A stretch of 64,000 nucleotides of DNA from Verminephrobacter eiseniae EF01-2 (lineage in GTDB: Bacteria > Pseudomonadota > Gammaproteobacteria > Burkholderiales > Burkholderiaceae_C). The stretch spans positions 5,072,501 through 5,136,500 of the forward strand of contig NC_008786.1 in assembly GCF_000015565.1 (NCBI RefSeq), written 5' to 3'. This document shows, in pieces, positions 1 through 64,000 of this stretch. Positions within the stretch are counted from its first letter, which is position 1. Each line of letters starts with the position of its first letter. The notes beneath the pieces were generated by a model. The model searched no databases and was not told where the DNA came from. It was given only the letters and a program-made list of their open reading frames with translations. A program made the position numbers and the translations under genes.

Positions 1-612
1 CCGGTGGTGCTGGGCAGTCGCTCCACCTACGGGCTGGGGGCTTTTGGCGGCTTTGCCGGCCGCAAACTGCAAGCGGGCGACATATTGCCGCTGGGCATGG
101 CCGCCAGGCCAGCCGCCATTGGCCGCGTAGCACCGCCGGAGTTCGCCGTGGCCACGCCCAAGGAGCAGCTACTGCGGGTTCTGCCCGGCCTGTACTTTCA
201 CAGACTGCACCAGGACTCGGCCGCCAGTTTCTTTGACGACTGCTGGTCGGTCGCGCCCGAGGCCGACCGCATCGGCTACCGCTACCGTGGCGGCCGGGCG
301 CTGGCGTTCGAGCCGCGTGTGCAACCATTTGGCGCCGGCTCCGACCCCTCGAACATCGTCGACGCCGGCTATCCCTACGGATCGATACAGGTGCCCGGCG
401 GCAGCGAGCCGATCATCTTGCACCGCGATGCCGTCTCCGGCGGAGGCTACGCAATGATAGGCACGGTGATCAGCGCCGACATGGACCGCATCGCGCAAAT
501 GCAGCCCCACCACAAGGCGCGCTTCATCCGCGTCGACATGGAGCAGGCGCTGGCCGCCAGGGCCGCTTACCGCGAGCGGCTGCACCGATTGCGCAGCGCG
601 CTGACCACCTGA
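1..612 (+). CDS. Biotin-dependent carboxyltransferase / 5-oxoprolinase subunit C (PxpC/KipA family), 5' truncated by window edge
   Basis: The frame is open from the first base, so the true start lies upstream of the window. The visible 203 residues match the AHS2 (KipA/PxpC) domain: a GSRSTYGLGAFGGFAGR segment followed by LQAGDILPLG, which is the usual start of the conserved half, and a C-terminal arginine- and alanine-rich helix. In the family this subunit works with PxpA and PxpB in ATP-dependent 5-oxoproline hydrolysis, or forms part of allophanate/urea carboxylase-type enzymes. The partners should lie just upstream and are not visible here, so the exact substrate is open. The gene ends in TGA and converges with the MFS gene. 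Confidence 0.8.
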   Translation, partial: PVVLGSRSTYGLGAFGGFAGRKLQAGDILPLGMAARPAAIGRVAPPEFAVATPKEQLLRVLPGLYFHRLHQDSAASFFDDCWSVAPEADRIGYRYRGGRALAFEPRVQPFGAGSDPSNIVDAGYPYGSIQVPGGSEPIILHRDAVSGGGYAMIGTVISADMDRIAQMQPHHKARFIRVDMEQALAARAAYRERLHRLRSALTT

Positions 613-740
613 CGCCACCCGAGCGCGCCGGCGCACCGGTACCCGGGCCTGCGACCGATCGTTGCCGTGGCCGCCGGCCGGGTGTGGCCGCGCTGCGGGG
701 CTCGATGCCGGTTTTGCTCTGATCCATGAGAGACTGCAAC

Positions 741-2099
741 TTACCGATGATTGGAAATTGCCGTCAACCACCATATCAGAAGCGCTGCCAGTGATATGAC
801 TGCTGCGATCCACATGGCGGTATGCATGCTGGCATTGAATGGATGGATGGCTACAGACAATGCCCCAAAAATTGCAACCCCAATGGATGCACCCGTTTGG
901 CGGGACGAGTTTTGTACACCTGCGGCTACTCCCGCTCGACTCTTCTCGACGGTTCCCATCAGTGCAGTGGTTGCAGCCGGCGTGATAAGACCTGCTGCGA
1001 GACCGATCACTGGCAGGGGCAAAGCTATCATCCAATATGGTGAATCTGCAGTGACGGGTAGCAATCCGAAAAATCCTGTGGCATATAATCCAAGGGCCAC
1101 TGCAACCGGCCAGCGCGGGCCGTATTTTTTTGTCAGGCGACTCGAAATCATACTCCCAAATGTGACCATCGCCGTCAATGGTAAAAACGAGAGACCGGTC
1201 TGGAGCGCTGAATAATTACGCACTTGTTGAAAATAGAGACTGAGCATGAATACGAGTCCATAAAAGATGAGGGCCGACACCATGGTCACAACCACCGACC
1301 CGGAAAATAATCCGTTCCCAAAGAATGACAGTGGCAGCATTGGCTGATCGCGCAACGATTCGATCACCAGGAACAGCCCTCCCGAGGCAATACTCACCGC
1401 AATGCCGATCAAAATCGGCAGAGATTGCCAACCCAGCACCGGCCCTTCGATGAGCACCGTGATCAGGGAGCCTAACGCCACAATGAGGGACAACTGACCA
1501 CTCAAATCGAGATGACGGATTTGTGCTTCACTTTTGTCGCGTGCTACGCGCCAAGTCAACCAAACTCCAAGTAATCCGATCGGAACGTTTGCCAGGAAAA
1601 TACTGCGCCATCCGAACATGTTGATCAATAGCCCACCGACCAACGGACCAGCAGCCATTGCAGCACCGCCGCAACTTGCCCAGACACCGAATGCCACGGC
1701 GCGTTCTCCAGGATCGGGATAGGCATGATTGATCAAGGTCAACGAACACGGCACCAGCAAGGCAGCACCCACACCCTGCAGTACGCGAGCGATGGTGAGA
1801 ATGGTCAAATCGGGTGCGAATCCACACAAGGCCGATGCGGCGGTGAACAGGGCCAGTCCTGCCAAGTAAATATTTCTTGCCCCCCAGCGATCCCCTAGCG
1901 TACCCCCTGACAGCAAAAGACAGGCGAATGCCAATGTGTAAGCGTTCACCACCCATTGCAACCCCGAAATGTGGGTATGCAGGGCATTTGAAATGCGTTC
2001 CAGCGCAACATTGACGATCGATGTGTCCAATATCACGACGATATAACTGATGCTGGTCGCGGCCAAGACGCGTCGTTGCGAGAGAGATTGGTTTTTCAT
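741..2099 (-). CDS. MFS transporter, DHA2 (EmrB/QacA-type) drug exporter family
   Basis: This 452-residue inner-membrane protein has many hydrophobic segments in the 14-helix DHA2 pattern. The N-terminus carries LDTSIVNVAL in helix 1, the motif GGTLGDRWGARN between helices 2 and 3, and RVLQGVGAALLVP in helix 4, all typical of proton-driven multidrug exporters. No adjacent membrane-fusion protein or TetR/MarR regulator is seen, so it appears to act as a single-component exporter. The substrate cannot be predicted. It is read away from the tatD-like gene across about 280 bp. The base composition is noticeably less GC-rich than in the neighbours, which may point to separate acquisition. Confidence 0.85.
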   Translation of the reverse strand: MKNQSLSQRRVLAATSISYIVVILDTSIVNVALERISNALHTHISGLQWVVNAYTLAFACLLLSGGTLGDRWGARNIYLAGLALFTAASALCGFAPDLTILTIARVLQGVGAALLVPCSLTLINHAYPDPGERAVAFGVWASCGGAAMAAGPLVGGLLINMFGWRSIFLANVPIGLLGVWLTWRVARDKSEAQIRHLDLSGQLSLIVALGSLITVLIEGPVLGWQSLPILIGIAVSIASGGLFLVIESLRDQPMLPLSFFGNGLFSGSVVVTMVSALIFYGLVFMLSLYFQQVRNYSALQTGLSFLPLTAMVTFGSMISSRLTKKYGPRWPVAVALGLYATGFFGLLPVTADSPYWMIALPLPVIGLAAGLITPAATTALMGTVEKSRAGVAAGVQNSSRQTGASIGVAIFGALSVAIHPFNASMHTAMWIAAVISLAALLIWWLTAISNHR

Positions 2100-2383
2100 G
2101 AATGAAGTCCGCAGTCGATTCGATGGGGTGTCTAGCTAGCCATCATGCGCCAGCGTGTCGGTGGATTACGGCAGAAATCAGAAAATACCTGCGCGCCGCG
2201 TTTGGCATGGCGCGCCACCTTGGTCAGTTCCTCGGTGGCCAGCGTGTGGGCCATGCAATGGCTGGTTCACACGCAGGCCCGTCGCGTCGGCATGCGCGAT
2301 CGGTTGGTTCAGGAACGCCTGGCATCGGCTGCAACACACGGATGAAACCCGCCCCACCCGGCTGCATGGAGCATCATCGCCCG

Positions 2384-3205
2384 ATGAGCCTCTGGATCGA
2401 CACCCACTGCCACCTCGACGCACCCGAGTTCGACCCCGACCGCGACGCGGTGCGGCGCCGGGCCGCCGCCCAGGGCGTGGGGCACTGCGTGATTCCTGCC
2501 GTCGAGCGCGGCAACTGGGACAGCGTTCGTGCACTTGCGCACCGGCATGGCGACAGCTATGCCTTGGGCATTCACCCGCTGTACACGGCGCGCGCCGATG
2601 ATGGCGATCTGGCGCTTTTGGCCTGGGCGCTGGAGCAGCATCAGGCCGATCCGCGCCTGGTGGCCGTTGGCGAGATCGGCCTCGATGGCTGGGTGCCGGG
2701 CCTGGACCCGGCCCGGCAAGAACGCTTTTACCGCGCCCAGTTGCACCTGGCGCGCCGCTTCGGGCTGCCGGTGATCCTGCATGTGCGCCGCTCGGCCGAT
2801 CAACTGCTCCAGGGCCTGCGCCAATTGCCGGTGCCGGGCGGCATCGCGCATGCGTTCAATGGCAGCCTGCAACAGGCGCGGGCCTTCATGGCCCTGGGTT
2901 TCAAGCTGGGCTTCGGGGGCGCTATGACCCATGAGCGGGCGCTGCGGCTGCGCCGCCTGGCACGCGAACTGCCGGGCGACGCCCTGGTGCTGGAAACCGA
3001 CGCGCCCGACATTCCCCCGCACTGGCTCTACACCAGCGCCGCGCAGCGTGCGCAAGGCCAGCCCCAGGGGCGCAATGCGCCCGAAGAACTACCGCGCATC
3101 GCCGGCGTGCTGGCGCAGTTGCGCGGCCAGCCGCTGCCGTTGCTGGCCGCAACCACCAGCGCCAATGCGCTGGCCGCGCTGCCCCGGTTGCAGCATCTGT
3201 TGTGA
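2384..3205 (+). CDS. TatD family metal-dependent deoxyribonuclease/hydrolase
   Basis: The product is 273 residues in an amidohydrolase TIM-barrel. Metal and active-site motifs appear in family order: THCH at residues 7-10, EIGLD near residue 100, ILHVR, IAHAFNG and LETDAPD. TatD proteins cleave DNA with Mg2+ and take part in DNA repair or turnover. The frame is open for another 94 codons upstream, but the ATG at 2384 puts the conserved W-I-D-T-H-C-H strand at the N-terminus, as in all family members, so I chose it. The 280 bp between this start and the MFS gene hold no recognisable gene. Confidence 0.9.
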   Translation: MSLWIDTHCHLDAPEFDPDRDAVRRRAAAQGVGHCVIPAVERGNWDSVRALAHRHGDSYALGIHPLYTARADDGDLALLAWALEQHQADPRLVAVGEIGLDGWVPGLDPARQERFYRAQLHLARRFGLPVILHVRRSADQLLQGLRQLPVPGGIAHAFNGSLQQARAFMALGFKLGFGGAMTHERALRLRRLARELPGDALVLETDAPDIPPHWLYTSAAQRAQGQPQGRNAPEELPRIAGVLAQLRGQPLPLLAATTSANALAALPRLQHLL

Positions 3206-3427
3206 ACCCCCCCGTGGCGCCAGCAGCGGCTTGGCAAAGCCGGCCGCGCAGCCCCTGGCATGGGTTGCGCCCGTTGCAGCGCTCATCGGCAATGGATGAC
3301 ACGGCCCCGTCATTCCATTTCCAAATCGTTCGTGAACGCGAAGGCGGAGCGCAGACAGCACGAATGCACGGCAAGCGATGCCGACAAAGTGCACGGATGA
3401 TTCAGAAATGGAATCACTGCCCTGCCA
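3206..3427. other. Convergent intergenic region, no gene seen
   Basis: This short stretch lies between the 3' ends of the tatD-like gene and the sigma-54 regulator. It contains a small GC-rich hairpin-like segment (CCGGC around CAAAG) but no coding signal I would trust. The MITE-like repeat copy 1 begins right after it. Confidence 0.4.
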
Positions 3428-3587
3428 GTGTTGCGTCACCGATCAGATGTCGTAGGCTGCGCGCAGCCATCGAAGCGCAGCGCAAGGCGCATCGCGCAGC
3501 CCATACCGAGCGTATTGGCAAGCGATGCAACGCCGCGATGCGCTTCGATGGCCAGCGCAGACCGACAGATGATCGGTGACGCGACAC
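3428..3587 (+). repeat. MITE-like palindromic element, copy 1 (160 bp)
   Basis: This is one of four copies in the window. It begins GTGTTGCGTCACCGATCA and ends TGATCGGTGACGCGACAC, so the termini are an inverted repeat with one mismatch. The interior is also an imperfect palindrome around a CCATACCGAGCGTATTGG hairpin, so the whole strand can fold back on itself. It has the same orientation as the copy at 42463 and the opposite one to the copies at 35923 and 60253. The flanks here (CA and GA) do not show a clear TA duplication. It lies between two convergent genes, where it could also act as a bidirectional transcription barrier. Confidence 0.85.
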
Positions 3588-3601
3588 GAGGGCCGGCGCC
3601 G

Positions 3602-5680
3602 CTATGACTGCCCGGTCTGGGCTGACTGGGCCAGGCGGATGTGCAGTCGGTGGAGCTTGCGGTACAGCGTATTGCGGCTGATGGACAGCGAGCGTGCGAC
3701 CGTGCTGACGTTCCAGCGGTGCTGCTCGAGCAGGCCCAGCAGGGTGTCGCGCTCGCTCAGTTCGATGGCATTGAACTGCGCCAGCGTCCGGGCTTCGTCG
3801 CTTTGCATGTCGGGCTGCGCCGCCAGTGCCGAGGCGTGCGGTGCGCCGGCCTGCTGCGCGCCTTGCACGATGTCGGCCGGCAGATGCCGGCAAGCGATGT
3901 GCTCGCCGTCACACAGTGCCAGGGCGATGCGCAGCGCATGGCGCAGTTGCCGCAGATTGCCGGGCCAGGGGTAGTGCAGCAGCACCTGCACGGCCTCTGG
4001 CGCCAGCGTCGGTGGCGGCAGCGGCTGCGCTTCCTCGGCCAAGATATGCTGTATCAGCGGCAGTTTGTCACTGCGCTCGCGCAGCGGCGGCAGGCGCAGT
4101 TCGATGCCGTTGAGCCGGTAGAACAGGTCGGCGCGGAACTGGCCGCTGTGCACCAGTTCGGCCAGGTCGCGATGGCTGGCGCTGAGCAGTTGGAAGTCGA
4201 CCTTGATCACCGTCTCCGAGCCGAGCGGCGAGACTTGGCGATCTTCCAGCACACGCAGCAGGCGCGACTGCAAGTTCATCGGCATGTCGCCGATTTCGTC
4301 CAGGAACAGCGTGCCGCCGTTGGCCTGGAGGATCTTGCCGCGCCGGCCTTCGCGCTGGGCGCCGGTGAACGCGCCGGCGCGGTAGCCGAACAACTCGCTT
4401 TCGATCAGGTTCTCCGGCAGCGAGGCGCAGTTGATCGCGACAAAGGCGCGCTCGCGCGCCGGGCTCATCTGGTGCATGGCATTGGCAAAGACCTCCTTGC
4501 CGCTGCCAGTCTCCCCGTGCAGAAAAACCGGAATGCGCCGCGTGAGCACGCGCTGCGCCAGCCGGACCTGCGCCTCCATCTGCGGGTCGCCATAGGCCAG
4601 CCGGGTGGCTGGCGCCGGTATGGGCACCTGTGTGGGCACCTGTGTGGGCACCTGTGTAGACACCTGTGCGGACGCCGGTGTGGCCGGGTGGCGCGGGGTG
4701 GCCGGGACGGCGAGCACGCCGGCCGTGCGCAGTGGCGCTGCGCCGCCGCTGCCAAGCCCGGGCTGGCGGGCCAGCATGAAGAATCGGTGCGCGGTGTACG
4801 CGCCATCCACCGGCACCGGGTGCGGGCCGTTGCGCGCGCACAGTTCCAGGATGTCGGCCAATGAGGTTTTGAACAATTCGTCGATGGGCTTGCCGAGCAG
4901 GGCGGGCAGCGCGTAGCCACCGAGTTGGAGCAGCGCACTGCGATTGGCGGCCAGCACCCTGGCGTTGTCGTCGAGAGCGAGCTTGCCCTCGTCGAGGGTG
5001 TTGACGAGTTCGGGGCGGCTGTGGAAGTGCAACTGGTGCGCGTGCCGGAAGCGCTCGTCGAGCATCCGGTTCTCTATCATCTGGCAGGATATTCCGAGCA
5101 GCGCCAGAGAATGCTGCTGTAGCAGCGGCGAGCGGCTGGTGACATCGAGCACCGCGCTCAGCACGCCATGCTCATTGAAGATGGGCGCGGCCGAACAGGT
5201 CAACGAGGTGTATTGCGCAAAGTAATGCTCGCTTTGCCGCACCGCCACCGGCTCGGCTTCGATCAGGCAGGTGCCCATGCCGTTGGTGCCGGCTTCGCGC
5301 TCGCTCCAGACCGCGCCGGTACGCAGGCCCAGCAGTTCGACGTCTTGTGAGAATTCGACCGACGAGAGCATGTGCACGATGACGCCATCGACATCGGTCA
5401 GCACCACGGCCAGATCGGGATCGGCCAGTCTCTGGTAGAGCATGCTCATCTGCGGCTGGGCGAAGGCGATCAGCTCGCTCATGCGGTCGAGCCGCTCGTT
5501 GAGCTCGGGCCGGGTCAGGATCGCAGGCAGGCGCTGCTGCGCGGGGTCGAGCCGGAAGTCGCGCAGGCAGCGCGTCCAGGACCGTGTCACCACGGCGCTG
5601 TGCTGCAGGCCGCACAACTGTCCGTTGACGACATTGAGAATCTGCTCGCCATGGCGACTGGCGGATTCGGGTATGGTCAC
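3602..5680 (-). CDS. Sigma-54-dependent activator with GAF-type sensor, AcoR-like
   Basis: The 692-residue protein has an N-terminal GAF-type sensory region (about 60-210), a PAS-like segment (about 225-300), a proline/threonine linker, a central AAA+ domain and a C-terminal Fis-type helix-turn-helix (ISRNTLYRKLHRL). In the AAA+ part, Walker A is GETGSGKE at 389-396, the sigma-54 contact loop GAFTGA is at 436-441 and Walker B is GGTLFLDEIGD. These show an active enhancer-binding protein for RNA polymerase-sigma54. The AcoR-like N-terminus suggests it senses a small metabolite. No target operon or -24/-12 promoter was identified next to it, so the regulon is unknown. Confidence 0.88.
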   Translation of the reverse strand: MTIPESASRHGEQILNVVNGQLCGLQHSAVVTRSWTRCLRDFRLDPAQQRLPAILTRPELNERLDRMSELIAFAQPQMSMLYQRLADPDLAVVLTDVDGVIVHMLSSVEFSQDVELLGLRTGAVWSEREAGTNGMGTCLIEAEPVAVRQSEHYFAQYTSLTCSAAPIFNEHGVLSAVLDVTSRSPLLQQHSLALLGISCQMIENRMLDERFRHAHQLHFHSRPELVNTLDEGKLALDDNARVLAANRSALLQLGGYALPALLGKPIDELFKTSLADILELCARNGPHPVPVDGAYTAHRFFMLARQPGLGSGGAAPLRTAGVLAVPATPRHPATPASAQVSTQVPTQVPTQVPIPAPATRLAYGDPQMEAQVRLAQRVLTRRIPVFLHGETGSGKEVFANAMHQMSPARERAFVAINCASLPENLIESELFGYRAGAFTGAQREGRRGKILQANGGTLFLDEIGDMPMNLQSRLLRVLEDRQVSPLGSETVIKVDFQLLSASHRDLAELVHSGQFRADLFYRLNGIELRLPPLRERSDKLPLIQHILAEEAQPLPPPTLAPEAVQVLLHYPWPGNLRQLRHALRIALALCDGEHIACRHLPADIVQGAQQAGAPHASALAAQPDMQSDEARTLAQFNAIELSERDTLLGLLEQHRWNVSTVARSLSISRNTLYRKLHRLHIRLAQSAQTGQS
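4618..4675 (-). repeat. 12-bp tandem repeat inside the sigma-54 activator gene
   Basis: About four units of GGCACCTGTGTG (the later ones degenerate) encode the linker STQVPTQVPTQVP between the sensory part and the AAA+ domain. The unit is a multiple of three, so gain or loss of units changes linker length without breaking the frame. Confidence 0.75.
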
Positions 5681-6315
5681 CTGGCGCCTCCTTTGGCCTG
5701 CGGGGCGGTGCCGTGCAGTCTGGCGAGAACCATTGCAATGGGGGATGGGGCAACGGCTGCGCTGTCATCGAGACAATCCAGGGAACCGGCACCGCAGTTT
5801 TGCTGATGCCGGCCCACTATAGGGGCAACCCCTGAGCGCAGCATAGGGGTGAAACCCGGAGGAGCGAGGGGGAACCCTGATGGGGTTCCGGAGGCGAAAC
5901 CTGCGGGTTTCACCGGCGCCCACAATGCAGGATGCAGGATAGCGCGCCGCCTTGCCCGGCACGCCGCGCAATGGGCTGCCTTCGCGTAGGTAGATGCTGG
6001 ACATGACTTCGTCGCCCCCGTCTGGCTGGCATCTTCTTCCATTCGGCATGTGCCTCTTCAAGGAAGCGCAGGCAGTTCATGCCATGCACGGCGGCAAGCG
6101 GCGCGCCGCCTGCATCGAACGGTTCGCGTATTTCAACGGCCAGCGATTTCACGGCTTGCCAGCCGCAGCGCCTGCTCGGGGACTTCCTGCGGGGTGCGTA
6201 TCTGTTCGCGCGACGGGTAGCTGCGCGGGGGGTGTCTGCGTTGGCCGTCTGACCGCTGCATCCGCGCCCACCGGCCCACCGGCCCACCGGCCCACCGGCC
6301 CACCGACCTACTGGC
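5681..6315. other. Gene-free region with palindromes upstream of the sigma-54 gene
   Basis: About 630 bp hold no gene I can support. A 67-bp imperfect palindrome lies at 5848-5914 (outer arms GGTGAAACCC / GGGTTTCACC, inner arms GGGGAACCC / GGGGTTCC). Just before it is a small hairpin TAGGGGCAACCCCT. Short open stretches on the minus strand do not resemble a family I recognise and may be decayed coding sequence. Confidence 0.4.
5848..5914. repeat. 67-bp nested inverted repeat
   Basis: Outer arms GGTGAAACCC and GGGTTTCACC enclose a second pair formed by GGGGAACCC and GGGGTTCC. It lies about 170 bp upstream of the sigma-54 activator start. It could be a repetitive extragenic palindrome, an operator or a terminator. 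There is no T-run, so a factor-independent terminator is unlikely. Confidence 0.6.
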
Positions 6316-6325
6316 CTACTGGCCC
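6266..6325. repeat. 9-bp tandem repeat at the 3' end of the fic gene
   Basis: Five to six units of GCCCACCGG run into two diverged CCTACTGG units. The last ones overlap the stop codon and final codons of the Fic gene, so unit changes could alter its extreme C-terminus. Confidence 0.6.
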
Positions 6326-7434
6326 GCCAGCTCGTAGCCGGTACTGCGCCCGCCGCCGGGCGATTTCTTCAGCACGCCCAGCTCCAGCAACTGCGTGATG
6401 TCGCGCAGCGCGGTGTCGGGCGAGCATTGGGCGATGGCTGCCCACTTGCTGCTGCTGAGCTTGCCCTCGAAGCCGTCGAGCAGGCGATTCAGCAGCTTGA
6501 CCTGCCGTTCGTTCAACGGTGTGCCCGCCCAGCGTTGCCAGAAGCGCGCCTTGACCAGCACTGCGTCCAGCGTGGTCTGCGCGCTGGCCACTGCGCGCGC
6601 CAGCGTGCCGAGGAACCACGACAGCCAGCCGGTGACATCGAGCGGGCCCTTCTGTATGCGTTCGAGCACGTCGTAGTAGTCCTTGTGCTCGCGCTGGATT
6701 TGCGCCGACAGGCTGTAGAAGCGTTGCGGACTGCCGTCGGCTCGGGCGAGGAACAAGTCGCCTACGGCGCGGGCGATGCGGCCATTGCCGTCGTCGAACG
6801 GGTGCAGTGTCACGAACCAGAGGTGTGCGAGGCCTGCTTTCACGAGCGCAGGTTCGCCGGTTTCCTCGTTCGCCCACGACAGGAATTTCTCCGTCTCGAC
6901 GGGTAGCGCCTCGGCGGGCGGAGCCTGGAAGTGAACCTTGCGCCGCCCCACCGGGCCGGACACCACCCGCATCGGCCCGTCGGCATCCTCGCGCCACTGG
7001 CCGACGGCTATTCTGTCCATGCCAGAGTAGCCGGTCGGGAACAAGGCTGCGTGCCAGCCCCACAGGCGCTCGGTGCTCAGCGGGGCAGCGGCGTGGGAGG
7101 TGGCGTCGAGCACCATCTCGACCACGCCTTCGACGTTCCGATCCACTGGCGCGACCGCGCCGATGTCCACGCCCAGACGCCGGGCGATGGACGAGCGCAC
7201 GGATTCGACGTTGAGCACTTCGCCTTCGATTTCGCTGGTCTTGACCACGTCCTCGGTCAGCGCGGCAAGGCTGGCCTGATCGCGCAGCGCCAGCCCCACG
7301 TCGGCCAGACGGCCCAGCAGCAGGCCCTGGGCGCGGCTGACCTCGGTCAACGGCCACGTCAGCGCGGACAGGTCGTAGCGCCAGTTCGGCCAGTCGTCGG
7401 TTTGCCAGATGCAGCGTTTTTCTCCGTAAGTCAT
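6316..7434 (-). CDS. Fic domain protein (predicted AMP-transferase)
   Basis: The 372-residue product carries the Fic core motif HPFDDGNGRIAR at 211-222, complete with the catalytic His and the nucleotide-binding Gly/Arg residues. An N-terminal TSEIEG at 66-71 fits the inhibitory [S/T]xxxE[G/N] motif, so this is a class II, self-inhibited Fic enzyme that would transfer AMP from ATP to a protein target. The N-terminus (WQTDDWPNWRYD) fits the DUF4172 domain and the C-terminus looks like a winged helix. I chose the ATG at 7434 because it puts the WQ..WPNW segment at the usual place; an ATG at 7473 is possible. There is no separate antitoxin gene, as expected when inhibition is built in. Confidence 0.88.
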   Translation of the reverse strand: MTYGEKRCIWQTDDWPNWRYDLSALTWPLTEVSRAQGLLLGRLADVGLALRDQASLAALTEDVVKTSEIEGEVLNVESVRSSIARRLGVDIGAVAPVDRNVEGVVEMVLDATSHAAAPLSTERLWGWHAALFPTGYSGMDRIAVGQWREDADGPMRVVSGPVGRRKVHFQAPPAEALPVETEKFLSWANEETGEPALVKAGLAHLWFVTLHPFDDGNGRIARAVGDLFLARADGSPQRFYSLSAQIQREHKDYYDVLERIQKGPLDVTGWLSWFLGTLARAVASAQTTLDAVLVKARFWQRWAGTPLNERQVKLLNRLLDGFEGKLSSSKWAAIAQCSPDTALRDITQLLELGVLKKSPGGGRSTGYELAGQ

Positions 7435-7739
7435 GCGGAGATTAAACACCCAATTCTCCGCAAGGCAAGCCATTTACCGCGCATCGCGCGGAGAATGATG
7501 CCGCCAATCTCCGCATCGGGCAGCCGGAAATGGGTGGAAATGGGCGTCAGAACGGCTGCGCGCACCGGCCACGGCGAACGGAATTTGCCCACGCTGTCGG
7601 CAAAATTGGGCAGCGACCAGTGCCATTGCCGGATCGACAGCAGATTGTGTCGCCACTGACGACACGATTTCGGAGCCATGTCGCATCCCGGACGATCATA
7701 TGGCCTCTCGTGAAACAGATGCGGGTGCTCCGTGAGGTT

Positions 7740-8103
<364 letters not shown>

Positions 8104-8413
8104 GCTGGTTCCTCGTTCCCCGGCGCAAGACGCGCCGCTCGGGATACTCAGGGCTGGCTACGACGCCGTCAATGTCGCCATGCGACCCGGGCACCGCAGT
8201 TCATTCGTTCGTTTTCAATGCGTCAGATCCCGCCCCAGGGATGAAAAGACAACACCAGGGTAATCCCTGTTGCCTGCGCACCAACGGCCCCGAACGCCCC
8301 GCCCCACAAGGGAAACACGCCGCTTCCTGCCCGCGCCAAAGCCCTTCGCTCCTGGCCTGCTACTTGCGGCACCCTTCGAAAATGACAGAAAATTTTCATA
8401 TCCATCATATATT

Positions 8414-8429
8414 TGTAAATATATTTACA
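8414..8429. promoter_or_regulatory. Perfect 16-bp palindrome, candidate operator of the RpiR-iaaA-gsi operon
   Basis: TGTAAATATATTTACA is a perfect palindrome in an AT-rich island (8390-8432) inside very GC-rich DNA. It ends 35 bp before the regulator start codon. RpiR/MurR regulators bind palindromes of this type, so autoregulation of the operon is a reasonable inference. The same AT-rich island probably holds the promoter. Confidence 0.55.
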
Positions 8430-8464
8430 TCACACGCACCCTTCCAAGGTGCATCGCCCACCCC

Positions 8465-9439
8465 ATGCGCACCAACGTCGACACCCCAGGCAGCACCGTG
8501 GCCCAGCGCATTGCGCAGGCGCTGCCGCGGCTGACGCGTTCGCACCGGCAGGTGGCCGACTTCGTGCTCGCGCATCCGTTGCAGGTCGCGACGCTGCCGA
8601 TCGATGAACTGGCCGCTGCCGCGGGCGTGTCGGTCGCCACGGCCAACCGCTTCGCGCGGGCACTGGACTTCGACGGCTACGCCACCTTCCGCGCCGAACT
8701 CGTGCGCGGCTTCGAGTCGCTGGTGGCGCCGATCGAGCGGCTGCGCGGCAACCTGGAGCACCCCACCACGGTGGCCGAGGTGTTCGCCACGGCGCTCGAC
8801 GAGAGCCGCCGCAACATCGAAGCCACGCGACAGTCGCTCGACTACGCCGCCTGCGAGGCCGCGGTGCAGCGCATCCTGAAGGCGCGCTCGATCTACATCG
8901 GCGGTTTCGGCGCCAGCGCCTGGCTTGCGGGGTTGCTGCAGCACGGGCTCGATGGTTCGTGCAACGACGTGCGCATGCTCTCCAGCGTGAGCGGCGTCAC
9001 GCACTCGGCGCGCACGCTGATGCACGCGGGCCCGCAGGACCTGTTCATCGGCCTGACCTTTCCGCGCTACCTCACCGACACGGTGGCGCTGGCGCAGATC
9101 GCGCGCAGCCAGGGCTGCGCGGTGCTCGCGCTGACCGACCGCCCCAACGCCCCGATCGCGCCGCTGGCCGACGTGGTGCTCTATTGCCAGACCGAAACCA
9201 GCTACCGCCCCAACTGCGAGACCAGCGTGCTCGCGCTGATCGAGGCACTGACCAGCGCGGTCGCCCTGCGCGCACCCGGCGCGGCGCAGTCGGCCGGCCG
9301 CATCCTGCAGGCGGTGCGTCCGTGGCTGCATGACGGGCTGGGCCAGGGCCATGCGCGCGGCCAGGTCTCCATGCCTGCCCTCCTTCCCGTTGCCGTCGCT
9401 TCCGACGCCGGCAAGAAAAAGAAGAAAGCTTCCCGATGA
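8465..9439 (+). CDS. MurR/RpiR family transcriptional regulator
   Basis: The 324-residue protein has an N-terminal RpiR-type helix-turn-helix (IDELAAAAGVSVATANRFARAL) and a C-terminal SIS sugar-phosphate-isomerase domain (IYIGGFGASAWLA to LALTDRPNAPIAPLADVVLY). The frame is open from 8270, but the ATG at 8465 is preceded by AAGGTG and by the palindrome at 8414, and it puts the helix-turn-helix at the usual distance. It is the first gene of the peptide operon and overlaps iaaA by 4 bp (ATGA), so it very likely controls that operon. The C-terminus ends in a lysine-rich KKKKKASR tail. The effector is unknown. Confidence 0.88.
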   Translation: MRTNVDTPGSTVAQRIAQALPRLTRSHRQVADFVLAHPLQVATLPIDELAAAAGVSVATANRFARALDFDGYATFRAELVRGFESLVAPIERLRGNLEHPTTVAEVFATALDESRRNIEATRQSLDYAACEAAVQRILKARSIYIGGFGASAWLAGLLQHGLDGSCNDVRMLSSVSGVTHSARTLMHAGPQDLFIGLTFPRYLTDTVALAQIARSQGCAVLALTDRPNAPIAPLADVVLYCQTETSYRPNCETSVLALIEALTSAVALRAPGAAQSAGRILQAVRPWLHDGLGQGHARGQVSMPALLPVAVASDAGKKKKKASR

Positions 9440-10398
9440 AGAACGCCACGCCCGTCATCGCCATCCACGGCGGCGCCGGCACCATCAGCACCTCGACGAC
9501 CAGCCCCGAGCAGGCGCAGGCGTATCACGATGCGCTGCAGACGGTCGTGCGCGCCGCGCAGGCCGCGCTGCTCGAGGGCTTGTCGGCGCTCGACGCCACC
9601 TGCCTCGCGGTCGAGATGCTCGAAGACTGCCCGCTCTTCAATGCCGGCTACGGCGCGGTGTTCACGCACGAAGAAACGCACGAGCTCGACGCGGCCGTGA
9701 TGGACGGCGCCACGCTCGCGGCCGGCGCCATTGCCGGCGTGAGCCACGTGCGCCACCCGGTGCGCGCCGCGCGCGCCGTGCTCGAAGACGGCGCCCACGT
9801 GCTGCTGGCCGGCGCGGGCGCCGAGGCCTTCGCGCGCGACCGCGGCCTGGAGATGGTCGAGCCCTTTTTCTTCTCGACCGACGCACGCCGCCAGCAGTTG
9901 TACCGCGTGCGCGACACGGGCCGCGTGGTCACCGACCACGAAGGCGCCGCCATGACCAAGCCGCCGCTGGACGAAGACAAGAAGTTCGGCACCGTCGGCG
10001 CCGTGGCGCTCGACATGCATGGCCACCTGGCCGCCGCCACCTCGACCGGCGGCATGACCAACAAGCGCGTCGGCCGCGTCGGCGATTCACCGCTCATCGG
10101 CTCCGGCACCTACGCCGACGACCGCAGCGCCGCCATCTCGTGCACCGGCAGCGGCGAAATGTTCATCCGCGTCGCGGCTGCGCACGACATCTGCGCGCGC
10201 ATGGCCTACGGCGGCGCCACGCTCGAAGCGGCCACGCACGCCGTGGTGCACGGCTCGCTGCCCGCCATCGGCGGCCCCGGCGGGCTGATCGCCGTCGACC
10301 GCCACGGCAACCTGAGCCTGGCCTTCAACACCGAAGGCATGTACCGCGGCCACGCGCGCGGCGACGCAGCGCCGGTGACGGCCATCTTCGCAGCATGA
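9436..10398 (+). CDS. iaaA: Isoaspartyl peptidase / L-asparaginase (Ntn hydrolase)
   Basis: The 320-residue product is a plant-type asparaginase/isoaspartyl dipeptidase that cleaves itself into alpha and beta subunits. The cleavage site is Gly185-Thr186 in KKFGTVGAV, and Thr becomes the N-terminal nucleophile. Conserved blocks include IAIHGGAG at the N-terminus, FNAGYGAVFT, STGGMTNKRVGRVGDSP and SCTGSGE. It releases aspartate from isoaspartyl dipeptides and asparagine. In E. coli iaaA likewise precedes gsiABCD, and here too it is followed by the ABC importer. The start overlaps the regulator stop codon, indicating translational coupling. Confidence 0.93.
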   Translation: MKNATPVIAIHGGAGTISTSTTSPEQAQAYHDALQTVVRAAQAALLEGLSALDATCLAVEMLEDCPLFNAGYGAVFTHEETHELDAAVMDGATLAAGAIAGVSHVRHPVRAARAVLEDGAHVLLAGAGAEAFARDRGLEMVEPFFFSTDARRQQLYRVRDTGRVVTDHEGAAMTKPPLDEDKKFGTVGAVALDMHGHLAAATSTGGMTNKRVGRVGDSPLIGSGTYADDRSAAISCTGSGEMFIRVAAAHDICARMAYGGATLEAATHAVVHGSLPAIGGPGGLIAVDRHGNLSLAFNTEGMYRGHARGDAAPVTAIFAA

Positions 10399-10550
10399 AG
10401 CACACCCCCAGTCTTCGCGCACTTCGTGTCGCTTCGCCACCCCCCTCGCCGGGGGCAGCACCAGCGGCCCGGCAAAGCCGGTTCTGCGGTGTTCCGCGCA
10501 AAGACCGTGGCACCAGCTCGCGCCACTGACCGCTTTCTCTTTCCGAGCCC

Positions 10551-12428
<1,878 letters not shown>

Positions 12429-12492
12429 TTCCGAACCGTTTTTTCACCGCAGGCCCCCTGCATTTTTTCCACGAACCGACTGGAGTTCTTCC

Positions 12493-14046
12493 ATGAAGCA
12501 ATCTTCTTTCTCCATGCGCTGGGCATCCGCACTGCTGGGCCTGGCCGCGCTCGCCGCCTCGGGCTCGGCACTGGCTGCCAAAGACGTGGTGCTGGCCATC
12601 GGCTACCAGCCGGAAACGCTGGACCCGTACAACACCAACACGACCATCACCACGGCCGTGACCAAGACCTTCTACGAAGGCCTGTTCCAGTTCGACAAGG
12701 ACCTGAAGGTGCAGAACGCGCTCGCCGAGGGCTACGAGGTCTCCAAGGACGGCCTGGTCTACACCATCGGGCTGCGCAGCGGCGTCAAGTTCCACGACGG
12801 CACCGACTTCAACGCCGAAGCCGTGAAGGTCACGCTCGACCGCGTGCTGAACCAGGACAACAAGCTGCTGCGCCGCAACCAGTTCAACCGCGTCGGCAAG
12901 GTCGAGGCGCTGAATCCGAGCACCGTGCGCATCACGCTCAAGGAGCCCTTCGGCCCCTTCATCCACTCGCTGGCCCACGCCTCGGCCGCGATGATCTCGC
13001 CGGCCGCGCTCAAGAAGTGGGGCAACAAGGACATCGCCTTCCACCCCGTGGGCACAGGCCCCTTCGAGTTCGTCGAGTGGAAGCAGACCGACGCGGTCAA
13101 GGCCAAGAAGTTCGACGGCTACTGGAAGAAGGGCTTTCCGAAGATCGACAACCTGCAGTGGAAGCCGGTGCTCGAAAACAACACGCGCGCCGCGATGCTG
13201 CAGACCGGCGAAGCCGACTTTGCCTTCCCCATTCCCTACGAGCAGGCCGAGCTGCTGAAGAAGAGCGACAGGCTCGAAGTGATGGCATCGCCCTCGATCA
13301 TCATGCGCTTCCTGGCCTTCAACATGCTGCAAAAGCCGTATGACAACCCGAAGGTGCGCGAAGCCATCGGCTACGCCATCAACAAGGAAGCGCTGGCCAA
13401 GGTGGCCTTCGGCGGCTATGCGATTCCTGCGCAAGGCGTGCTGCCCCAGGGCGTGAAGTTCGCCGAAAAGATGGCGCCCATTCCCTACGACGTGAAGAAG
13501 GCCAAGGCCCTGCTGGCCGAAGCCGGCTACCCGAATGGCTTCGAGTCGGTGCTGTGGGGCGCCTACAACAACACGACCAGCCAGAAGACGATCCAGTTCG
13601 TGCAGCAGCAGCTCGCACAGGTGGGCATCAAGCTGCAGGTGCAGGCGCTCGAAGTGGGCCAGCGCACCGAGATGGTCGAAGCCTGGCCCGATCCGAAGAC
13701 GGCCAAGGTGCGCATGTACTACACGGGCTGGTCGTCGTCCACGGGTGAAGCCGACTGGGGTCTGCGCCCGCTGTTCGCCTCCGAATCGTGGGCGCCGAAG
13801 CTCAACAACATGTCTTTCTACAAGAGCGACGTGGTCGACAACGCACTCGCCAAGGCGCTGATCACGGTGGACGACAAGGAAAAGGCCGCGCTCTACAAGA
13901 CCGCGCAGGAAGAGATCCGCAAGGACCTGCCGCGCGTGCCGCTGGTCACCGAGCAGAACCTGTCGGCGCACGCCAAGCGCCTGTCGGGTGTCTACGTCAT
14001 GCCTGACGCGAACATCAACTTCGACGCGATTGCCGTGTCGAACTGA
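12493..14046 (+). CDS. gsiB: Peptide/glutathione ABC importer periplasmic binding protein
   Basis: The product is 517 residues and belongs to SBP family 5 (DppA/OppA/GsiB). A Sec signal peptide is clear: [10 protein letters not shown], a hydrophobic core, then cleavage after ASGSALA. The mature protein starts [18 protein letters not shown] and has the family block [20 protein letters not shown]. The ATG at 12493 is preceded by a TGGAG ribosome site; the open frame starts earlier but would destroy the signal peptide. It should bind glutathione or short peptides, possibly isoaspartyl or D-amino-acid peptides given the peptidases in the operon. Confidence 0.92.
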
Positions 14047-14126
14047 TCGCCGGTTCCTCGTTTTCTGATGGATTGTCCGGCCGGCGGCGGCACTGTGCCA
14101 CCGCCCGCACGCGACATCTGCACCCC

Positions 14127-15047
14127 ATGCTGAATTACTTTCTCAAACGCCTGCTGGGCCTGATCCCGACACTGCTCATCGTGGCCGTGCTGGTGTTCCT
14201 GTTCGTCCACATGCTCCCCGGCGACCCGGCGCGCCTTGCCGCCGGCCAGGGCGCCGACGAGCAGACCGTGGCCATGGTGCGCGCGGAGCTCGGGCTGGAC
14301 AAGCCGCTGCTGCAGCAGTTCGTGGGCTTCTTCAGCCACATGCTGCAAGGCGACTTCGGCACCTCGATCCGCACGCGGCGGCCGGTGTCGACGGAGATCG
14401 GCGAGCGTTTCTTTCCGACGGTGATGCTGACCATCACCAGCATGGTGTGGGCGGTGATCTTCGGCATGGGCATCGGCATCATCTCGGCCGTGTACCGCAA
14501 CCAATGGCCCGACCGCATCGGCATGACGCTGGCGGTGTCGGGCATCTCCTTTCCTGCATTTGCATTGGGCATGCTGCTGATGCAGATCTTCTCGGTGCAA
14601 CTCGGCTGGCTGCCCACGGTGGGCGCCGCGACCTGGAAGCACTACATCCTGCCCTCGATCACGCTGGGCGCGGCCGTAGCGGCCGTGATGGCCCGCTTCA
14701 CGCGCGCCTCGTTCGTCGAAGTGATCCAGGAAGATTTCGTGCGCACCGCGCGCGCCAAGGGTGTGCGCGAATCCAGCGTGGTGTTCAAGCACACGCTGCG
14801 CAATGCGCTGATACCGGTGGTCACGATGATGGGCCTGCAGTTCGGCTTTCTGCTGGGCGGCTCGATCCTCGTGGAGGCGGTGTTCAACTGGCCCGGCCTG
14901 GGCCGCCTGCTGGTCGATGCCGTGCAGATGCGTGACTACCCGGTGATCCAGACGCTGGTGCTGCTGTTCTCGCTCGAATTCATCCTGATCAACCTCGTGG
15001 TCGATGTGCTGTACGGCCTCATCAACCCGACCATCCGCTACAAGTGA
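14127..15047 (+). CDS. gsiC: Peptide/glutathione ABC importer permease 1
   Basis: This 306-residue inner-membrane permease of the DppB/GsiC type has an N-terminal helix ([20 protein letters not shown]), the usual [12 protein letters not shown] periplasmic start, six predicted helices and the ATPase-contact EAA loop ([26 protein letters not shown]). The start at 14127 fits the family N-terminus; upstream codons in the same frame do not. It is followed 10 bp later by the second permease, and the two would form the heterodimeric channel. Confidence 0.92.
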
Positions 15048-15057
15048 GCACGCAGCC

Positions 15058-15984
15058 ATGACGCAAGATTCCGGCGTGCCTGCCGAATCCATCGTTCCTC
15101 TTTCTCCTGTCGCCGTGGGGCAAACCGCGGGCAAGGTCCGCACGCCCTGGGGCGAATGCTGGCGCCGCTTCAAGAAGCAGCCCGTGGGCATCGTGGCAGC
15201 CATCTTCGTGGGGCTGCTGGTGTGCATCGCGGTGATCGCACCATGGATCGCGCCCTTCGACCCCGAGAACTTCTTCGACTACGACACGCTGAACAGCGGG
15301 CCTTCGGCCACGCACTGGTTCGGCGTCGATCCGCTGGGCCGCGACATCTTCAGCCGCATCCTGGCGGGCACGCGCATCTCGCTGGCAGCCGGCTTTTTGT
15401 CGGTGCTGGTGGGCGGCATCATCGGCACGGCCTTCGGCCTGCTGGCGGGCTACTACGAAGGCTGGTGGGACCGCATCGTGATGCGCATCTCGGACGTGCT
15501 GTTCGCCTTCCCCGGCATCCTGCTGGCGCTGGGCGTGGTGGCCATCCTGGGCAGCAGCATGACCAACGTGGTGGTGGCGGTGGCGGTGTTCAGCGTGCCG
15601 GCCTTTGCGCGCCTGGTGCGCGGCAACACGCTGGTGCTCAAGCAGCAGACCTACATCGAGGCCGAGCGCAGCATCGGCGCGTCCGACTGGACCATCATCG
15701 TGCGGCACATCCTGCCGGGCACGATCTCGTCGATCGTCGTGTACTTCTCGATGCGCGTGGGCACCTCGATCATCACGGCGGCCAGCCTGTCGTTTCTGGG
15801 CATGGGCGCACAGCCGCCGACGCCCGAGTGGGGCGCGATGCTCAACGAAGCCCGTGCCGACATGGTGACCTCGCCGCACGTGGCGCTGTTCCCGAGCCTG
15901 GCCATCTTCTTGACCGTGCTGGCCTTCAACCTGCTGGGCGACGCCCTGCGCGACGCGCTCGATCCGAAGATCGAGCGCCAGTAA
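15058..15984 (+). CDS. gsiD: Peptide/glutathione ABC importer permease 2
   Basis: The product is a 308-residue DppC/GsiD-type permease. It has the OppC N-terminal domain ([21 protein letters not shown]), the periplasmic [21 protein letters not shown] motif characteristic of the subfamily, and an EAA loop ([23 protein letters not shown]). It pairs with GsiC and is powered by GsiA. The gene lies 25 bp before the P1 peptidase gene, so importer and peptidases are likely co-transcribed. Confidence 0.92.
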
Positions 15985-16009
15985 GTTCTTCGTTCTTCTT
16001 TCTCGCTTC

Positions 16010-17074
16010 ATGGCCTCGACGACCTCCCTGCCCTTCATCGGCACCCTCCCTGCGGGCACGCGCGACGCCATCACCGACGTCGCGGGCGTCACGGTTGGCC
16101 ACCGCACGCTGGCCGACGGCCCGGTGCAGACCGGCGTGACCGTGATCCGTCCGCACGCGGGCGACCCGTTCCGCGACAAGGTGCCGGCCGCAGCCGTGGT
16201 GCTCAACGGTTTCGGCAAGAGCGTGGGGCTGGTGCAACTGGCCGAACTCGGCGTGCTGGAAACGCCCATCGCGCTGACCAACACCTTCTCGGTCGGCACC
16301 GTGGCGACAGCGCAGATCCGCGCGTGCGCGGCGGCCAACCCCGAGACCGGCCGCACGCTGCCCGCCGTGAACCCGCTGGTCTTCGAGTGCAACGACGGTT
16401 TTCTCAACGACATCCAGCGGCTCGCCGTGACCGAGGCCGACTATCTGCAGGCACTGGCCGCCACCGATGCGGACTTTGCGCAGGGCTCGGTCGGCGCGGG
16501 GCGCGGCATGTCGAGCTTTCAACTGAAGGGCGGCATCGGCAGTGCGTCGCGCCGCGTGGCGATAGTCGACGGCACGACCTGCACGGTCGGCGCGCTGGTG
16601 CTGGCGAACTACGGGCGCCAGCCGCAACTGGTGCTGGCCGGGCATGCAGTGGGCGAAAAGCTCGCAGCACTGCAGCAAGCATCGAAGGAAGCGTCGGAGC
16701 CCGAGCAGGGCTCGATCATCATCGTCGTCGCCACCGATGCACCGCTCGACGCGCGCCAGTTGCGCCGCCTCGCACTGCGCGCCGGCGCGGGGCTGGCCCG
16801 CACCGGTTCGGTCTTCGGCCACGGCAGCGGCGACCTGGTGCTGGCTTTCTCTACCGCCTACACCGTGCCCGACCGCGCCGACCGCCCCATGCCGGCCGTC
16901 GCGATGCTGCACGACACGCTGCTCGACGGGCTGTTCCAGGCCGCAGCCGACAGCACCGAGCAGGCTATTTTTCATGCGCTGTGGCGCGCCACGCCCGTCA
17001 CGGGGCGCGACGGCAACCACCGCGCTGCGCTCGGCGAACTGCTGCCGGCGTCTTCCCTTTCACCTCTCGTTTAG
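16010..17074 (+). CDS. P1 family self-processing aminopeptidase (DmpA-like, Ntn fold)
   Basis: This 354-residue protein is a DmpA-type peptidase (MEROPS S58/P1). The self-cleavage and nucleophile site Gly234-Ser235 lies in EQGSIIIVVATDAPL, as in DmpA. Other family blocks are NGFGKSVGLVQLAELG, TNTFSVGT, ECNDGFLND and GHGSGDLVLAFST. Family members cleave N-terminal L- or D-residues from short amides and beta-peptides. Its place directly after gsiD suggests it processes imported peptides in the cytoplasm. No signal peptide is seen. Confidence 0.9.
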   Translation: MASTTSLPFIGTLPAGTRDAITDVAGVTVGHRTLADGPVQTGVTVIRPHAGDPFRDKVPAAAVVLNGFGKSVGLVQLAELGVLETPIALTNTFSVGTVATAQIRACAAANPETGRTLPAVNPLVFECNDGFLNDIQRLAVTEADYLQALAATDADFAQGSVGAGRGMSSFQLKGGIGSASRRVAIVDGTTCTVGALVLANYGRQPQLVLAGHAVGEKLAALQQASKEASEPEQGSIIIVVATDAPLDARQLRRLALRAGAGLARTGSVFGHGSGDLVLAFSTAYTVPDRADRPMPAVAMLHDTLLDGLFQAAADSTEQAIFHALWRATPVTGRDGNHRAALGELLPASSLSPLV

Positions 17075-17087
17075 AAAACACACGCTC

Positions 17088-17909
17088 ATGAAAGTCCTGA
17101 TCTCCACCGACATCGAAGGCGTGGCGGGCGTCTACCACCACGAGCAGACACGCCAGGGCAACCCCGAATACGAACGCGCGCGCGTGCTGATGGCACACGA
17201 GGCCAACGCCGCGATTGCCGGCGCCTTCGACGCCGGCGCCACCGAGGTGCTGGTGAACGACTCGCACGGCGGCTTTCGCAACATGCCGCCCGACATGCTC
17301 GACGCACGCGCCCGTGTCGTGCAGGGCAAGCCGCGCTACCTGAGCATGGTGGCCGGCGTGGAAGAAGACGGTGTGCAGGCGCTCTGCATGCTCGGCTACC
17401 ACTCGCGCGCGCAAGGCCGCGGCATCCTCGCGCACACGATCAACGGCTTTGCCTTTGCGGGCATCCGCTTTGGCGATCAGGAACTGGGCGAGGCCGGGAT
17501 CTACGGCGCGCTGGCCGGCGCGTACGGCGTGCCCGTGGTGATGGGCAGCGGCGACGACATGTTCATCGCCGAGAACCGCGCGCTCTTTCCGCACGCGACC
17601 TTCGTGCAGACCAAGAAGGCGACGGGCTTCAACAGCGGCGTGTCGCTCTCGTCGGAGCAATCGCGCCAGGCGATCCGTGCCGGCGTGATCGAAGCGCTGG
17701 CCGCGCGTGCCAATGCACGTCCGCTGGTCTTCAAGGGCCCGCAGGTGGTCACGCTGCGCACCCAGTCGCCGATGATGGCCGACCTGTTCTGCCAATGGCC
17801 GAGCTTCGAGCGCGTCGACGGCGTCACGCTGCGTTTCAGTGCTGACACGGTGGAAGCAGCCGTGCGCGTGCTGAACTGCTGCTCGGCGATGTCGTCGATG
17901 CTGCGCTGA
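17088..17909 (+). CDS. M55 family D-aminopeptidase (DppA-like)
   Basis: The 273-residue product has the M55 zinc-site pattern: Asp8 and Glu10 in STDIEGVAGV, His60 in VNDSHGG, His105 in MLGYHS, His116 in LAHTING and an acidic residue in QELGEAG. DppA of Bacillus hydrolyses D-Ala-D-Ala and other D-residue peptides as a self-compartmentalised decamer. Here it closes the operon 13 bp after the P1 peptidase. Isoaspartyl peptidase, P1 aminopeptidase and D-aminopeptidase together suggest a set for non-standard peptides such as damaged proteins or cell-wall fragments. Confidence 0.92.
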   Translation: MKVLISTDIEGVAGVYHHEQTRQGNPEYERARVLMAHEANAAIAGAFDAGATEVLVNDSHGGFRNMPPDMLDARARVVQGKPRYLSMVAGVEEDGVQALCMLGYHSRAQGRGILAHTINGFAFAGIRFGDQELGEAGIYGALAGAYGVPVVMGSGDDMFIAENRALFPHATFVQTKKATGFNSGVSLSSEQSRQAIRAGVIEALAARANARPLVFKGPQVVTLRTQSPMMADLFCQWPSFERVDGVTLRFSADTVEAAVRVLNCCSAMSSMLR

Positions 17910-17921
17910 AGCCGCAGCTTC

Positions 17922-18087
17922 TCAGAAGGTGCGAATGAATCCGGCGTGGCCGAGCAGCCCGCCCAGGCGCGTCCCCTCAAGGCGCAAAGCGCAGCCATAG
18001 CTCGGGCTATGGCGAGCATTTGCAACGCCGAGGGGGCGTGCCTGGGCGGGATGGGCGGGCATGGCGGCTTCGTTCACACCTTCTCAG
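17922..18087. repeat. 166-bp palindromic element downstream of the M55 gene, core related to the MITE family
   Basis: The left end (TCAGAAGGTGCGAATGAA) and the reverse complement of the right end (TGAGAAGGTGTGAACGAA) are near-identical, and the similarity runs inward through CCGCCCAGGC, giving one long imperfect hairpin. The centre (17979-18030) resembles the centre of the 160-bp MITE family: AAGGCGCA, GCGCAGCC, a CCATAGC/GCTATGG hairpin and TGCAACGCCG in the same order. The element fills the interval between the M55 gene and fumC (convergent genes). No gene lies in 17910-18248. Confidence 0.7.
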
Positions 18088-18248
18088 GGCAGCGCGCGCG
18101 CTGGCCGGGATTTTCTCCGTCGCAGTCGGCCTGATGCTGCACAGCCGCGACAACATGTCCATTGTTCTTGACCTGGCGCTTGCCGTGTGCGGCGGCATCG
18201 TCGCGCTGGCTGGATTTGCTCACGGCTTGGCGCGCCGAGGGACGCAGT

Positions 18249-19649
<1,401 letters not shown>

Positions 19650-19653
19650 CCCA

Positions 19654-20643
19654 TCAGTCCAGGGAGATGTGCGCCTTGGCCGCCACGGCCTTCCAGCGCA
19701 TCACCTCCGCCTCGGTGTGCTTTCCGAGTGCGCTGCCGGTGTACTGCTCGGGCGGCAGCATCTGTATCGCCTGCTCGGCGAGCCGGTCGGTGAACGCCTT
19801 GTCGCGCATCACTTTCAGATACGCCTGCTGCACCTTGTCGAGCACGGCTTGCGGCGTTCCCTTGGGCGCGTAGATGCCGTACCAGGTGGAAGCCTCGAAG
19901 CCGGGCAGGACGGTTTCTCCGAGCGTGGGCACGTCCTTCAGTTGCGCCAGCCTGGCCTTGGACGTCACGGCCAGTGCCCGGACCTTGGCCTCCTCGATCT
20001 GCGGCAGGGCGGTATTGGTCTGATCGAAGATGCCGTCGACCTGGCCGCCGATCACGTCGACCAACGCCGGCCCCGCGCCCTTGTATGGAACCTGCGAAAT
20101 CTTGATGCCGGCCGAGGCGGCGAACAAGGCGGCGATGAGGTGCGAGCTCGAGCCGACACCGGCGTTGCTGATGAAGAGTTTGTCGGGATTGGCCTTGCCG
20201 AAGCCGACCAGCGCCTCGATGTCCTTGGCGGGATGCTCCTTGCGCACCATCAGCACCAGCGGCGTGTCCGGAAAGCGAAACACCGGCGCGAAGTCCTTGA
20301 CCGGGTCGTAGGCGAGCTTCTTGTAGAGCGCGGGGGCTGCGCCCATGTAGCCCATGTGCCCGACGAGCATGGTGTAGCCGTCGGCCGCCGCACGCGATGC
20401 CTTCGCGGTGCCCACCGTGCCACCCGCGCCCGGTGCGTTGTCGATGATGATCGGCTGGCCCAGCCCGCGCGCCACCCTGTCCGCCATGGCCCGCGCCAGC
20501 GCATCCGTGGGCCCCCCTGCGGCGAAAGGCACGACCCAGGTCACCGGTCGGGCCGGGTAGGCCTGGGCGCACGCGCCATGCGCGGCGGCGGCAAAGGCCA
20601 CGGCCAGCAGCGCGCGGGCTGCCAGCTTCTTCATGTCGGTCAT
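19654..20643 (-). CDS. Bug family tripartite tricarboxylate transporter binding protein (TctC-like)
   Basis: This 329-residue periplasmic protein has a signal peptide (MKKLAARALLAVAFAAAAHGACAQ in two parts: a basic start, then a hydrophobic stretch). The mature part shows the Bug pattern: YPARPVTWVVPFAAGGPTD, GQPIIIDNAPGAGG, ADGYTMLVG and VPYKGAGPALVDVIGGQVD. Bug proteins bind small carboxylates for TctAB or for signalling. No TctA or TctB gene is in the window. It lies between the PcaB-like lyase and fumC on one transcript, so it may bind the compound this set degrades. Confidence 0.9.
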   Translation of the reverse strand: MTDMKKLAARALLAVAFAAAAHGACAQAYPARPVTWVVPFAAGGPTDALARAMADRVARGLGQPIIIDNAPGAGGTVGTAKASRAAADGYTMLVGHMGYMGAAPALYKKLAYDPVKDFAPVFRFPDTPLVLMVRKEHPAKDIEALVGFGKANPDKLFISNAGVGSSSHLIAALFAASAGIKISQVPYKGAGPALVDVIGGQVDGIFDQTNTALPQIEEAKVRALAVTSKARLAQLKDVPTLGETVLPGFEASTWYGIYAPKGTPQAVLDKVQQAYLKVMRDKAFTDRLAEQAIQMLPPEQYTGSALGKHTEAEVMRWKAVAAKAHISLD

Positions 20644-20680
20644 CTGTCTGTCTCCTTGGCGGGTGGTGGTTCGCGGCGAC

Positions 20681-22057
20681 TCAGGCCGTCACTTGGGCAG
20701 ACCGCGCGATCGCGCGGTCCACCATCTGCGGCGCGAGCCCGAGGTAGTTGACGGGGTCGGTCAGGCGCTCGATCGCGGCGCGGTCGAAATGCGCCGTGAC
20801 CTCGGGCAATGCCGCCAACGCTTCTGCCAGCGTGCCGCCTTTTTCGTTGACCGTGCGGCAGGCGTCGTAGACCACGTCGTGCGCCTGCTGGCGACCGATG
20901 TGGGGCGCCATACCCATCATTACCGCCTCGGCCACGATGAGGCCGCGGCTGATGCCCAGGTTGTGCTTCATGCGCGGTGCATCGACGATCAGCCCGCCGA
21001 GCGCGAACCTGGCCTGGTGCAGCGCGCCGGCCGTGAGAATGAAGCTCTCGGGAATCGCGATCCACTCGGCATGCCAGGGGCCAGTGGCGCGCTCGAAGTC
21101 CTGCACCATCGCGTCGACCATGAGCCCGGCATGCTGGCGCACCGCCTTCGAGGCCGCGAGCATCAGCTCGCTGGAGATCGGATTGCGCTTCTGCGGCATG
21201 GTGCTGCTCGCGCCGCGGCCTTTGACAAAGGGCTCGTAGACCTCGGCAAACTCTGTCGAGGCCATGATCATGATGTCCAGGGCGATCTTGCCCAGCGATC
21301 CGGTCACAAGCGCCAACAGGTTCACCGCCTCGGCGAAACCATCGCGTGCCACGTGCCAGGTGGTGGCGGGCACGCCAAGTTTCAGTTCCTCGGCCATCGC
21401 CGCCTGCACCTCGAAGCCCTTGTCGCCCAGCGAAGCCAGCGTGCCGGCGGCGCCCGCGAACTCGACCACGGCCACGCGCGGACGCAGCTCGGCCAGGCGC
21501 TGCTGGTGGCGATCGAACATCGCGAGCCAGATCGCGGCCTTGTAGCCGAAGGTCACGGGCAGCGCCTGCTGCAGGTGGGTGCGCCCGGCCATCGGCGTGT
21601 CGCGGTGCTTGCGCGCGAGGTCCGCGAGGATGCCGCGCAGGTCGCGGATCTGCGCATCGATGACATCGAGCGCGTCGCGCACCTGCAGCGCCACGGCCGT
21701 GTCCATGATGTCCTGCGTGGTCGCGCCCCAGTGCACGTAGCGGCCCGCGTCGCCGCACATCGCCACCAACTGGTGCACGAGCGGCAGGATGGGGTAGCCG
21801 ACGATGTCGGTCTCATGGCGCATGTGATCGAAATCGATGCGCCCGATGCGCGATTCGCGCGCGATGGTCTCGGCCGCGTCGGCGGGGATCACACCTGCCT
21901 TGGCCTCGGCCCGCGCCAGCGCGACTTCGGCGTCGATGTAGCGCTGGATCAGCGCGTGGTCGGAGAACAGCGCGCGCATCTGCGCCGTGCCGAAGGCGTC
22001 ACGAAAAAGGATCGAATCGACGACGGTGCTGGCCATCGGGATGGAGGCGGAAGGCAT
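20681..22057 (-). CDS. Fumarase/aspartase superfamily lyase, PcaB-like (3-carboxy-cis,cis-muconate cycloisomerase type)
   Basis: The 458-residue enzyme has the superfamily blocks HWGATTQDIMDTAVAL, GRTHLQQALPVTFGYKAA and STMPQKRNPISSE. The TTQDIMDTA version and the length fit PcaB and related cycloisomerases, but adenylosuccinate lyase-like or argininosuccinate-like lyases share these motifs. With no other protocatechuate genes nearby, the natural substrate may be another succinyl adduct that yields fumarate, which the adjacent FumC would then consume. It is the first gene after the GntR operator. Start at 22057; an ATG at 22036 is possible. Confidence 0.8.
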   Translation of the reverse strand: MPSASIPMASTVVDSILFRDAFGTAQMRALFSDHALIQRYIDAEVALARAEAKAGVIPADAAETIARESRIGRIDFDHMRHETDIVGYPILPLVHQLVAMCGDAGRYVHWGATTQDIMDTAVALQVRDALDVIDAQIRDLRGILADLARKHRDTPMAGRTHLQQALPVTFGYKAAIWLAMFDRHQQRLAELRPRVAVVEFAGAAGTLASLGDKGFEVQAAMAEELKLGVPATTWHVARDGFAEAVNLLALVTGSLGKIALDIMIMASTEFAEVYEPFVKGRGASSTMPQKRNPISSELMLAASKAVRQHAGLMVDAMVQDFERATGPWHAEWIAIPESFILTAGALHQARFALGGLIVDAPRMKHNLGISRGLIVAEAVMMGMAPHIGRQQAHDVVYDACRTVNEKGGTLAEALAALPEVTAHFDRAAIERLTDPVNYLGLAPQMVDRAIARSAQVTA

Positions 22058-22068
22058 GCATGGATCTT

Positions 22069-22110
22069 CATATGTTCGGACATATTTACTTTAATATGTC
22101 CGAACATATG
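22069..22110. promoter_or_regulatory. Perfect inverted repeat, candidate GntR operator between divergent genes
   Basis: CATATGTTCGGACATATT and its exact reverse complement AATATGTCCGAACATATG are separated by 6 bp. Each arm also contains the near-palindromic half ATGTTCGGACAT. The repeat lies between the divergent lyase and GntR genes (22057 and 22151), so one regulator could control both directions by binding two adjacent sites. Confidence 0.75.
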
Positions 22111-22150
22111 GACGATGCGCGTTTACCCTTGGGTCACAATCACGGCCAAG

Positions 22151-22882
22151 ATGAATAAACCGCGCTTCACCGACATTGCCCGCCATCTCGAGGAGGGCAT
22201 CGCCTCGGGCCACTTCCCGTTGGGCTCGCTGTTGCCGACCGAGCTCGAGCTGCGCGACCACTACCAGACCAGCCGGCATACGGTGCGCATGGCGCTGCAG
22301 GCGCTGCAGGACGCGGGGCTGGTATCGCGGCGCAAGAACGTAGGCACGCGCGTGGAGTCGGCGGTGGCGCGCGCGGGCTTCCAGCAGTCGCTGGCGTCGG
22401 TGGAAGACCTCATGCAATACGGTGCCGCGCACCTGCGCCTGGCGCCCGAGATCGACACCATCTCGAGCAATGCCGCGCTCTCTCGGCTGCTGGGGTGCGC
22501 GGCGGGAACGCGCTGGCTGCGAATCTCGGGCATGCGCATGGAGGCAGGCCCGCAGGGCCTGCCTCTGGGCTGGACCGACATCTACGTCGACACCAAGTAC
22601 GAGGCGCTCGAAGCACATGTGCGTGCCGCCCCCGACACACTGCTCAGTGCGCTCATCGAGCAGCACTACGGCCTGCGCGTGGCCGAGATCGTGCAGCAGG
22701 TGCGCGCGGTCGACGCGTCGGCCGCGATGGCCAAGCGACTGCACGTCGAGGCTGGCAGCGCGACGCTGCAGATTCTGCGGCACTACCTGGATGCGGACGG
22801 CGGGGTGCTCGTGCGTTCAGTGGCCACGCACCCGGGCGAGCGCTTCTTCTTCACGACACGGCTGCAGCGGGCCAAGGGCTGA
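22151..22882 (+). CDS. GntR family transcriptional regulator, HutC/FarR subfamily (UTRA domain)
   Basis: The 243-residue protein has an N-terminal winged helix (FPLGSLLPTELELRDHYQTSRHTVRMALQAL) and a C-terminal UTRA effector domain ending in ERFFFTTRLQ. HutC-type regulators bind small carboxylates or amino-acid catabolites. The ATG at 22151 was chosen because it puts the DNA-binding domain at the N-terminus; an ATG at 22115 would add a short extension. It is read away from the lyase-Bug-fumC set across a perfect inverted repeat and is very probably the regulator of that set. Confidence 0.9.
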   Translation: MNKPRFTDIARHLEEGIASGHFPLGSLLPTELELRDHYQTSRHTVRMALQALQDAGLVSRRKNVGTRVESAVARAGFQQSLASVEDLMQYGAAHLRLAPEIDTISSNAALSRLLGCAAGTRWLRISGMRMEAGPQGLPLGWTDIYVDTKYEALEAHVRAAPDTLLSALIEQHYGLRVAEIVQQVRAVDASAAMAKRLHVEAGSATLQILRHYLDADGGVLVRSVATHPGERFFFTTRLQRAKG

Positions 22883-22918
22883 ACACCACTTGCGCTCATC
22901 CTTGCCTGGGTGCGTTGT

Positions 22919-23293
22919 CTACGGGCGCAGTCCCGGTTGTTCGCGCAGCAGCGTCGACAGCGGCAATGCCATCTGGCGTGCGCGCCCCGGGTCGGGAAAC
23001 CCGATGCGCAACACGCTGGTCTTCTGGCTCTTCATCTCGGAGATCACGCGCACGGCATCCGCATACCCCGCACTGAGCCCTCGCACTGCGTCCGCGAAGT
23101 TCAAGGCCCACGGTGTGAGGCTCGAATGGCGACATGCCGGGGTCAGCAGCTCGATGTTGAATTCTTCTTCCAGCCGCCGGATCGCCTCGATGACGACCGG
23201 CGAACCGACATCGAGCGCCTCCGCGGCCAGGGTCACGCGCCCATGCATGGCGCAGGCCAGGAAGTAGTCGATGTCGCGCAGATCGATCTGCAT
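22919..23293 (-). pseudogene. LysR family regulator, C-terminally truncated
   Basis: The 124 residues cover a LysR-type helix-turn-helix (MHGRVTLAAEALDVGSPVVIEAIRRLEEEF) and the linker helix, then only the first strand of the effector domain (VLRIGFPDPGRARQ). A complete protein would be about 300 residues. Almost all of the co-inducer domain is missing; the break is at about 22919, next to the GntR gene. The conserved Q/S residues of the helix-turn-helix are also altered. It probably is not functional, or acts only as a DNA-binding fragment. Confidence 0.75.
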
Positions 23294-23299
23294 GGACAG

Positions 23300-24467
<1,168 letters not shown>

Positions 24468-24483
24468 CTCGGAAGACGGTTAC

Positions 24484-24804
24484 TCAGTCCTGAGGGGCCA
24501 GTTCAACGTGCAGCCCGCCCAGCGTCGGCACCAGGACGATCTGGCAGCTCAGGCGCGACACGCCCTCCCGGTAGTGGTCCGACTCCGACAGCAGATCGAC
24601 TTCGTCTTCATCGGGCAGATCGAGCGGCGGCGAACCTTCGCCGATGTACACGTGGCAGGTGGCGCACGATTTCGCGCCGCCGCATGTGGCGGCCACGGGA
24701 AGCCCCTGGCTCTTGAGGGCGTCCATGAGTGTCAGGCCCTCGGTGCCTGCAAGCTGGCTGATGCGACCTTTGCGGTCCGTGACTTCGATGGCGATATCGA
24801 CCAT
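24484..24804 (-). CDS. 2Fe-2S ferredoxin of the ring-hydroxylating oxygenase
   Basis: This 106-residue protein is a plant/adrenodoxin-type ferredoxin. The cluster cysteines lie in CGGAKSCATCH and RLSCQIV, the pattern C-x5-C-x2-C-x(n)-C. It would carry electrons from the adjacent reductase to the Rieske oxygenase. The ATG at 24804 was preferred over a GTG at 24831 because the sequence after it begins directly with the ferredoxin strand (VDIAIEVTDRKG). It is the last gene of the 12-gene operon; the IS110 right end lies directly behind its stop codon and did not damage it. Confidence 0.9.
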   Translation of the reverse strand: MVDIAIEVTDRKGRISQLAGTEGLTLMDALKSQGLPVAATCGGAKSCATCHVYIGEGSPPLDLPDEDEVDLLSESDHYREGVSRLSCQIVLVPTLGGLHVELAPQD

Positions 24805-24834
24805 GGGGTTTTCTCGAAAAAATGCGGGCACGAT

Positions 24835-26085
24835 TTACGGGGTCGGTTCGTCCGTCGAGCGACCCAGACGGATGTCGCGCAAGCTGACCGACGGGTCGCA
24901 CAGCAGCGCGGGCGCGAAGCTGCGCCGTTGCGCGATCATTTTTTTGGCCGCAGCGAAGTCGCCCGATGCGTTGACGCATTGAATCGCCGTGATGCGGTCA
25001 GCGTTCTGGTGGACGACACTGAAACGCCCGCCGTGCGGGTCACCGCGCAGCAGCTCGGTGTCGCCTGGCAAGGGCAGCCCCGCCATCTGCAGCTTGATGT
25101 CGAACTGGTCCGACCAGAACCACGGCACTTCATCGCTCACCGCGGGCTGGCCCAGCATCGCCGCCGCAGCCCGTCTGGCTTGCAAGGTGGCGCTCTGTAC
25201 CGACTCCAGCCGCACAGGTGCGTCGAAGCCTTCATGGCGACTGACCGTGCAGTCGCCGGCGGCGAACACATGGGGGTCGGTGGTGCGGCCCTCGCGATCG
25301 ACCACGATGCCGCGATCGACCGGCAGGCCGTTGCCCCGTGCCAGCGCGTCGCTGGCCTGGTTGCCGATGCTCACGAGCACGACATCGGCAGGGAGCCGCG
25401 TGCCATCGGCGAGGACCACTGCGGTGACGCGCTCGTCCCCCTCGATACGCGCCACGCTCGATTGCGTCAGCACGCGCACGCCACGCTTGTCATGCTCGCC
25501 TTGCAGGTAGCGGGCGATCACCGCAGGGAGCGAGCGCGACAGCACCAGGGCCTGGCTCTCCAGCACGGTGACCTCGCAACCGGCCCTGCAGGCCGTGGCC
25601 GCGAACTCCATGCCGACATAGCCTCCGCCGATGATGACGACCGATCGCCCTTCCACAAGTCGGCCTCGCAGGCAGACGGCATCATCGAGCGACTTGAGCT
25701 CGCACACGCCGTCGAGCTCGGCACCGGGCATCGTCAGCCGGCGTGCCTCACCGCCGGTGGCCAGAAGCAGCTTGTCGTAGCCCAGTACTTCGCCGGTGTC
25801 CAGGCGCACGCAGCGTCGTGCGCGTTCGATGGCCGTGACCTCAGTGCCCAACTGCAGTTCGATGTGCTGCTCGGTGTACGACTTGGCGGGGCGAAGCCAG
25901 AGCCTGTCGCGCGCCAGGTCGCCCTGGAGGAAGGACTTGGACAGCGGCGGGCGCTCATACGGTGGCCAGGCCTCGCGACCGATCATCACGATGCGTCCCT
26001 CATGGCCGCCATCGCGCAACGCGAAGGCGGCCTCGGCACCCGCCAGGCCCGCACCCACGATGACGATGCAGGAATCAGTGTTCAT
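24835..26085 (-). CDS. NAD(P)H-dependent ferredoxin reductase, FAD flavoprotein
   Basis: This 416-residue protein is a ferredoxin reductase of the BphA4/putidaredoxin reductase family. It has an FAD-binding VGAGLAGAEAA at the N-terminus, PYERPPLSKSFL, an NAD-binding GGGYVGMEFAA and the FAD motif VFAAGDCT, and ends with the reductase C-terminal domain. It passes electrons from NADH to the ferredoxin encoded downstream. With a separate ferredoxin and two oxygenase subunits, this is a complete three-component oxygenase set. Confidence 0.9.
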   Translation of the reverse strand: MNTDSCIVIVGAGLAGAEAAFALRDGGHEGRIVMIGREAWPPYERPPLSKSFLQGDLARDRLWLRPAKSYTEQHIELQLGTEVTAIERARRCVRLDTGEVLGYDKLLLATGGEARRLTMPGAELDGVCELKSLDDAVCLRGRLVEGRSVVIIGGGYVGMEFAATACRAGCEVTVLESQALVLSRSLPAVIARYLQGEHDKRGVRVLTQSSVARIEGDERVTAVVLADGTRLPADVVLVSIGNQASDALARGNGLPVDRGIVVDREGRTTDPHVFAAGDCTVSRHEGFDAPVRLESVQSATLQARRAAAAMLGQPAVSDEVPWFWSDQFDIKLQMAGLPLPGDTELLRGDPHGGRFSVVHQNADRITAIQCVNASGDFAAAKKMIAQRRSFAPALLCDPSVSLRDIRLGRSTDEPTP

Positions 26086-26104
26086 GGCTGTGGCGTCCCT
26101 TCGC

Positions 26105-26581
26105 TCACAGCGGCACGGCCAGCATGTTGTCGATGCTGAACGAATCGACGATCACCAGCCGCTTGCGCAGCTTGAGCTGCCCGTCGATCTCGAGCATCGT
26201 GTCGTCGTAGCAGCCGACGATGTAGATGGACGAATTGCCTTCCAGGTCACTCTGCATGACCAGCAGGTTGGCGCTGGCGGCAATGGTGCCGTCGGCCTCC
26301 TCGTGGACGCGCACGTTGGTGATGTAGTGCCGCAGGTACATCTGCCGGTACGTGAGCGTCTCCTTTATGAGCATGGACACGCGATCCTTCACCATGCCCG
26401 GCGTGTAGCAGCCCATCAACGGGGCCGGCAGGCCGGCGTCATGGTTCTCGCGAGAGACCACGCGGTAGTCGCAGGCATCGGCCGCGAACGACTCGGGCCA
26501 CTCGGCGAAACGGCGCTGGTTCAGGGCATCCGCGTAATCGAAGTTGAAGCGCTCGACGCGCTGTTGAAGTGACGGGGCCAT
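26105..26581 (-). CDS. Ring-hydroxylating dioxygenase beta subunit
   Basis: The 158-residue product has the NTF2/SnoaL-like fold of Rieske oxygenase small subunits, with LQQRVERFNFDYADALNQRRFAEW at the start and a basic, strand-rich C-terminus (GQLKLRKRLVIVDSFSIDNML). It forms the alpha3beta3 oxygenase with the subunit encoded just upstream; the stop and start codons overlap as TGATG. The small subunit is structural and contributes little to substrate choice. Confidence 0.88.
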   Translation of the reverse strand: MAPSLQQRVERFNFDYADALNQRRFAEWPESFAADACDYRVVSRENHDAGLPAPLMGCYTPGMVKDRVSMLIKETLTYRQMYLRHYITNVRVHEEADGTIAASANLLVMQSDLEGNSSIYIVGCYDDTMLEIDGQLKLRKRLVIVDSFSIDNMLAVPL

Positions 26582-27900
26582 CAGACGGACTCCTCTTCGC
26601 GATTCGGGGTACCCGCCGGGGCGAAGCCCATCATGCGGTGGTAGTGCTGCCAGAAGCCGCGGATCGAAATCTCCTGCGACAGGTAGTCGGTGTCGTGCGG
26701 CTTGCCGATGCCGCCCATCTCGAGCACCGAGTGGTCGCCGCGGCGGGCCTTGACGCCTTCCTGCACGAGGCGCAGCGCCTCGCCGTCTTCCATCGAGATG
26801 TAGCCGGCGGGCCCGATGAGGTTGACCGCGAGCAGGCGGTTATGCAGTTGCTCCGGCGTGTCGCCCTCGAAACCCAGGTAAGCGATGTGCAGCTCGACCG
26901 CATCCGGTCCCTTGGGGCGCAGGTGGCGCACGGCGTAGGTGTTGCCCACCTGCGCCACGATCAGGGTCGGGAACATCGACAGGAGCGTTGTCTTATAGCC
27001 GTCGCCCAAATCGAGCGGGACCTGCAGCAACGACGGGTCGTGCATCTCCAGATCGGGCATGAGCTTGCCGGTATCCGCGTAGGCATCCGAGAGCTGGCCC
27101 AGGTTCGCGTTGTCGTTGGCCCCCATGATCGAATGGTTCCAGGTGTTCTTGCCGTCCTTGTCGAGCTTGATGCCGCCCTGCATGGCCGGCGTCTGGATGC
27201 CGAACGACACCTGGAACAGATGCAGCAGCGAGGCGTGGTACGGGTCCCGCACGTTCTCGTTGTAGAGCTTCCAGTTGCCCGGAATTTTCTGTCGCAGATA
27301 GCCGATGACCTTGGGCTTGCGTTGGACGAGCAGGCGATCGATCTGCGCCACGCTGTGCGGGCCGAGGTAATCCTCGAGGGGTTCGGTCGTGTCGCAGTAG
27401 GTGCCGAAGATCAGTCCGCCGCGCGTGGCCACGCGCAGCGTGCGCAGGCCGTGGTCCTTCTTTTCGAAGCACGGCGGCATGCCGCCCTTGCCGTTGTGAC
27501 CTTTTTCCAGCGGCACACCGGTGAGGTCGCCCGCGAGGTTGTAGGTCCACAGGTGGTAGGGGCAGGTGTGGCGCTTGGCGTTGCCGCGCAGCTTGTCGAC
27601 GATGCGCGCGCCACGGTGCGCGCAGCTGTTCTCGAACGCATTGACGGAGCCGTCCTTGGCGCGCGTGACCACGATCTGGGTGTCGCCGATCCAGGTGGTC
27701 TGGTAGTCACCCCAGGCCGGAATCTCACACTCCATGCCGAGGTAGTTCCAGACCTCGCCGCGAAAGAGCTTGTCCATTTCCTGGCGGTAGATCTGCGGGT
27801 CGGTGAACACGTCGTAGGGCACACGCGAGAAGTCCACGGTGGGCCATGTGATGGGCCGTTCGACGGTCGGCGGCGTCGATGCCGGAGTGTTGCTTGTCAT
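26581..27900 (-). CDS. Aromatic ring-hydroxylating dioxygenase alpha subunit (Rieske)
   Basis: The 439-residue catalytic subunit has a Rieske centre with C-x-H-x17-C-x2-H (CAHRG ... CPYH, about residues 93-116) and a mononuclear iron site D-x2-H-x4-H in NVRDPYHASLLH. The sequence around GNWKLYNENVRDPYHASLLH resembles anthranilate/salicylate-type oxygenases (AndAc, OhbB, salicylate hydroxylase groups). In this operon, with hydroxyquinol dioxygenase and maleylacetate reductase, I infer that it hydroxylates a substituted benzoate or aminobenzoate, possibly with decarboxylation, on the way to a hydroxyquinol. The true substrate is not proven. Confidence 0.88.
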   Translation of the reverse strand: MTSNTPASTPPTVERPITWPTVDFSRVPYDVFTDPQIYRQEMDKLFRGEVWNYLGMECEIPAWGDYQTTWIGDTQIVVTRAKDGSVNAFENSCAHRGARIVDKLRGNAKRHTCPYHLWTYNLAGDLTGVPLEKGHNGKGGMPPCFEKKDHGLRTLRVATRGGLIFGTYCDTTEPLEDYLGPHSVAQIDRLLVQRKPKVIGYLRQKIPGNWKLYNENVRDPYHASLLHLFQVSFGIQTPAMQGGIKLDKDGKNTWNHSIMGANDNANLGQLSDAYADTGKLMPDLEMHDPSLLQVPLDLGDGYKTTLLSMFPTLIVAQVGNTYAVRHLRPKGPDAVELHIAYLGFEGDTPEQLHNRLLAVNLIGPAGYISMEDGEALRLVQEGVKARRGDHSVLEMGGIGKPHDTDYLSQEISIRGFWQHYHRMMGFAPAGTPNREEESV

Positions 27901-27939
27901 GCCTTGCCTTTCCTTTCCTTTGATTGATTCAGTCGGTGC

Positions 27940-28643
<704 letters not shown>

Positions 28644-28647
<4 letters not shown>

Positions 28648-29399
28648 CGGATGTCCTCCCCGCCCAGATAAGCTTGCACGACATCCGGGTTGCAGCGGAT
28701 CTCCTGCGGTGTGCCTGTGGCAATGACGCTGCCGTAGACGAGCACGGAGATGCGGTCGGCCAGGCGGAACACGGCATCCATGTCGTGCTCGACGAGCAGC
28801 ACGGCGACGTGCCCGCGCAGGCGTTCGACCATCTCGACCATGCGGCTCGATTCCTGCGGGCCCATACCGGCCATCGGCTCGTCGAGCAGCAACATGCGCG
28901 GCGCGGTGGCCAACGCAATGCCGACTTCCAGCAAGCGCTGGTCGCCGTAAGACAGGCTCTGCGCAGAACGCAGTGCGTGTTCGGCCAACCCCAGCCGGTC
29001 CAACACGGCCGCGGCTTCGTCGCGCAGCGCGGTGTCGCGCACGACCGGACGCCAGAACGAAAAGCTGTGCCCGCGCCGCGCCTGCACGGCGAGCGCCACG
29101 TTGTCCAACACACTCAGGCGGCGGAACACGTTGGTGATCTGGTACGAGCGGGCAATGCCGCGCTGCACGCGCGCGCTGGCCGGCAGGGCCGTCACGTCGT
29201 GCGTGTCCAGCGTGATCGTTCCGGCATCGGACGCCAGCGTGCCGGCGATCTGGTGGATCAGCGTGGTCTTGCCGGCGCCGTTCGGCCCGATCAGGGCATG
29301 CACCTCGTCGCGCCGCACCTGCAGGTGCAGGTCGTCGGTCACGCGCAGCGCACCGAACTGCTTGCGCAGCCCTTGGATTTCCAGCAGCGGCTCAGACAT
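28644..29399 (-). CDS. Branched-chain amino acid-type ABC importer ATPase (LivG-like)
   Basis: This 251-residue ATPase has Walker A GPNGAGKT, a signature LSYGDQRLLEVG and Walker B MLLLDEPMAGMGP, typical of LivG. The ATG at 29399 overlaps the end of the upstream permease gene by 8 bp; a longer frame exists but would add unrelated N-terminal residues. It pairs with the LivF-like ATPase. Confidence 0.9.
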
Positions 29400-30342
29400 G
29401 CTGCGCCTCCTTGCGCGCGCTGCCGGGCAAGTTCCAACCGGCCACGCGGGCGAGCACCAGTGCGAGCAGCAGGATGCCCAGCGGCAACTGCCAGCGTTCG
29501 GTGTAGTGAGACAGCACCTCCTCCAGACCGAGGAAAACGGCGGCGCCGACCACACCGGCCCACGGGCGGCCGAGTCCCCCGATGATCACCATGACCATCA
29601 ACATGCCCGATTGCGACCAGTGCATCACCGACGGACTGATGAAACGATTGAGCTCAACGTTGAGCACGCCCGCCAGGCCGCACAGCACCGCAGCGATCAC
29701 GAAGGCCACGAGCTTGTAGCGGTAGACCGGAAACCCGATGGTGCTCATGCGGGTTTCGTTTTCGCGCACACCGATCAGGACGCTGCCGAAGCGCGACGGA
29801 ATCAACCGGTGCAGCACCAACAACGCGAGAGCGAGCAGCACCAGAGCGAGGTAATAGAAGCCCATGTCGCCGCCGGTCGGCCACCAGGCTTCCCAGCCGA
29901 AGCTGGAGCGCCGGGCCATCGACAGGCCGTCGTCGCCGCCGTAGCTGCGCAGCGAGACGAAGACGTAATAGAACATCTGTGCCAGCGCCAGCGTGATCAT
30001 CAGGAAGTGAACGCCCCGGGTGCGCAAGCTGATGGCCCCCATGACGGCACCCAGCAGCGCGACGATCGCCAGCGCGAGGGGCCACGCCACCCATGCGCTG
30101 CCCACGCCGTGCTGCGCGGCGATCGCCACCACATAGCCACCGATGCCGAGGAAGGCCGCGTGGCCGAAGCTGACCATGCCGCCGTAGCCGAGCAGCAGGT
30201 TCAGGCTGGTGGCAGCCAGCGCGTAGATCAGGACGCGCGTCAGCAGGCCCAGGTAGAACTCCTGCCCCGCTGCTGCGAGCAACACAGGCAATGCAGCAAG
30301 GCCGAGCCCCACCAGGAAGCTTGCAATGGCTCCGCGCTTCAT
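29392..30342 (-). CDS. ABC importer permease, LivM-like
   Basis: The 316-residue permease has LivM features: a hydrophobic N-terminus, NLLLGYGGMVSFGHAAFLGIGGY, and a C-terminal QSGMLMVMVIIGGLGRPWAGVVGAA. About eight to ten helices are predicted by eye. The ATG at 30342 overlaps the upstream stop codon (TGATG). Confidence 0.9.
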   Translation of the reverse strand: MKRGAIASFLVGLGLAALPVLLAAAGQEFYLGLLTRVLIYALAATSLNLLLGYGGMVSFGHAAFLGIGGYVVAIAAQHGVGSAWVAWPLALAIVALLGAVMGAISLRTRGVHFLMITLALAQMFYYVFVSLRSYGGDDGLSMARRSSFGWEAWWPTGGDMGFYYLALVLLALALLVLHRLIPSRFGSVLIGVRENETRMSTIGFPVYRYKLVAFVIAAVLCGLAGVLNVELNRFISPSVMHWSQSGMLMVMVIIGGLGRPWAGVVGAAVFLGLEEVLSHYTERWQLPLGILLLALVLARVAGWNLPGSARKEAQHV

Positions 30343-31331
30343 CACGACGCACCCCCCGGTGCGGTGCTGCGTGCGAGCACGGGCGAGGGACGCATGCGCC
30401 GCCACTTCGGTAACAGGCTCGTCGCGCCGGGCGAGAACAGGCCCATCGGCCGGACCGCGAGCACGACGATCATCAGCAGGTACACCGACATCGATGCCAG
30501 CGCAGGCCCGAGATCGGAGACGAGCCGCGACGGGAGCACCGCGCCCAGAAGGCCGGGCAACCAGGCCCGGCCCAGCGAGTCGACCATGCCGACCAGCAAC
30601 GCGGCGATGAACGCACCGCGAACCGAGCCGACGCCGCCCACGACCACGACCACGAAGGCAAGGATCAGCACTTCCTCACCCATTCCGACCTGCACCGACA
30701 TCAACGGCGCCAGCGCGGCGCCCGCCAGTCCGGACAAGGCCGCGCCGAGCGCGAAGATGGCGGTGAACAGCCACCGCACGTTCACGCCCATCATCTGCAC
30801 CATCTCGCGGTTGGAGGCACCGGCCCGCACCCACATGCCGACCCGGGTGCGCGCGACCATCCAGTACAGCAGCAGCGCCACTACAACGCCTGCGACGATG
30901 AGTGCGAGCCGGTACGCCGAGTAGCGCAGATCGCCGACGATGGGCACCGAGCCCGACAACGCGGCCGGCATGTCGTAGGGCAGCGGTTGCACACCCCACA
31001 CGATGCGAACGGACTCGTTGAAGATCAGGATCAGCGCGAAGGTGGCCAACACCTGCGTCAGGTGATCCTGCCGGTACAGCCGCCGGATCAGCACGATCTC
31101 GAGCACCGCGCCGAACAGTCCCATGAGCAGCAGCGCACCGATGAGGCCCACGACGTAGGACCCGCTGAACGTCGTCAGTGCTGCAGCGAAATAGGCTCCC
31201 AGCATGTACAGCGAGCCGTGCGCAAGGTTGACCAGATTCATGATCCCGAACACCAGGGTCAGGCCGGCGGCGAAGAGGAACAGCATGAAGCTGTACTGCA
31301 ACCCGTTGAGGAGTTGTTCGATCCCCAGCAT
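30342..31331 (-). CDS. ABC importer permease, LivH-like
   Basis: The 329-residue permease begins LLNGLQYSFMLFLFAAGLTLVFGIMNLVNLAHG, the usual LivH start, and contains ILAFVVVVVGGVGSVRGAFIAALL near the C-terminus. It makes the membrane channel with the LivM-like partner. The C-terminal tail is longer than usual and arginine-rich. Confidence 0.9.
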   Translation of the reverse strand: MLGIEQLLNGLQYSFMLFLFAAGLTLVFGIMNLVNLAHGSLYMLGAYFAAALTTFSGSYVVGLIGALLLMGLFGAVLEIVLIRRLYRQDHLTQVLATFALILIFNESVRIVWGVQPLPYDMPAALSGSVPIVGDLRYSAYRLALIVAGVVVALLLYWMVARTRVGMWVRAGASNREMVQMMGVNVRWLFTAIFALGAALSGLAGAALAPLMSVQVGMGEEVLILAFVVVVVGGVGSVRGAFIAALLVGMVDSLGRAWLPGLLGAVLPSRLVSDLGPALASMSVYLLMIVVLAVRPMGLFSPGATSLLPKWRRMRPSPVLARSTAPGGAS

Positions 31332-31340
31332 GGGCTTGGC

Positions 31341-32510
31341 TCACTTGTGCTTGCAGGCCGCGCCATAGGCGTCGGTATGCTCGCCCAGGACGAGCGACTC
31401 GGTCTTGTTGTAGAGGCGCCCCTTGGGGTCGCGCGAGACGACACGGACAAAGAAGTCCTGCACCGGGAAGCGATTGGGGCCGAGGCTGAATTTGCCGCGG
31501 ACCGACTTGAACCTGCTCTCGGACAAGGCCTTGCGCAGCGCCTTGGGATCGTCGGCGTTGCCTCCGGCCGCGCGCACCGCAGCGTCGATCATCATGATCG
31601 CGTCGTAGCCTTGGGAGGCGTAGAAGCTCGGCAAGCGACCGTAGGCCTTCTCGAAGCCGGCCACGAACTCGCGGCTGGGCACGGTATCGGTGTCGGTCGA
31701 CCAGTGGCCGGTGTTGTAGATGCCGAGCATGGCATCGCCACTCGCAGCGAAAGTGTCCTGGTCGGCGGAGAACTGGCTCGTCAACAGGCGGGTCTTGTCC
31801 GGGATGCCTGCGGCGCGGTACTGCTTGATGAAGTTGATCCCCATGCCGCCGGGCAGGAAGAAGTACACGGCATCGGCTCTCTGTTCGCGCAGGCGCGCGA
31901 TTTCCACCGCGAAGTCGAGCTGGCCCAGCTTGGGGTAGAGCTCTTCGACCACCTCGCCCTTGAAGAACCGCTTGAAGCCCGTGGTGGCATCGCGCCCGGC
32001 CGGATAGTTGGGCGCGACCAGCATCACGCGCTTGAACTCCTTGTCCTGCGCATATTTTCCGGCGGCCTCGTGCACCGCATCGTTCTGCCAGCTCACGCTG
32101 AAGAAACCGCTGTCGCATTGCGCGCCCGCATACTGCGACGGCCCCGCATTCGAACTGAGATAAACGTTGCCGTTCTCGAGCGCGACAGGTGCGGCTGCAA
32201 GCAGGATGTTCGAGTAGATGATGCCCGTGAGCACCTGCACCTTGTCCTTCTTGACCAGCCGCTCGGCGATCTGCTTGGCAGCGCCGGGATTGAACTGGTC
32301 GTCAGCCACGATCAGCCGGGTCGGCTGCCCGCCGACCTTGCCCGAGAGCTGCTTGACGGCCAGCTCGATGCCGTCCCGCATGTCGACGCCTGGCACGGCC
32401 TGGGCACCGCTGAGCGTCGTCATGACGCCGATGCGAAGTTCTGCGGCGCCGGCCGCGGCCATGCCGGTGCACGCCATGAGTGAAAGGCCCCAACGGGTGA
32501 TTCGTTTCAT
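31341..32510 (-). CDS. ABC importer periplasmic binding protein (LivK/HAAT family)
   Basis: The 389-residue protein has a signal peptide ending near GMAAAGAA and a type I periplasmic binding fold: ELRIGVMTTLSGAQAVPG, VLTGIIYSNILLAAAPVA and FYASQGYDAIMMIDAAVRAAGG. HAAT-family binding proteins in soil proteobacteria often bind aromatic acids. Here it precedes its four transport partners and follows the two ring-cleavage pathway genes, so an aromatic or amino-aromatic acid ligand is likely but unproven. Confidence 0.9.
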   Translation of the reverse strand: MKRITRWGLSLMACTGMAAAGAAELRIGVMTTLSGAQAVPGVDMRDGIELAVKQLSGKVGGQPTRLIVADDQFNPGAAKQIAERLVKKDKVQVLTGIIYSNILLAAAPVALENGNVYLSSNAGPSQYAGAQCDSGFFSVSWQNDAVHEAAGKYAQDKEFKRVMLVAPNYPAGRDATTGFKRFFKGEVVEELYPKLGQLDFAVEIARLREQRADAVYFFLPGGMGINFIKQYRAAGIPDKTRLLTSQFSADQDTFAASGDAMLGIYNTGHWSTDTDTVPSREFVAGFEKAYGRLPSFYASQGYDAIMMIDAAVRAAGGNADDPKALRKALSESRFKSVRGKFSLGPNRFPVQDFFVRVVSRDPKGRLYNKTESLVLGEHTDAYGAACKHK

Positions 32511-32560
32511 CGCCGATCTCCTTTAGAAATCTTGTGCTTGCATCGCTCGATCGCAGGAGC

Positions 32561-33622
32561 TCAGGGTTCGGGCGGTGCGCCGGCCCAGGCACGCGCCAGC
32601 AGTCCGACAATGGCTTGGCGGTGCAGCGGGCGCGGGTTCGCGTACGGGTTGGTGAGCGCCAGGTCGGCCACGCGATCGAGGGCGTCGACGGTCACACCCA
32701 GGTCGCGCAACGCAGTGGGCGCACCGAGTTCCTTGGCGAGTTCATGCAGGCCCCTGCCGGCCTCGGGCCGACCCAGCGCGCGCGCGATGCGGCGCATGGC
32801 CTCGGGCACGGCCGGGGCGTTGTAAGCCAGGGTGTGCGGCAGCATCACGGCATGGGTCTGCGCATGGGGCAGGTCCAGGCTGCCGCCGAGCACGTGGCAC
32901 AGCTTGTGATGCAGCGCCATGCCCGCCTGGCCCAGCACGGTGCCGCACAGCCAAGCGCCATACAGGCAGTCGCTGCGCGCCGCGAGATCGTGCGGTGCTA
33001 CAGCCACACGCGGCAGGCCATCGGCCAGGGCGCGGATGCCCTCCTCGGCCATCAGGTCGAGCACGGGGTTGCCGTCGTGCGCATACAGCCCTTCTGCGGC
33101 ATGCGCGATCGCGTTCAGGCCGCTGGCGATCGACAACGCCACCGGCAGCGCCAGCGTCAGCTCGGGGTCGTACACCACGGTGCGCGGCAGCACGCGCGCG
33201 TCGTGCCCGGTTCTCTTTGCGCCGCCTTCGGTCAATCCGTAGATGGGCGTCATTTCCGAGCCGGCGTAGGTGGTCGGCATGGCAACGATCGGCAGGCCCA
33301 TGTCGAGCGCGATTGCCTTGGCCAGGCCGATGGTGGAGCCACCGCCGAGCGCCACGACACCATCGGCGCCGAGTGATGTGGCGTACGCGCACGCCTTGTG
33401 CGCCACCTCGACGGGGACATGCATGCGCGCACCATCGAACACACCCACGCAGCGCTCACCCAGCAGGGCCGCGGCCGCCTCGGCCAGAGCCGATTGATTC
33501 GGGGTGCACAGCACCAGCGCGCGTTCGATTCCCAACGCCGCTACTTCGTCCGTAAGACGTGCGCGACTGCCCGGAGCAAACACCACCCGCGCGGGCGATG
33601 CGTTGTAGACGAAGTCACGCAT
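32561..33622 (-). CDS. Maleylacetate reductase
   Basis: The 353-residue enzyme belongs to the iron-type alcohol dehydrogenase superfamily, maleylacetate reductase group: MRDFVYNASPARVVFAPGS at the N-terminus, the NADH loop ALGGGSTIGLAKAIAL, PTTYAGSEMTPIYGLTE, HAAEGLYA and HHKLCHVLGG. It reduces maleylacetate to 3-oxoadipate, the step after hydroxyquinol ring cleavage. The ATG at 33622 overlaps the upstream Dabb gene by 8 bp; 33 further in-frame codons upstream belong to that gene's shadow. The function fits the dioxygenase two genes before it. Confidence 0.92.
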   Translation of the reverse strand: MRDFVYNASPARVVFAPGSRARLTDEVAALGIERALVLCTPNQSALAEAAAALLGERCVGVFDGARMHVPVEVAHKACAYATSLGADGVVALGGGSTIGLAKAIALDMGLPIVAMPTTYAGSEMTPIYGLTEGGAKRTGHDARVLPRTVVYDPELTLALPVALSIASGLNAIAHAAEGLYAHDGNPVLDLMAEEGIRALADGLPRVAVAPHDLAARSDCLYGAWLCGTVLGQAGMALHHKLCHVLGGSLDLPHAQTHAVMLPHTLAYNAPAVPEAMRRIARALGRPEAGRGLHELAKELGAPTALRDLGVTVDALDRVADLALTNPYANPRPLHRQAIVGLLARAWAGAPPEP

Positions 33623-33935
33623 GGTTCGAGACCTCGCCAGGCACGTAGTCGACCTGATAGCGCGCCACCCGCAGGCCCTCGAGTTCGCGCCTGACGCGCA
33701 GATGCTCGGGGTGCTCGGCATAGGCCGCGAGTGCTTGCGGCGATTCGAACTCGGTGTACAGAACCACGTCGCAGGCGTAGTCGACGCCGCTTACGTCCAG
33801 GCCGACTTCCAATGCCAGCAGACCCGGAATCAGCGAGCGCAAGCCTTTGAACTGCTGCTTGACCTTCTCGCGCGTGGCGCGCCGCGCCTCGGGCGTGTCG
33901 CCCGAGACCTTCCACATGACCACATGCTTGATCAT
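33615..33935 (-). CDS. Dabb family (stress-responsive A/B barrel) small protein
   Basis: The 106-residue product begins MIKHVVMWKVSGDTPE and contains DVVLYTEFESPQALAAYAEHPEHLRV, typical of dimeric alpha/beta-barrel Dabb proteins. Such proteins often lie in aromatic degradation operons, where some act as enzymes on unstable intermediates. Its role here is not known. It is tightly packed between the dioxygenase (4-bp gap) and maleylacetate reductase (8-bp overlap). Confidence 0.85.
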   Translation of the reverse strand: MIKHVVMWKVSGDTPEARRATREKVKQQFKGLRSLIPGLLALEVGLDVSGVDYACDVVLYTEFESPQALAAYAEHPEHLRVRRELEGLRVARYQVDYVPGEVSNHA

Positions 33936-33939
33936 GGGG

Positions 33940-34812
33940 TCAGCCCTCCTTGCGCGCCGGGTTCAGCACGAAGTCGAAGTCCAGGGTCGAGAACGGCGTG
34001 TCGAGCATCCGGCCATCGGGGGCCGGCCCGCCCTCGTGGTGAACCCAGTCGGCCACCAGGGACGAACGCACGCCGAACACGGCATCCGAGTCCAGGTACG
34101 GGTCGCCGTCGCGGAACACGTGGGTCACGAGGGTTTCATAGCCCGGCGCGCTGATGCGGAAGTGCAAGTGTGCAGGCCGCCACGGGTGGCGGTTCAGCGC
34201 GTCCAGGAGCTGCCCGACCGGCCCGTCGTGCGGAATCGGATAGGGCGTCGCCACGATGCCGAGGAAGTGGTAGCCGCCATCGGGCGCCGAGCGCAGCGTG
34301 GCACGTGCGCGGTGCTCGTCGAACGCCTCGTACTGCACGTCGTACAGGCCCTTGGCATCGGCCTGCCAGACCTCGATCACGGCCCCCGCGACCGGCTCGC
34401 CGGCCAGGCCGCGGATGCTGCCGCGCACAAAGCAGGGCTCGCCCTCTGCCCCGTTCGCCACATCAGCGCCCAGCGGTCGTTCGGGAGAGCCTTCGACGTG
34501 GAACGGGCCGAACACCGTGGCCTCGGTGCAGCCCACAGGTTTGCGATGATTCTGAGCGGCCACCAAGGTCGACAGGCCCAGCGTGTCGGACAGCAGGATG
34601 AACTCCTGCCGGGTCGGACTGCAGGTGTGGCCGACGGCTGTGAGGAACTCGATGCCCGCCACCCATTCGGCCTCGGTCAGGTCGACCTCCCGCGCAAAGC
34701 CGTGCAGATGCCGCACCAGACTGGTCATGACCGTCTTCAGGCGTCGGTTCGTCGTTTTCGCGTGGCGCGCGATCACCGCCTGGGTGATCGTTGTCTCGTC
34801 GAGGTTTCGCAT
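33940..34812 (-). CDS. Hydroxyquinol 1,2-dioxygenase (intradiol)
   Basis: This 290-residue non-haem Fe(III) enzyme has the N-terminal catechol-dioxygenase helical domain (EWVAGIEFLTAVGHTCSPTRQEF) and the intradiol core. Iron ligands are visible as Tyr in KGLYDVQ, Tyr in PYPIPHDG and two His in RPAHLHFRIS. FGPFHVEGSP and HPWRPAHLHF fit the hydroxyquinol subfamily. It opens 1,2,4-trihydroxybenzene to maleylacetate. The ATG at 34812 is preferred; the frame runs further upstream into the intergenic operator. It is the first gene of the operon and diverges from the LysR gene. Confidence 0.9.
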   Translation of the reverse strand: MRNLDETTITQAVIARHAKTTNRRLKTVMTSLVRHLHGFAREVDLTEAEWVAGIEFLTAVGHTCSPTRQEFILLSDTLGLSTLVAAQNHRKPVGCTEATVFGPFHVEGSPERPLGADVANGAEGEPCFVRGSIRGLAGEPVAGAVIEVWQADAKGLYDVQYEAFDEHRARATLRSAPDGGYHFLGIVATPYPIPHDGPVGQLLDALNRHPWRPAHLHFRISAPGYETLVTHVFRDGDPYLDSDAVFGVRSSLVADWVHHEGGPAPDGRMLDTPFSTLDFDFVLNPARKEG

Positions 34813-34903
34813 TCGTGGGCTCCTGTGCCTCCCCTGCAAAAAGCGCATGCGAGGAGGTTCGAAGCGAATGCTATGGATGACTCGAATGGAAATATATGAC
34901 GAT

Positions 34904-34924
34904 AATGAAAATGACATTTTCATT
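34904..34924. promoter_or_regulatory. 21-bp perfect palindrome, candidate LysR operator
   Basis: Arms AATGAAAATG and CATTTTCATT are exact reverse complements around a single A. It lies in an AT-rich 127-bp gap between the divergent hydroxyquinol dioxygenase (34812) and LysR (34940) genes. The position, 16 bp before the LysR start codon, suits autorepression plus activation of the operon. Confidence 0.65.
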
Positions 34925-34939
34925 GGGCGGAAGAATCCC

Positions 34940-35884
34940 ATGAGTCACTGGACCGAGTACGAGTTCTTCGTGCGGGTGGTGGAGCTGGGCAGCCTGAGCA
35001 AGGCGGCCGAAGCCATGGGCTTGTCGAACCCGTCGGCCAGCCGCCATCTCGCGGCCCTGGAACGCCGCCTCGGCGCGAGGCTGATCGAACGCAGCACGCG
35101 CCGCCTGTTCGTGACGGACGTCGGCCAGGACTTCTACCGCTGTTGCAAGAGGGCCCTGGACGACATGCAGGAGGCCGTCGAGGCGGTCAACGCGACCACG
35201 TCCAACCCGGTGGGTGTGCTGCGCGTGACCGCGTCGCTGTCGCTGTCGATGCAGCACATCGCGCCGCTGCTACCGGCATTCGCGCAGCGATACCCCAACA
35301 TCCGCGTGAAAGTGGTCGCAGCCAATCGCTACTACGACATCATCGACAACAACATCGACGTGGCGCTGCGCACGCGCGAGTCCGAACCGGACTCGAGCCT
35401 CGTGATCCGAAGCCTGGCGACCACGCGGCGCGTGCTGGCCGTCTCACCGGCCTACCTCGAGCGCCACGGTGCGCCCCGCCACCCGCGGGAATTGGCGGAG
35501 CACCGGTTGCTGCTGTACACGTACCACGCCCCCGACTCGCTGACCTTCCAGCGCGGCGACGAGGCCGTGACGATTCCAACCAAGCCCATGCTCGAAGCCA
35601 ACGACGGCCAGGTCCTGCGCGTGGCGGGCGTGCAAGGGCTGGGGATCATGGTGCAACCGATGTACGTGATCTACGACGACCTGGTGGCGGATCGCCTGAT
35701 TCCGGTCATGACCGACTGGAAGCTGCCGCCGATGTCGGTCAACATCGTCTATCAGCACCGCCGCCTCGTCCCGGCGAAGACCCGCGCCTTCATCGACTTC
35801 CTGGTGGAAGACTTCCAGCGGCAGGATTACGAAAGGCGTTGGGCTTCAATGATGGCGGGTCGCGCCGACCGGGTCGCCCCGTGA
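34940..35884 (+). CDS. LysR family transcriptional regulator
   Basis: The 314-residue protein has a winged helix-turn-helix (GSLSKAAEAMGLSNPSASRHLAALERRLG) and a full co-inducer domain (NPVGVLRVTASLSLSMQHIAPLLPAF onward), of the CrgA/AaeR type. The start at 34940 is preceded by GCGGAAGAA; longer in-frame extensions cross the palindrome and were rejected. It is transcribed away from the hydroxyquinol operon and likely regulates it, with a pathway aromatic as effector. Confidence 0.9.
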   Translation: MSHWTEYEFFVRVVELGSLSKAAEAMGLSNPSASRHLAALERRLGARLIERSTRRLFVTDVGQDFYRCCKRALDDMQEAVEAVNATTSNPVGVLRVTASLSLSMQHIAPLLPAFAQRYPNIRVKVVAANRYYDIIDNNIDVALRTRESEPDSSLVIRSLATTRRVLAVSPAYLERHGAPRHPRELAEHRLLLYTYHAPDSLTFQRGDEAVTIPTKPMLEANDGQVLRVAGVQGLGIMVQPMYVIYDDLVADRLIPVMTDWKLPPMSVNIVYQHRRLVPAKTRAFIDFLVEDFQRQDYERRWASMMAGRADRVAP

Positions 35885-35922
35885 CCGTGTGGCCGTAGAG
35901 GGGCCTCTGACGAAGACGTCTA

Positions 35923-36082
35923 GTGTCGCGTCACCGATCATCTGTCGGTCTGCGCTGGCCATCGAAGCGCATCGCGGCGTTGCATCGCTTGCCAATACGC
36001 TCGGTATTGGCTGCGCGATGCGCCTTGCGCTGCGCTCCGATGGCTGCGCGCAGCCTACGACATCTGATCCGTGACGCGACAC
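35923..36082 (-). repeat. MITE-like palindromic element, copy 2 (160 bp), flanked by TA
   Basis: GTGTCGCGTCACCGATCA at the left matches GGATCCG.. to CGCGACAC at the right as an inverted repeat; one base (C at 36070) differs from the other copies. TA flanks both ends, consistent with a TA target duplication as made by IS630/Tc1-type elements. Orientation is opposite to copies 1 and 3. It lies downstream of the LysR gene and before IS3 debris, between convergent genes. Confidence 0.88.
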
Positions 36083-36565
36083 TAGGGCCAGTCATCCGGT
36101 GCGCGGGCTTGCGCCCGGTTCGTCAATCCACCTTGTCCGGTGCCGACTGTTGCCGCAGCCCCGCCGGCCGTCTGGGTTCCTCCGCGTCCACTCGTCGCGG
36201 CGACCGCAGTCGTCGGCACGGTGGCGGCGTCTGGGCCTCGAGGGCCTTTACTTGCGCCTGATCGGGCTCCTGGCAGCGCTTGCGATGGCGCTCGAATCCG
36301 CAGATGCGCATCGCTCGATGCGTGTCATCGGGGTCACCAGCGCGGGCGGGTGAATTTTGCAGGGCCGACTACAACGAGGTACGTCCCCACAGCAGCCTGC
36401 AATACGCGACCCCGGCGGAGTTCAAACTGGAACTCTGCAAAGAACTGCAACCCGCCGTCTTCCAGGAAAAACTGTCTCGATCAAACCGAGCAGGTCACGG
36501 TAAGACTCGGGAAGCCTCCACGCGTCGCATGCCTGAAGGTGCGCCCGAATCGCCGTTGGGTACAA
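36083..36565. other. IS-derived debris between two lysR genes
   Basis: Apart from the IS3-type remnant at 36352-36480, this stretch has no intact gene. A minus-strand segment at 36123-36311 could be decayed transposase (helical, charged, then proline- and arginine-rich), but I cannot name its family. Confidence 0.4.
36352..36480 (+). pseudogene. IS3 family transposase (OrfB) C-terminal remnant
   Basis: About 43 codons read ADYNEVRPHSSLQYATPAEF, the hallmark C-terminal motif of IS3-type OrfB integrases (YN..RPHS.L.Y.TPAEF), followed by unrelated sequence. The DDE domain is absent, so it is a fragment left from an old insertion. Confidence 0.75.
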
Positions 36566-37465
36566 CTATTGGCGCTTCTCCAGTTGCTGTTCAACGCATT
36601 CAAGCAACGCAGAGGCTGCGAGCGATGGACGGGTGGCGGTGCGTTGCACTAGCCAAAGCTCCACCGGATACTTTGGGGCACCTCGAATTTCAACGAGCAC
36701 AAGGCCCAAGTGCCGAGCGAAATCGCAGATGTAGCCGGGAACGACAGTGATGCCGAGGCCCGAGCGGACCATTCCCAGCACCGATGTCACCATGCTTGCT
36801 TCAATCTTGAAGTGAATGTCGAGATGGAGCTGTTCGCAGATTCGATCGATGCTGCGGCGCACGTTATAAGCACTGTGCAGCCCAATGTGGTCGTACTTGG
36901 CGAGCTCGGACCAAGACACCTTTTCCTCTTGCGCGAGAGGATGGTCAGATGTGCAAACGGCATACATAAAGTCCCGAAAGATGGGCCGCGTTGCCAATTC
37001 TGCATCCTTCACCTCAAGTGAGACGATGCCCATGTCCACCTTGCCATGGCGAACGTAGGTGATGGTCTCGTCCGTGGACAGCTCATAGAGGTCGAGCTTG
37101 ATGCCAGGGTAGTTGCGGTGGTAGCTGGCCAGTGGATCACCTAAAAGGCCATACATCACCATGGGCGAAGCCGCCACACCCACGATGCCACGTTCCAGGG
37201 AACGCAGGCTGGACATGCTGCGTTCTGCGGCGCGCACTGTGCTCAGAATCTGTTGCGCGTAGGTATAGAAATCAGCAGCCCCCTCGCAGGGCGTGACGCT
37301 GCGCGTCGAGCGCTCGAACAGTGGTTGTCCGACCTCGCTCTCAAGCTCCGCACACAACTTGCTGACAGCCGACTGCGTGACGAACGCAGCGCGTGCCGCA
37401 GCCGTGAAGCTGCGCAGTTCGTACAGAGCGCAGAAGACGCGAAGCTGCTTGAGAGTGATGTTCAT
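36566..37465 (-). CDS. LysR family transcriptional regulator, last gene of the CoA operon
   Basis: This 299-residue LysR protein has the helix-turn-helix SFTAAARAAFVTQSAVSKLCAELESEVG and a complete effector domain ending near ECVEQQLEKRQ. It starts 9 bp after the CaiB stop and is read in the same direction, so it is probably translated from the CoA-pathway transcript and controls it. A regulator at the far 3' end of its operon is less common than a divergent one. Confidence 0.88.
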   Translation of the reverse strand: MNITLKQLRVFCALYELRSFTAAARAAFVTQSAVSKLCAELESEVGQPLFERSTRSVTPCEGAADFYTYAQQILSTVRAAERSMSSLRSLERGIVGVAASPMVMYGLLGDPLASYHRNYPGIKLDLYELSTDETITYVRHGKVDMGIVSLEVKDAELATRPIFRDFMYAVCTSDHPLAQEEKVSWSELAKYDHIGLHSAYNVRRSIDRICEQLHLDIHFKIEASMVTSVLGMVRSGLGITVVPGYICDFARHLGLVLVEIRGAPKYPVELWLVQRTATRPSLAASALLECVEQQLEKRQ

Positions 37466-37474
37466 GCGCGTAGT

Positions 37475-38641
37475 TCAAGCCTCGCCGACAGCCTCCTGTT
37501 GCTGCACCCTGTTCGGGGCCTGCGATGGCGCCAAGCTGCGGATGGAGCCGGGTGTGCGGGAGAAGCGAACCGGGACATTGGTAGCCACCAGCGTTCCTTC
37601 GGTGGGATGCTCCACGCGCTTGAAGAAACCGGTGGCGGCCAGATGGGGATCGTCGAGAAGTTCCGGGATGCCCAGTATCCGCGAATGCGGGATATCGGCG
37701 TCCCCCAACAGATCGAGCCAAGCCTGCGTCGTGCGCTGCGTCACCACGTTGGCCAGGTCTGCATAGAGCTCGTCGAAGCAGCCGGCACGCGCCTGTGCCG
37801 TGGCATAGCGCGGGTCGAGGGCGAGCTCGTTGCATCCCGCTAGCTTGAAGAAGCGCTGCCACTGCGCGTCTGTGTACGGCAGCAAGGCGATGAAACCATC
37901 GCTCGTGCGGTACGGCTTTCGGTGCGGCGAGAGTACGCGCGCATAACCAGCGCCGCCGCGCGGTGGATCGAAGGTGTGTCCGCCCATATGCTCGACCAGC
38001 GAGAACGCCACCAGCGTCTCGAACATCGGCACTTCCAGGGTTTGGCCCTGGCCGGATTTCTCGCGTTCGTACAGCGCCATCGGAATGGCGTACGCCAGGG
38101 TCAGGCCGGCCACTTTGTCGGCCAGGATGGTGTTGATGTAGGCCGGTGCATCGCTATTGGCGCCCTGCAGCGACGCCAGCCCGCTCATGGCCTGGATGAT
38201 GTCGTCGAACGCCGGCCGTCCGGCGTAGGGGCCGTCTTGGCCAAAGCCCACGGCCGAACAGTAGATGAGCCGGGGATTGCGTGCGCGCAATGCCTCGGCA
38301 CCGAGGCCCAGGCGGGCCAGCGCCTGCGGGCGCACGTTGGAGACAAAGACATCGGCGCCGTCAGCCAGCCTCAGGAGCTCTTCGCGGTCTGCAGCTTGCT
38401 TGGCGTCCAGCGTCACGCTCTGCTTGTTGCGGTTCAAATTGAGGTACACGGCACCCATGCCCGTGTGCACCGAGGGGCCGGCTGTCCTGAAGACGTCGCC
38501 CTCGGGGGGCTCCACCTTGATGACCTCGGCGCCCATGTCCCCCAGGATCTGGGTGGCGAAGGGCCCCATGCCGACGGTGCTCATGTCGAGCACGCGCACC
38601 CCCGTGAGCGGCCCTGCGCTGCCAGTGGGCTGCGCGCTCAC
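37475..38641 (-). CDS. CaiB/BaiF family CoA transferase
   Basis: The 388-residue enzyme is a class III CoA-transferase. It has GVRVLDMSTVGMGPFATQILGDMGAEVIKVE in parts, NRNKQSVTLD, and the catalytic Asp in AGRPAFDDIIQAMSG. It would move CoA between an acyl-CoA donor and a carboxylic acid. The operon also encodes a class I CoA-transferase (A+B), so two activation or recycling steps may exist. It overlaps the enoyl-CoA hydratase gene by 4 bp. Confidence 0.9.
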   Translation of the reverse strand: MSAQPTGSAGPLTGVRVLDMSTVGMGPFATQILGDMGAEVIKVEPPEGDVFRTAGPSVHTGMGAVYLNLNRNKQSVTLDAKQAADREELLRLADGADVFVSNVRPQALARLGLGAEALRARNPRLIYCSAVGFGQDGPYAGRPAFDDIIQAMSGLASLQGANSDAPAYINTILADKVAGLTLAYAIPMALYEREKSGQGQTLEVPMFETLVAFSLVEHMGGHTFDPPRGGAGYARVLSPHRKPYRTSDGFIALLPYTDAQWQRFFKLAGCNELALDPRYATAQARAGCFDELYADLANVVTQRTTQAWLDLLGDADIPHSRILGIPELLDDPHLAATGFFKRVEHPTEGTLVATNVPVRFSRTPGSIRSLAPSQAPNRVQQQEAVGEA

Positions 38642-39432
38642 GGTGCAACCCCTTCGCGCTTGCGCGCCAGAAACGGGGCCATGAACTCGCGGGGTTCATT
38701 CGTTTCGAAGGACGCACCGAACATCTGCACGCTACGGTCCAGTCCGACCGGGATCGAGTCGCTTTCCCAGTGGCGCAGCAGCGTCTTCTGTGCACGAACA
38801 GCACGCGGTCCGCTGGCCGCGATGGGTGCGACGCTGTGCTCGACCAGGGCGTCGAGCTGGTCCAGCTCGCACGTGAATTCCAGGAAGCCCCATTGCTTGG
38901 CCTGCTCGGCGTTGACAGTTTCGCCAGTCAACAGCAACCAGTTGGTGGGGCCTGGGCCGATGATGGCGGGCAGCAGCACCGCATGGATCACCGAAGGAAT
39001 GCCGATGCGCACTTCCGGCATGCCGAATACGCCGTTGTGTGCGCTCAGACGGATGTCGCACGACGCCGCCAGTTCAAGACCCGCACCGAGACACAGGCCG
39101 GCGATGCGCGCAATGGTGGGCACAGGGATTTCGCGCACGGCATCGCAAAGGTCGCGCAGGCAGGAGATGAAGGCACGTGCGCTCGCCGGTTCGAGTTCGG
39201 CCATCTCGAAGATGTTGGCGCCGCCCACGAAGGCCTTGTCGTTGATGCCGCGCAGGACTACCGCTTTGGCGTCGGGCTGCGCCGCGATCCAGCGGCAGGC
39301 CTGCGTCACGCCAAGAGTCACGGGCGTGGACAGGATGTTCAGGCTCTTGATGCCCTCGATGTGCAAGGTGTAGATGCCGCGTGCGTCGCGCGTGACGCGG
39401 CTGTGCCGGAACTCAGGTATGGCTGTGTTCAT
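38638..39432 (-). CDS. Enoyl-CoA hydratase/isomerase family protein
   Basis: The 264-residue product belongs to the crotonase superfamily: KAVVLRGINDKAFVGGANIFEM gives the first oxyanion-hole strand, AGLCLGAGLELAASCDIRL the second, and GMPEVRIGIPSVIHAVLLP carries the usual Glu. Crotonases hydrate, isomerise or cleave CoA thioesters. With a MaoC hydratase in the same operon, this one may have a different role such as isomerisation or ring opening. The ATG at 39432 fits the family start. Confidence 0.88.
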   Translation of the reverse strand: MNTAIPEFRHSRVTRDARGIYTLHIEGIKSLNILSTPVTLGVTQACRWIAAQPDAKAVVLRGINDKAFVGGANIFEMAELEPASARAFISCLRDLCDAVREIPVPTIARIAGLCLGAGLELAASCDIRLSAHNGVFGMPEVRIGIPSVIHAVLLPAIIGPGPTNWLLLTGETVNAEQAKQWGFLEFTCELDQLDALVEHSVAPIAASGPRAVRAQKTLLRHWESDSIPVGLDRSVQMFGASFETNEPREFMAPFLARKREGVAP

Positions 39433-39458
39433 GTGTTCGATCTCCGAGTGAATGCCGC

Positions 39459-40436
39459 TCATGCGGCTGCTTGCAGCAGGCCCAGCGACCGCTGCGTGGT
39501 GATGGCCAGGTGGTAGACGCGCTTGAGATACAGGTGGGCGTCGTGCTCCCATGCGAAACCGATGCCGCCATGGACCTGTATGGCGAGCTTGCAAGCCCGC
39601 CGGCCGGCGCTTACCGCGAGTCGGTGCGCGGTGCCGGCGAGGTCCGGCGCGAGCGTGCCGTCCGCAGTTGCGCTCAGAAGTGAGCGCAGCGCATACCGGG
39701 CGTTGTCTAGCCCCATCCAGGCATCAACCAGTGCGTGCTTGACGGCCTGGAACTGGCCGATCGGTCGGCCGAACTGTTCACGCTCTTTGGCGTAGGCGAT
39801 CGCCATATCGAGCGATGCGCCTGCCGCGCCCACCAGATGGGCCAGTTCGAAGGCGAAGTGGCGCTGGAGCACCGGCAGCACCACCTGGGATGTCAACGTG
39901 CCGGCGGTCACAGCCACCTGACCCAGTCGTCCCAGGCCGATGGTGGGGTCCATGCCCGGCAGCACGGCCACGGTGGACGGCGCATGGCGTTCCAGGCGCC
40001 AGGCGCCGTCTTCCACAGGCAGCAGGTGCAGGTATTGCGCGGCCTCGCCGAAATGCTCGATCCAACCGTCGTCCTGTTGCACTGAGCTGCACCGCACACT
40101 GGCGGGGAAGTCGCGCAGTGGCGACACCAGCCCATCAGCCAGCAGGCGGGCATCAGCTTCCAGCAGCGGCATGAGCAGGAAGGCCGTGCTGGCGTAGGGC
40201 AATGTCATCAGCGAGCGGCCGGTGATCTCGCCCAGCAGCAGTGTGTGGGCACCGTTCTCCTGCTGAAAGTCTCGGCAGCCGGCGTCGAGCCAGCCACCAT
40301 CCGCCAGTTCGCTCCACAGCGCCTGCTGTGCTGGTGCGTCGCAGGGCAGTGCCTTGCGCGCTTGGGCAATGGGATGCCGTTCACCCACGAGCCGGCCGAA
40401 GGTGGACAACAGAAGGGTTGTCATTTCACTTTGCAT
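39459..40436 (-). CDS. Acyl-CoA dehydrogenase, small/beta-type subunit
   Basis: The 325-residue protein is a shortened acyl-CoA dehydrogenase. The C-terminal half is well conserved (EREQFGRPIGQFQAVKHALVDAW and QVHGGIGFAWEHDAHLYLKRV), while the N-terminal half is divergent. This pattern is known from alpha2beta2 acyl-CoA dehydrogenases of steroid and branched-side-chain degradation, where two adjacent genes supply one heteromeric enzyme. The ATG at 40436 overlaps the larger partner gene by 11 bp. Confidence 0.87.
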   Translation of the reverse strand: MQSEMTTLLLSTFGRLVGERHPIAQARKALPCDAPAQQALWSELADGGWLDAGCRDFQQENGAHTLLLGEITGRSLMTLPYASTAFLLMPLLEADARLLADGLVSPLRDFPASVRCSSVQQDDGWIEHFGEAAQYLHLLPVEDGAWRLERHAPSTVAVLPGMDPTIGLGRLGQVAVTAGTLTSQVVLPVLQRHFAFELAHLVGAAGASLDMAIAYAKEREQFGRPIGQFQAVKHALVDAWMGLDNARYALRSLLSATADGTLAPDLAGTAHRLAVSAGRRACKLAIQVHGGIGFAWEHDAHLYLKRVYHLAITTQRSLGLLQAAA

Positions 40437-41607
40437 GGGCACCTCGGTCTTTGGGCAGTCCGAGCGTGCGCTCGGCCACGATATTGCGTTGGATCTCGGA
40501 TGTGCCCGCCACGATGGTTTCGGCGCGGGACCAGAGGAACTCGCGGACCACGGCAGCCGATTCGGGATGGCTGTCGATGGCTTCCGGGCCCAACAGAGCC
40601 GACTCACCGAGCAACTCCAAGCGGAACTCCTGAACCTGCTGGCGGGTTTCGCTCCAGAGCAGTTTGAGCATGGCGCCCTCGATGCCGGGCGTTTCACCCG
40701 CCGCCACCGCGTCGAGCACTTTGTCCACGCGCGATCGAACGACGCGGCACAGGTCGACGATGGATTGCAGTCGGTGCTCCAGCACATGCCGTTCGGCGGG
40801 GGGCACGGCGGCAGCGGCGAGTTCGTCCTGTAACTGTGCCAGCTCCTGCTCGAGCATGACCACGCGCGGCAGGAAGTACACGCCACGCTCGTACTCGGCG
40901 GCAGCCATCGCGATGCGCCAGCCTTCGCCCTCGGCGCCCAGTACCTGATTGGCAGGCACCTCGACGTTTTCGAAGAACACCTCGGCGTAGTCGGTCTCAC
41001 CAGTGAGCTGCCGTATCGGTTCGACGCGAACGCCCGGTGCTTGCATGTCGACCAACATGAAGCTCAGGCCGCGGTGTGCCACGCCGGCAGGATCGGTCCG
41101 CACCAGCGCGAAACACCATTTCGCCAAGTGTCCCTGGGTGGTCCAGATTTTGTGTCCATTGAGAAGCCAGTGGCCATTCGACTGGCGCGCCGCTCGCGTG
41201 CGCACCGAAGACAGGTCGGAGCCCGTGCGGGGCTCGGAGTAGCCCTGGCACCAGATCTCCGTACCGTTGCGGATGCCCGGCAGGAAGCGCGCCTTCTGTT
41301 CGGACGTGCCGAACATCAGCAGCGTTGGCGCGAGGATGGCGTGCGCGATGCTGTTGATGGGTTGCGGCGCGCGGTGCCGAGCGCACATCTCATGAAATGC
41401 GATGAGCGTGGCAGTCGGCAGGGCGCGGCCGCCCCGGTCCTCCGGCCAGGTCAGGGCCACGAGGTCCGTGTCGCACAGCATGCGGTTCCAGTCCTGCCTG
41501 CAGGACGGCGTGTGCGAGGCCGCTTCGGCGTGCTGCGCGCGCAGCAGCGTCAGTGCCTCCCCCAGCCAGGTGGCCGCATCGTCCAGAAAATGGGATGTTC
41601 GAATCAT
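40426..41607 (-). CDS. Acyl-CoA dehydrogenase, large/alpha-type subunit
   Basis: The 393-residue enzyme has the acyl-CoA dehydrogenase blocks IWCQGYSEPRTGSDLSSVRTRA (FAD and substrate side), HKIWTTQGHLAKWCFALVRTD and the C-terminal GTSEIQRNIVAERTLGLP. It introduces a 2,3 double bond into an acyl-CoA, passing electrons to ETF. Overlap with the small subunit gene supports a heteromeric enzyme. The start at 41607 overlaps the CoA-transferase B stop by 4 bp. Confidence 0.9.
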   Translation of the reverse strand: MIRTSHFLDDAATWLGEALTLLRAQHAEAASHTPSCRQDWNRMLCDTDLVALTWPEDRGGRALPTATLIAFHEMCARHRAPQPINSIAHAILAPTLLMFGTSEQKARFLPGIRNGTEIWCQGYSEPRTGSDLSSVRTRAARQSNGHWLLNGHKIWTTQGHLAKWCFALVRTDPAGVAHRGLSFMLVDMQAPGVRVEPIRQLTGETDYAEVFFENVEVPANQVLGAEGEGWRIAMAAAEYERGVYFLPRVVMLEQELAQLQDELAAAAVPPAERHVLEHRLQSIVDLCRVVRSRVDKVLDAVAAGETPGIEGAMLKLLWSETRQQVQEFRLELLGESALLGPEAIDSHPESAAVVREFLWSRAETIVAGTSEIQRNIVAERTLGLPKDRGAHAK

Positions 41608-42299
41608 GTGGAGGTTTCCTTCAAAGGCGGTGTGCGCGGCAGATCGATCACCGCGACTGGGCCGTCCAGGCGCACGGGTCCGGAGATCCATTCGTGCAGC
41701 GCGCTCACGTCCAGGCCCGGCACCAGCGCCCGGGGGACGAAGTGGCCGTCTCGCAGATCGAAGACACCGATATCGGTGTAGACCCGATTGACGACGCCGG
41801 CACCCGTCAGCGGCAGGGTGCAGTGCGACACGAGGCGCGGCCGGCCTTCGCGCGTGCGCGCTTGCATCATCACCCACAGCGCGCGGGCGCCGATGGCAAG
41901 ATCCATGGCGCCCCCCACGGAGGGCAGCGGATCATCGGGGCCGAGCGACCAGTTGGCCAGGTCGCCGCTCGCGGACACTTCGAAGGCGCCCAGCATGCTC
42001 ACGTCCAGGCGGCCACCGCGCATGATGGCGAACGAACAGGCGTGATCGAAGATGGCGGCCCCTTCGGTCAAGGCGATGAACTGTTTGCTGGCGTCGATGA
42101 GGTCGACATCCGGCGACTCGTCGCCGCCCAGCAGGCGCATGCCGAGAATGCCGTTTTCACTGTGCAGGAACACGCCGTGCTCCGCGGCCAGGTAGTCGGT
42201 CACCTGCGTCGGCATGCCGATGCCCAGGTCAACCACGGCGTTCTTCGGCAAGTCGCGGGCCACCTGCTTGGCCATCTGTCGACGGTCCAGGCGTTTCAT
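41604..42299 (-). CDS. Class I CoA-transferase subunit B
   Basis: The 231-residue protein is a beta subunit of 3-oxoacid/3-oxoadipate-type CoA-transferases. It contains NAVVDLGIGMPTQVTDYL, the catalytic Glu in LHSENGILG, and MGGAMDL-like VGGAMDLAIGAR. It forms a complex with the A subunit encoded upstream, whose gene carries the MITE-like insert. Subunit B itself is intact. Confidence 0.92.
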   Translation of the reverse strand: MKRLDRRQMAKQVARDLPKNAVVDLGIGMPTQVTDYLAAEHGVFLHSENGILGMRLLGGDESPDVDLIDASKQFIALTEGAAIFDHACSFAIMRGGRLDVSMLGAFEVSASGDLANWSLGPDDPLPSVGGAMDLAIGARALWVMMQARTREGRPRLVSHCTLPLTGAGVVNRVYTDIGVFDLRDGHFVPRALVPGLDVSALHEWISGPVRLDGPVAVIDLPRTPPLKETST

Positions 42300-43129
42300 G
42301 CGGCATCGTCCTGCAGGAGTCGATTGACGAACAGGCTGGGCGTGATGATCACATCAGGCGCCAACGCACCGAGTGCCACAATCTGCTCGACTTCCACGAT
42401 GGTCGTGGCTGCGCCCATGCACATGATGGGACCGAAGTTGCGCTGCGCGTACCGGTACGCTAGTGTCGCGTCACCGGTCAGATGTCGTAGGCTGCGCGCA
42501 GCCATCGGAGCGCAGCGCAAGGCGCATCGCGCCGCCAATACCGAGCGTATTGGCAAGCGATGCAACGCCGCGATGCGCTTCGATGGCCAGCGCAGACCGA
42601 CAGATGATCGGTGACGCGACACCAGGTTGCCGGTGGTATCGGCCTGGCTGGCGCGCACGAATGCAAAATCCGCCGCGAGCGGCTCCTCGAGCACATAGCC
42701 ACGCCCTTTGTACATGCGGGTCTCCTTGCCTTGCGCCAGTGGCGTGCCGAATCCGGTGGGTGTGAAAAACGGCCCCTGACCCGCACCGGCCGCACGGATG
42801 CGCTCCACCAGGGTGCCTTGTGGCATCACGTCCACTTGCAGCCGACCGGCTTCGACCTGTTCGCGCAGCACCTCATTGCCGGGCATGCGGGGATAGGAGC
42901 ACACGATGCGGCCCACACGGCCGGCACGCACCAGCCCCAGAAAACTCGTGTCTCCCGCGCCGGCGTTGTTGTTGATCAGGGTGAGGTCTTTCACACCTTG
43001 CTTGTCCAGCAGACCGCGCAGCAGTCGGGCTGGAATGCCCGAACCGCCGAAACCGCCGACGTAGATCGACGCGCCAGACATCACGTCGCGTAGCGCCTCG
43101 GTGACCGAGTGGCAGGTCTTAGCGCGCAT
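42296..43129 (-). CDS. Class I CoA-transferase subunit A with a 54-residue in-frame MITE insert
   Basis: The 277-residue product is a CoA-transferase alpha subunit: MSGASIYVGGFGGSGIPARLL, LTLINNNAGAGD and FFTPTGFGTPLAQGKE. Residues 1-169 end in SQADTTGNL and residues 224-277 resume AYRYAQRNFGPIMCMGA; together they give a normal 223-residue subunit. Residues 170-223, starting VSRHRSSVGLRWPSKRIAAL, come wholly from the 160-bp repeat at 42463-42622 plus a 2-bp target duplication. The insert has no stop and keeps the frame. It may be tolerated as a surface loop or may inactivate the enzyme. The start at 43129 overlaps the MaoC gene by 11 bp. Confidence 0.88.
   Translation of the reverse strand: MRAKTCHSVTEALRDVMSGASIYVGGFGGSGIPARLLRGLLDKQGVKDLTLINNNAGAGDTSFLGLVRAGRVGRIVCSYPRMPGNEVLREQVEAGRLQVDVMPQGTLVERIRAAGAGQGPFFTPTGFGTPLAQGKETRMYKGRGYVLEEPLAADFAFVRASQADTTGNLVSRHRSSVGLRWPSKRIAALHRLPIRSVLAARCALRCAPMAARSLRHLTGDATLAYRYAQRNFGPIMCMGAATTIVEVEQIVALGALAPDVIITPSLFVNRLLQDDAA
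42463..42622 (+). repeat. MITE-like palindromic element, copy 3 (160 bp), inside the CoA-transferase A gene
   Basis: It starts GTGTCGCGTCACCGGTCA and ends TGATCGGTGACGCGACAC. The flanks are TA (left) and CA (right), so a TA duplication with one later change is likely. 160 bp plus 2 bp is 162 bp, exactly 54 codons. On the minus strand, in the frame of the gene, no stop codon occurs. Confidence 0.92.
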
Positions 43130-44015
43130 CGTGGTGTTCCATCTGAATCCAGGACGCGCTACCCGTGGCGAGGTCTCGCTGATCCTGTTCGCAACGGCAG
43201 CGGAAGATGACCCCGCACGGCGTGCGCCAGAGCGCCACGGCCACAGTTTCACCGGGGAAGAGGGGGGCACGAAAACGCATGTCCAGTTCGCCCAGGCGGT
43301 GGTTCGGGTGCTGCTGCAGCTCGTGCTGCAGCACCCGGTCCACCAAGCCGAGGAGGGCCGCGCCATGCAGGATCGGGCGGTCATAACCGGCACGGCGCGC
43401 CGCTGCTGGGTCGATGTGCAAAGGGTTGCGGTCGGCGTTGAGGCGGTATAGCGCGGCCTGTTGGGCACTGGTGGGTACGCGGACCGTGCGATCGGGCTCG
43501 CGCGCCGGGGGGCTGGGGATCGGCGGGGGCAGGACATCGCTCAACGCCGGATCGCCCCCTGCATAGCCACCATCACCGCGGCAGACATTGGTCTGCTCGA
43601 TGATGGCCACGGGCATTTGCGTGATGGAGTCAGACAGGATGCGCCGCGTCACGACGATCGCGCCCTTGCCTTCGCCTTTGTCGGCAACGCGGCTGACCGC
43701 CATCTGGCAACGCACTTGACCGGCGGCCGTCAGGGGGCTTGGGAAACGCATGCGTTGCTCACCGTGCACCACTTGCTGCCAGGCCACGCCGTGCTCGGGC
43801 GAGCGCATCCAGAAGCCCGGATAGGCCAGCACCGAAGCTTGGGTGGGCAGCGCGCGCAGGACCTCCTCGTACAGGAACTCCGTTTCGTCGCCCAGCCCCC
43901 CCTCCCCGCCCAGGCCGGCGCCCACACCCAATGCGTACAGGATGGTGGCATCGGCGTCGTAGGTCTGCGCGATCTCCTCGAAGCGAGTGGCCTTCAGGCG
44001 GTGGTAGTCCAGCAT
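43119..44015 (-). CDS. MaoC-like (double hotdog) enoyl-CoA hydratase
   Basis: The 298-residue protein has two hotdog halves, as in the (R)-specific hydratase part of multifunctional enzyme 2. The first half is LGVGAGLGGEGGLGDETEFLYEE and the second carries the hydratase-2 motif YRLNADRNPLHIDPAAARRAGYDRPILHG with the Asp/His catalytic pair. It would add water to a trans-2-enoyl-CoA produced by the acyl-CoA dehydrogenase pair. Its partner in the next step is the SDR or the thiolase-like enzyme encoded upstream. Confidence 0.88.
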   Translation of the reverse strand: MLDYHRLKATRFEEIAQTYDADATILYALGVGAGLGGEGGLGDETEFLYEEVLRALPTQASVLAYPGFWMRSPEHGVAWQQVVHGEQRMRFPSPLTAAGQVRCQMAVSRVADKGEGKGAIVVTRRILSDSITQMPVAIIEQTNVCRGDGGYAGGDPALSDVLPPPIPSPPAREPDRTVRVPTSAQQAALYRLNADRNPLHIDPAAARRAGYDRPILHGAALLGLVDRVLQHELQQHPNHRLGELDMRFRAPLFPGETVAVALWRTPCGVIFRCRCEQDQRDLATGSASWIQMEHHDAR

Positions 44016-44025
44016 GGATGTCGCC

Positions 44026-44931
44026 TCAGACCGGATCCCAGGCGAATACCTGGGCCGAGGTGTCCAGCGGCATGAAGGACGCCTGCAGCGCAGCCATGCC
44101 GTGACTGGCGATGGTCTGAGGCGTCCAGCCGCCCGAATGGTGGACCGAGCGCACCGGGCGCGATTGGCTCATGAGGAACATCTCGTTCAACCGGATTGCG
44201 AAGATCTGGCCCGAAACGTGTGCCGAGGCGTCGGACGCCAGGTAGCAGATGAGGGGTGCGATCGTCTCGGGGCCCATGCTGCGGATCTTCTCGACGTGGC
44301 GCGCCTGCTCCGCTGTCTTGGAAGGAATGGTTTCCGTCATGCGGCTCCAGGCCAGTGGCGCGATGCAGTTCGAGCGCACATTGAAGGCGGCCATGTCAAG
44401 CGCGATCGCCTTGGACAGACCGACGATGCCTAGCTTGGCCGCGCAGTAGTTGGCCTGTCCCCGGTTGCCGATGACGGCCGAGTTGGACGTCATGTTTATC
44501 AGGCTGCCACCACCCTGCCTGCGGAAGTGCTCGGCAGACGCATGGCACAGGTTGAACGTGCCATAGAGATGCACCTTGACCACCGCGTCGAAGTCCTCGG
44601 GTGTGAGGCGGTGGAACATCTTGTCGCGTACGATGCCCGCGTTGTTCACCACCGCATCAACGCGTCCATAAGTGTCGATGGCGGCCTCGATGATGCGTTG
44701 CGCCGAGGTGTACTCCGACACCGAGTCACCATTGGCCACGGCCTCGCCGCCAGCCTGGCGAATCTCGTCCACCACCTGCTGCGCGCTCTGGCCCACGGAA
44801 CTCGTGCCATCCAGGCTCACGCTCAGGTCGTTGACCACCACGCGGGCGCCCTGGGCCGCCAGCGCCATTGCCGCAGCACGTCCGATGCCATTGGCGGCAC
44901 CGGTCACGACAACCACTTTTTCTTGCAACAT
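44026..44931 (-). CDS. Short-chain dehydrogenase/reductase (3-hydroxyacyl-CoA dehydrogenase-like)
   Basis: The 301-residue protein is a classical SDR extended at the C-terminus. It has the cofactor motif VVTGAANGIG, NNAGIVRDKMFHR and catalytic Ser/Tyr/Lys in MTSNSAVIGNRGQANYCAAK. The VVNDL acidic residue after strand 2 suggests NAD+. The closest group is the MFE-2 or steroid 3-hydroxyacyl-CoA dehydrogenase type. The last 70 residues (SGQIFAIRLNEMFLMSQSRPVR onward) are typical of this longer subgroup. Confidence 0.88.
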   Translation of the reverse strand: MLQEKVVVVTGAANGIGRAAAMALAAQGARVVVNDLSVSLDGTSSVGQSAQQVVDEIRQAGGEAVANGDSVSEYTSAQRIIEAAIDTYGRVDAVVNNAGIVRDKMFHRLTPEDFDAVVKVHLYGTFNLCHASAEHFRRQGGGSLINMTSNSAVIGNRGQANYCAAKLGIVGLSKAIALDMAAFNVRSNCIAPLAWSRMTETIPSKTAEQARHVEKIRSMGPETIAPLICYLASDASAHVSGQIFAIRLNEMFLMSQSRPVRSVHHSGGWTPQTIASHGMAALQASFMPLDTSAQVFAWDPV

Positions 44932-44935
44932 GAAT

Positions 44936-46108
44936 TTATCCTCGATGAATGGAAAATACGGTGCTGGCCTGCGCGCTCAGAACGCCGCCGTTGCCTTGCA
45001 CCAGCGCGGTAGCGGCACCCGCGACCTGACGCGCACCGCAGTCCGCGCGCAATTGACGCACCGCCTCGACGATGCCGAACAGGCTGTACATGCCTGGATG
45101 CACGCACGACAGCCCGCCACCGTTGGTGTTGACCGGCAACGCGCCGCCTGGAGCGATACGGCCATCGGCGACGAACGGGCCGCCTTCCCCTTTTTGGCAG
45201 AAGCCCAGATCTTCCAGAAACAGGATGGGGTTGATGGTGAAAGCGTCGTACAGCTGGACGACATCGATGTCGTTCGTCGTGATACCCGCCCGCTCCATCG
45301 CCAACGGCCCGGAGATACGGGCGGCGGTTACGGTCAGGTCCTCCATGCAGGCGATCTGCCGGTGCGAATGCGCCATGGCAGTGCCCAGCACATGGACCGG
45401 CTTGCGCGGCCCATCCTGGGCAACGTCCGACGCCTGCACCACCACCGCCGCAGCGCCGTCGGTGACCAGGCAGCAGTCGCGCACGGTCAGCGGTGACGAA
45501 ATCATGCGTGCGCCCAGTACCTCTTCCAGGCCCATCGGCTCGCGGCGATAGGCCTCCGGGTTGAGCGCGGCCCACGAGCGGGCCGCCAGTGCCACCTGGG
45601 CCAATTGCTCGCGCGTCGTGCCGTATTGGTGCATGTGCCGCTGCGCTACCAGTGCGTAGCCCGTGGGCGGATTGAACGGTGCGTAAGGTTCCTCGAACGG
45701 AAAGGGGTCCAGTTGCGCGCGAACGGGGGAAGTCGCGGCGATGCTGCCCCCACTGCGTGGCGTGGCGCCATAGGCGATGACCACGTTGCGGCACAGGCCG
45801 GCCCGAATCGCGGCTGCGGCGATTGACAAGTGCCCCACGAACGAGGCGCCGCCGATGCCAGTACTTTCGGAGAATGCGGGCCGTATGCCCAGGTACTCCG
45901 CCAGTTTGACCACCCACATGGAAGACGAGAGGCTGGCGCTCATGAGGCCGTCCACTTGGCTCATTTGCAAACCGGCGTCCTTGACCGCAGCGTGCACAGC
46001 CAGAGAAGTTGCCTCAAGATCTGTCAAGCCACCGGCATCGCCGATGGCCGCGGTCGCGCAACCTGTGATGGCGACGCTGCCTCGCAATGATGTGTCCCAG
46101 TGGTTCAT
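44936..46108 (-). CDS. Thiolase-fold protein of the SCP-x/Ltp2 type lacking the nucleophilic Cys
   Basis: The 390-residue protein has the thiolase fold blocks VAITGCATAAIGD, VQLYDAFTINPILFLEDLGF and NTNGGGLSCVHPGMYSLFGIVEAVRQLR. Where thiolases have the active-site Cys, this protein reads STGIGGASFVGHLSIAAAAI, with no Cys. The Tyr in VQLYDAF and the following DUF35 gene match Ltp2-type aldolases, which cleave 3-hydroxyacyl-CoA by retro-aldol chemistry with a DUF35 partner (ChsH2-type). I infer the same role here. The ATG at 46108 overlaps the DUF35 stop (ATGA). Confidence 0.82.
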   Translation of the reverse strand: MNHWDTSLRGSVAITGCATAAIGDAGGLTDLEATSLAVHAAVKDAGLQMSQVDGLMSASLSSSMWVVKLAEYLGIRPAFSESTGIGGASFVGHLSIAAAAIRAGLCRNVVIAYGATPRSGGSIAATSPVRAQLDPFPFEEPYAPFNPPTGYALVAQRHMHQYGTTREQLAQVALAARSWAALNPEAYRREPMGLEEVLGARMISSPLTVRDCCLVTDGAAAVVVQASDVAQDGPRKPVHVLGTAMAHSHRQIACMEDLTVTAARISGPLAMERAGITTNDIDVVQLYDAFTINPILFLEDLGFCQKGEGGPFVADGRIAPGGALPVNTNGGGLSCVHPGMYSLFGIVEAVRQLRADCGARQVAGAATALVQGNGGVLSAQASTVFSIHRG

Positions 46109-46482
46109 GTCGTCATCCTTCGAAACACCACGCGTGGCTTGTCTTCCAAGCGGTCGATAGATGCCTGCACGCGCAGGCCAATCTGCAGGTCCGCGGCGCA
46201 TGCGTCGAGCAGCGTGGACATCATGCGGAAGCCGTCGTCCATGTCGACCAAGATGACGTTGCGTCCAGGCGTCTTGCTGGAGGCAGGAATCTCCGAGTGG
46301 CTATAGAGCGTGCCCACCCCGGTGCTCGGGCGCCATTCGTGGTCGGCACCGTGGCAATGTGGGCAGTGCGTGCGCGGGAAAAAGAACGCACGCGCACACG
46401 CCTTACACCATTGAACTTCGAAGCGCCCTTGGGCCAGCGCGGCATGGAAGCGCGCTTCAGGCGACGCACTGGGCTCACTCAT
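46105..46482 (-). CDS. DUF35 OB-fold acyl-CoA-binding protein (zinc ribbon)
   Basis: The 125-residue product has an N-terminal rubredoxin-like zinc ribbon (CKACARAFFFPRTHCPHC) and a C-terminal OB-fold (GVGTLYSHSEIPASS, VDMDDGFRMMSTLLD). DUF35 proteins form complexes with thiolase-like aldolases or synthases. It overlaps both neighbours (8 bp with the Bug gene, 4 bp with the thiolase-like gene), so a complex with the latter is likely. Confidence 0.88.
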   Translation of the reverse strand: MSEPSASPEARFHAALAQGRFEVQWCKACARAFFFPRTHCPHCHGADHEWRPSTGVGTLYSHSEIPASSKTPGRNVILVDMDDGFRMMSTLLDACAADLQIGLRVQASIDRLEDKPRVVFRRMTT

Positions 46483-47431
46483 CTTTGACACCCGCTTCGG
46501 TAACGACAGACTTCCATTTGGCGAACTCCGCTTCGACGAAAGCCCGGTACTTGGGCAGATCCAGGTCGCCAGGCTCGGATCCGGTGGAGTGGATGTACTC
46601 CCGAGTGGCGGGCTGGTCGATGGCGGCGCGCATCTCGCGATTGAGCAACTCCAGAATGGGCTGCGGAGTCTCCGCTGGCGCATAAACGCCGACCCAGGTG
46701 GATAGATCGAAGTTGTGAAAACCCAGCTCGTTCAATGTCGGGACATTTGGGTAACGTATCAGCCGCTTGGCGGAAGCCACCGCCAGCGGAAGAACCTTTC
46801 CGGATTCCAGATAGACATTGGCAGTGACTGACTCCGAAATGCCGAATGGCACGTGACCAGCAATCAGGTCGGCCATGGCCGGCCCGGCACCGCGGTAGGA
46901 AATGTGATTCAGCGGCAGTCCGCTCTGCTTGCGCAGCAGCTCGCCGACAATGTGTGGCGCGCCGCCGGTACCGGCCGTTCCGTAGCTGATTGATGATCCA
47001 GTCTTGGCGTACGCCTGAAACTGGGCAAAGTTCTTGATGCCCTTGTTCGCGTTGACCAGTAGAAAATTGGGGCTTACAGCCAGAAGTGCCACAGGCGCGA
47101 AGGACTTGCGGGCGTCGTAGGGCAACGACTTCAACGCAGGATTGATGACATGGCTAGTGGCCCCCACCAGGACGGTGTAGCCATCTGGCGCTTGACGACG
47201 GACGTAGTCCGTCGCGATTTGGCCGGTAGCCCCCGCCCGGTTCTCGACGATGAACGGCCTTCCCAGCTTTGATTGCAGCGTGGCCGCAATGCGGCGGGTG
47301 AGGATATCCGTCATCCCGCCCGGCGCGTACGCCACCACCAGCGTTACTGGTTTATTCGGATAGTCACTCGCCTGGGACGCCAATGCCATCAGGCCCACCA
47401 GGCCGAAGACCGCGAGGGTTTTGAGTTTCAT
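46475..47431 (-). CDS. Bug family TctC-like binding protein
   Basis: The 318-residue periplasmic protein has a signal peptide (MKLKTLAVFGLVGLMALASQA) and the Bug blocks YPNKPVTLVVAYAPGGMTD, GRPFIVENRAGATGQ, SYRGAGPAMADLIAGHV and LSTWVGVYAPAETPQP. It is the first gene of the CoA operon and may capture the acid that the pathway degrades. No TctAB permease genes accompany it. The ATG at 47431 gives a clean signal peptide. Confidence 0.9.
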   Translation of the reverse strand: MKLKTLAVFGLVGLMALASQASDYPNKPVTLVVAYAPGGMTDILTRRIAATLQSKLGRPFIVENRAGATGQIATDYVRRQAPDGYTVLVGATSHVINPALKSLPYDARKSFAPVALLAVSPNFLLVNANKGIKNFAQFQAYAKTGSSISYGTAGTGGAPHIVGELLRKQSGLPLNHISYRGAGPAMADLIAGHVPFGISESVTANVYLESGKVLPLAVASAKRLIRYPNVPTLNELGFHNFDLSTWVGVYAPAETPQPILELLNREMRAAIDQPATREYIHSTGSEPGDLDLPKYRAFVEAEFAKWKSVVTEAGVKDE

Positions 47432-47625
47432 CTTTGTTGCCTCTGAACCCACGCCAATGTGGGCAAGATTGATTGAATGGATCGCCGGATGAAGTGAACT
47501 GCAATGCGCTCTTGCCATCCGAACTCACATTTTTGGCACCCTGTTTCATTCCGGCAATTGATTAATTGTCATGGTGCAATCTTGTTCTGGAATATATTTA
47601 AGTCTCCCGATCTCAATCTGTAAGC

Positions 47626-48116
47626 GCGGCAGGTTTCGCGGCTGGTCTGTCGATTGGCCGAAAAGGCCCCTCGGTGCAGGTGGCCGCCGGCCTGGTGCAG
47701 TACGCGCGGCGCTGGCTATCGCCCAACACCACCATCGACGGGCACGCGCTCCGTGCTCAAGTTCATCGCCACCTGGCCCACGGCCTGGTGCGGCGTGCCG
47801 GGCGGCATCTGCGCGCCCTCGCCGTCTATGAGTGCGGACATCGGCAATGCCGTAGGGTAGATGGTCAGCAGCGATCTCGGCCCCGCGTTGATTGCTCTGG
47901 GTATGGCCGGCTTTCTGGCCGCGGTGACGCAGGCACCACTCACCGCGTTCATCATCGTGATGGAGATGGTCGACGGGCACGCGATGGTGCTGAACCTGAT
48001 GGCCGGGGCCCTGCTGGCCAGCCTGATCTCCCGCATGATCAGCCGCCCGCTCTATGACTCGCTCGCCGAGCATATGGTCGGCAAGGCCATCGCCACGTCG
48101 CCGGTCGACAGGCTGC
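47626..48116 (+). pseudogene. ClC family chloride channel/transporter remnant
   Basis: Three pieces are visible: AAGFAAGLSIGRKGPSVQ (the selectivity-filter region, normally GREGP), then in another frame KFIATWPTAWCGVPGGICAP, then SSDLGPALIALGMAGFLAAV with TAFIIVMEMVDGHAMVLNLM. The first two are joined by an internal deletion with a frameshift, and a stop follows the second. The N-terminus is missing. The C-terminal end runs into the FeaR-like pseudogene at about 48117, probably an old rearrangement point. Confidence 0.75.
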
Positions 48117-48121
48117 GGCGA

Positions 48122-48856
48122 TCATCCGCACACGCAGGAACGCCAAGCCTTGGGCGGATGGCAAAGCTGGGGCGCAGGCAAAAACATAGAGCCCAACACC
48201 CCCAGGAATGCCTCCTTCAGGTGAGAGCTCTCTTGATGGGCAGGCTCCAGCATCTTGGCGAGGATGGCGCGCATGGCCAGGCCGAGGGCATCCTGCCGAA
48301 GAAGGCCCAGTCCGCTCTCGATACGTGGACCGAACCGGCTCCTCATTTCTTCACGCGGGAGATGCAACGAGATCTGCTGTGAATGATGCCCGCCGAATAC
48401 AAAGTCCATCGGGCGAGTCGAATCGACCAGCGCCACGTCACCGGGCTGCATCTGGAATTGCAGTCAAGCCTGGCAGATGTGTGCTTTCCCGTGGTCCTGG
48501 AAAATCAGAAAATAGTTGTCACCCGGATCGTGTCGGATGCAATACGCGTCCCTGGCAACGCGCTCCAGATCCTGACCGATGAAGATAGCGTCCAGCCCTC
48601 CGATACGGGATGGAGCCATCCCCCCGTGCACCACACGCCGCCCCGCCATGGGCACGACCGAAAAGTCGCCGCAGAACTGCCGTAGTTGCTGCGTCATCAC
48701 ATCCAAGGGCATCTCCCCATCAATCCTTGGACTCAACGTGCGGCTGCGCCAGCCGTCCGCCAGCGGTATTTCCGGAGCATTCAGAGTCCACCGACAGCCA
48801 GCGCTTGGATCATCCGCCATGCCGGCCAAGCCAGTCTTCAATTCAACAGAACTCAT
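48122..48856 (-). pseudogene. FeaR/AraC-type regulator, nonsense mutation and missing helix-turn-helix
   Basis: Two pieces in the same frame are separated by one TGA at 48464: a first part from MSSVELKTGLAG to GKAHICQA, and a second part LQFQMQPGDVALVDSTRPMDF onward. Together they make the AraC_binding_2 (FeaR-like) sensor domain. The C-terminal AraC helix-turn-helix is absent; the sequence ends PKAWRSCVCG next to the ClC remnant. It is a dead regulator, probably once of an adjacent aromatic or amine pathway. Confidence 0.7.
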
Positions 48857-48947
48857 GGCGACCTCCGTAGATGCGACCACCGACCCGTCACGCACATGGC
48901 TCGCATGTGCGGTGATGTCGGCGCCGCGTGCTTGCGATTTGCAGTTG

Positions 48948-49964
48948 TCAGCCCGGCGAATGGATCACCACCTGCTGGTCGATGGCACCGAAAACATGCT
49001 CTCCGTGAGGCCCCATGGCGCAGATCCGCACACGGTCACCATGGCGAAGGTAGGGGCGGAGTCGATCCAGCGGTACGCCGGAGAGTTGCTCACGTACGCG
49101 CGCTTCCGTAATGCAGGCGCTACCCGATTCGGGGTCCGCATTGCTGATGGTGCCCGCGCCAACGATGCTGCCAGCCACCAAGCATCGGGTACGGGCCAGA
49201 TGCGCGATGATCTGCGCAAAGTTGAAAACAACGTCGCTGTTGGCATGCGGCTCGCCGAAGCGCTCGCCGTTGAGTTCGATGCGCACGGGCAGATCCAGCA
49301 TGCAGTCCTTCCACGCCGGACCCAGCGCGCCAGGCGTGACGGCAACCGGTGCGAAGCTCGTCGCAGGCTTGCTCTGGTAGAAGCCGAAGCCTTTGGCCAG
49401 TTCGCCAGGAATCAGTCCGCGCAGCGAGACATCATTGAGCAACACCACCAACGCGATGCGGTCGGCTGCTTGCTCGATCGTCACCCCCATAGGTACATCT
49501 GTGGTGATCACAGCTATCTCCGCCTCCAGATCCACCAAATGGGCCTCGTCGATCGCAACGATGGGTTCGCGCGGACCGATCATCCCATCTGAACCACCCT
49601 GGTACACCAGCGGCTCGTCTTCATAGCGTGGCGGGATGGGTTCGTTGCGCCATTGGTAGATCAGCCGGGCGTGGTTGCGGTAGACCGACGCATCTGCCCA
49701 CTGGTAGGCCCGAGGTAGCGGAGCCATGCATTCATCAGGGTCGAATGTCTCTCCCTCGTTCCAACCGCTGGCGTCCAGCGACCGGCGGCGGCTCTCCAGC
49801 TCGGGGGCCTGCAGAGCCCAGTTGTCGAGCAGCGCCTGCATGGTTTTCACTGTGGGGCCTGCCGACAGCCATCGCTGCCCTGAGGGACTGACCAGCATCA
49901 ACTCACCATCACGGGAGCCATTGCGGCGCGTGGCCAGGCGTAAATCCAGAAATGGCATCGTCAT
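48948..49964 (-). CDS. Fumarylacetoacetate hydrolase family protein
   Basis: The 338-residue product has the FAH C-terminal domain: metal-binding Glu residues in HLVDLEAEIAVI and Asp in VVLLNDVSLRGL, plus GFYQSKPATSFAPVAVTP. FAH family enzymes hydrolyse C-C bonds in ring-cleavage products or decarboxylate/isomerise 2-oxo-dioates. It is the last gene of the FAD monooxygenase operon. The ATG at 49964 overlaps the VOC stop (ATGA); a longer frame exists upstream. Confidence 0.88.
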   Translation of the reverse strand: MTMPFLDLRLATRRNGSRDGELMLVSPSGQRWLSAGPTVKTMQALLDNWALQAPELESRRRSLDASGWNEGETFDPDECMAPLPRAYQWADASVYRNHARLIYQWRNEPIPPRYEDEPLVYQGGSDGMIGPREPIVAIDEAHLVDLEAEIAVITTDVPMGVTIEQAADRIALVVLLNDVSLRGLIPGELAKGFGFYQSKPATSFAPVAVTPGALGPAWKDCMLDLPVRIELNGERFGEPHANSDVVFNFAQIIAHLARTRCLVAGSIVGAGTISNADPESGSACITEARVREQLSGVPLDRLRPYLRHGDRVRICAMGPHGEHVFGAIDQQVVIHSPG

Positions 49965-50518
49965 GATGACTTCCGCTCCGACCCAGCTGAACTGGAGTTG
50001 GAGCGTTTCAGGTGCGTCCAACCAGCGAGCGCTTCGTGCGCGTCCCGAGCGAACCCCGCCACAACCTCGGCGCTCGCCACTTCGACCGTGAGCTCGAGGC
50101 GCAGCCCGTTGGGGTCGAAGAAGTAGATCGATTCGATATAGCCGTCATGATCGGTGACACCCACCACATCCACGCCGTGGCTCTCGATTCGGGCCTTCAT
50201 CGCGTGGAGATCGTCGCGGCTGGCTACGCGCAGGGCAATGTGGTTGACCCAGCTTGGCGTGTTTGGCGATGGCAAGGCGGCTGTGTTGTCGCCAAGATCG
50301 AAAAATGCGATGAAGGAGCCATCCAGCATGCGGAAAAAAATGTGGACGTAGGGGCAATGCTCACCGGTACTCGGCACGTGGTCGTTCTGGATCACATGCA
50401 CGAGCGGCATGCCCAGCAGGTCTTCGTAGAACTGACGGGTTTCCTCGGCATCTTTGCAGCGCCAGGCGAAATGGTGCAGGCCTCTGACGGGGCGCGGGTT
50501 GTTGGATGCAATGGTCAT
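49961..50518 (-). CDS. VOC family protein, possible extradiol dioxygenase
   Basis: The 185-residue protein has two beta-alpha-beta-beta-beta modules. Metal ligands can be placed at His in VRGLHHFAWRC, His in WVNHIALRV and Glu in NGLRLELTVE, the 2-His-1-Glu pattern of type I extradiol dioxygenases and glyoxalases. In an operon with a phenol-type monooxygenase and an FAH hydrolase, ring cleavage of the hydroxylated product is a plausible role. A glyoxalase-like or isomerase role cannot be excluded. Confidence 0.82.
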   Translation of the reverse strand: MTIASNNPRPVRGLHHFAWRCKDAEETRQFYEDLLGMPLVHVIQNDHVPSTGEHCPYVHIFFRMLDGSFIAFFDLGDNTAALPSPNTPSWVNHIALRVASRDDLHAMKARIESHGVDVVGVTDHDGYIESIYFFDPNGLRLELTVEVASAEVVAGFARDAHEALAGWTHLKRSNSSSAGSERKSS

Positions 50519-50525
50519 GGCTAGC

Positions 50526-51503
50526 TCAGTCCAGAGATATCTGATTGGTCCGAATCACCTCGCCCCAACGCGCAGATTCGGATCGAGCCAGTTTCTTGAA
50601 GTCCTCCGGTGTGCCTCGCAGGGGTTCAAAGCCAAACTCCGTGAAGCGCTTGAGCACTACGGGGTCGGCGAGGGCCTTGTTCAGTTCCTGATTCAATCGC
50701 ACCACCACGGGATCTGGCAGGCCCGCCGGCCCGAGAAGGCCCTGGAATGCGAAGACCTCTGCATTGGTCACCCCGCTTTCAGCAAGAGTGGGTACGTCAG
50801 GCAGCAGCGGTGAACGTGCCTGCGATCCGATCGCAAGCGTTCTTACCTTGCCGCTCTTGATGATGGACAGGCCCGAGGCGAGATCCAGGAACATCGCTGG
50901 CACTTGCCCACCCATGAGGTCCTGCATGGCAGGAGCTGCCCCACGGTATGGAATGTGCGTGATGAACGTTCCAGTACGATTCTTGAACAGCTCCATGGCC
51001 AGGTGGTGCGGCGAGCCGTTCCCCACTGATGCATAGCTCACCTTGCCAGGATTCGCTTTGACGTAGGCGAGAAAGTCCTTGAAGTTTTGCGCAGGAAAGC
51101 TGGGGTGAACGACCAGTGCCAGAGGGAACTTGCCGATGGCGCCGATGTAGGAAAAATCCTTTTCCGGACTGAAGGGAAGCTTCTTGAACAGGTGCTCGTT
51201 GAACGCGAGCACCGCGTTGTCCGCGGACATCACGGTGTATCCGTCAGGTCTGGCGCGGGCTACCAGTTCGGTGCCGATATTGGTCGCGGCGCCTGGCCGG
51301 TTGTCCACTACGATCTGCTGGCCCAGACCCACTCGCATGCTTTCAGCGAGCGTGCGTGCCAGGTTGTCAGTGCCACCCCCTGCTGGGTACGGCACCACCC
51401 ACTTGATGATCTGGTCCGGGTACTGTCCCTGCGCTTGGGCAAAGGAGCTGGATGCCAGGGCTATGGCGGCAATGGCATGAAGAACGAAGTGACGGCGACT
51501 CAT
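50526..51503 (-). CDS. Bug family TctC-like binding protein
   Basis: The 325-residue protein has a signal peptide (MSRRHFVLHAIAAIALASSS then FAQAQ) and the Bug blocks YPDQIIKWVVPYPAGGGTD, GQQIVVDNRPGAATN, HIPYRGAAPAMQDLMGGQVP and FAFQGLLGPAGLPDP. It lies in the middle of the monooxygenase operon and may bind its aromatic substrate. The start at 51503 was chosen for the signal peptide. Confidence 0.9.
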   Translation of the reverse strand: MSRRHFVLHAIAAIALASSSFAQAQGQYPDQIIKWVVPYPAGGGTDNLARTLAESMRVGLGQQIVVDNRPGAATNIGTELVARARPDGYTVMSADNAVLAFNEHLFKKLPFSPEKDFSYIGAIGKFPLALVVHPSFPAQNFKDFLAYVKANPGKVSYASVGNGSPHHLAMELFKNRTGTFITHIPYRGAAPAMQDLMGGQVPAMFLDLASGLSIIKSGKVRTLAIGSQARSPLLPDVPTLAESGVTNAEVFAFQGLLGPAGLPDPVVVRLNQELNKALADPVVLKRFTEFGFEPLRGTPEDFKKLARSESARWGEVIRTNQISLD

Positions 51504-51538
51504 GGGTTTTTCCTTTACGTGTGGGCGGTACGAACCGG

Positions 51539-51754
51539 TCATCCGGCGGAAAGCGAAGGGGTGGGCAACTCATTCAAGGCTGCATCGATGGCTTCAAGGC
51601 ATTGCTGCTCGTCCCTGACCTGCTCGAAAAGCAGCAGCGCCAAACGCGCGAGGAAGAGCGACTCCCGTTCTCGCCCAGCTTCAGCGATGGCATTGCTGCA
51701 ATGGGCGTAGATACGGTCTTGCACGGCGGCCTGGTAGGTGGTTTTGTCGTTCAT
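51539..51754 (-). CDS. Small DUF2783-like protein
   Basis: The 71-residue helical protein contains ESLFLARLALLLFEQVRDEQQCLEAIDAAL, which resembles DUF2783 proteins found next to FAD-dependent aromatic monooxygenases. It overlaps the monooxygenase gene by 4 bp, so translational coupling is expected. The biochemical role of the family is unknown. Confidence 0.7.
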   Translation of the reverse strand: MNDKTTYQAAVQDRIYAHCSNAIAEAGRERESLFLARLALLLFEQVRDEQQCLEAIDAALNELPTPSLSAG

Positions 51755-53445
51755 GTGAGCGTCCTTTTCTCGGCGCCGCAGGCCACTTCAATGGCTGCCA
51801 GTACCGTTTCTGCAGAGGGTGAATCCCAGCGGCCACAGAGGTGCCCGTCTGGCCGCACGAGGTACACCACATCCGGCCCCTCTGGAGGGTTGAAGGGCAC
51901 CGGGAGGGCCGCAGGGTCTGTTTGCACCGTCACACAAACGCAAGGCAAGTAGGGCCAGTCCGGGGACTCCACTGCAGCGGCCACACCATCCATAGCTGGG
52001 CAGGGGCCGAAAGCCAGCAAGGTGAATGCATTGCGTGCCAGCAGGTCCGTGAGATGCCCGCCACCCGGCACCACCGCCTCCGCCAGGGGCGCGCCCAGCG
52101 GCCAGTCTCCAGCACCGCCACGTCCGTCGGAAGAGAGCGGTGACGCTGCATAGGTAATGGCATGGGTCTGGCGAGGGTTGGCCAGACGTGCGATCCCGGT
52201 ATGGCGGCCTGCCAGAGACAGGCATGCCTCGCGCATCAACTCGAACCCCCCGTGGGGAGGTGACATGAACTCGGTGCTGCGCATAGCGCTCTCGGCATTG
52301 ATGTGAAAAGCCTGTACGCGCTCCGAGCTGTAGCTGTCCAACAAAGCCTCCGTGCCGAGCCCTTTCACCACAGTGGCCAGCTTCCATATCAGGTTGTCCG
52401 CATCGTCAAAGCCCGAGTTGAGCCCTCGTACTCCGAAGATGGGCATGGCGTGGGCGGCATTGCCGGCAAAGAGGATGCGGCCGTGGCGGTAAGCATCCAG
52501 CGTCATCGCTCCCGCGCGGTAGAGCGATGTCCACACAGGAGTCCATGGCAGGTGGCCCTCACCTATCGCGTCCAGATGCGTTTGCACGAATTGTCTGATC
52601 TGCTCTGGCTGAAGCACTTGCGCAGCGTCCAGGCCCGCAGCCAGCTGGTAGTCAACACGCCATATGTCGTCGGGCTGCCGGTGCATCAAAATGGTAGTTC
52701 CACGGGCCCATGGAGGGTCAAACCATGCACGGCGCTCTGCAGGCTGGTCGCTGGCAAGTTCGATGTCCACGATCGCGTAGCGCCCCTGGTAACCGATTCC
52801 CTTGAGTTCGAGACCGAGGCTGGAACGGACAAAGCTCTGACCGCCGTCGCATGCTACGATCCAATCCGCCTCTGTCTGGTAGTTGCCAAGGGCATTCTCG
52901 ACACGCAGCTCCACCCCATTGCTGCCTGGGCTGCACTCCACCACTTTGCTTGCCCAGCGAATCTCGACCATCCCGGGGGAACGCGCGTTGACATCGTCAA
53001 TGGAGTCGAGCAGGTACTGCTCAATGTAGTATTGCTCCAGATTGATCATTGGGGGGTACTTGTCGCCTGTGCCGGTGGGCATGTCGAAAACCAGCACCTC
53101 CTGCACGCCGTAGAAGCTGCGCCCGCGGGTCCAAGGCAAGCCCTTGCGCAGGAACGGCGACACAGCACCCAGCCGCTCCAGTATTTCAAGGCTACGCCGC
53201 GAAATGCAGGCGGCCCGGCTTCCTTCGCACACAGAGTCGTCCGCTTCCACCACCACGCTGCGAATGCCCCAGTTCGCCAAGCCGAGTGCGGTGGCCAGCC
53301 CTACAGGGCCTCCGCCTACGACAAGCACCTGGTGACGTTTGGCTTCGTGGCCGACCTTGTCAAACGCTGGCAAGGTTGGCTCGAAGCGCCGGTATTCGAA
53401 GGGTCCAATTTTTTCAAGTGGCATTTGCGTCCTGCTCAAATTCAC
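51751..53445 (-). CDS. FAD-dependent aromatic monooxygenase (MhpA/PheA-type)
   Basis: The 564-residue flavoprotein is a class A monooxygenase: Rossmann VVGGGPVGLATALGLANWG, the DG motif WIVACDGGQSFVR and the GD-type motif LFAGNAAHAMPIFGVRGLNSG. A C-terminal thioredoxin-like domain (VVYLVRPDGHLCGRWD) is present as in phenol and 3-hydroxyphenylpropionate hydroxylases. It would add a hydroxyl group to a phenolic acid using NAD(P)H and O2. It is the first gene of the operon and diverges from the LuxR gene. An ATG at 53424 is an alternative start. Confidence 0.9.
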   Translation of the reverse strand: MNLSRTQMPLEKIGPFEYRRFEPTLPAFDKVGHEAKRHQVLVVGGGPVGLATALGLANWGIRSVVVEADDSVCEGSRAACISRRSLEILERLGAVSPFLRKGLPWTRGRSFYGVQEVLVFDMPTGTGDKYPPMINLEQYYIEQYLLDSIDDVNARSPGMVEIRWASKVVECSPGSNGVELRVENALGNYQTEADWIVACDGGQSFVRSSLGLELKGIGYQGRYAIVDIELASDQPAERRAWFDPPWARGTTILMHRQPDDIWRVDYQLAAGLDAAQVLQPEQIRQFVQTHLDAIGEGHLPWTPVWTSLYRAGAMTLDAYRHGRILFAGNAAHAMPIFGVRGLNSGFDDADNLIWKLATVVKGLGTEALLDSYSSERVQAFHINAESAMRSTEFMSPPHGGFELMREACLSLAGRHTGIARLANPRQTHAITYAASPLSSDGRGGAGDWPLGAPLAEAVVPGGGHLTDLLARNAFTLLAFGPCPAMDGVAAAVESPDWPYLPCVCVTVQTDPAALPVPFNPPEGPDVVYLVRPDGHLCGRWDSPSAETVLAAIEVACGAEKRTLT

Positions 53446-53485
53446 CGTTTAGCAGACCGTATTGTCTTGGCCTGGCAGTGCGAGA

Positions 53486-53507
53486 ATGTCCTAATAAATC
53501 AGGACAT
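53486..53507. promoter_or_regulatory. Inverted repeat between monooxygenase and luxR genes
   Basis: ATGTCCT and AGGACAT are perfect inverted arms separated by 8 AT-rich bases. It lies in the 73-bp gap between the divergent genes, close to the luxR start (53519). It is a good candidate binding site for the LuxR-type regulator. Confidence 0.55.
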
Positions 53508-53518
53508 GAAAACCCGCA

Positions 53519-54340
53519 ATGAAACTGACCGCGCTTCAAAGGCAGGCTCCTGAACCAGCCGTTGCATTGACCGTAGGACTGTTGCAGGCTATCGGTGCGG
53601 ACGACTTCGCGGGGTTGCTATTGCGGGCGATAGGCGCCGTGTTGCCAGTCAGCCATTGCACTGTTTTCGCACTGCGCAGCAGCGGGCGAGTGGAGCGCGT
53701 TTCTACCGCCAGCGCGGTGGGAGAAGTCGCATCACTCACCGCCGTGGAGTACATGCGTCTGGGCTTCGATCAGCAAGACTCCAACATGGTTTGGCTGGCC
53801 CGGCGCAAGCCCTCCAAAGCGCTGCAGTTGTGGATAGGCCACCAACTGGCAAACGAAGTGGCCAATGAAAACTATCGTCGTGTCTGCTACGGCGAAACGG
53901 GCATCCGCGAACGCTTGTCGCTTCTGGCTGTATTTCCGGATGGCTATCGCGTCGCCTTCAACCTGTACCGCAACTTTTCGTACCCTGACTACGGAGTCGA
54001 GGACATAGATTGGCTAAGCCAACACTCCACCGTGATCGCGATGGCCGTCATGCGCCACGTCGAGCTCACCCGGCGACCCATGGCAGAGCACCCACTGCAG
54101 GACCAACTCATGACAAAGCTGTCAGGTCGAGAGCGCCAGCTCATCACCCACGTGCTCTCTGGCCTGACGACGAAGGAGACCGCCCTTGAGATGGGCATTT
54201 CCGCTACAACGGCGTTGACTTACAGGTATCGAGCGTTCCAGCACCTGGGAGTGAGCAGCCATCGGGAGTTATTGGTGCTATTGGGCGCGAGCATTTCGCG
54301 ATCCAGTCGGCGTAAGCGGACACATACTAGTGGACTGTAA
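53519..54340 (+). CDS. LuxR family (GerE-type HTH) regulator, 3' end replaced by an IS630-type element
   Basis: The 273-residue protein has an N-terminal sensor-like region (about 1-190) without a recognisable phosphoacceptor or autoinducer domain, and a C-terminal LuxR helix-turn-helix (LSGRERQLITHVLSGLTTKETALEMGISATTALTYRYRAF). The final residues SGL and the stop codon lie inside the left end of the IS630-type element (from 54330), so the native 3' end has been cut and replaced. The helix-turn-helix is complete, so the protein may still work. It is the probable regulator of the divergent monooxygenase operon. Confidence 0.85.
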   Translation: MKLTALQRQAPEPAVALTVGLLQAIGADDFAGLLLRAIGAVLPVSHCTVFALRSSGRVERVSTASAVGEVASLTAVEYMRLGFDQQDSNMVWLARRKPSKALQLWIGHQLANEVANENYRRVCYGETGIRERLSLLAVFPDGYRVAFNLYRNFSYPDYGVEDIDWLSQHSTVIAMAVMRHVELTRRPMAEHPLQDQLMTKLSGRERQLITHVLSGLTTKETALEMGISATTALTYRYRAFQHLGVSSHRELLVLLGASISRSSRRKRTHTSGL

Positions 54341-54785
54341 TGATTGAATAAGGAGTAATTCTCCGAGTTGGGTCGAAGTACTTCCACTGCACGGACTTGG
54401 GTGGCTCGTTGTACTTGCGGATGTAGCGCATGGGCTTGCCACCAAGTTCGGCAGCGAGCTTGCGCGTGGACCAGTGCGTGGAGCCATCGGCGGGCTTGTG
54501 CTTGGTCGTGCGCGCCAACACACGCGCCTCAAGACGGTCGGTGACCTTGTAGCGCTGGCGACCGGCATGGCGAGAAAACAAGCCTGCCAAACGGTCAGCG
54601 GCGAAGCGCTTGCTCCAGAGAGCAATGTAGCTGTCATTGCAATCGAGCTTGGCCCTGATGGCGCTCCAGGTCAGTCCCTCGGCAAGCAGCAAGATCAGAC
54701 GCGCACGACGCGCCAAATCCGCTCGAACGGACCTTCCATTGGCTTGCTGGCGCAGTTCCACGATTTCGGCTTCGGTCAAGTTCAT
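54327..54785 (-). pseudogene. IS630 transposase with the DDE domain deleted in frame
   Basis: The 152-codon frame joins a complete N-terminal helix-turn-helix part (MNLTEAEIVELRQQANG to HWSTRKLAAELG) directly to the last residues of the family (MRYIRKYNEPPKSVQWKYFDPTRR). About 200 residues with the catalytic DDE site are missing. The frame is kept across the junction, so a small DNA-binding protein could still be made and act as an inhibitor; this is inference. The stop codon is formed by the TA flank. Confidence 0.82.
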
Positions 54786-54836
54786 CGTGTCCTCAAAGGA
54801 GGTAATTTTACTATCTATTTGAACGTTATGGTTCAC
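54330..54836 (-). mobile_element. Internally deleted IS630 family element (507 bp) with TA target duplication
   Basis: The ends are imperfect inverted repeats: GTGGACTGTAATGATTGAAT on the left and GTGAACCATAACGTTCAAAT (reverse complement) on the right. TA flanks both sides (54328-54329 and 54837-54838), the expected IS630 target duplication. The only gene inside is the deleted transposase. The element is thus non-autonomous but keeps both ends, so it could move if a full IS630 transposase is present elsewhere. Confidence 0.8.
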
Positions 54837-54878
54837 TAGACTTTGCAACGGCGGAGCGCATGAATGCGGCACCGTTGC

Positions 54879-55847
54879 TCACCTCTTCGGAGCGATGGCC
54901 CCACTGACGGTTCGAATGGCATTTGCAAACTCCATGAGGATCGCCGGCCGGGCCATGCCGTCGCGCCGAAAGAACAAGCCGAACGACGGCAGGACGACCT
55001 GGGGCCCGACCTTGAGCCTCTGCACGCCGCCGCGGGCGACTTCGTCCAGCGCATGCTCCAGCCGCACCGCGCACAGCATCGAAGGGTCCTTGCGGAGCAA
55101 GGTGCCGATCGTGACCGAGGACATGGCCTCGATGACCGGCACGGGCGGCGTCACGCCGCTGTTCAGGAAGACGGTCATGAACGCCTGCCTGACCAGCGTT
55201 TCCTTGGGCGGCAGCCCCCACTGAGCGGCACGCAGGTCGGCCCACTGCAACCTGCGTGCGTTGACGCCCGGGTTCGACACGGAGGCGAGCACGCACAGCT
55301 CGTCTTTCAGCAGCACGACGGGCTCGAGCAGCGGGATCAGGTCGCTGGAGATCAGCTCGGGCGTGATGGCGCCGAAGACGCAGTCGAGCTCGCCTTCGAG
55401 CAGGCGATGAATGAGTTCGTGCACGCGGCCCTCTCGCAACTGCACGGCGGCGCCCGGCAGCCGTTCCCGCAGCTTGACGATGGCGGCGGGCACGGCGGCG
55501 GTAACCGACGGTGCGCCGACGCGCAGCACCGCCGTGATGCCGCTTTGCATGGCGTCCACATCTGCGGTGGCGCGGGCCAGTTCATGCAGCACGGCACGTG
55601 CGCGAAACGCGGCGCTCGTCCCCAGCGCGTTGGCGTGGATGCCCTGGTGGCTGCGTTCGAACAGCCGGGCCCCGAAGCAGCTTTCGAGCTCGCCGAGCAT
55701 CTTGCTGATGGCCGGCTGGCTCAGATGCAGCCGCGCCGCCGCACCGCGCATCGTGGGCGTCTCGGCCAGCGCCACGAGCAGCTCAAGGTGTCTCAGGCGC
55801 AGCGTTCGGACGAGGCGGTCGGTTTTGGTGTTCATTTCAGGCCCCAT
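54879..55847 (-). CDS. LysR family transcriptional regulator
   Basis: The 322-residue protein has a LysR helix-turn-helix (PTMRGAAARLHLSQPAISKMLGELESCFG) and a full effector domain of the GbpR/CbbR-like group. An ATG at 55835 (MNTKTDRLVRTLRLRHLELL) is the more typical start. It diverges from the CaiB gene across a short inverted repeat and is probably the regulator of the CaiB-DUF1254-Bug set. The 3' end lies about 40 bp from the right end of the IS630-type element. Confidence 0.9.
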   Translation of the reverse strand: MGPEMNTKTDRLVRTLRLRHLELLVALAETPTMRGAAARLHLSQPAISKMLGELESCFGARLFERSHQGIHANALGTSAAFRARAVLHELARATADVDAMQSGITAVLRVGAPSVTAAVPAAIVKLRERLPGAAVQLREGRVHELIHRLLEGELDCVFGAITPELISSDLIPLLEPVVLLKDELCVLASVSNPGVNARRLQWADLRAAQWGLPPKETLVRQAFMTVFLNSGVTPPVPVIEAMSSVTIGTLLRKDPSMLCAVRLEHALDEVARGGVQRLKVGPQVVLPSFGLFFRRDGMARPAILMEFANAIRTVSGAIAPKR

Positions 55848-55858
55848 GGGGTATAGCG

Positions 55859-55882
55859 AATCGTGATCACTCCCTCACGATT
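55859..55882. promoter_or_regulatory. Inverted repeat, candidate LysR-type operator
   Basis: AATCGTG and CACGATT are perfect arms around 10 bp. The layout includes a T-N11-A type core, as usual for LysR sites. It lies 12 bp upstream of the divergent lysR start and 44 bp before the CaiB start. Confidence 0.5.
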
Positions 55883-55925
55883 ATCGAATTTTCAATCATC
55901 GGAGAAGGCGATAACGTCGCGCCCA

Positions 55926-57143
55926 ATGAACTTCGAATCCAAACAGACAACCGGCCGATCCGCCCCGGCAGCGCCACTGAAGAACGTGCGCGTGATCGAC
56001 TTGGGGCAGTACATCGCGGGGCCCGGCGCTGCCATGGTCCTGGCCGAGTTGGGCGCACAGGTGATCAAGATCGAACCGCTTGCGGGCGACCAGGCCCGGC
56101 ACATCGGCCGCTACGGCGAGTCGATGATCCGCGCCTACAGCCGCGGCAAGCAGTCCATCGCGCTCAACTTGAAGAGCGACGCGGGTCGCGAGATCGCGTG
56201 GCGGCTGATTGCAAACAGCGACGTCGTGATCCAGAACCTGCGCCCCGGCGCCGTCGAGGCGCTGGGCCTGGGGCCGTCCGCGGTGCGCGAACGGTTTCCC
56301 AAGGTCATCTACCTGTCGATCTCGGGCTTCGGGGACCTGGGGCCTTCGAGCGCGCGTCCCGGCTACGACATCGCGGCACAGGCCGAGAGTGGCTTGATGT
56401 CGGTCACGGGCGAGCCGGACCGCCTCCCGCAGAAGGTGGGGGTACCGATCATCGATGCGGCCGCGGCGCACCTGGGTGCCCAGGCGGTGCTCGCTGCGCT
56501 CTACGGCCGCGCGCAGACGGGTGTCGGCGAGACGCTGCGTGCGTCGCTGCTCGAGGTGGCGCTGCATCTGCAGGCCACCACGTGGTGCGACTACCTGGGC
56601 GGCGCGCCCGAGCCGACGCGCATCGGCGACGGCCAGCCCAACAACGCGCCCGCGGCCGAGGTGGTGCCCACGCGCGACGGGCACATCGTGCTGTCTGCCT
56701 ATGCGGATGAGCACTGGGCGCGGTTCTGTCGTGTGATGGGACGCGAGCCGCTCGCGACCGACCCGCGCTTTTGCACCAACGCACTGCGGGTGCAGCACCG
56801 CAGTGAGTTGCGCATCGTGCTGCGTGAATGCCTCTCGTCCTTCACCAGCGAAGAATGCGTGGCGCTGCTGAGCCGCAACCAGATCGTGGTCGGCTTTGTC
56901 CGCAGCTACCAGCAGGTGCTGCAAAGCGCAGACGTGCAGGCCAGCGGAATACTGGTCGATGCACTGGGGGCGGACGGCGAACGCTATCCGTCGCTGGCAT
57001 TGCCCTACCGGCTGGGCGACGCGCCGCGTGCCACGCCGCCCGCCGCACCCGCGTGCGGGGCCGACACCGATCGCCTCCTGGCCGAGCTCGGGCTTGCGGC
57101 GAACGAGATCGACGAACTTCGCCGCGCTGGCGCGGTGGCATGA
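55926..57143 (+). CDS. CaiB/BaiF family CoA transferase
   Basis: The 405-residue class III CoA-transferase has NVRVIDLGQYIAGPGAAMVLAELGA, RGKQSIALNLKS and the catalytic Asp in ARPGYDIAAQAESGLMSVTG. It activates a carboxylic acid as a CoA thioester. The ATG at 55926 begins MNFESKQTTG; the frame is open further upstream through the operator and was not used. The stop overlaps the DUF1254 gene (ATGA). The partner acid is unknown. Confidence 0.9.
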   Translation: MNFESKQTTGRSAPAAPLKNVRVIDLGQYIAGPGAAMVLAELGAQVIKIEPLAGDQARHIGRYGESMIRAYSRGKQSIALNLKSDAGREIAWRLIANSDVVIQNLRPGAVEALGLGPSAVRERFPKVIYLSISGFGDLGPSSARPGYDIAAQAESGLMSVTGEPDRLPQKVGVPIIDAAAAHLGAQAVLAALYGRAQTGVGETLRASLLEVALHLQATTWCDYLGGAPEPTRIGDGQPNNAPAAEVVPTRDGHIVLSAYADEHWARFCRVMGREPLATDPRFCTNALRVQHRSELRIVLRECLSSFTSEECVALLSRNQIVVGFVRSYQQVLQSADVQASGILVDALGADGERYPSLALPYRLGDAPRATPPAAPACGADTDRLLAELGLAANEIDELRRAGAVA

Positions 57144-58429
57144 CCCAGGAAAAGAAGAGCCCCATGAATTCGAAGATCGTTCCCCTCGCGCACGGTTGCG
57201 ACGCCGTCGTGATCCAGACGCTACCGCTGTTCGAGATGATGCGGATGCGCGCAGCGACCACCGCGCGCCGACACCCCGTGCTCGGGTTCGCTGCGCCGGA
57301 TGCAGCGTCGGCCATGCGGTGGGTCAACCAGTTCACCCACACGCACCGTCGCCTCGGCCCGGAAGACAAAGAGGTCGTCAGCCCCAACAACGACACGGTC
57401 TACAGCAATGCCTGGCTCGACCTGTCCGAAAGGCCGGTCGTCATCGAATCGCCCGAGATGGGCGACCGCTACTGGACCCTCGGCCTGCTGGACGCGTGGA
57501 CGAATCCCTTCGCCTACGTCGGGCGCCGCACGACGGGTAACAGGCCCCAACGCACGCTGGTGCATGGCCCCGCGTGGCGTGGCGTCGTCCCTGTGGACAT
57601 CACGCAGACGATTGCCGCACCGGGCGATGACGTGTGGCTGATCGGGCGCCATCTCGTGGAGGACGACGGCGAAGACGCGGCGCGCGTGCGCGAGACACAA
57701 GCCCAGATGCGGCTCGTGCGCCTGGATGGCAGCGACGCGGCGATGCGGGTGGACACGTGGATGGACGGGCGCGATGCTGGCACGCCGGCTGCCGACCTGT
57801 ACCTGTCGATCACGAGCGCTGCGCTGCGGCGCAATCCGCCGATGGCAGGGGAGTGCCAGGCGTGGCCTCCTGCCGCGGCCGAGCTTGAGGCGTCGCTGCC
57901 TGCCGTCTACGAGCGGCTGCGCACCAGCAACCAGCCGCACGACCTGGGCGGTGGCTGGGCGATCCCGGTCATGGTGAAGACCCACTGGAGCGACGACTAC
58001 CTGACGCGTGCCCGCATCGCGCGCAACTTCATCGGCGCGCTGGGCGTCGAGGAGGCGATGTATCCCACCGCCGAGGTGGACGCGCGCGGCGCGCCGCTCG
58101 ATGGATCCCGGCGCTACGAGCTGCGGTTTGCGCCGGGCAAGGGACTGAAGGTGGGCGCCTTCTGGTCGCTCACGATGTACCGCCGCAGCGACTGTCTTTT
58201 CGTGGCCAACCCCATCCACCGGTATTCGATCGGCGATCGCACGCCCGGCTTGCACCACGACGCCGATGGCAGCCTGGCCCTGCGGCTGCAGGCCGACGAC
58301 CCGGGGCCGGGCGTCAACTGGCTTCCGGCGCCGAAGGGCGAGCTGTTCTACGTCGTGCTGCGGCTGTATCAACCGCATGCCGACCATCTGGAACTGCGAT
58401 TCGACTACCCGCCGATCCAGCCGATCTGA
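57140..58429 (+). CDS. DUF1254/DUF1214 domain protein
   Basis: The 429-residue protein has an N-terminal DUF1254 part (VVSPNNDTVYSNAWLDLSERPVVIESPEMGDRYWTLGLLDAWTNPFAYVG in pieces) and a C-terminal DUF1214 part (FWSLTMYRRSDCLFVANPIHRYSIGDRTPGL). These proteins are common next to catabolic genes and their reaction is not established. No signal peptide is seen with either start (57140 or 57164). Co-transcription with the CaiB gene is shown by the 4-bp overlap. Confidence 0.85.
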   Translation: MTQEKKSPMNSKIVPLAHGCDAVVIQTLPLFEMMRMRAATTARRHPVLGFAAPDAASAMRWVNQFTHTHRRLGPEDKEVVSPNNDTVYSNAWLDLSERPVVIESPEMGDRYWTLGLLDAWTNPFAYVGRRTTGNRPQRTLVHGPAWRGVVPVDITQTIAAPGDDVWLIGRHLVEDDGEDAARVRETQAQMRLVRLDGSDAAMRVDTWMDGRDAGTPAADLYLSITSAALRRNPPMAGECQAWPPAAAELEASLPAVYERLRTSNQPHDLGGGWAIPVMVKTHWSDDYLTRARIARNFIGALGVEEAMYPTAEVDARGAPLDGSRRYELRFAPGKGLKVGAFWSLTMYRRSDCLFVANPIHRYSIGDRTPGLHHDADGSLALRLQADDPGPGVNWLPAPKGELFYVVLRLYQPHADHLELRFDYPPIQPI

Positions 58430-58459
58430 CACCCACAAAATCAACGGAAACACGCACGC

Positions 58460-59440
58460 ATGACCACAATGAACCGCCGACACCTTCTCGCCACCGCTGC
58501 AGCCGGTCTGGCACTTCCCTGGAGCGCGTCGAGCCACGCACAGGCATGGCCGGCGCGGCCGATCCGCATGGTCTCTCCCTACGGTGCAGGTGGGTCGAAC
58601 GACATCCTGACGCGTGTGCTGGGCGACTTCCTCGGCCGACGGCTCGGCCAGGGCATCATCATCGAGAACAAGGCCGGTGCCGGCACGCGCATTGCCAACG
58701 ACTTCGTGGCCAAGGCGCCGGCAGACGGCTACACGCTGCTCCACGCGGCCGCACCGATTGCCATCGGCGAGGCGCTGTACAAGGGCCTGCCGTACGACGT
58801 GCACAAGAACTTCGCTTCGATCGCCAGCACGGCCATCGCGCCCTTGTTCCTGGTAGTCAATGCCAACGCGCCGTACAAGACGGTCGCAGAGTTCATCGAG
58901 CAGATGAAGGCCGACCCGAAGGGCGCGACCTTCGGATCGCCGGGGGCGGGCTCCGCGCCGCACCTGACGGCCGAGTTCCTGTTGCGCGCATCCGGCACGA
59001 AGGGCATCGTGGTGCAGTACCGCGGCGATGCGCCGGCCTACACCGAGCTCCTGGCCGGGCGGATTGACGCCACCTTGACGGCGATTTCGACCGCAATTCC
59101 CCACATCCAGGCCGGCAAGCTGCGGGTACTGGGCGTGGCCACAGAAGAGCGCTCGCCGCTATACCCGAGCGCGCCGACTTTCAGGGAGCAGGGCCTGCCT
59201 TCCGTCGTGGGCTATGGCTGGTACGGCATGCTCGCGCCGGCCGGAACGCCGGCCCCCATCGTCGAGCGGCTGAATGCGGAGATCAACGCGGCGGTGGCCG
59301 ACGCGGATGTCCGCCGCAAGGCCGAGGCGGCGGGACTGCAACTGCGTGGCGGCAGCGCCGCCGAGTTCAGTGCATTCATTGCCAGCGAGACGCGCAAGTG
59401 GGCGCAGATCATCAAGGCCGCGAACATCACGGCCGAATGA
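58460..59440 (+). CDS. Bug family TctC-like binding protein
   Basis: The 326-residue protein has a signal peptide with an RR pair (MTTMNRRHLLATAAAGLALPW), so export by Tat is possible. Mature blocks are WPARPIRMVSPYGAGGSND, GQGIIIENKAGAGTR, VQYRGDAPAYTELLAGRID and YGWYGMLAPAGTPAP. It ends the CaiB-DUF1254 operon. The ligand is unknown and no TctAB genes are nearby. Confidence 0.9.
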   Translation: MTTMNRRHLLATAAAGLALPWSASSHAQAWPARPIRMVSPYGAGGSNDILTRVLGDFLGRRLGQGIIIENKAGAGTRIANDFVAKAPADGYTLLHAAAPIAIGEALYKGLPYDVHKNFASIASTAIAPLFLVVNANAPYKTVAEFIEQMKADPKGATFGSPGAGSAPHLTAEFLLRASGTKGIVVQYRGDAPAYTELLAGRIDATLTAISTAIPHIQAGKLRVLGVATEERSPLYPSAPTFREQGLPSVVGYGWYGMLAPAGTPAPIVERLNAEINAAVADADVRRKAEAAGLQLRGGSAAEFSAFIASETRKWAQIIKAANITAE

Positions 59441-59616
59441 GGAGCGCGATGCCTTGGGTACAGCTATGGACTGCACGTGCAGAGGTTGAGCCCTCCTGCG
59501 TTGGTTGCTCCCGGGATGCGCCCGATTGGAGTACGCAAGGGTGTACGGCGATGCTCGGAGAAAACGCCCTCAGACTGTTCGATCTGCCGCGAGGTGGTCA
59601 TCGGCAGTGAAGGCGT
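59441..59616. other. Short gene-free stretch after the Bug gene
   Basis: This 176-bp interval has no recognised coding or RNA signal. Confidence 0.4.
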
Positions 59617-59973
59617 TCAGGACTCCGAATCCTTGGGGCCTCGCCGCTGCAATGCGTGAGGGTGGTGCTGGGTGAAATGGTCGCGGGTAGCGGCCTCGAC
59701 CGCCGGCAGGCTCTCATGCAAGCGGCGCAGCAGGTTCAGAAGAAGCTTGCGCTCCGCCGCCGCGAGGGCCGACATGAAGGCACGCTCGCTCTCCATCGCG
59801 GCCTCCCGGATCTGATCGTGTATGGCACTGCCGGACGGCGTCAGCGTCGCGATGCGGGCACGTCCGCCTTGGGGATCGAGGGCGAGTTCGATGAAGCCGC
59901 ACTGTGCATGCCCACGGCCCTGCACAGTGCGGACGGCGATGCCGGACGACCGCGGCCGCGAGATGCTGAACAC
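59617..59973 (-). pseudogene. MarR family regulator, N-terminally truncated
   Basis: The frame reads GFIELALDPQGGRARIATLTPSGSAIHDQI, the wing and following helix of a MarR protein, and then the C-terminal dimerisation helix. The N-terminal dimerisation helix and most of the recognition part are missing or scrambled (the first 25 residues do not fit). A complete MarR protein is about 150 residues. It is probably inactive. Confidence 0.6.
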
Positions 59974-60252
59974 GACATAGGAGCAGTTCGGCCGGAACTA
60001 CAAACGAGATTTCGAAGTGATCATCAAACGGATGCAGGAGTTCGGCATCGAGGCGCGATAGGTTCCCGGTAGGGAGATCGACAGGCGCGCCGTATCCGTC
60101 AAGACGCACATTTTTGAAGGGGTGGAGCCTGTGCTGCGCTGGCTCATTCCCTCAGGCGAGCAGACTGCCGAGGCAGTCCGCAATGGCTCCAGAGCATCGT
60201 CACTGATTCCAGAAAGCAATTGAGTCATGCGAATTATTCATTCGCCAGCCTA
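59974..60252. other. Decayed sequence upstream of MITE copy 4
   Basis: On the plus strand, a short frame (YKRDFEVIIKRMQEFGIEAR) is followed by a stop and then, in frame, by AVSVKTHIFEGVEPVLRWLI. This looks like an old coding region but I do not recognise the family. Confidence 0.3.
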
Positions 60253-60400
60253 GTGTCGCGTCACCGATCATCTGTCGGTCTGCGCTGGCCATCGAAGCGC
60301 ATCGCGGCGTTGCATCGCTTGCCAATACGCTCGGTATTAGCTGCGCGCTACGCTCCGATGGCTGCGCGCAGCCTACGACATCTGATCGGTGACGCGACAC
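60253..60400 (-). repeat. MITE-like palindromic element, copy 4 (148 bp), flanked by TA
   Basis: It has the same ends as copies 2 and 3 (GTGTCGCGTCACCGATCA / TGATCGGTGACGCGACAC) and TA on both sides. It lacks 12 bp in the inner right arm relative to the 160-bp copies. Like copy 3, it has a stop-free frame along its length, and the 12-bp loss keeps that frame. It ends 46 bp before the start of the Bug gene at 60447, so it may affect that gene's leader. Confidence 0.9.
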
Positions 60401-60446
60401 TAGCCTGTCGTATCTAGCATCGCATTTCGATTCTGGAGACAAGTAC

Positions 60447-61403
60447 ATGAAGTTGGTCAAAGGACTGCTGCTAGCGGCTACCCTCGTTGGGCAAGCAGCT
60501 TTAGCGCAGAGCACAGGCGATTACCCCAACAAACACGTTCGACTCGTCGTGCCTTTCGGCGCGGGTAGCGCGTCCGACACGGTCGCACGCATCGTGGCGG
60601 AGGAGGTGCGGAGCAGGATGGGCGTTGTCATCGTGGACAACAAGCAGGGTGCCAACGGAATCATCGGTGCGGGCAGCGTCGCCAAGGCCGTGCCAGATGG
60701 CTATACGCTGCTGCTGACTAGCAGTTCCACCCATTCGGGTATTGGTGCGCTCTTCAAGCAACCTGGCTACGATCCTCTCAAGGACTTCGTGCATATTGGG
60801 CGCATTGCCACCATCCCGATGATCCTGGTGGTGCGGCCAGATGCACCCTTCAATTCGGCGCAGGAACTCGCGACCCAGGCCCGCAAAACCCCGCTGCGCT
60901 ACGCCTATGGCAGCGGTTCGGCTCAGATCGCAGGTGCAACCTTCAGCATCGTCGCCAATGCGCCTTCTGACGCGATTCCCTATAAGAGTCAGCCGCCGGC
61001 GATCACGGATTTGCTGGGCGGTCAGGTCGACTACGTGTTGGCTGATGCCTCGGTGGTGACTAGCTTTTTACGTGCTGGACGTCTCCGAGGTCTAGCGATA
61101 ACGGGCCTGCAGCGTGCGAAAGACCTACCTGAGGTACCTACGATGACACAAGCCGGCTATCCCAGTTTCGACTTGGTGGTCTGGGTGGGACTGGCCGCCC
61201 CGGCCGGTACACCCGAGCCGATCGTGGTGCTGTGGAACAAGGAGGTCGCCTCGGCCCTGTCCAAACCGGAGGTAGTAGCCAAGCTCGCCCGCCTGGGTAT
61301 GGTTGCCAGCCCAAATACGCAGCAGCAGCAGGCAGAATTCGCATTGGCTCAGCGCGACATATGGGTGACGCGCGCGGCCAAGGCGGGAATTCAGGCGGAA
61401 TGA
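60447..61403 (+). CDS. Bug family TctC-like binding protein
   Basis: The 318-residue protein has a signal peptide (MKLVKGLLLAATLVGQAALAQ) and Bug blocks YPNKHVRLVVPFGAGSASD, GVVIVDNKQGANGIIG, PYKSQPPAITDLLGGQVD and VVWVGLAAPAGTPEP. The start is preceded by CTGGAGAC. It stands alone among decayed sequence, the fifth Bug gene of the window, with MITE copy 4 directly upstream. Its codon usage looks slightly less GC-biased than that of the operon genes. Confidence 0.9.
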   Translation: MKLVKGLLLAATLVGQAALAQSTGDYPNKHVRLVVPFGAGSASDTVARIVAEEVRSRMGVVIVDNKQGANGIIGAGSVAKAVPDGYTLLLTSSSTHSGIGALFKQPGYDPLKDFVHIGRIATIPMILVVRPDAPFNSAQELATQARKTPLRYAYGSGSAQIAGATFSIVANAPSDAIPYKSQPPAITDLLGGQVDYVLADASVVTSFLRAGRLRGLAITGLQRAKDLPEVPTMTQAGYPSFDLVVWVGLAAPAGTPEPIVVLWNKEVASALSKPEVVAKLARLGMVASPNTQQQQAEFALAQRDIWVTRAAKAGIQAE

Positions 61404-61578
61404 ACGCGCACTCGACAAAGGCGCTCGCCGGCATCCGTGCTGGACCTCACTTCCGTCATCATGGGGTCAGTGTGCACTCAGATTCTCGCGGACTAGCAGG
61501 CTGCTGAAATACCTCACTCGAAGGACCCCTCGTAGGTGGGCCTGAGGCGTTGTTTTTGCAGACTCACGAAACCCTCTG

Positions 61579-62247
61579 ATGCGCGGCCCCGACACATTCA
61601 CCGAAGGTTTGTTCACCATGAGACGGCTGGACGACTTCGTTCCCGCCGATCACCCGCTGCGCCGCATCCGAGTGATGGTCAACGAAGTACTGGCCAAGAT
61701 GGACGGGTTGTTCTCTCGGATGTACGAGGCCGACATCAAGGGCGGACGCCCGAGCATTGCGCCGGAGAAGCTGCTGCGCGCGATGCTGCTGCAGATCCTG
61801 TTCAGCGTGCGCTCTGAGCGCCAGCTCATGGAGCAGACCCAATACAACATGTTGTTTCGCTGGTTCATCGGCCTGGCAATGGATGACGCGGTGTGGGTGC
61901 CGACGGTGTTCAGCAAAAACCGCCAGCGCCTGATCGAGCACGACGCGGTGGTCGCCTTCTTCAACGAAGTGCTGGAGACGGCTGAGAACAAGGATTGGTT
62001 GTCGGGCGAGCACTTCAGTGTCGACGGCACGTTGATTCAGGCCTGGGCCGGACACAAGAGCTTCGTTCGCAAGGACGGGGACGACGATGGCGGCAGCGGC
62101 GGGGACTTCAAGGGGCAGCGACGCAGCAACGAAACACACAAGTCAAAGACGGACCCCGATTCAAAGCTGTACCGCAAGGGCAAGACGGCCAGCGAGCTGC
62201 GCTACATGGGGCACACGCTCCCCAACTGCTCAACGAAAAATCCATGA
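61579..62247 (+). pseudogene. IS5 family transposase, C-terminally truncated
   Basis: The frame begins MRGPDTFTEGLFTMRRLDDFVPADHPLR and has IAPEKLLRAMLLQILFSVRSERQLMEQ and the first catalytic Asp in HFSVDGTLIQAWAGHKS. It breaks off after ASELRYMGHTL, about 215 residues, where a complete protein would run past 350. The remaining D and E of the DDE triad are lost. It is fused at about 62225 to an unrelated araC fragment. Confidence 0.85.
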
Positions 62248-62492
62248 CGAGTTCCTGCAACCGCTCTTCATCTCAATGGCCGACTGAGATCGAGGTCGAA
62301 TGCACTCGCTCGCCCGAACTCAACTACGAACCCGCGACCGAGGTGGGACTGGTGCGCTGCCTGGAACACGGCTTTCCCACGCCGCTGGCGCGCTGGCATT
62401 GCCACGAGGAATACGAGCTGCACCTGGCACTCGCGCTCGTTGCGCCCGTCCGCCATCACGCTGAAACGCTGTCCGCGATCAGCCTGAAATGA
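62244..62492 (+). pseudogene. AraC family regulator N-terminal fragment
   Basis: The frame contains VGLVRCLEHGFPTPLARWHCHEEYELHL, the start of an AraC-type cupin sensor domain. Similarity ends at ELHL and the DNA-binding domain is absent. It is squeezed between the truncated IS5 transposase and a lysR gene, with IS-end-like repeats inside its last codons. Confidence 0.65.
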
Positions 62493-62513
62493 CTGTCCGG
62501 GATCGCTGAAATC
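62463..62513. repeat. Direct repeats resembling an IS21-type terminus
   Basis: CTGTCCGCGATCAGCCTGAAAT and CTGTCCGGGATCGCTGAAAT-like units occur in tandem. Multiple short repeats of this type are seen at IS21-family ends. They form the end of both the araC fragment (plus strand) and the lysR gene (minus strand), so a lost IS may have joined the two. Confidence 0.4.
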
Positions 62514-63426
62514 CGCACCCGAGATCCAGCTGCTTCATGATCTGCAATATGAGTGTCCGTAGCCACTTGTGCGCGGAGTCTGCGTGGAGCCGCTCATGCC
62601 AGTACTGTTTGACCTGAAAGCTCGGCAGAGATATCGGCACTGGAACCAGCTTGATCGGGATGAGGTCGCGGAAAAGAAGGCCCAGATCTTCCGGAATAGT
62701 GACGACGAAGTCGGAGAAAGCCGCCAAAAAAGGAATAGCTCCTAAACGAGGAATTCGGACGGCGATGTCGCGGGAGAATCCACGTTTGGCTAGTGCCTCG
62801 TCCAGGCGGCCGTAAGTGGAGCCGTGCGTCCAGTACATCGCATGACGCGCATTGAGGTACTGCGTCAATGTCATCGTGTCACCGATGCTTGGATGATCTT
62901 TGCGCATTGCGCAGACATAGGATGTGTCGCGCAGATGCTGTTGTCTCGCCCAGTTTGGGACACCGACAAAGTAGCCGATCGCAAGATCAATTTCTCCAAC
63001 GTCGAGCGCGTTCACGACTTCGTCTTGACGAAGGTCGATAACGGTCAGCTGAGTATGCGGTGCATCCTGGTTCAACAGCTGCACGATCTTCGGGAGCGCC
63101 AACATCATGCCGATGTCGTTCACATAAATCTTGAACTGATTCTTCGCCGACTGCGGTTGAAACGGTGTCGGCTCGTCCAGCCTTCGGACTGAATCAAGCA
63201 CATGGGCAATCTTCGGAGCAAGCGCATCTGCCCATGGTGTGGGATGCATGCCGTTGGAGGTCCGTACGAAGAGCGGATTGTCGAAATGCACCCTGAGCTT
63301 GTTGAGCGCCGCGGTGACAGCGGGCTGCGTCAGATCAAGCTCTTGCGCTGCGGCCGAGACGCTTCTATGTCTGTAGATAGCGTCGAAAAAAGTCAACAAG
63401 TTGAGATTGAATTCACTCAGGTCCAT
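62479..63426 (-). CDS. LysR family regulator (NodD/DntR-like), C-terminus altered
   Basis: The 315-residue protein begins MDLSEFNLNLLTFFDAIYRHRSVSAAAQELDLTQPAVTAALNKLR, the NodD/NahR/DntR-type helix-turn-helix in two pieces, followed by a full effector domain (FKIYVNDIGMMLALPKIV to HKWLRTLIL). The last 10-12 residues (GFQRSRTVISG) are encoded by the IS-end-like repeats, so the original 3' end was probably replaced. NahR-type regulators respond to aromatic acids. It is read away from the right window edge. Confidence 0.85.
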   Translation of the reverse strand: MDLSEFNLNLLTFFDAIYRHRSVSAAAQELDLTQPAVTAALNKLRVHFDNPLFVRTSNGMHPTPWADALAPKIAHVLDSVRRLDEPTPFQPQSAKNQFKIYVNDIGMMLALPKIVQLLNQDAPHTQLTVIDLRQDEVVNALDVGEIDLAIGYFVGVPNWARQQHLRDTSYVCAMRKDHPSIGDTMTLTQYLNARHAMYWTHGSTYGRLDEALAKRGFSRDIAVRIPRLGAIPFLAAFSDFVVTIPEDLGLLFRDLIPIKLVPVPISLPSFQVKQYWHERLHADSAHKWLRTLILQIMKQLDLGCGFQRSRTVISG

Positions 63427-63469
63427 GACTGGTCTCCTCGGAATGAGGTGGGGATATATAAATTCTGAT

Positions 63470-63486
63470 GATTGATTGTATCAATC
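63470..63486. promoter_or_regulatory. Inverted repeat upstream of the NodD-like lysR gene
   Basis: GATTGAT and ATCAATC are perfect 7-bp arms around TGT in an AT-rich stretch, 44 bp before the lysR start. It is a candidate LysR-type binding site. Confidence 0.5.
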
Positions 63487-64000
63487 CAGTTGATATAAAA
63501 AAAGAGATCTGGTTCTTACACTTTTTCCCAGAAGGTGCCTTGAAGGCCCTCTGTGCCACTTCCGATGGAAGAGCGCCGACGGCGTTCCTTCAGTCGAAAT
63601 CGTCGCAAAGCCATGGAGACAAAAAATGAGATCGAGAGCAGTTTCAGTGCAAGCGGGTCTGCCTTCCTATGGCAGAAGCACTCAGCCCAGAGCGCAGACT
63701 CTTGGCAACAGCACACGCAGAGTGCATGTGAGCTGCCAGCGCATGGCCGGAATGCGTTGGCGATGAAACGTAGGGCACTCCTGAACGAGGTCGTCGACGC
63801 TCCTGCCGCCGCCACGCAGAGAGATCACGCCGCGAGGCGGACTTGGTGCGGGACGCTTCGGGTCCGCGAGAGTCCTTTCCCCATCTGCCGCCTCCAGTCC
63901 TCTTCTTCGGACGTACATATCAGCATGGCCTGAATTGCAAAGCGCGCATTTTGGCTTTTCCCCCTCAGAAAGACTCGCAGTGAAAAGATCCCTCGTCGCC
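63487..64000. other. No gene supported up to the window end
   Basis: About 500 bp contain open frames on both strands, but none shows a known domain or a convincing start. The AT-rich part next to the operator could hold a promoter for a gene that begins beyond the window. Confidence 0.35.

Follow-up and report, generated by a model that had tools for sequence, protein, structure and literature searches.

Introduction

Protein-coding palindromes are best known from Rickettsia and Wolbachia, where it is difficult to test what they do to the protein. The Rickettsia palindromic elements RPE-1 to RPE-3 were reportedly described by Ogata et al. in 2000 and 2002. As passages of two papers describe them, Rickettsia elements are palindromic repeats of ~100-150 bp that lie in frame in many unrelated genes (PMC10969869, PMC3767692). 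Other short palindromes also enter coding sequence: passages of one study present GTAG/CGTC-tagged REPs as repeats of 20-40 bp that bear the tag at one of their ends, whose intragenic members code for 20-82 residues, and place REPs at about the same recB site in two Xanthomonas species (PMC3733652). For Coxiella, part of another paper describes QMITE1 and QMITE2, bacterial MITEs that sometimes extend genes or enter them in frame (PMC5896051).

We here describe a 160-bp hairpin that lies, in one of its copies, within the CoA-transferase gene scoA. Like the Rickettsia elements it is palindromic, present in many copies (here ~300) and in frame in unrelated genes (here 17 of 19 gene-internal copies), although it is slightly longer than described for them. 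It differs from them, as far as their description goes, in its GC-rich, Hydrogenophaga-like host and its length of 160 bp, in a hairpin and length kept across five genera, and in using one codon phase at a CTGG-like site. With the intragenic REPs of PMC3733652, on the passages concerned, it shares the location of a palindrome inside genes, and their same-site recB case parallels a helicase gene considered below. Unlike REPs, it has 160 bp and CTA/TAG flanks, with GTAG and CGTC only inside the consensus, which places it outside the definition of a REP. QMITE1 and QMITE2, as the relevant part of their description has it, differ in size, have direct repeats and hit functional genes mainly at the ends. 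IS630-related MITEs with TA duplication resemble the element in that most of its copies have TA on either side, but its compared empty sites are not TA, and a partner IS bearing its ends was found at none of 27 DDE_3 loci. We would thus place it, by description and not by sequence, as a family of protein-coding palindromic element that works like the Rickettsia elements; apparently new are the family and the lineage in which it occurs, its scale, and the link between one codon phase and the insertion site. Among the titles listed from the open-licence PMC literature, none reports such an element for Hydrogenophaga or Comamonadaceae, which does not prove absence.

Results

An in-frame insert in scoA

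The window, meaning the whole 64,000-nucleotide stretch of DNA analysed, comes from a host whose closest named relative is Hydrogenophaga palleronii. The features at the locus are as follows:

42296..43129, minus strand: scoA, 3-oxoacid CoA-transferase subunit A (TIGR02429, Pfam CoA_trans, 223-aa orthologues)
42463..42622, strand not assigned: 160-bp hairpin copy in scoA, with ends GTGTCGCGTCACC / GGTGACGCGACAC (fold, genome copies)
42460..42462: flank triplet CTA of this copy; on the other side CAG, 42623-42625
41604..42299, minus strand: scoB, subunit B, 231 aa, overlapping scoA (Pfam CoA_trans)

A single open frame from 43129 to 42296 codes for a ScoA of 277 aa, which matches TIGR02429 at 269.8 bits (cut-off 128.5) and whose Pfam CoA_trans match is split in two by the insert. 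The insert itself corresponds to residues 170-223, 54 codons free of stops, encoded by the 160-bp repeat plus 2 bp. Orthologues of 223 aa that lack it were found in H. palleronii (P0003, L091) and as P0001, the latter 99% identical to the scoA product outside the gap (the aligner's count), and in the DNA alignment of scoA with the H. palleronii locus there is one gap only, of 162 bp. The first-pass annotation had proposed that the insert keeps the frame of a subunit that is otherwise intact, and suggested aligning homologues as a check; the alignment bears the proposal out, and the repeat coordinates it gave, 42463-42622, are exact. Two of its details were not confirmed. It had invoked a 2-bp target duplication, whereas the dinucleotides flanking the copy are TA (42461-42462) and CA (42623-42624) and relatives read CTGG at the empty site; and the ancestral join that it reconstructed as GNL-A-YRYAQRNF reads GNL-V-YRYAQRNF in relatives.

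The scoB frame is open, with a product 91% identical to that of H. palleronii and a TIGR02428 match of 224.3 bits, below the cut-off of 243.55. Elsewhere in the same genome (G000:C2:4415126-4415445, L179) lies a second scoA of 223 aa, without the insert, 87% identical to the first over the 320 bases searched and followed by a scoB reading frame.

A hairpin element in about 300 copies

Folded as RNA, the 160-bp repeat forms one full-length hairpin of -111.3 kcal/mol (z -11; shuffled controls, n=200, mean -67.7, sd 4.0 kcal/mol). Its 13-bp end, allowing at most one mismatch, was matched 307/313 times in the genome (forward/reverse), as against 15/10 for a reversed-pattern control, and we therefore count about 300 copies in 5.6 Mb. 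Most are near-identical, 60 of the first 66 copies of 160 bp compared being within 4 bases of the consensus. The element is short, has terminal inverted repeats and holds no transposase gene of its own, in agreement with its initial description as MITE-like. Read in the CTA phase, the consensus has no stop on either strand, and the other two phases, flanks included, contain 1 to 4 stops. Three further copies lie in the window:

3428..3587, plus strand: element copy with flanks CCA/GAG, not called inside a gene
35923..36082, minus strand: element copy with flanks CTA/TAG, not called inside a gene
60253..60400, minus strand: element copy of 148 bp with flanks CTA/TAG (L061), left out of the 128 copies analysed for its length

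Adjacent copies may stand head-to-tail with one TA between them common to both (L055, L080, L021). The central 55 bp (element positions 55-109) are found again, across many genomes of the genus, in other hairpin repeats whose ends differ (loci L162-L178). Rfam gave no match over the gathering score between 42000 and 43200, MIR918 and P17 appearing below threshold. Carriage by plasmids or phages was dropped as an idea, blastn having found no match to the element in plasmid and phage collections.

We aligned 13 chosen elements, which represent seven genomes and five genera, and found both sides changed in 26 of 50 pairs. For all five measures the observed value was reached by none of 500 shuffles and by no slid structure, a caveat being that the structure tested came from this same alignment. 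The hairpin is maintained through compensatory changes.

Copies inside genes

We found 139 distinct copies and analysed the 128 that measured 150-170 bp, dropping 11 for their length. These 128 are a non-random set, made up of the best matches to two copies, the first 30 places from a pattern search, the DDE_3 and genus-search loci, and tiled windows. Coding sequence was called with a codon-usage score of our own, for which 365 long frames served as the training set. Both flanks were coding-like on one strand for 21 of the 128 copies, and 19 of these fit one interrupted gene (in L081 and L090 the flanks do not fit a single gene). Seventeen of the 19 are in frame, stop-free and 160 bp long, all in one codon phase and in both orientations; the remaining two, of 161 bp each, cause a frameshift. 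If only the tiled windows are counted (the window and 40 others of 20 kb, with four chosen for density), in-frame gene insertions account for 7 of 55 copies. The 17 insertions are spread over 16 genes, 14 of which match a Pfam family above its cut-off (L102 and L088 do not):

scoA; an SDR; an MFS transporter; an RND transporter; a PKS
a fragment resembling glycerol-3-phosphate dehydrogenase (named by eye, no Pfam match)
biotin carboxylase, with the insert between the carboxylase and biotinyl domains
an acyl-CoA synthetase-like and a ketoacyl-synthase-like protein
a HisH-like amidotransferase (subfamily named by eye)
an NRPS, with two inserts
a short frame with a dehydrogenase match below the cut-off
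four TctC receptors (L120, L128, L063, L072)

It is in this sense, as a way of working, that the likeness to Rickettsia palindromic elements drawn in the first-pass annotation stands. By raw count, TctC-type receptors make up 4 of the 16 genes. The NRPS with its two in-frame inserts and the PKS with its one lie close together (L067 633-3104 and L019 2-2821, G000:C2 about 2.76 Mb).

Our criterion classes 63% of the 864-kb sample as coding, and only 19 of 128 copies are in genes; copies are therefore strongly depleted in genes. All 17 in-frame copies are open on the strand read, and 71 of 111 copies not called in a gene are open on both strands (Fisher p 0.0014), the former being scored on the strand read and the latter on both. 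Given the phase bias of CTGG and the share of 160-bp copies, the probability of at least 17 of 19 in frame is 0.001 (3e-9 with uniform phase), so that the in-frame excess beyond the CTGG bias is modest. We rejected the open frame as a sign of selection, since 10% (both strands) to 31% (perfect palindrome) of shuffles yield such a frame.

Insertion sites

CTGG in coding sequence is itself biased to the insertion phase (4931 of 6583). The empty site of scoA reads CTGG both in the paralogue and in H. palleronii, and that of the HisH-like gene CTGG (G001) or TTGG (G026). Other empty sites vary: CAAG (G001, 88%) and GCAG (G026) for L069_1501, and ATGG for the TctC gene L120 (G016, 78% over the stretch and possibly a paralogue). 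Most matches in our search of the genome itself were other element copies; beyond the close paralogue of scoA it gave a few distant ones, with CTGG, CCAG, CCGG and unlike sequences in those of L063, L097_15001, L020_1501, L099_17924 and L128.

CTGG-like sequence was thus the commonest, and no site open to comparison read CTAG. The test for a target site duplication accordingly set TA flanks on most copies beside empty sites of TG and others. Since no compared empty site reads CTAG, the TA found to either side of most copies does not have the look of a duplicated target TA, and the element ends seem to be rewritten. Given the distances of the relatives compared, it is also possible that a mutation to CTAG preceded each insertion. 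Away from element ends CTAG is rare, with 84 sites in the 864-kb sample of this genome.

Relatives in other genomes

Within the genus 38 of 46 other genomes match the element, among the matches listed mostly by the central 55 bp only, which there form part of other hairpins. Near-full relatives occur in two other species, G010 (L271) and G046 (L250), both lying in frame within a gene for an Lhr-like helicase (named by eye), in the same phase and at the same codon. Of 28 helicase loci compared, 26 are empty, 24 with YTGG and 2 with CTCG. A FastTree tree of 900 bp downstream puts G010 and G046 into two different clades, whose other species are empty at the site; local supports are 0.96 and 0.98-0.99, but the innermost G046 group has 0.45. 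The inserts also differ far less from each other (dS 0.07) than the flanks do (dS 0.37-0.57). The simplest reading is that the two insertions probably were independent, although constraint on the hairpin could also have slowed the divergence of the inserts. With dN = dS = 0.07 in the inserts, purifying selection on the peptide was not seen.

Across the family, matches at E 1e-10 were obtained in 7 of 299 genomes, the host (G000) included, with only two candidates scored per genome. Relatives of 158-160 bp and 71-89% identity occur in G326, G061, G314 and G251, each of another genus; G111 and G220 have only the core in common with the element. One of three copies in G326 is in frame in a gene. 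G314 has undergone an amplification of its own, with the same flanks, to 16 copies, 13 of them of 160 bp. None of the 16 is convincingly in frame in a gene, two having coding-like flanks but being out of frame, with stops. The 160-bp length therefore need not be kept for coding, an explanation that we set aside.

Fate of scoA and mobilisation of the element

The ScoA subunit is probably translated with a flexible, basic 54-residue loop between strand and helix, which it may tolerate. A structure prediction keeps the CoA-transferase core fold and leaves the insert disordered, though models of this type register destabilisation poorly. The insert separates G167-N168-L169 from Y225-R226. Across 42 sequences these columns are either invariant or conserved to 90% or more, and this conservation says that the site is sensitive. 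The copy may then be a plain insertional hit, in frame by luck, that left a dead or unstable subunit and a pseudogene still open because the event is recent. The split columns fit such a reading, as do the hairpin of -111 kcal/mol that scoA mRNA would contain and the uninterrupted scoA and scoB frame elsewhere in the genome, a second scoAB that may back up the function. Set against it are the lack of any further lesion in scoA, the open scoB, the predicted retention of the fold, and an in-frame fraction among gene-internal copies above chance alone. We regard a pseudogene as a serious contender that falls somewhat short of probable, and the odds that the insert affects ScoA activity as about even.

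As to how the element moves, an autonomous partner was sought at DDE_3 and Y1_Tnp loci. IS630 reportedly prefers TA in CTAG (Tenzen and Ohtsubo, 1991), and a MITE of IS630/Tc1-mariner type, duplicating the TA inside CTAG, would account for the CTA/TAG flanks of 72 of 128 copies in a genome with 27 DDE_3 matches (26 over the cut-off). Whole or part copies lie near the transposase in four of the 27 DDE_3 loci, but in none of them (match plus ~1.5 kb to left and right) is the transposase enclosed by the 14-bp ends, and these elements are not supported as the source. With no compared empty site equal to CTAG, and with CTG/CAG flanks (7 of 128 copies) that are not direct duplications, we consider an IS630-type origin rather doubtful. 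Still less credible, and in our view unlikely, is a REP-like hairpin moved as a single strand by a Y1 (RAYT-type) transposase. The 162-nt unit and conserved hairpin would suit single-strand excision, and the single Y1_Tnp match of the genome (L237 1437-2464) has an element copy ~146 bp downstream, a neighbourhood that is suggestive at best, being one copy on one side only. The element also has 160 bp rather than 20-40, holds GTAG and CGTC inside and not at its very ends, and has symmetric CTA/TAG flanks that one would not expect from such a mechanism.

Discussion

From the copies, their length and phase, the open frames, the empty sites and the conserved hairpin we arrive at an explanation that we hold, as a whole, to be highly probable. 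The scoA insert would be one copy of a non-autonomous, MITE-like mobile hairpin, presumably mobilised by a transposase acting in trans, with 162 bp gained per insertion. In genes it would prefer a CTGG-like site, usually the Leu codon CTG followed by G, and this preference would set the element in the sole codon phase that is stop-free on both strands. Because both strands are open in the phase set by the site, an insertion into a gene would usually add 54 residues and not destroy the gene; gene copies landing otherwise would mostly be removed by selection.

A bolder version, which we offer as tentative and on balance doubtful, is that of a phase-locked palindrome: CTGG (the commonest Leu codon plus G), a gain of exactly 162 bp and two stop-free strands might together make a 54-codon cassette that spreads with little harm, marking ~40 proteins in one genome by extrapolation from 17 of 128.

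If this bolder version is true, in-frame insertion into proteins by selfish DNA would become testable in a free-living bacterium. This free-living lineage has hundreds of mostly recent copies, an uninterrupted scoA paralogue as a control, two inserts in one NRPS gene and, in two species, the same helicase insertion, probably made twice. It would offer a way to test directly how frequently a 54-residue insert is tolerated by proteins, and how the reading phase depends on the target that a mobile element chooses.
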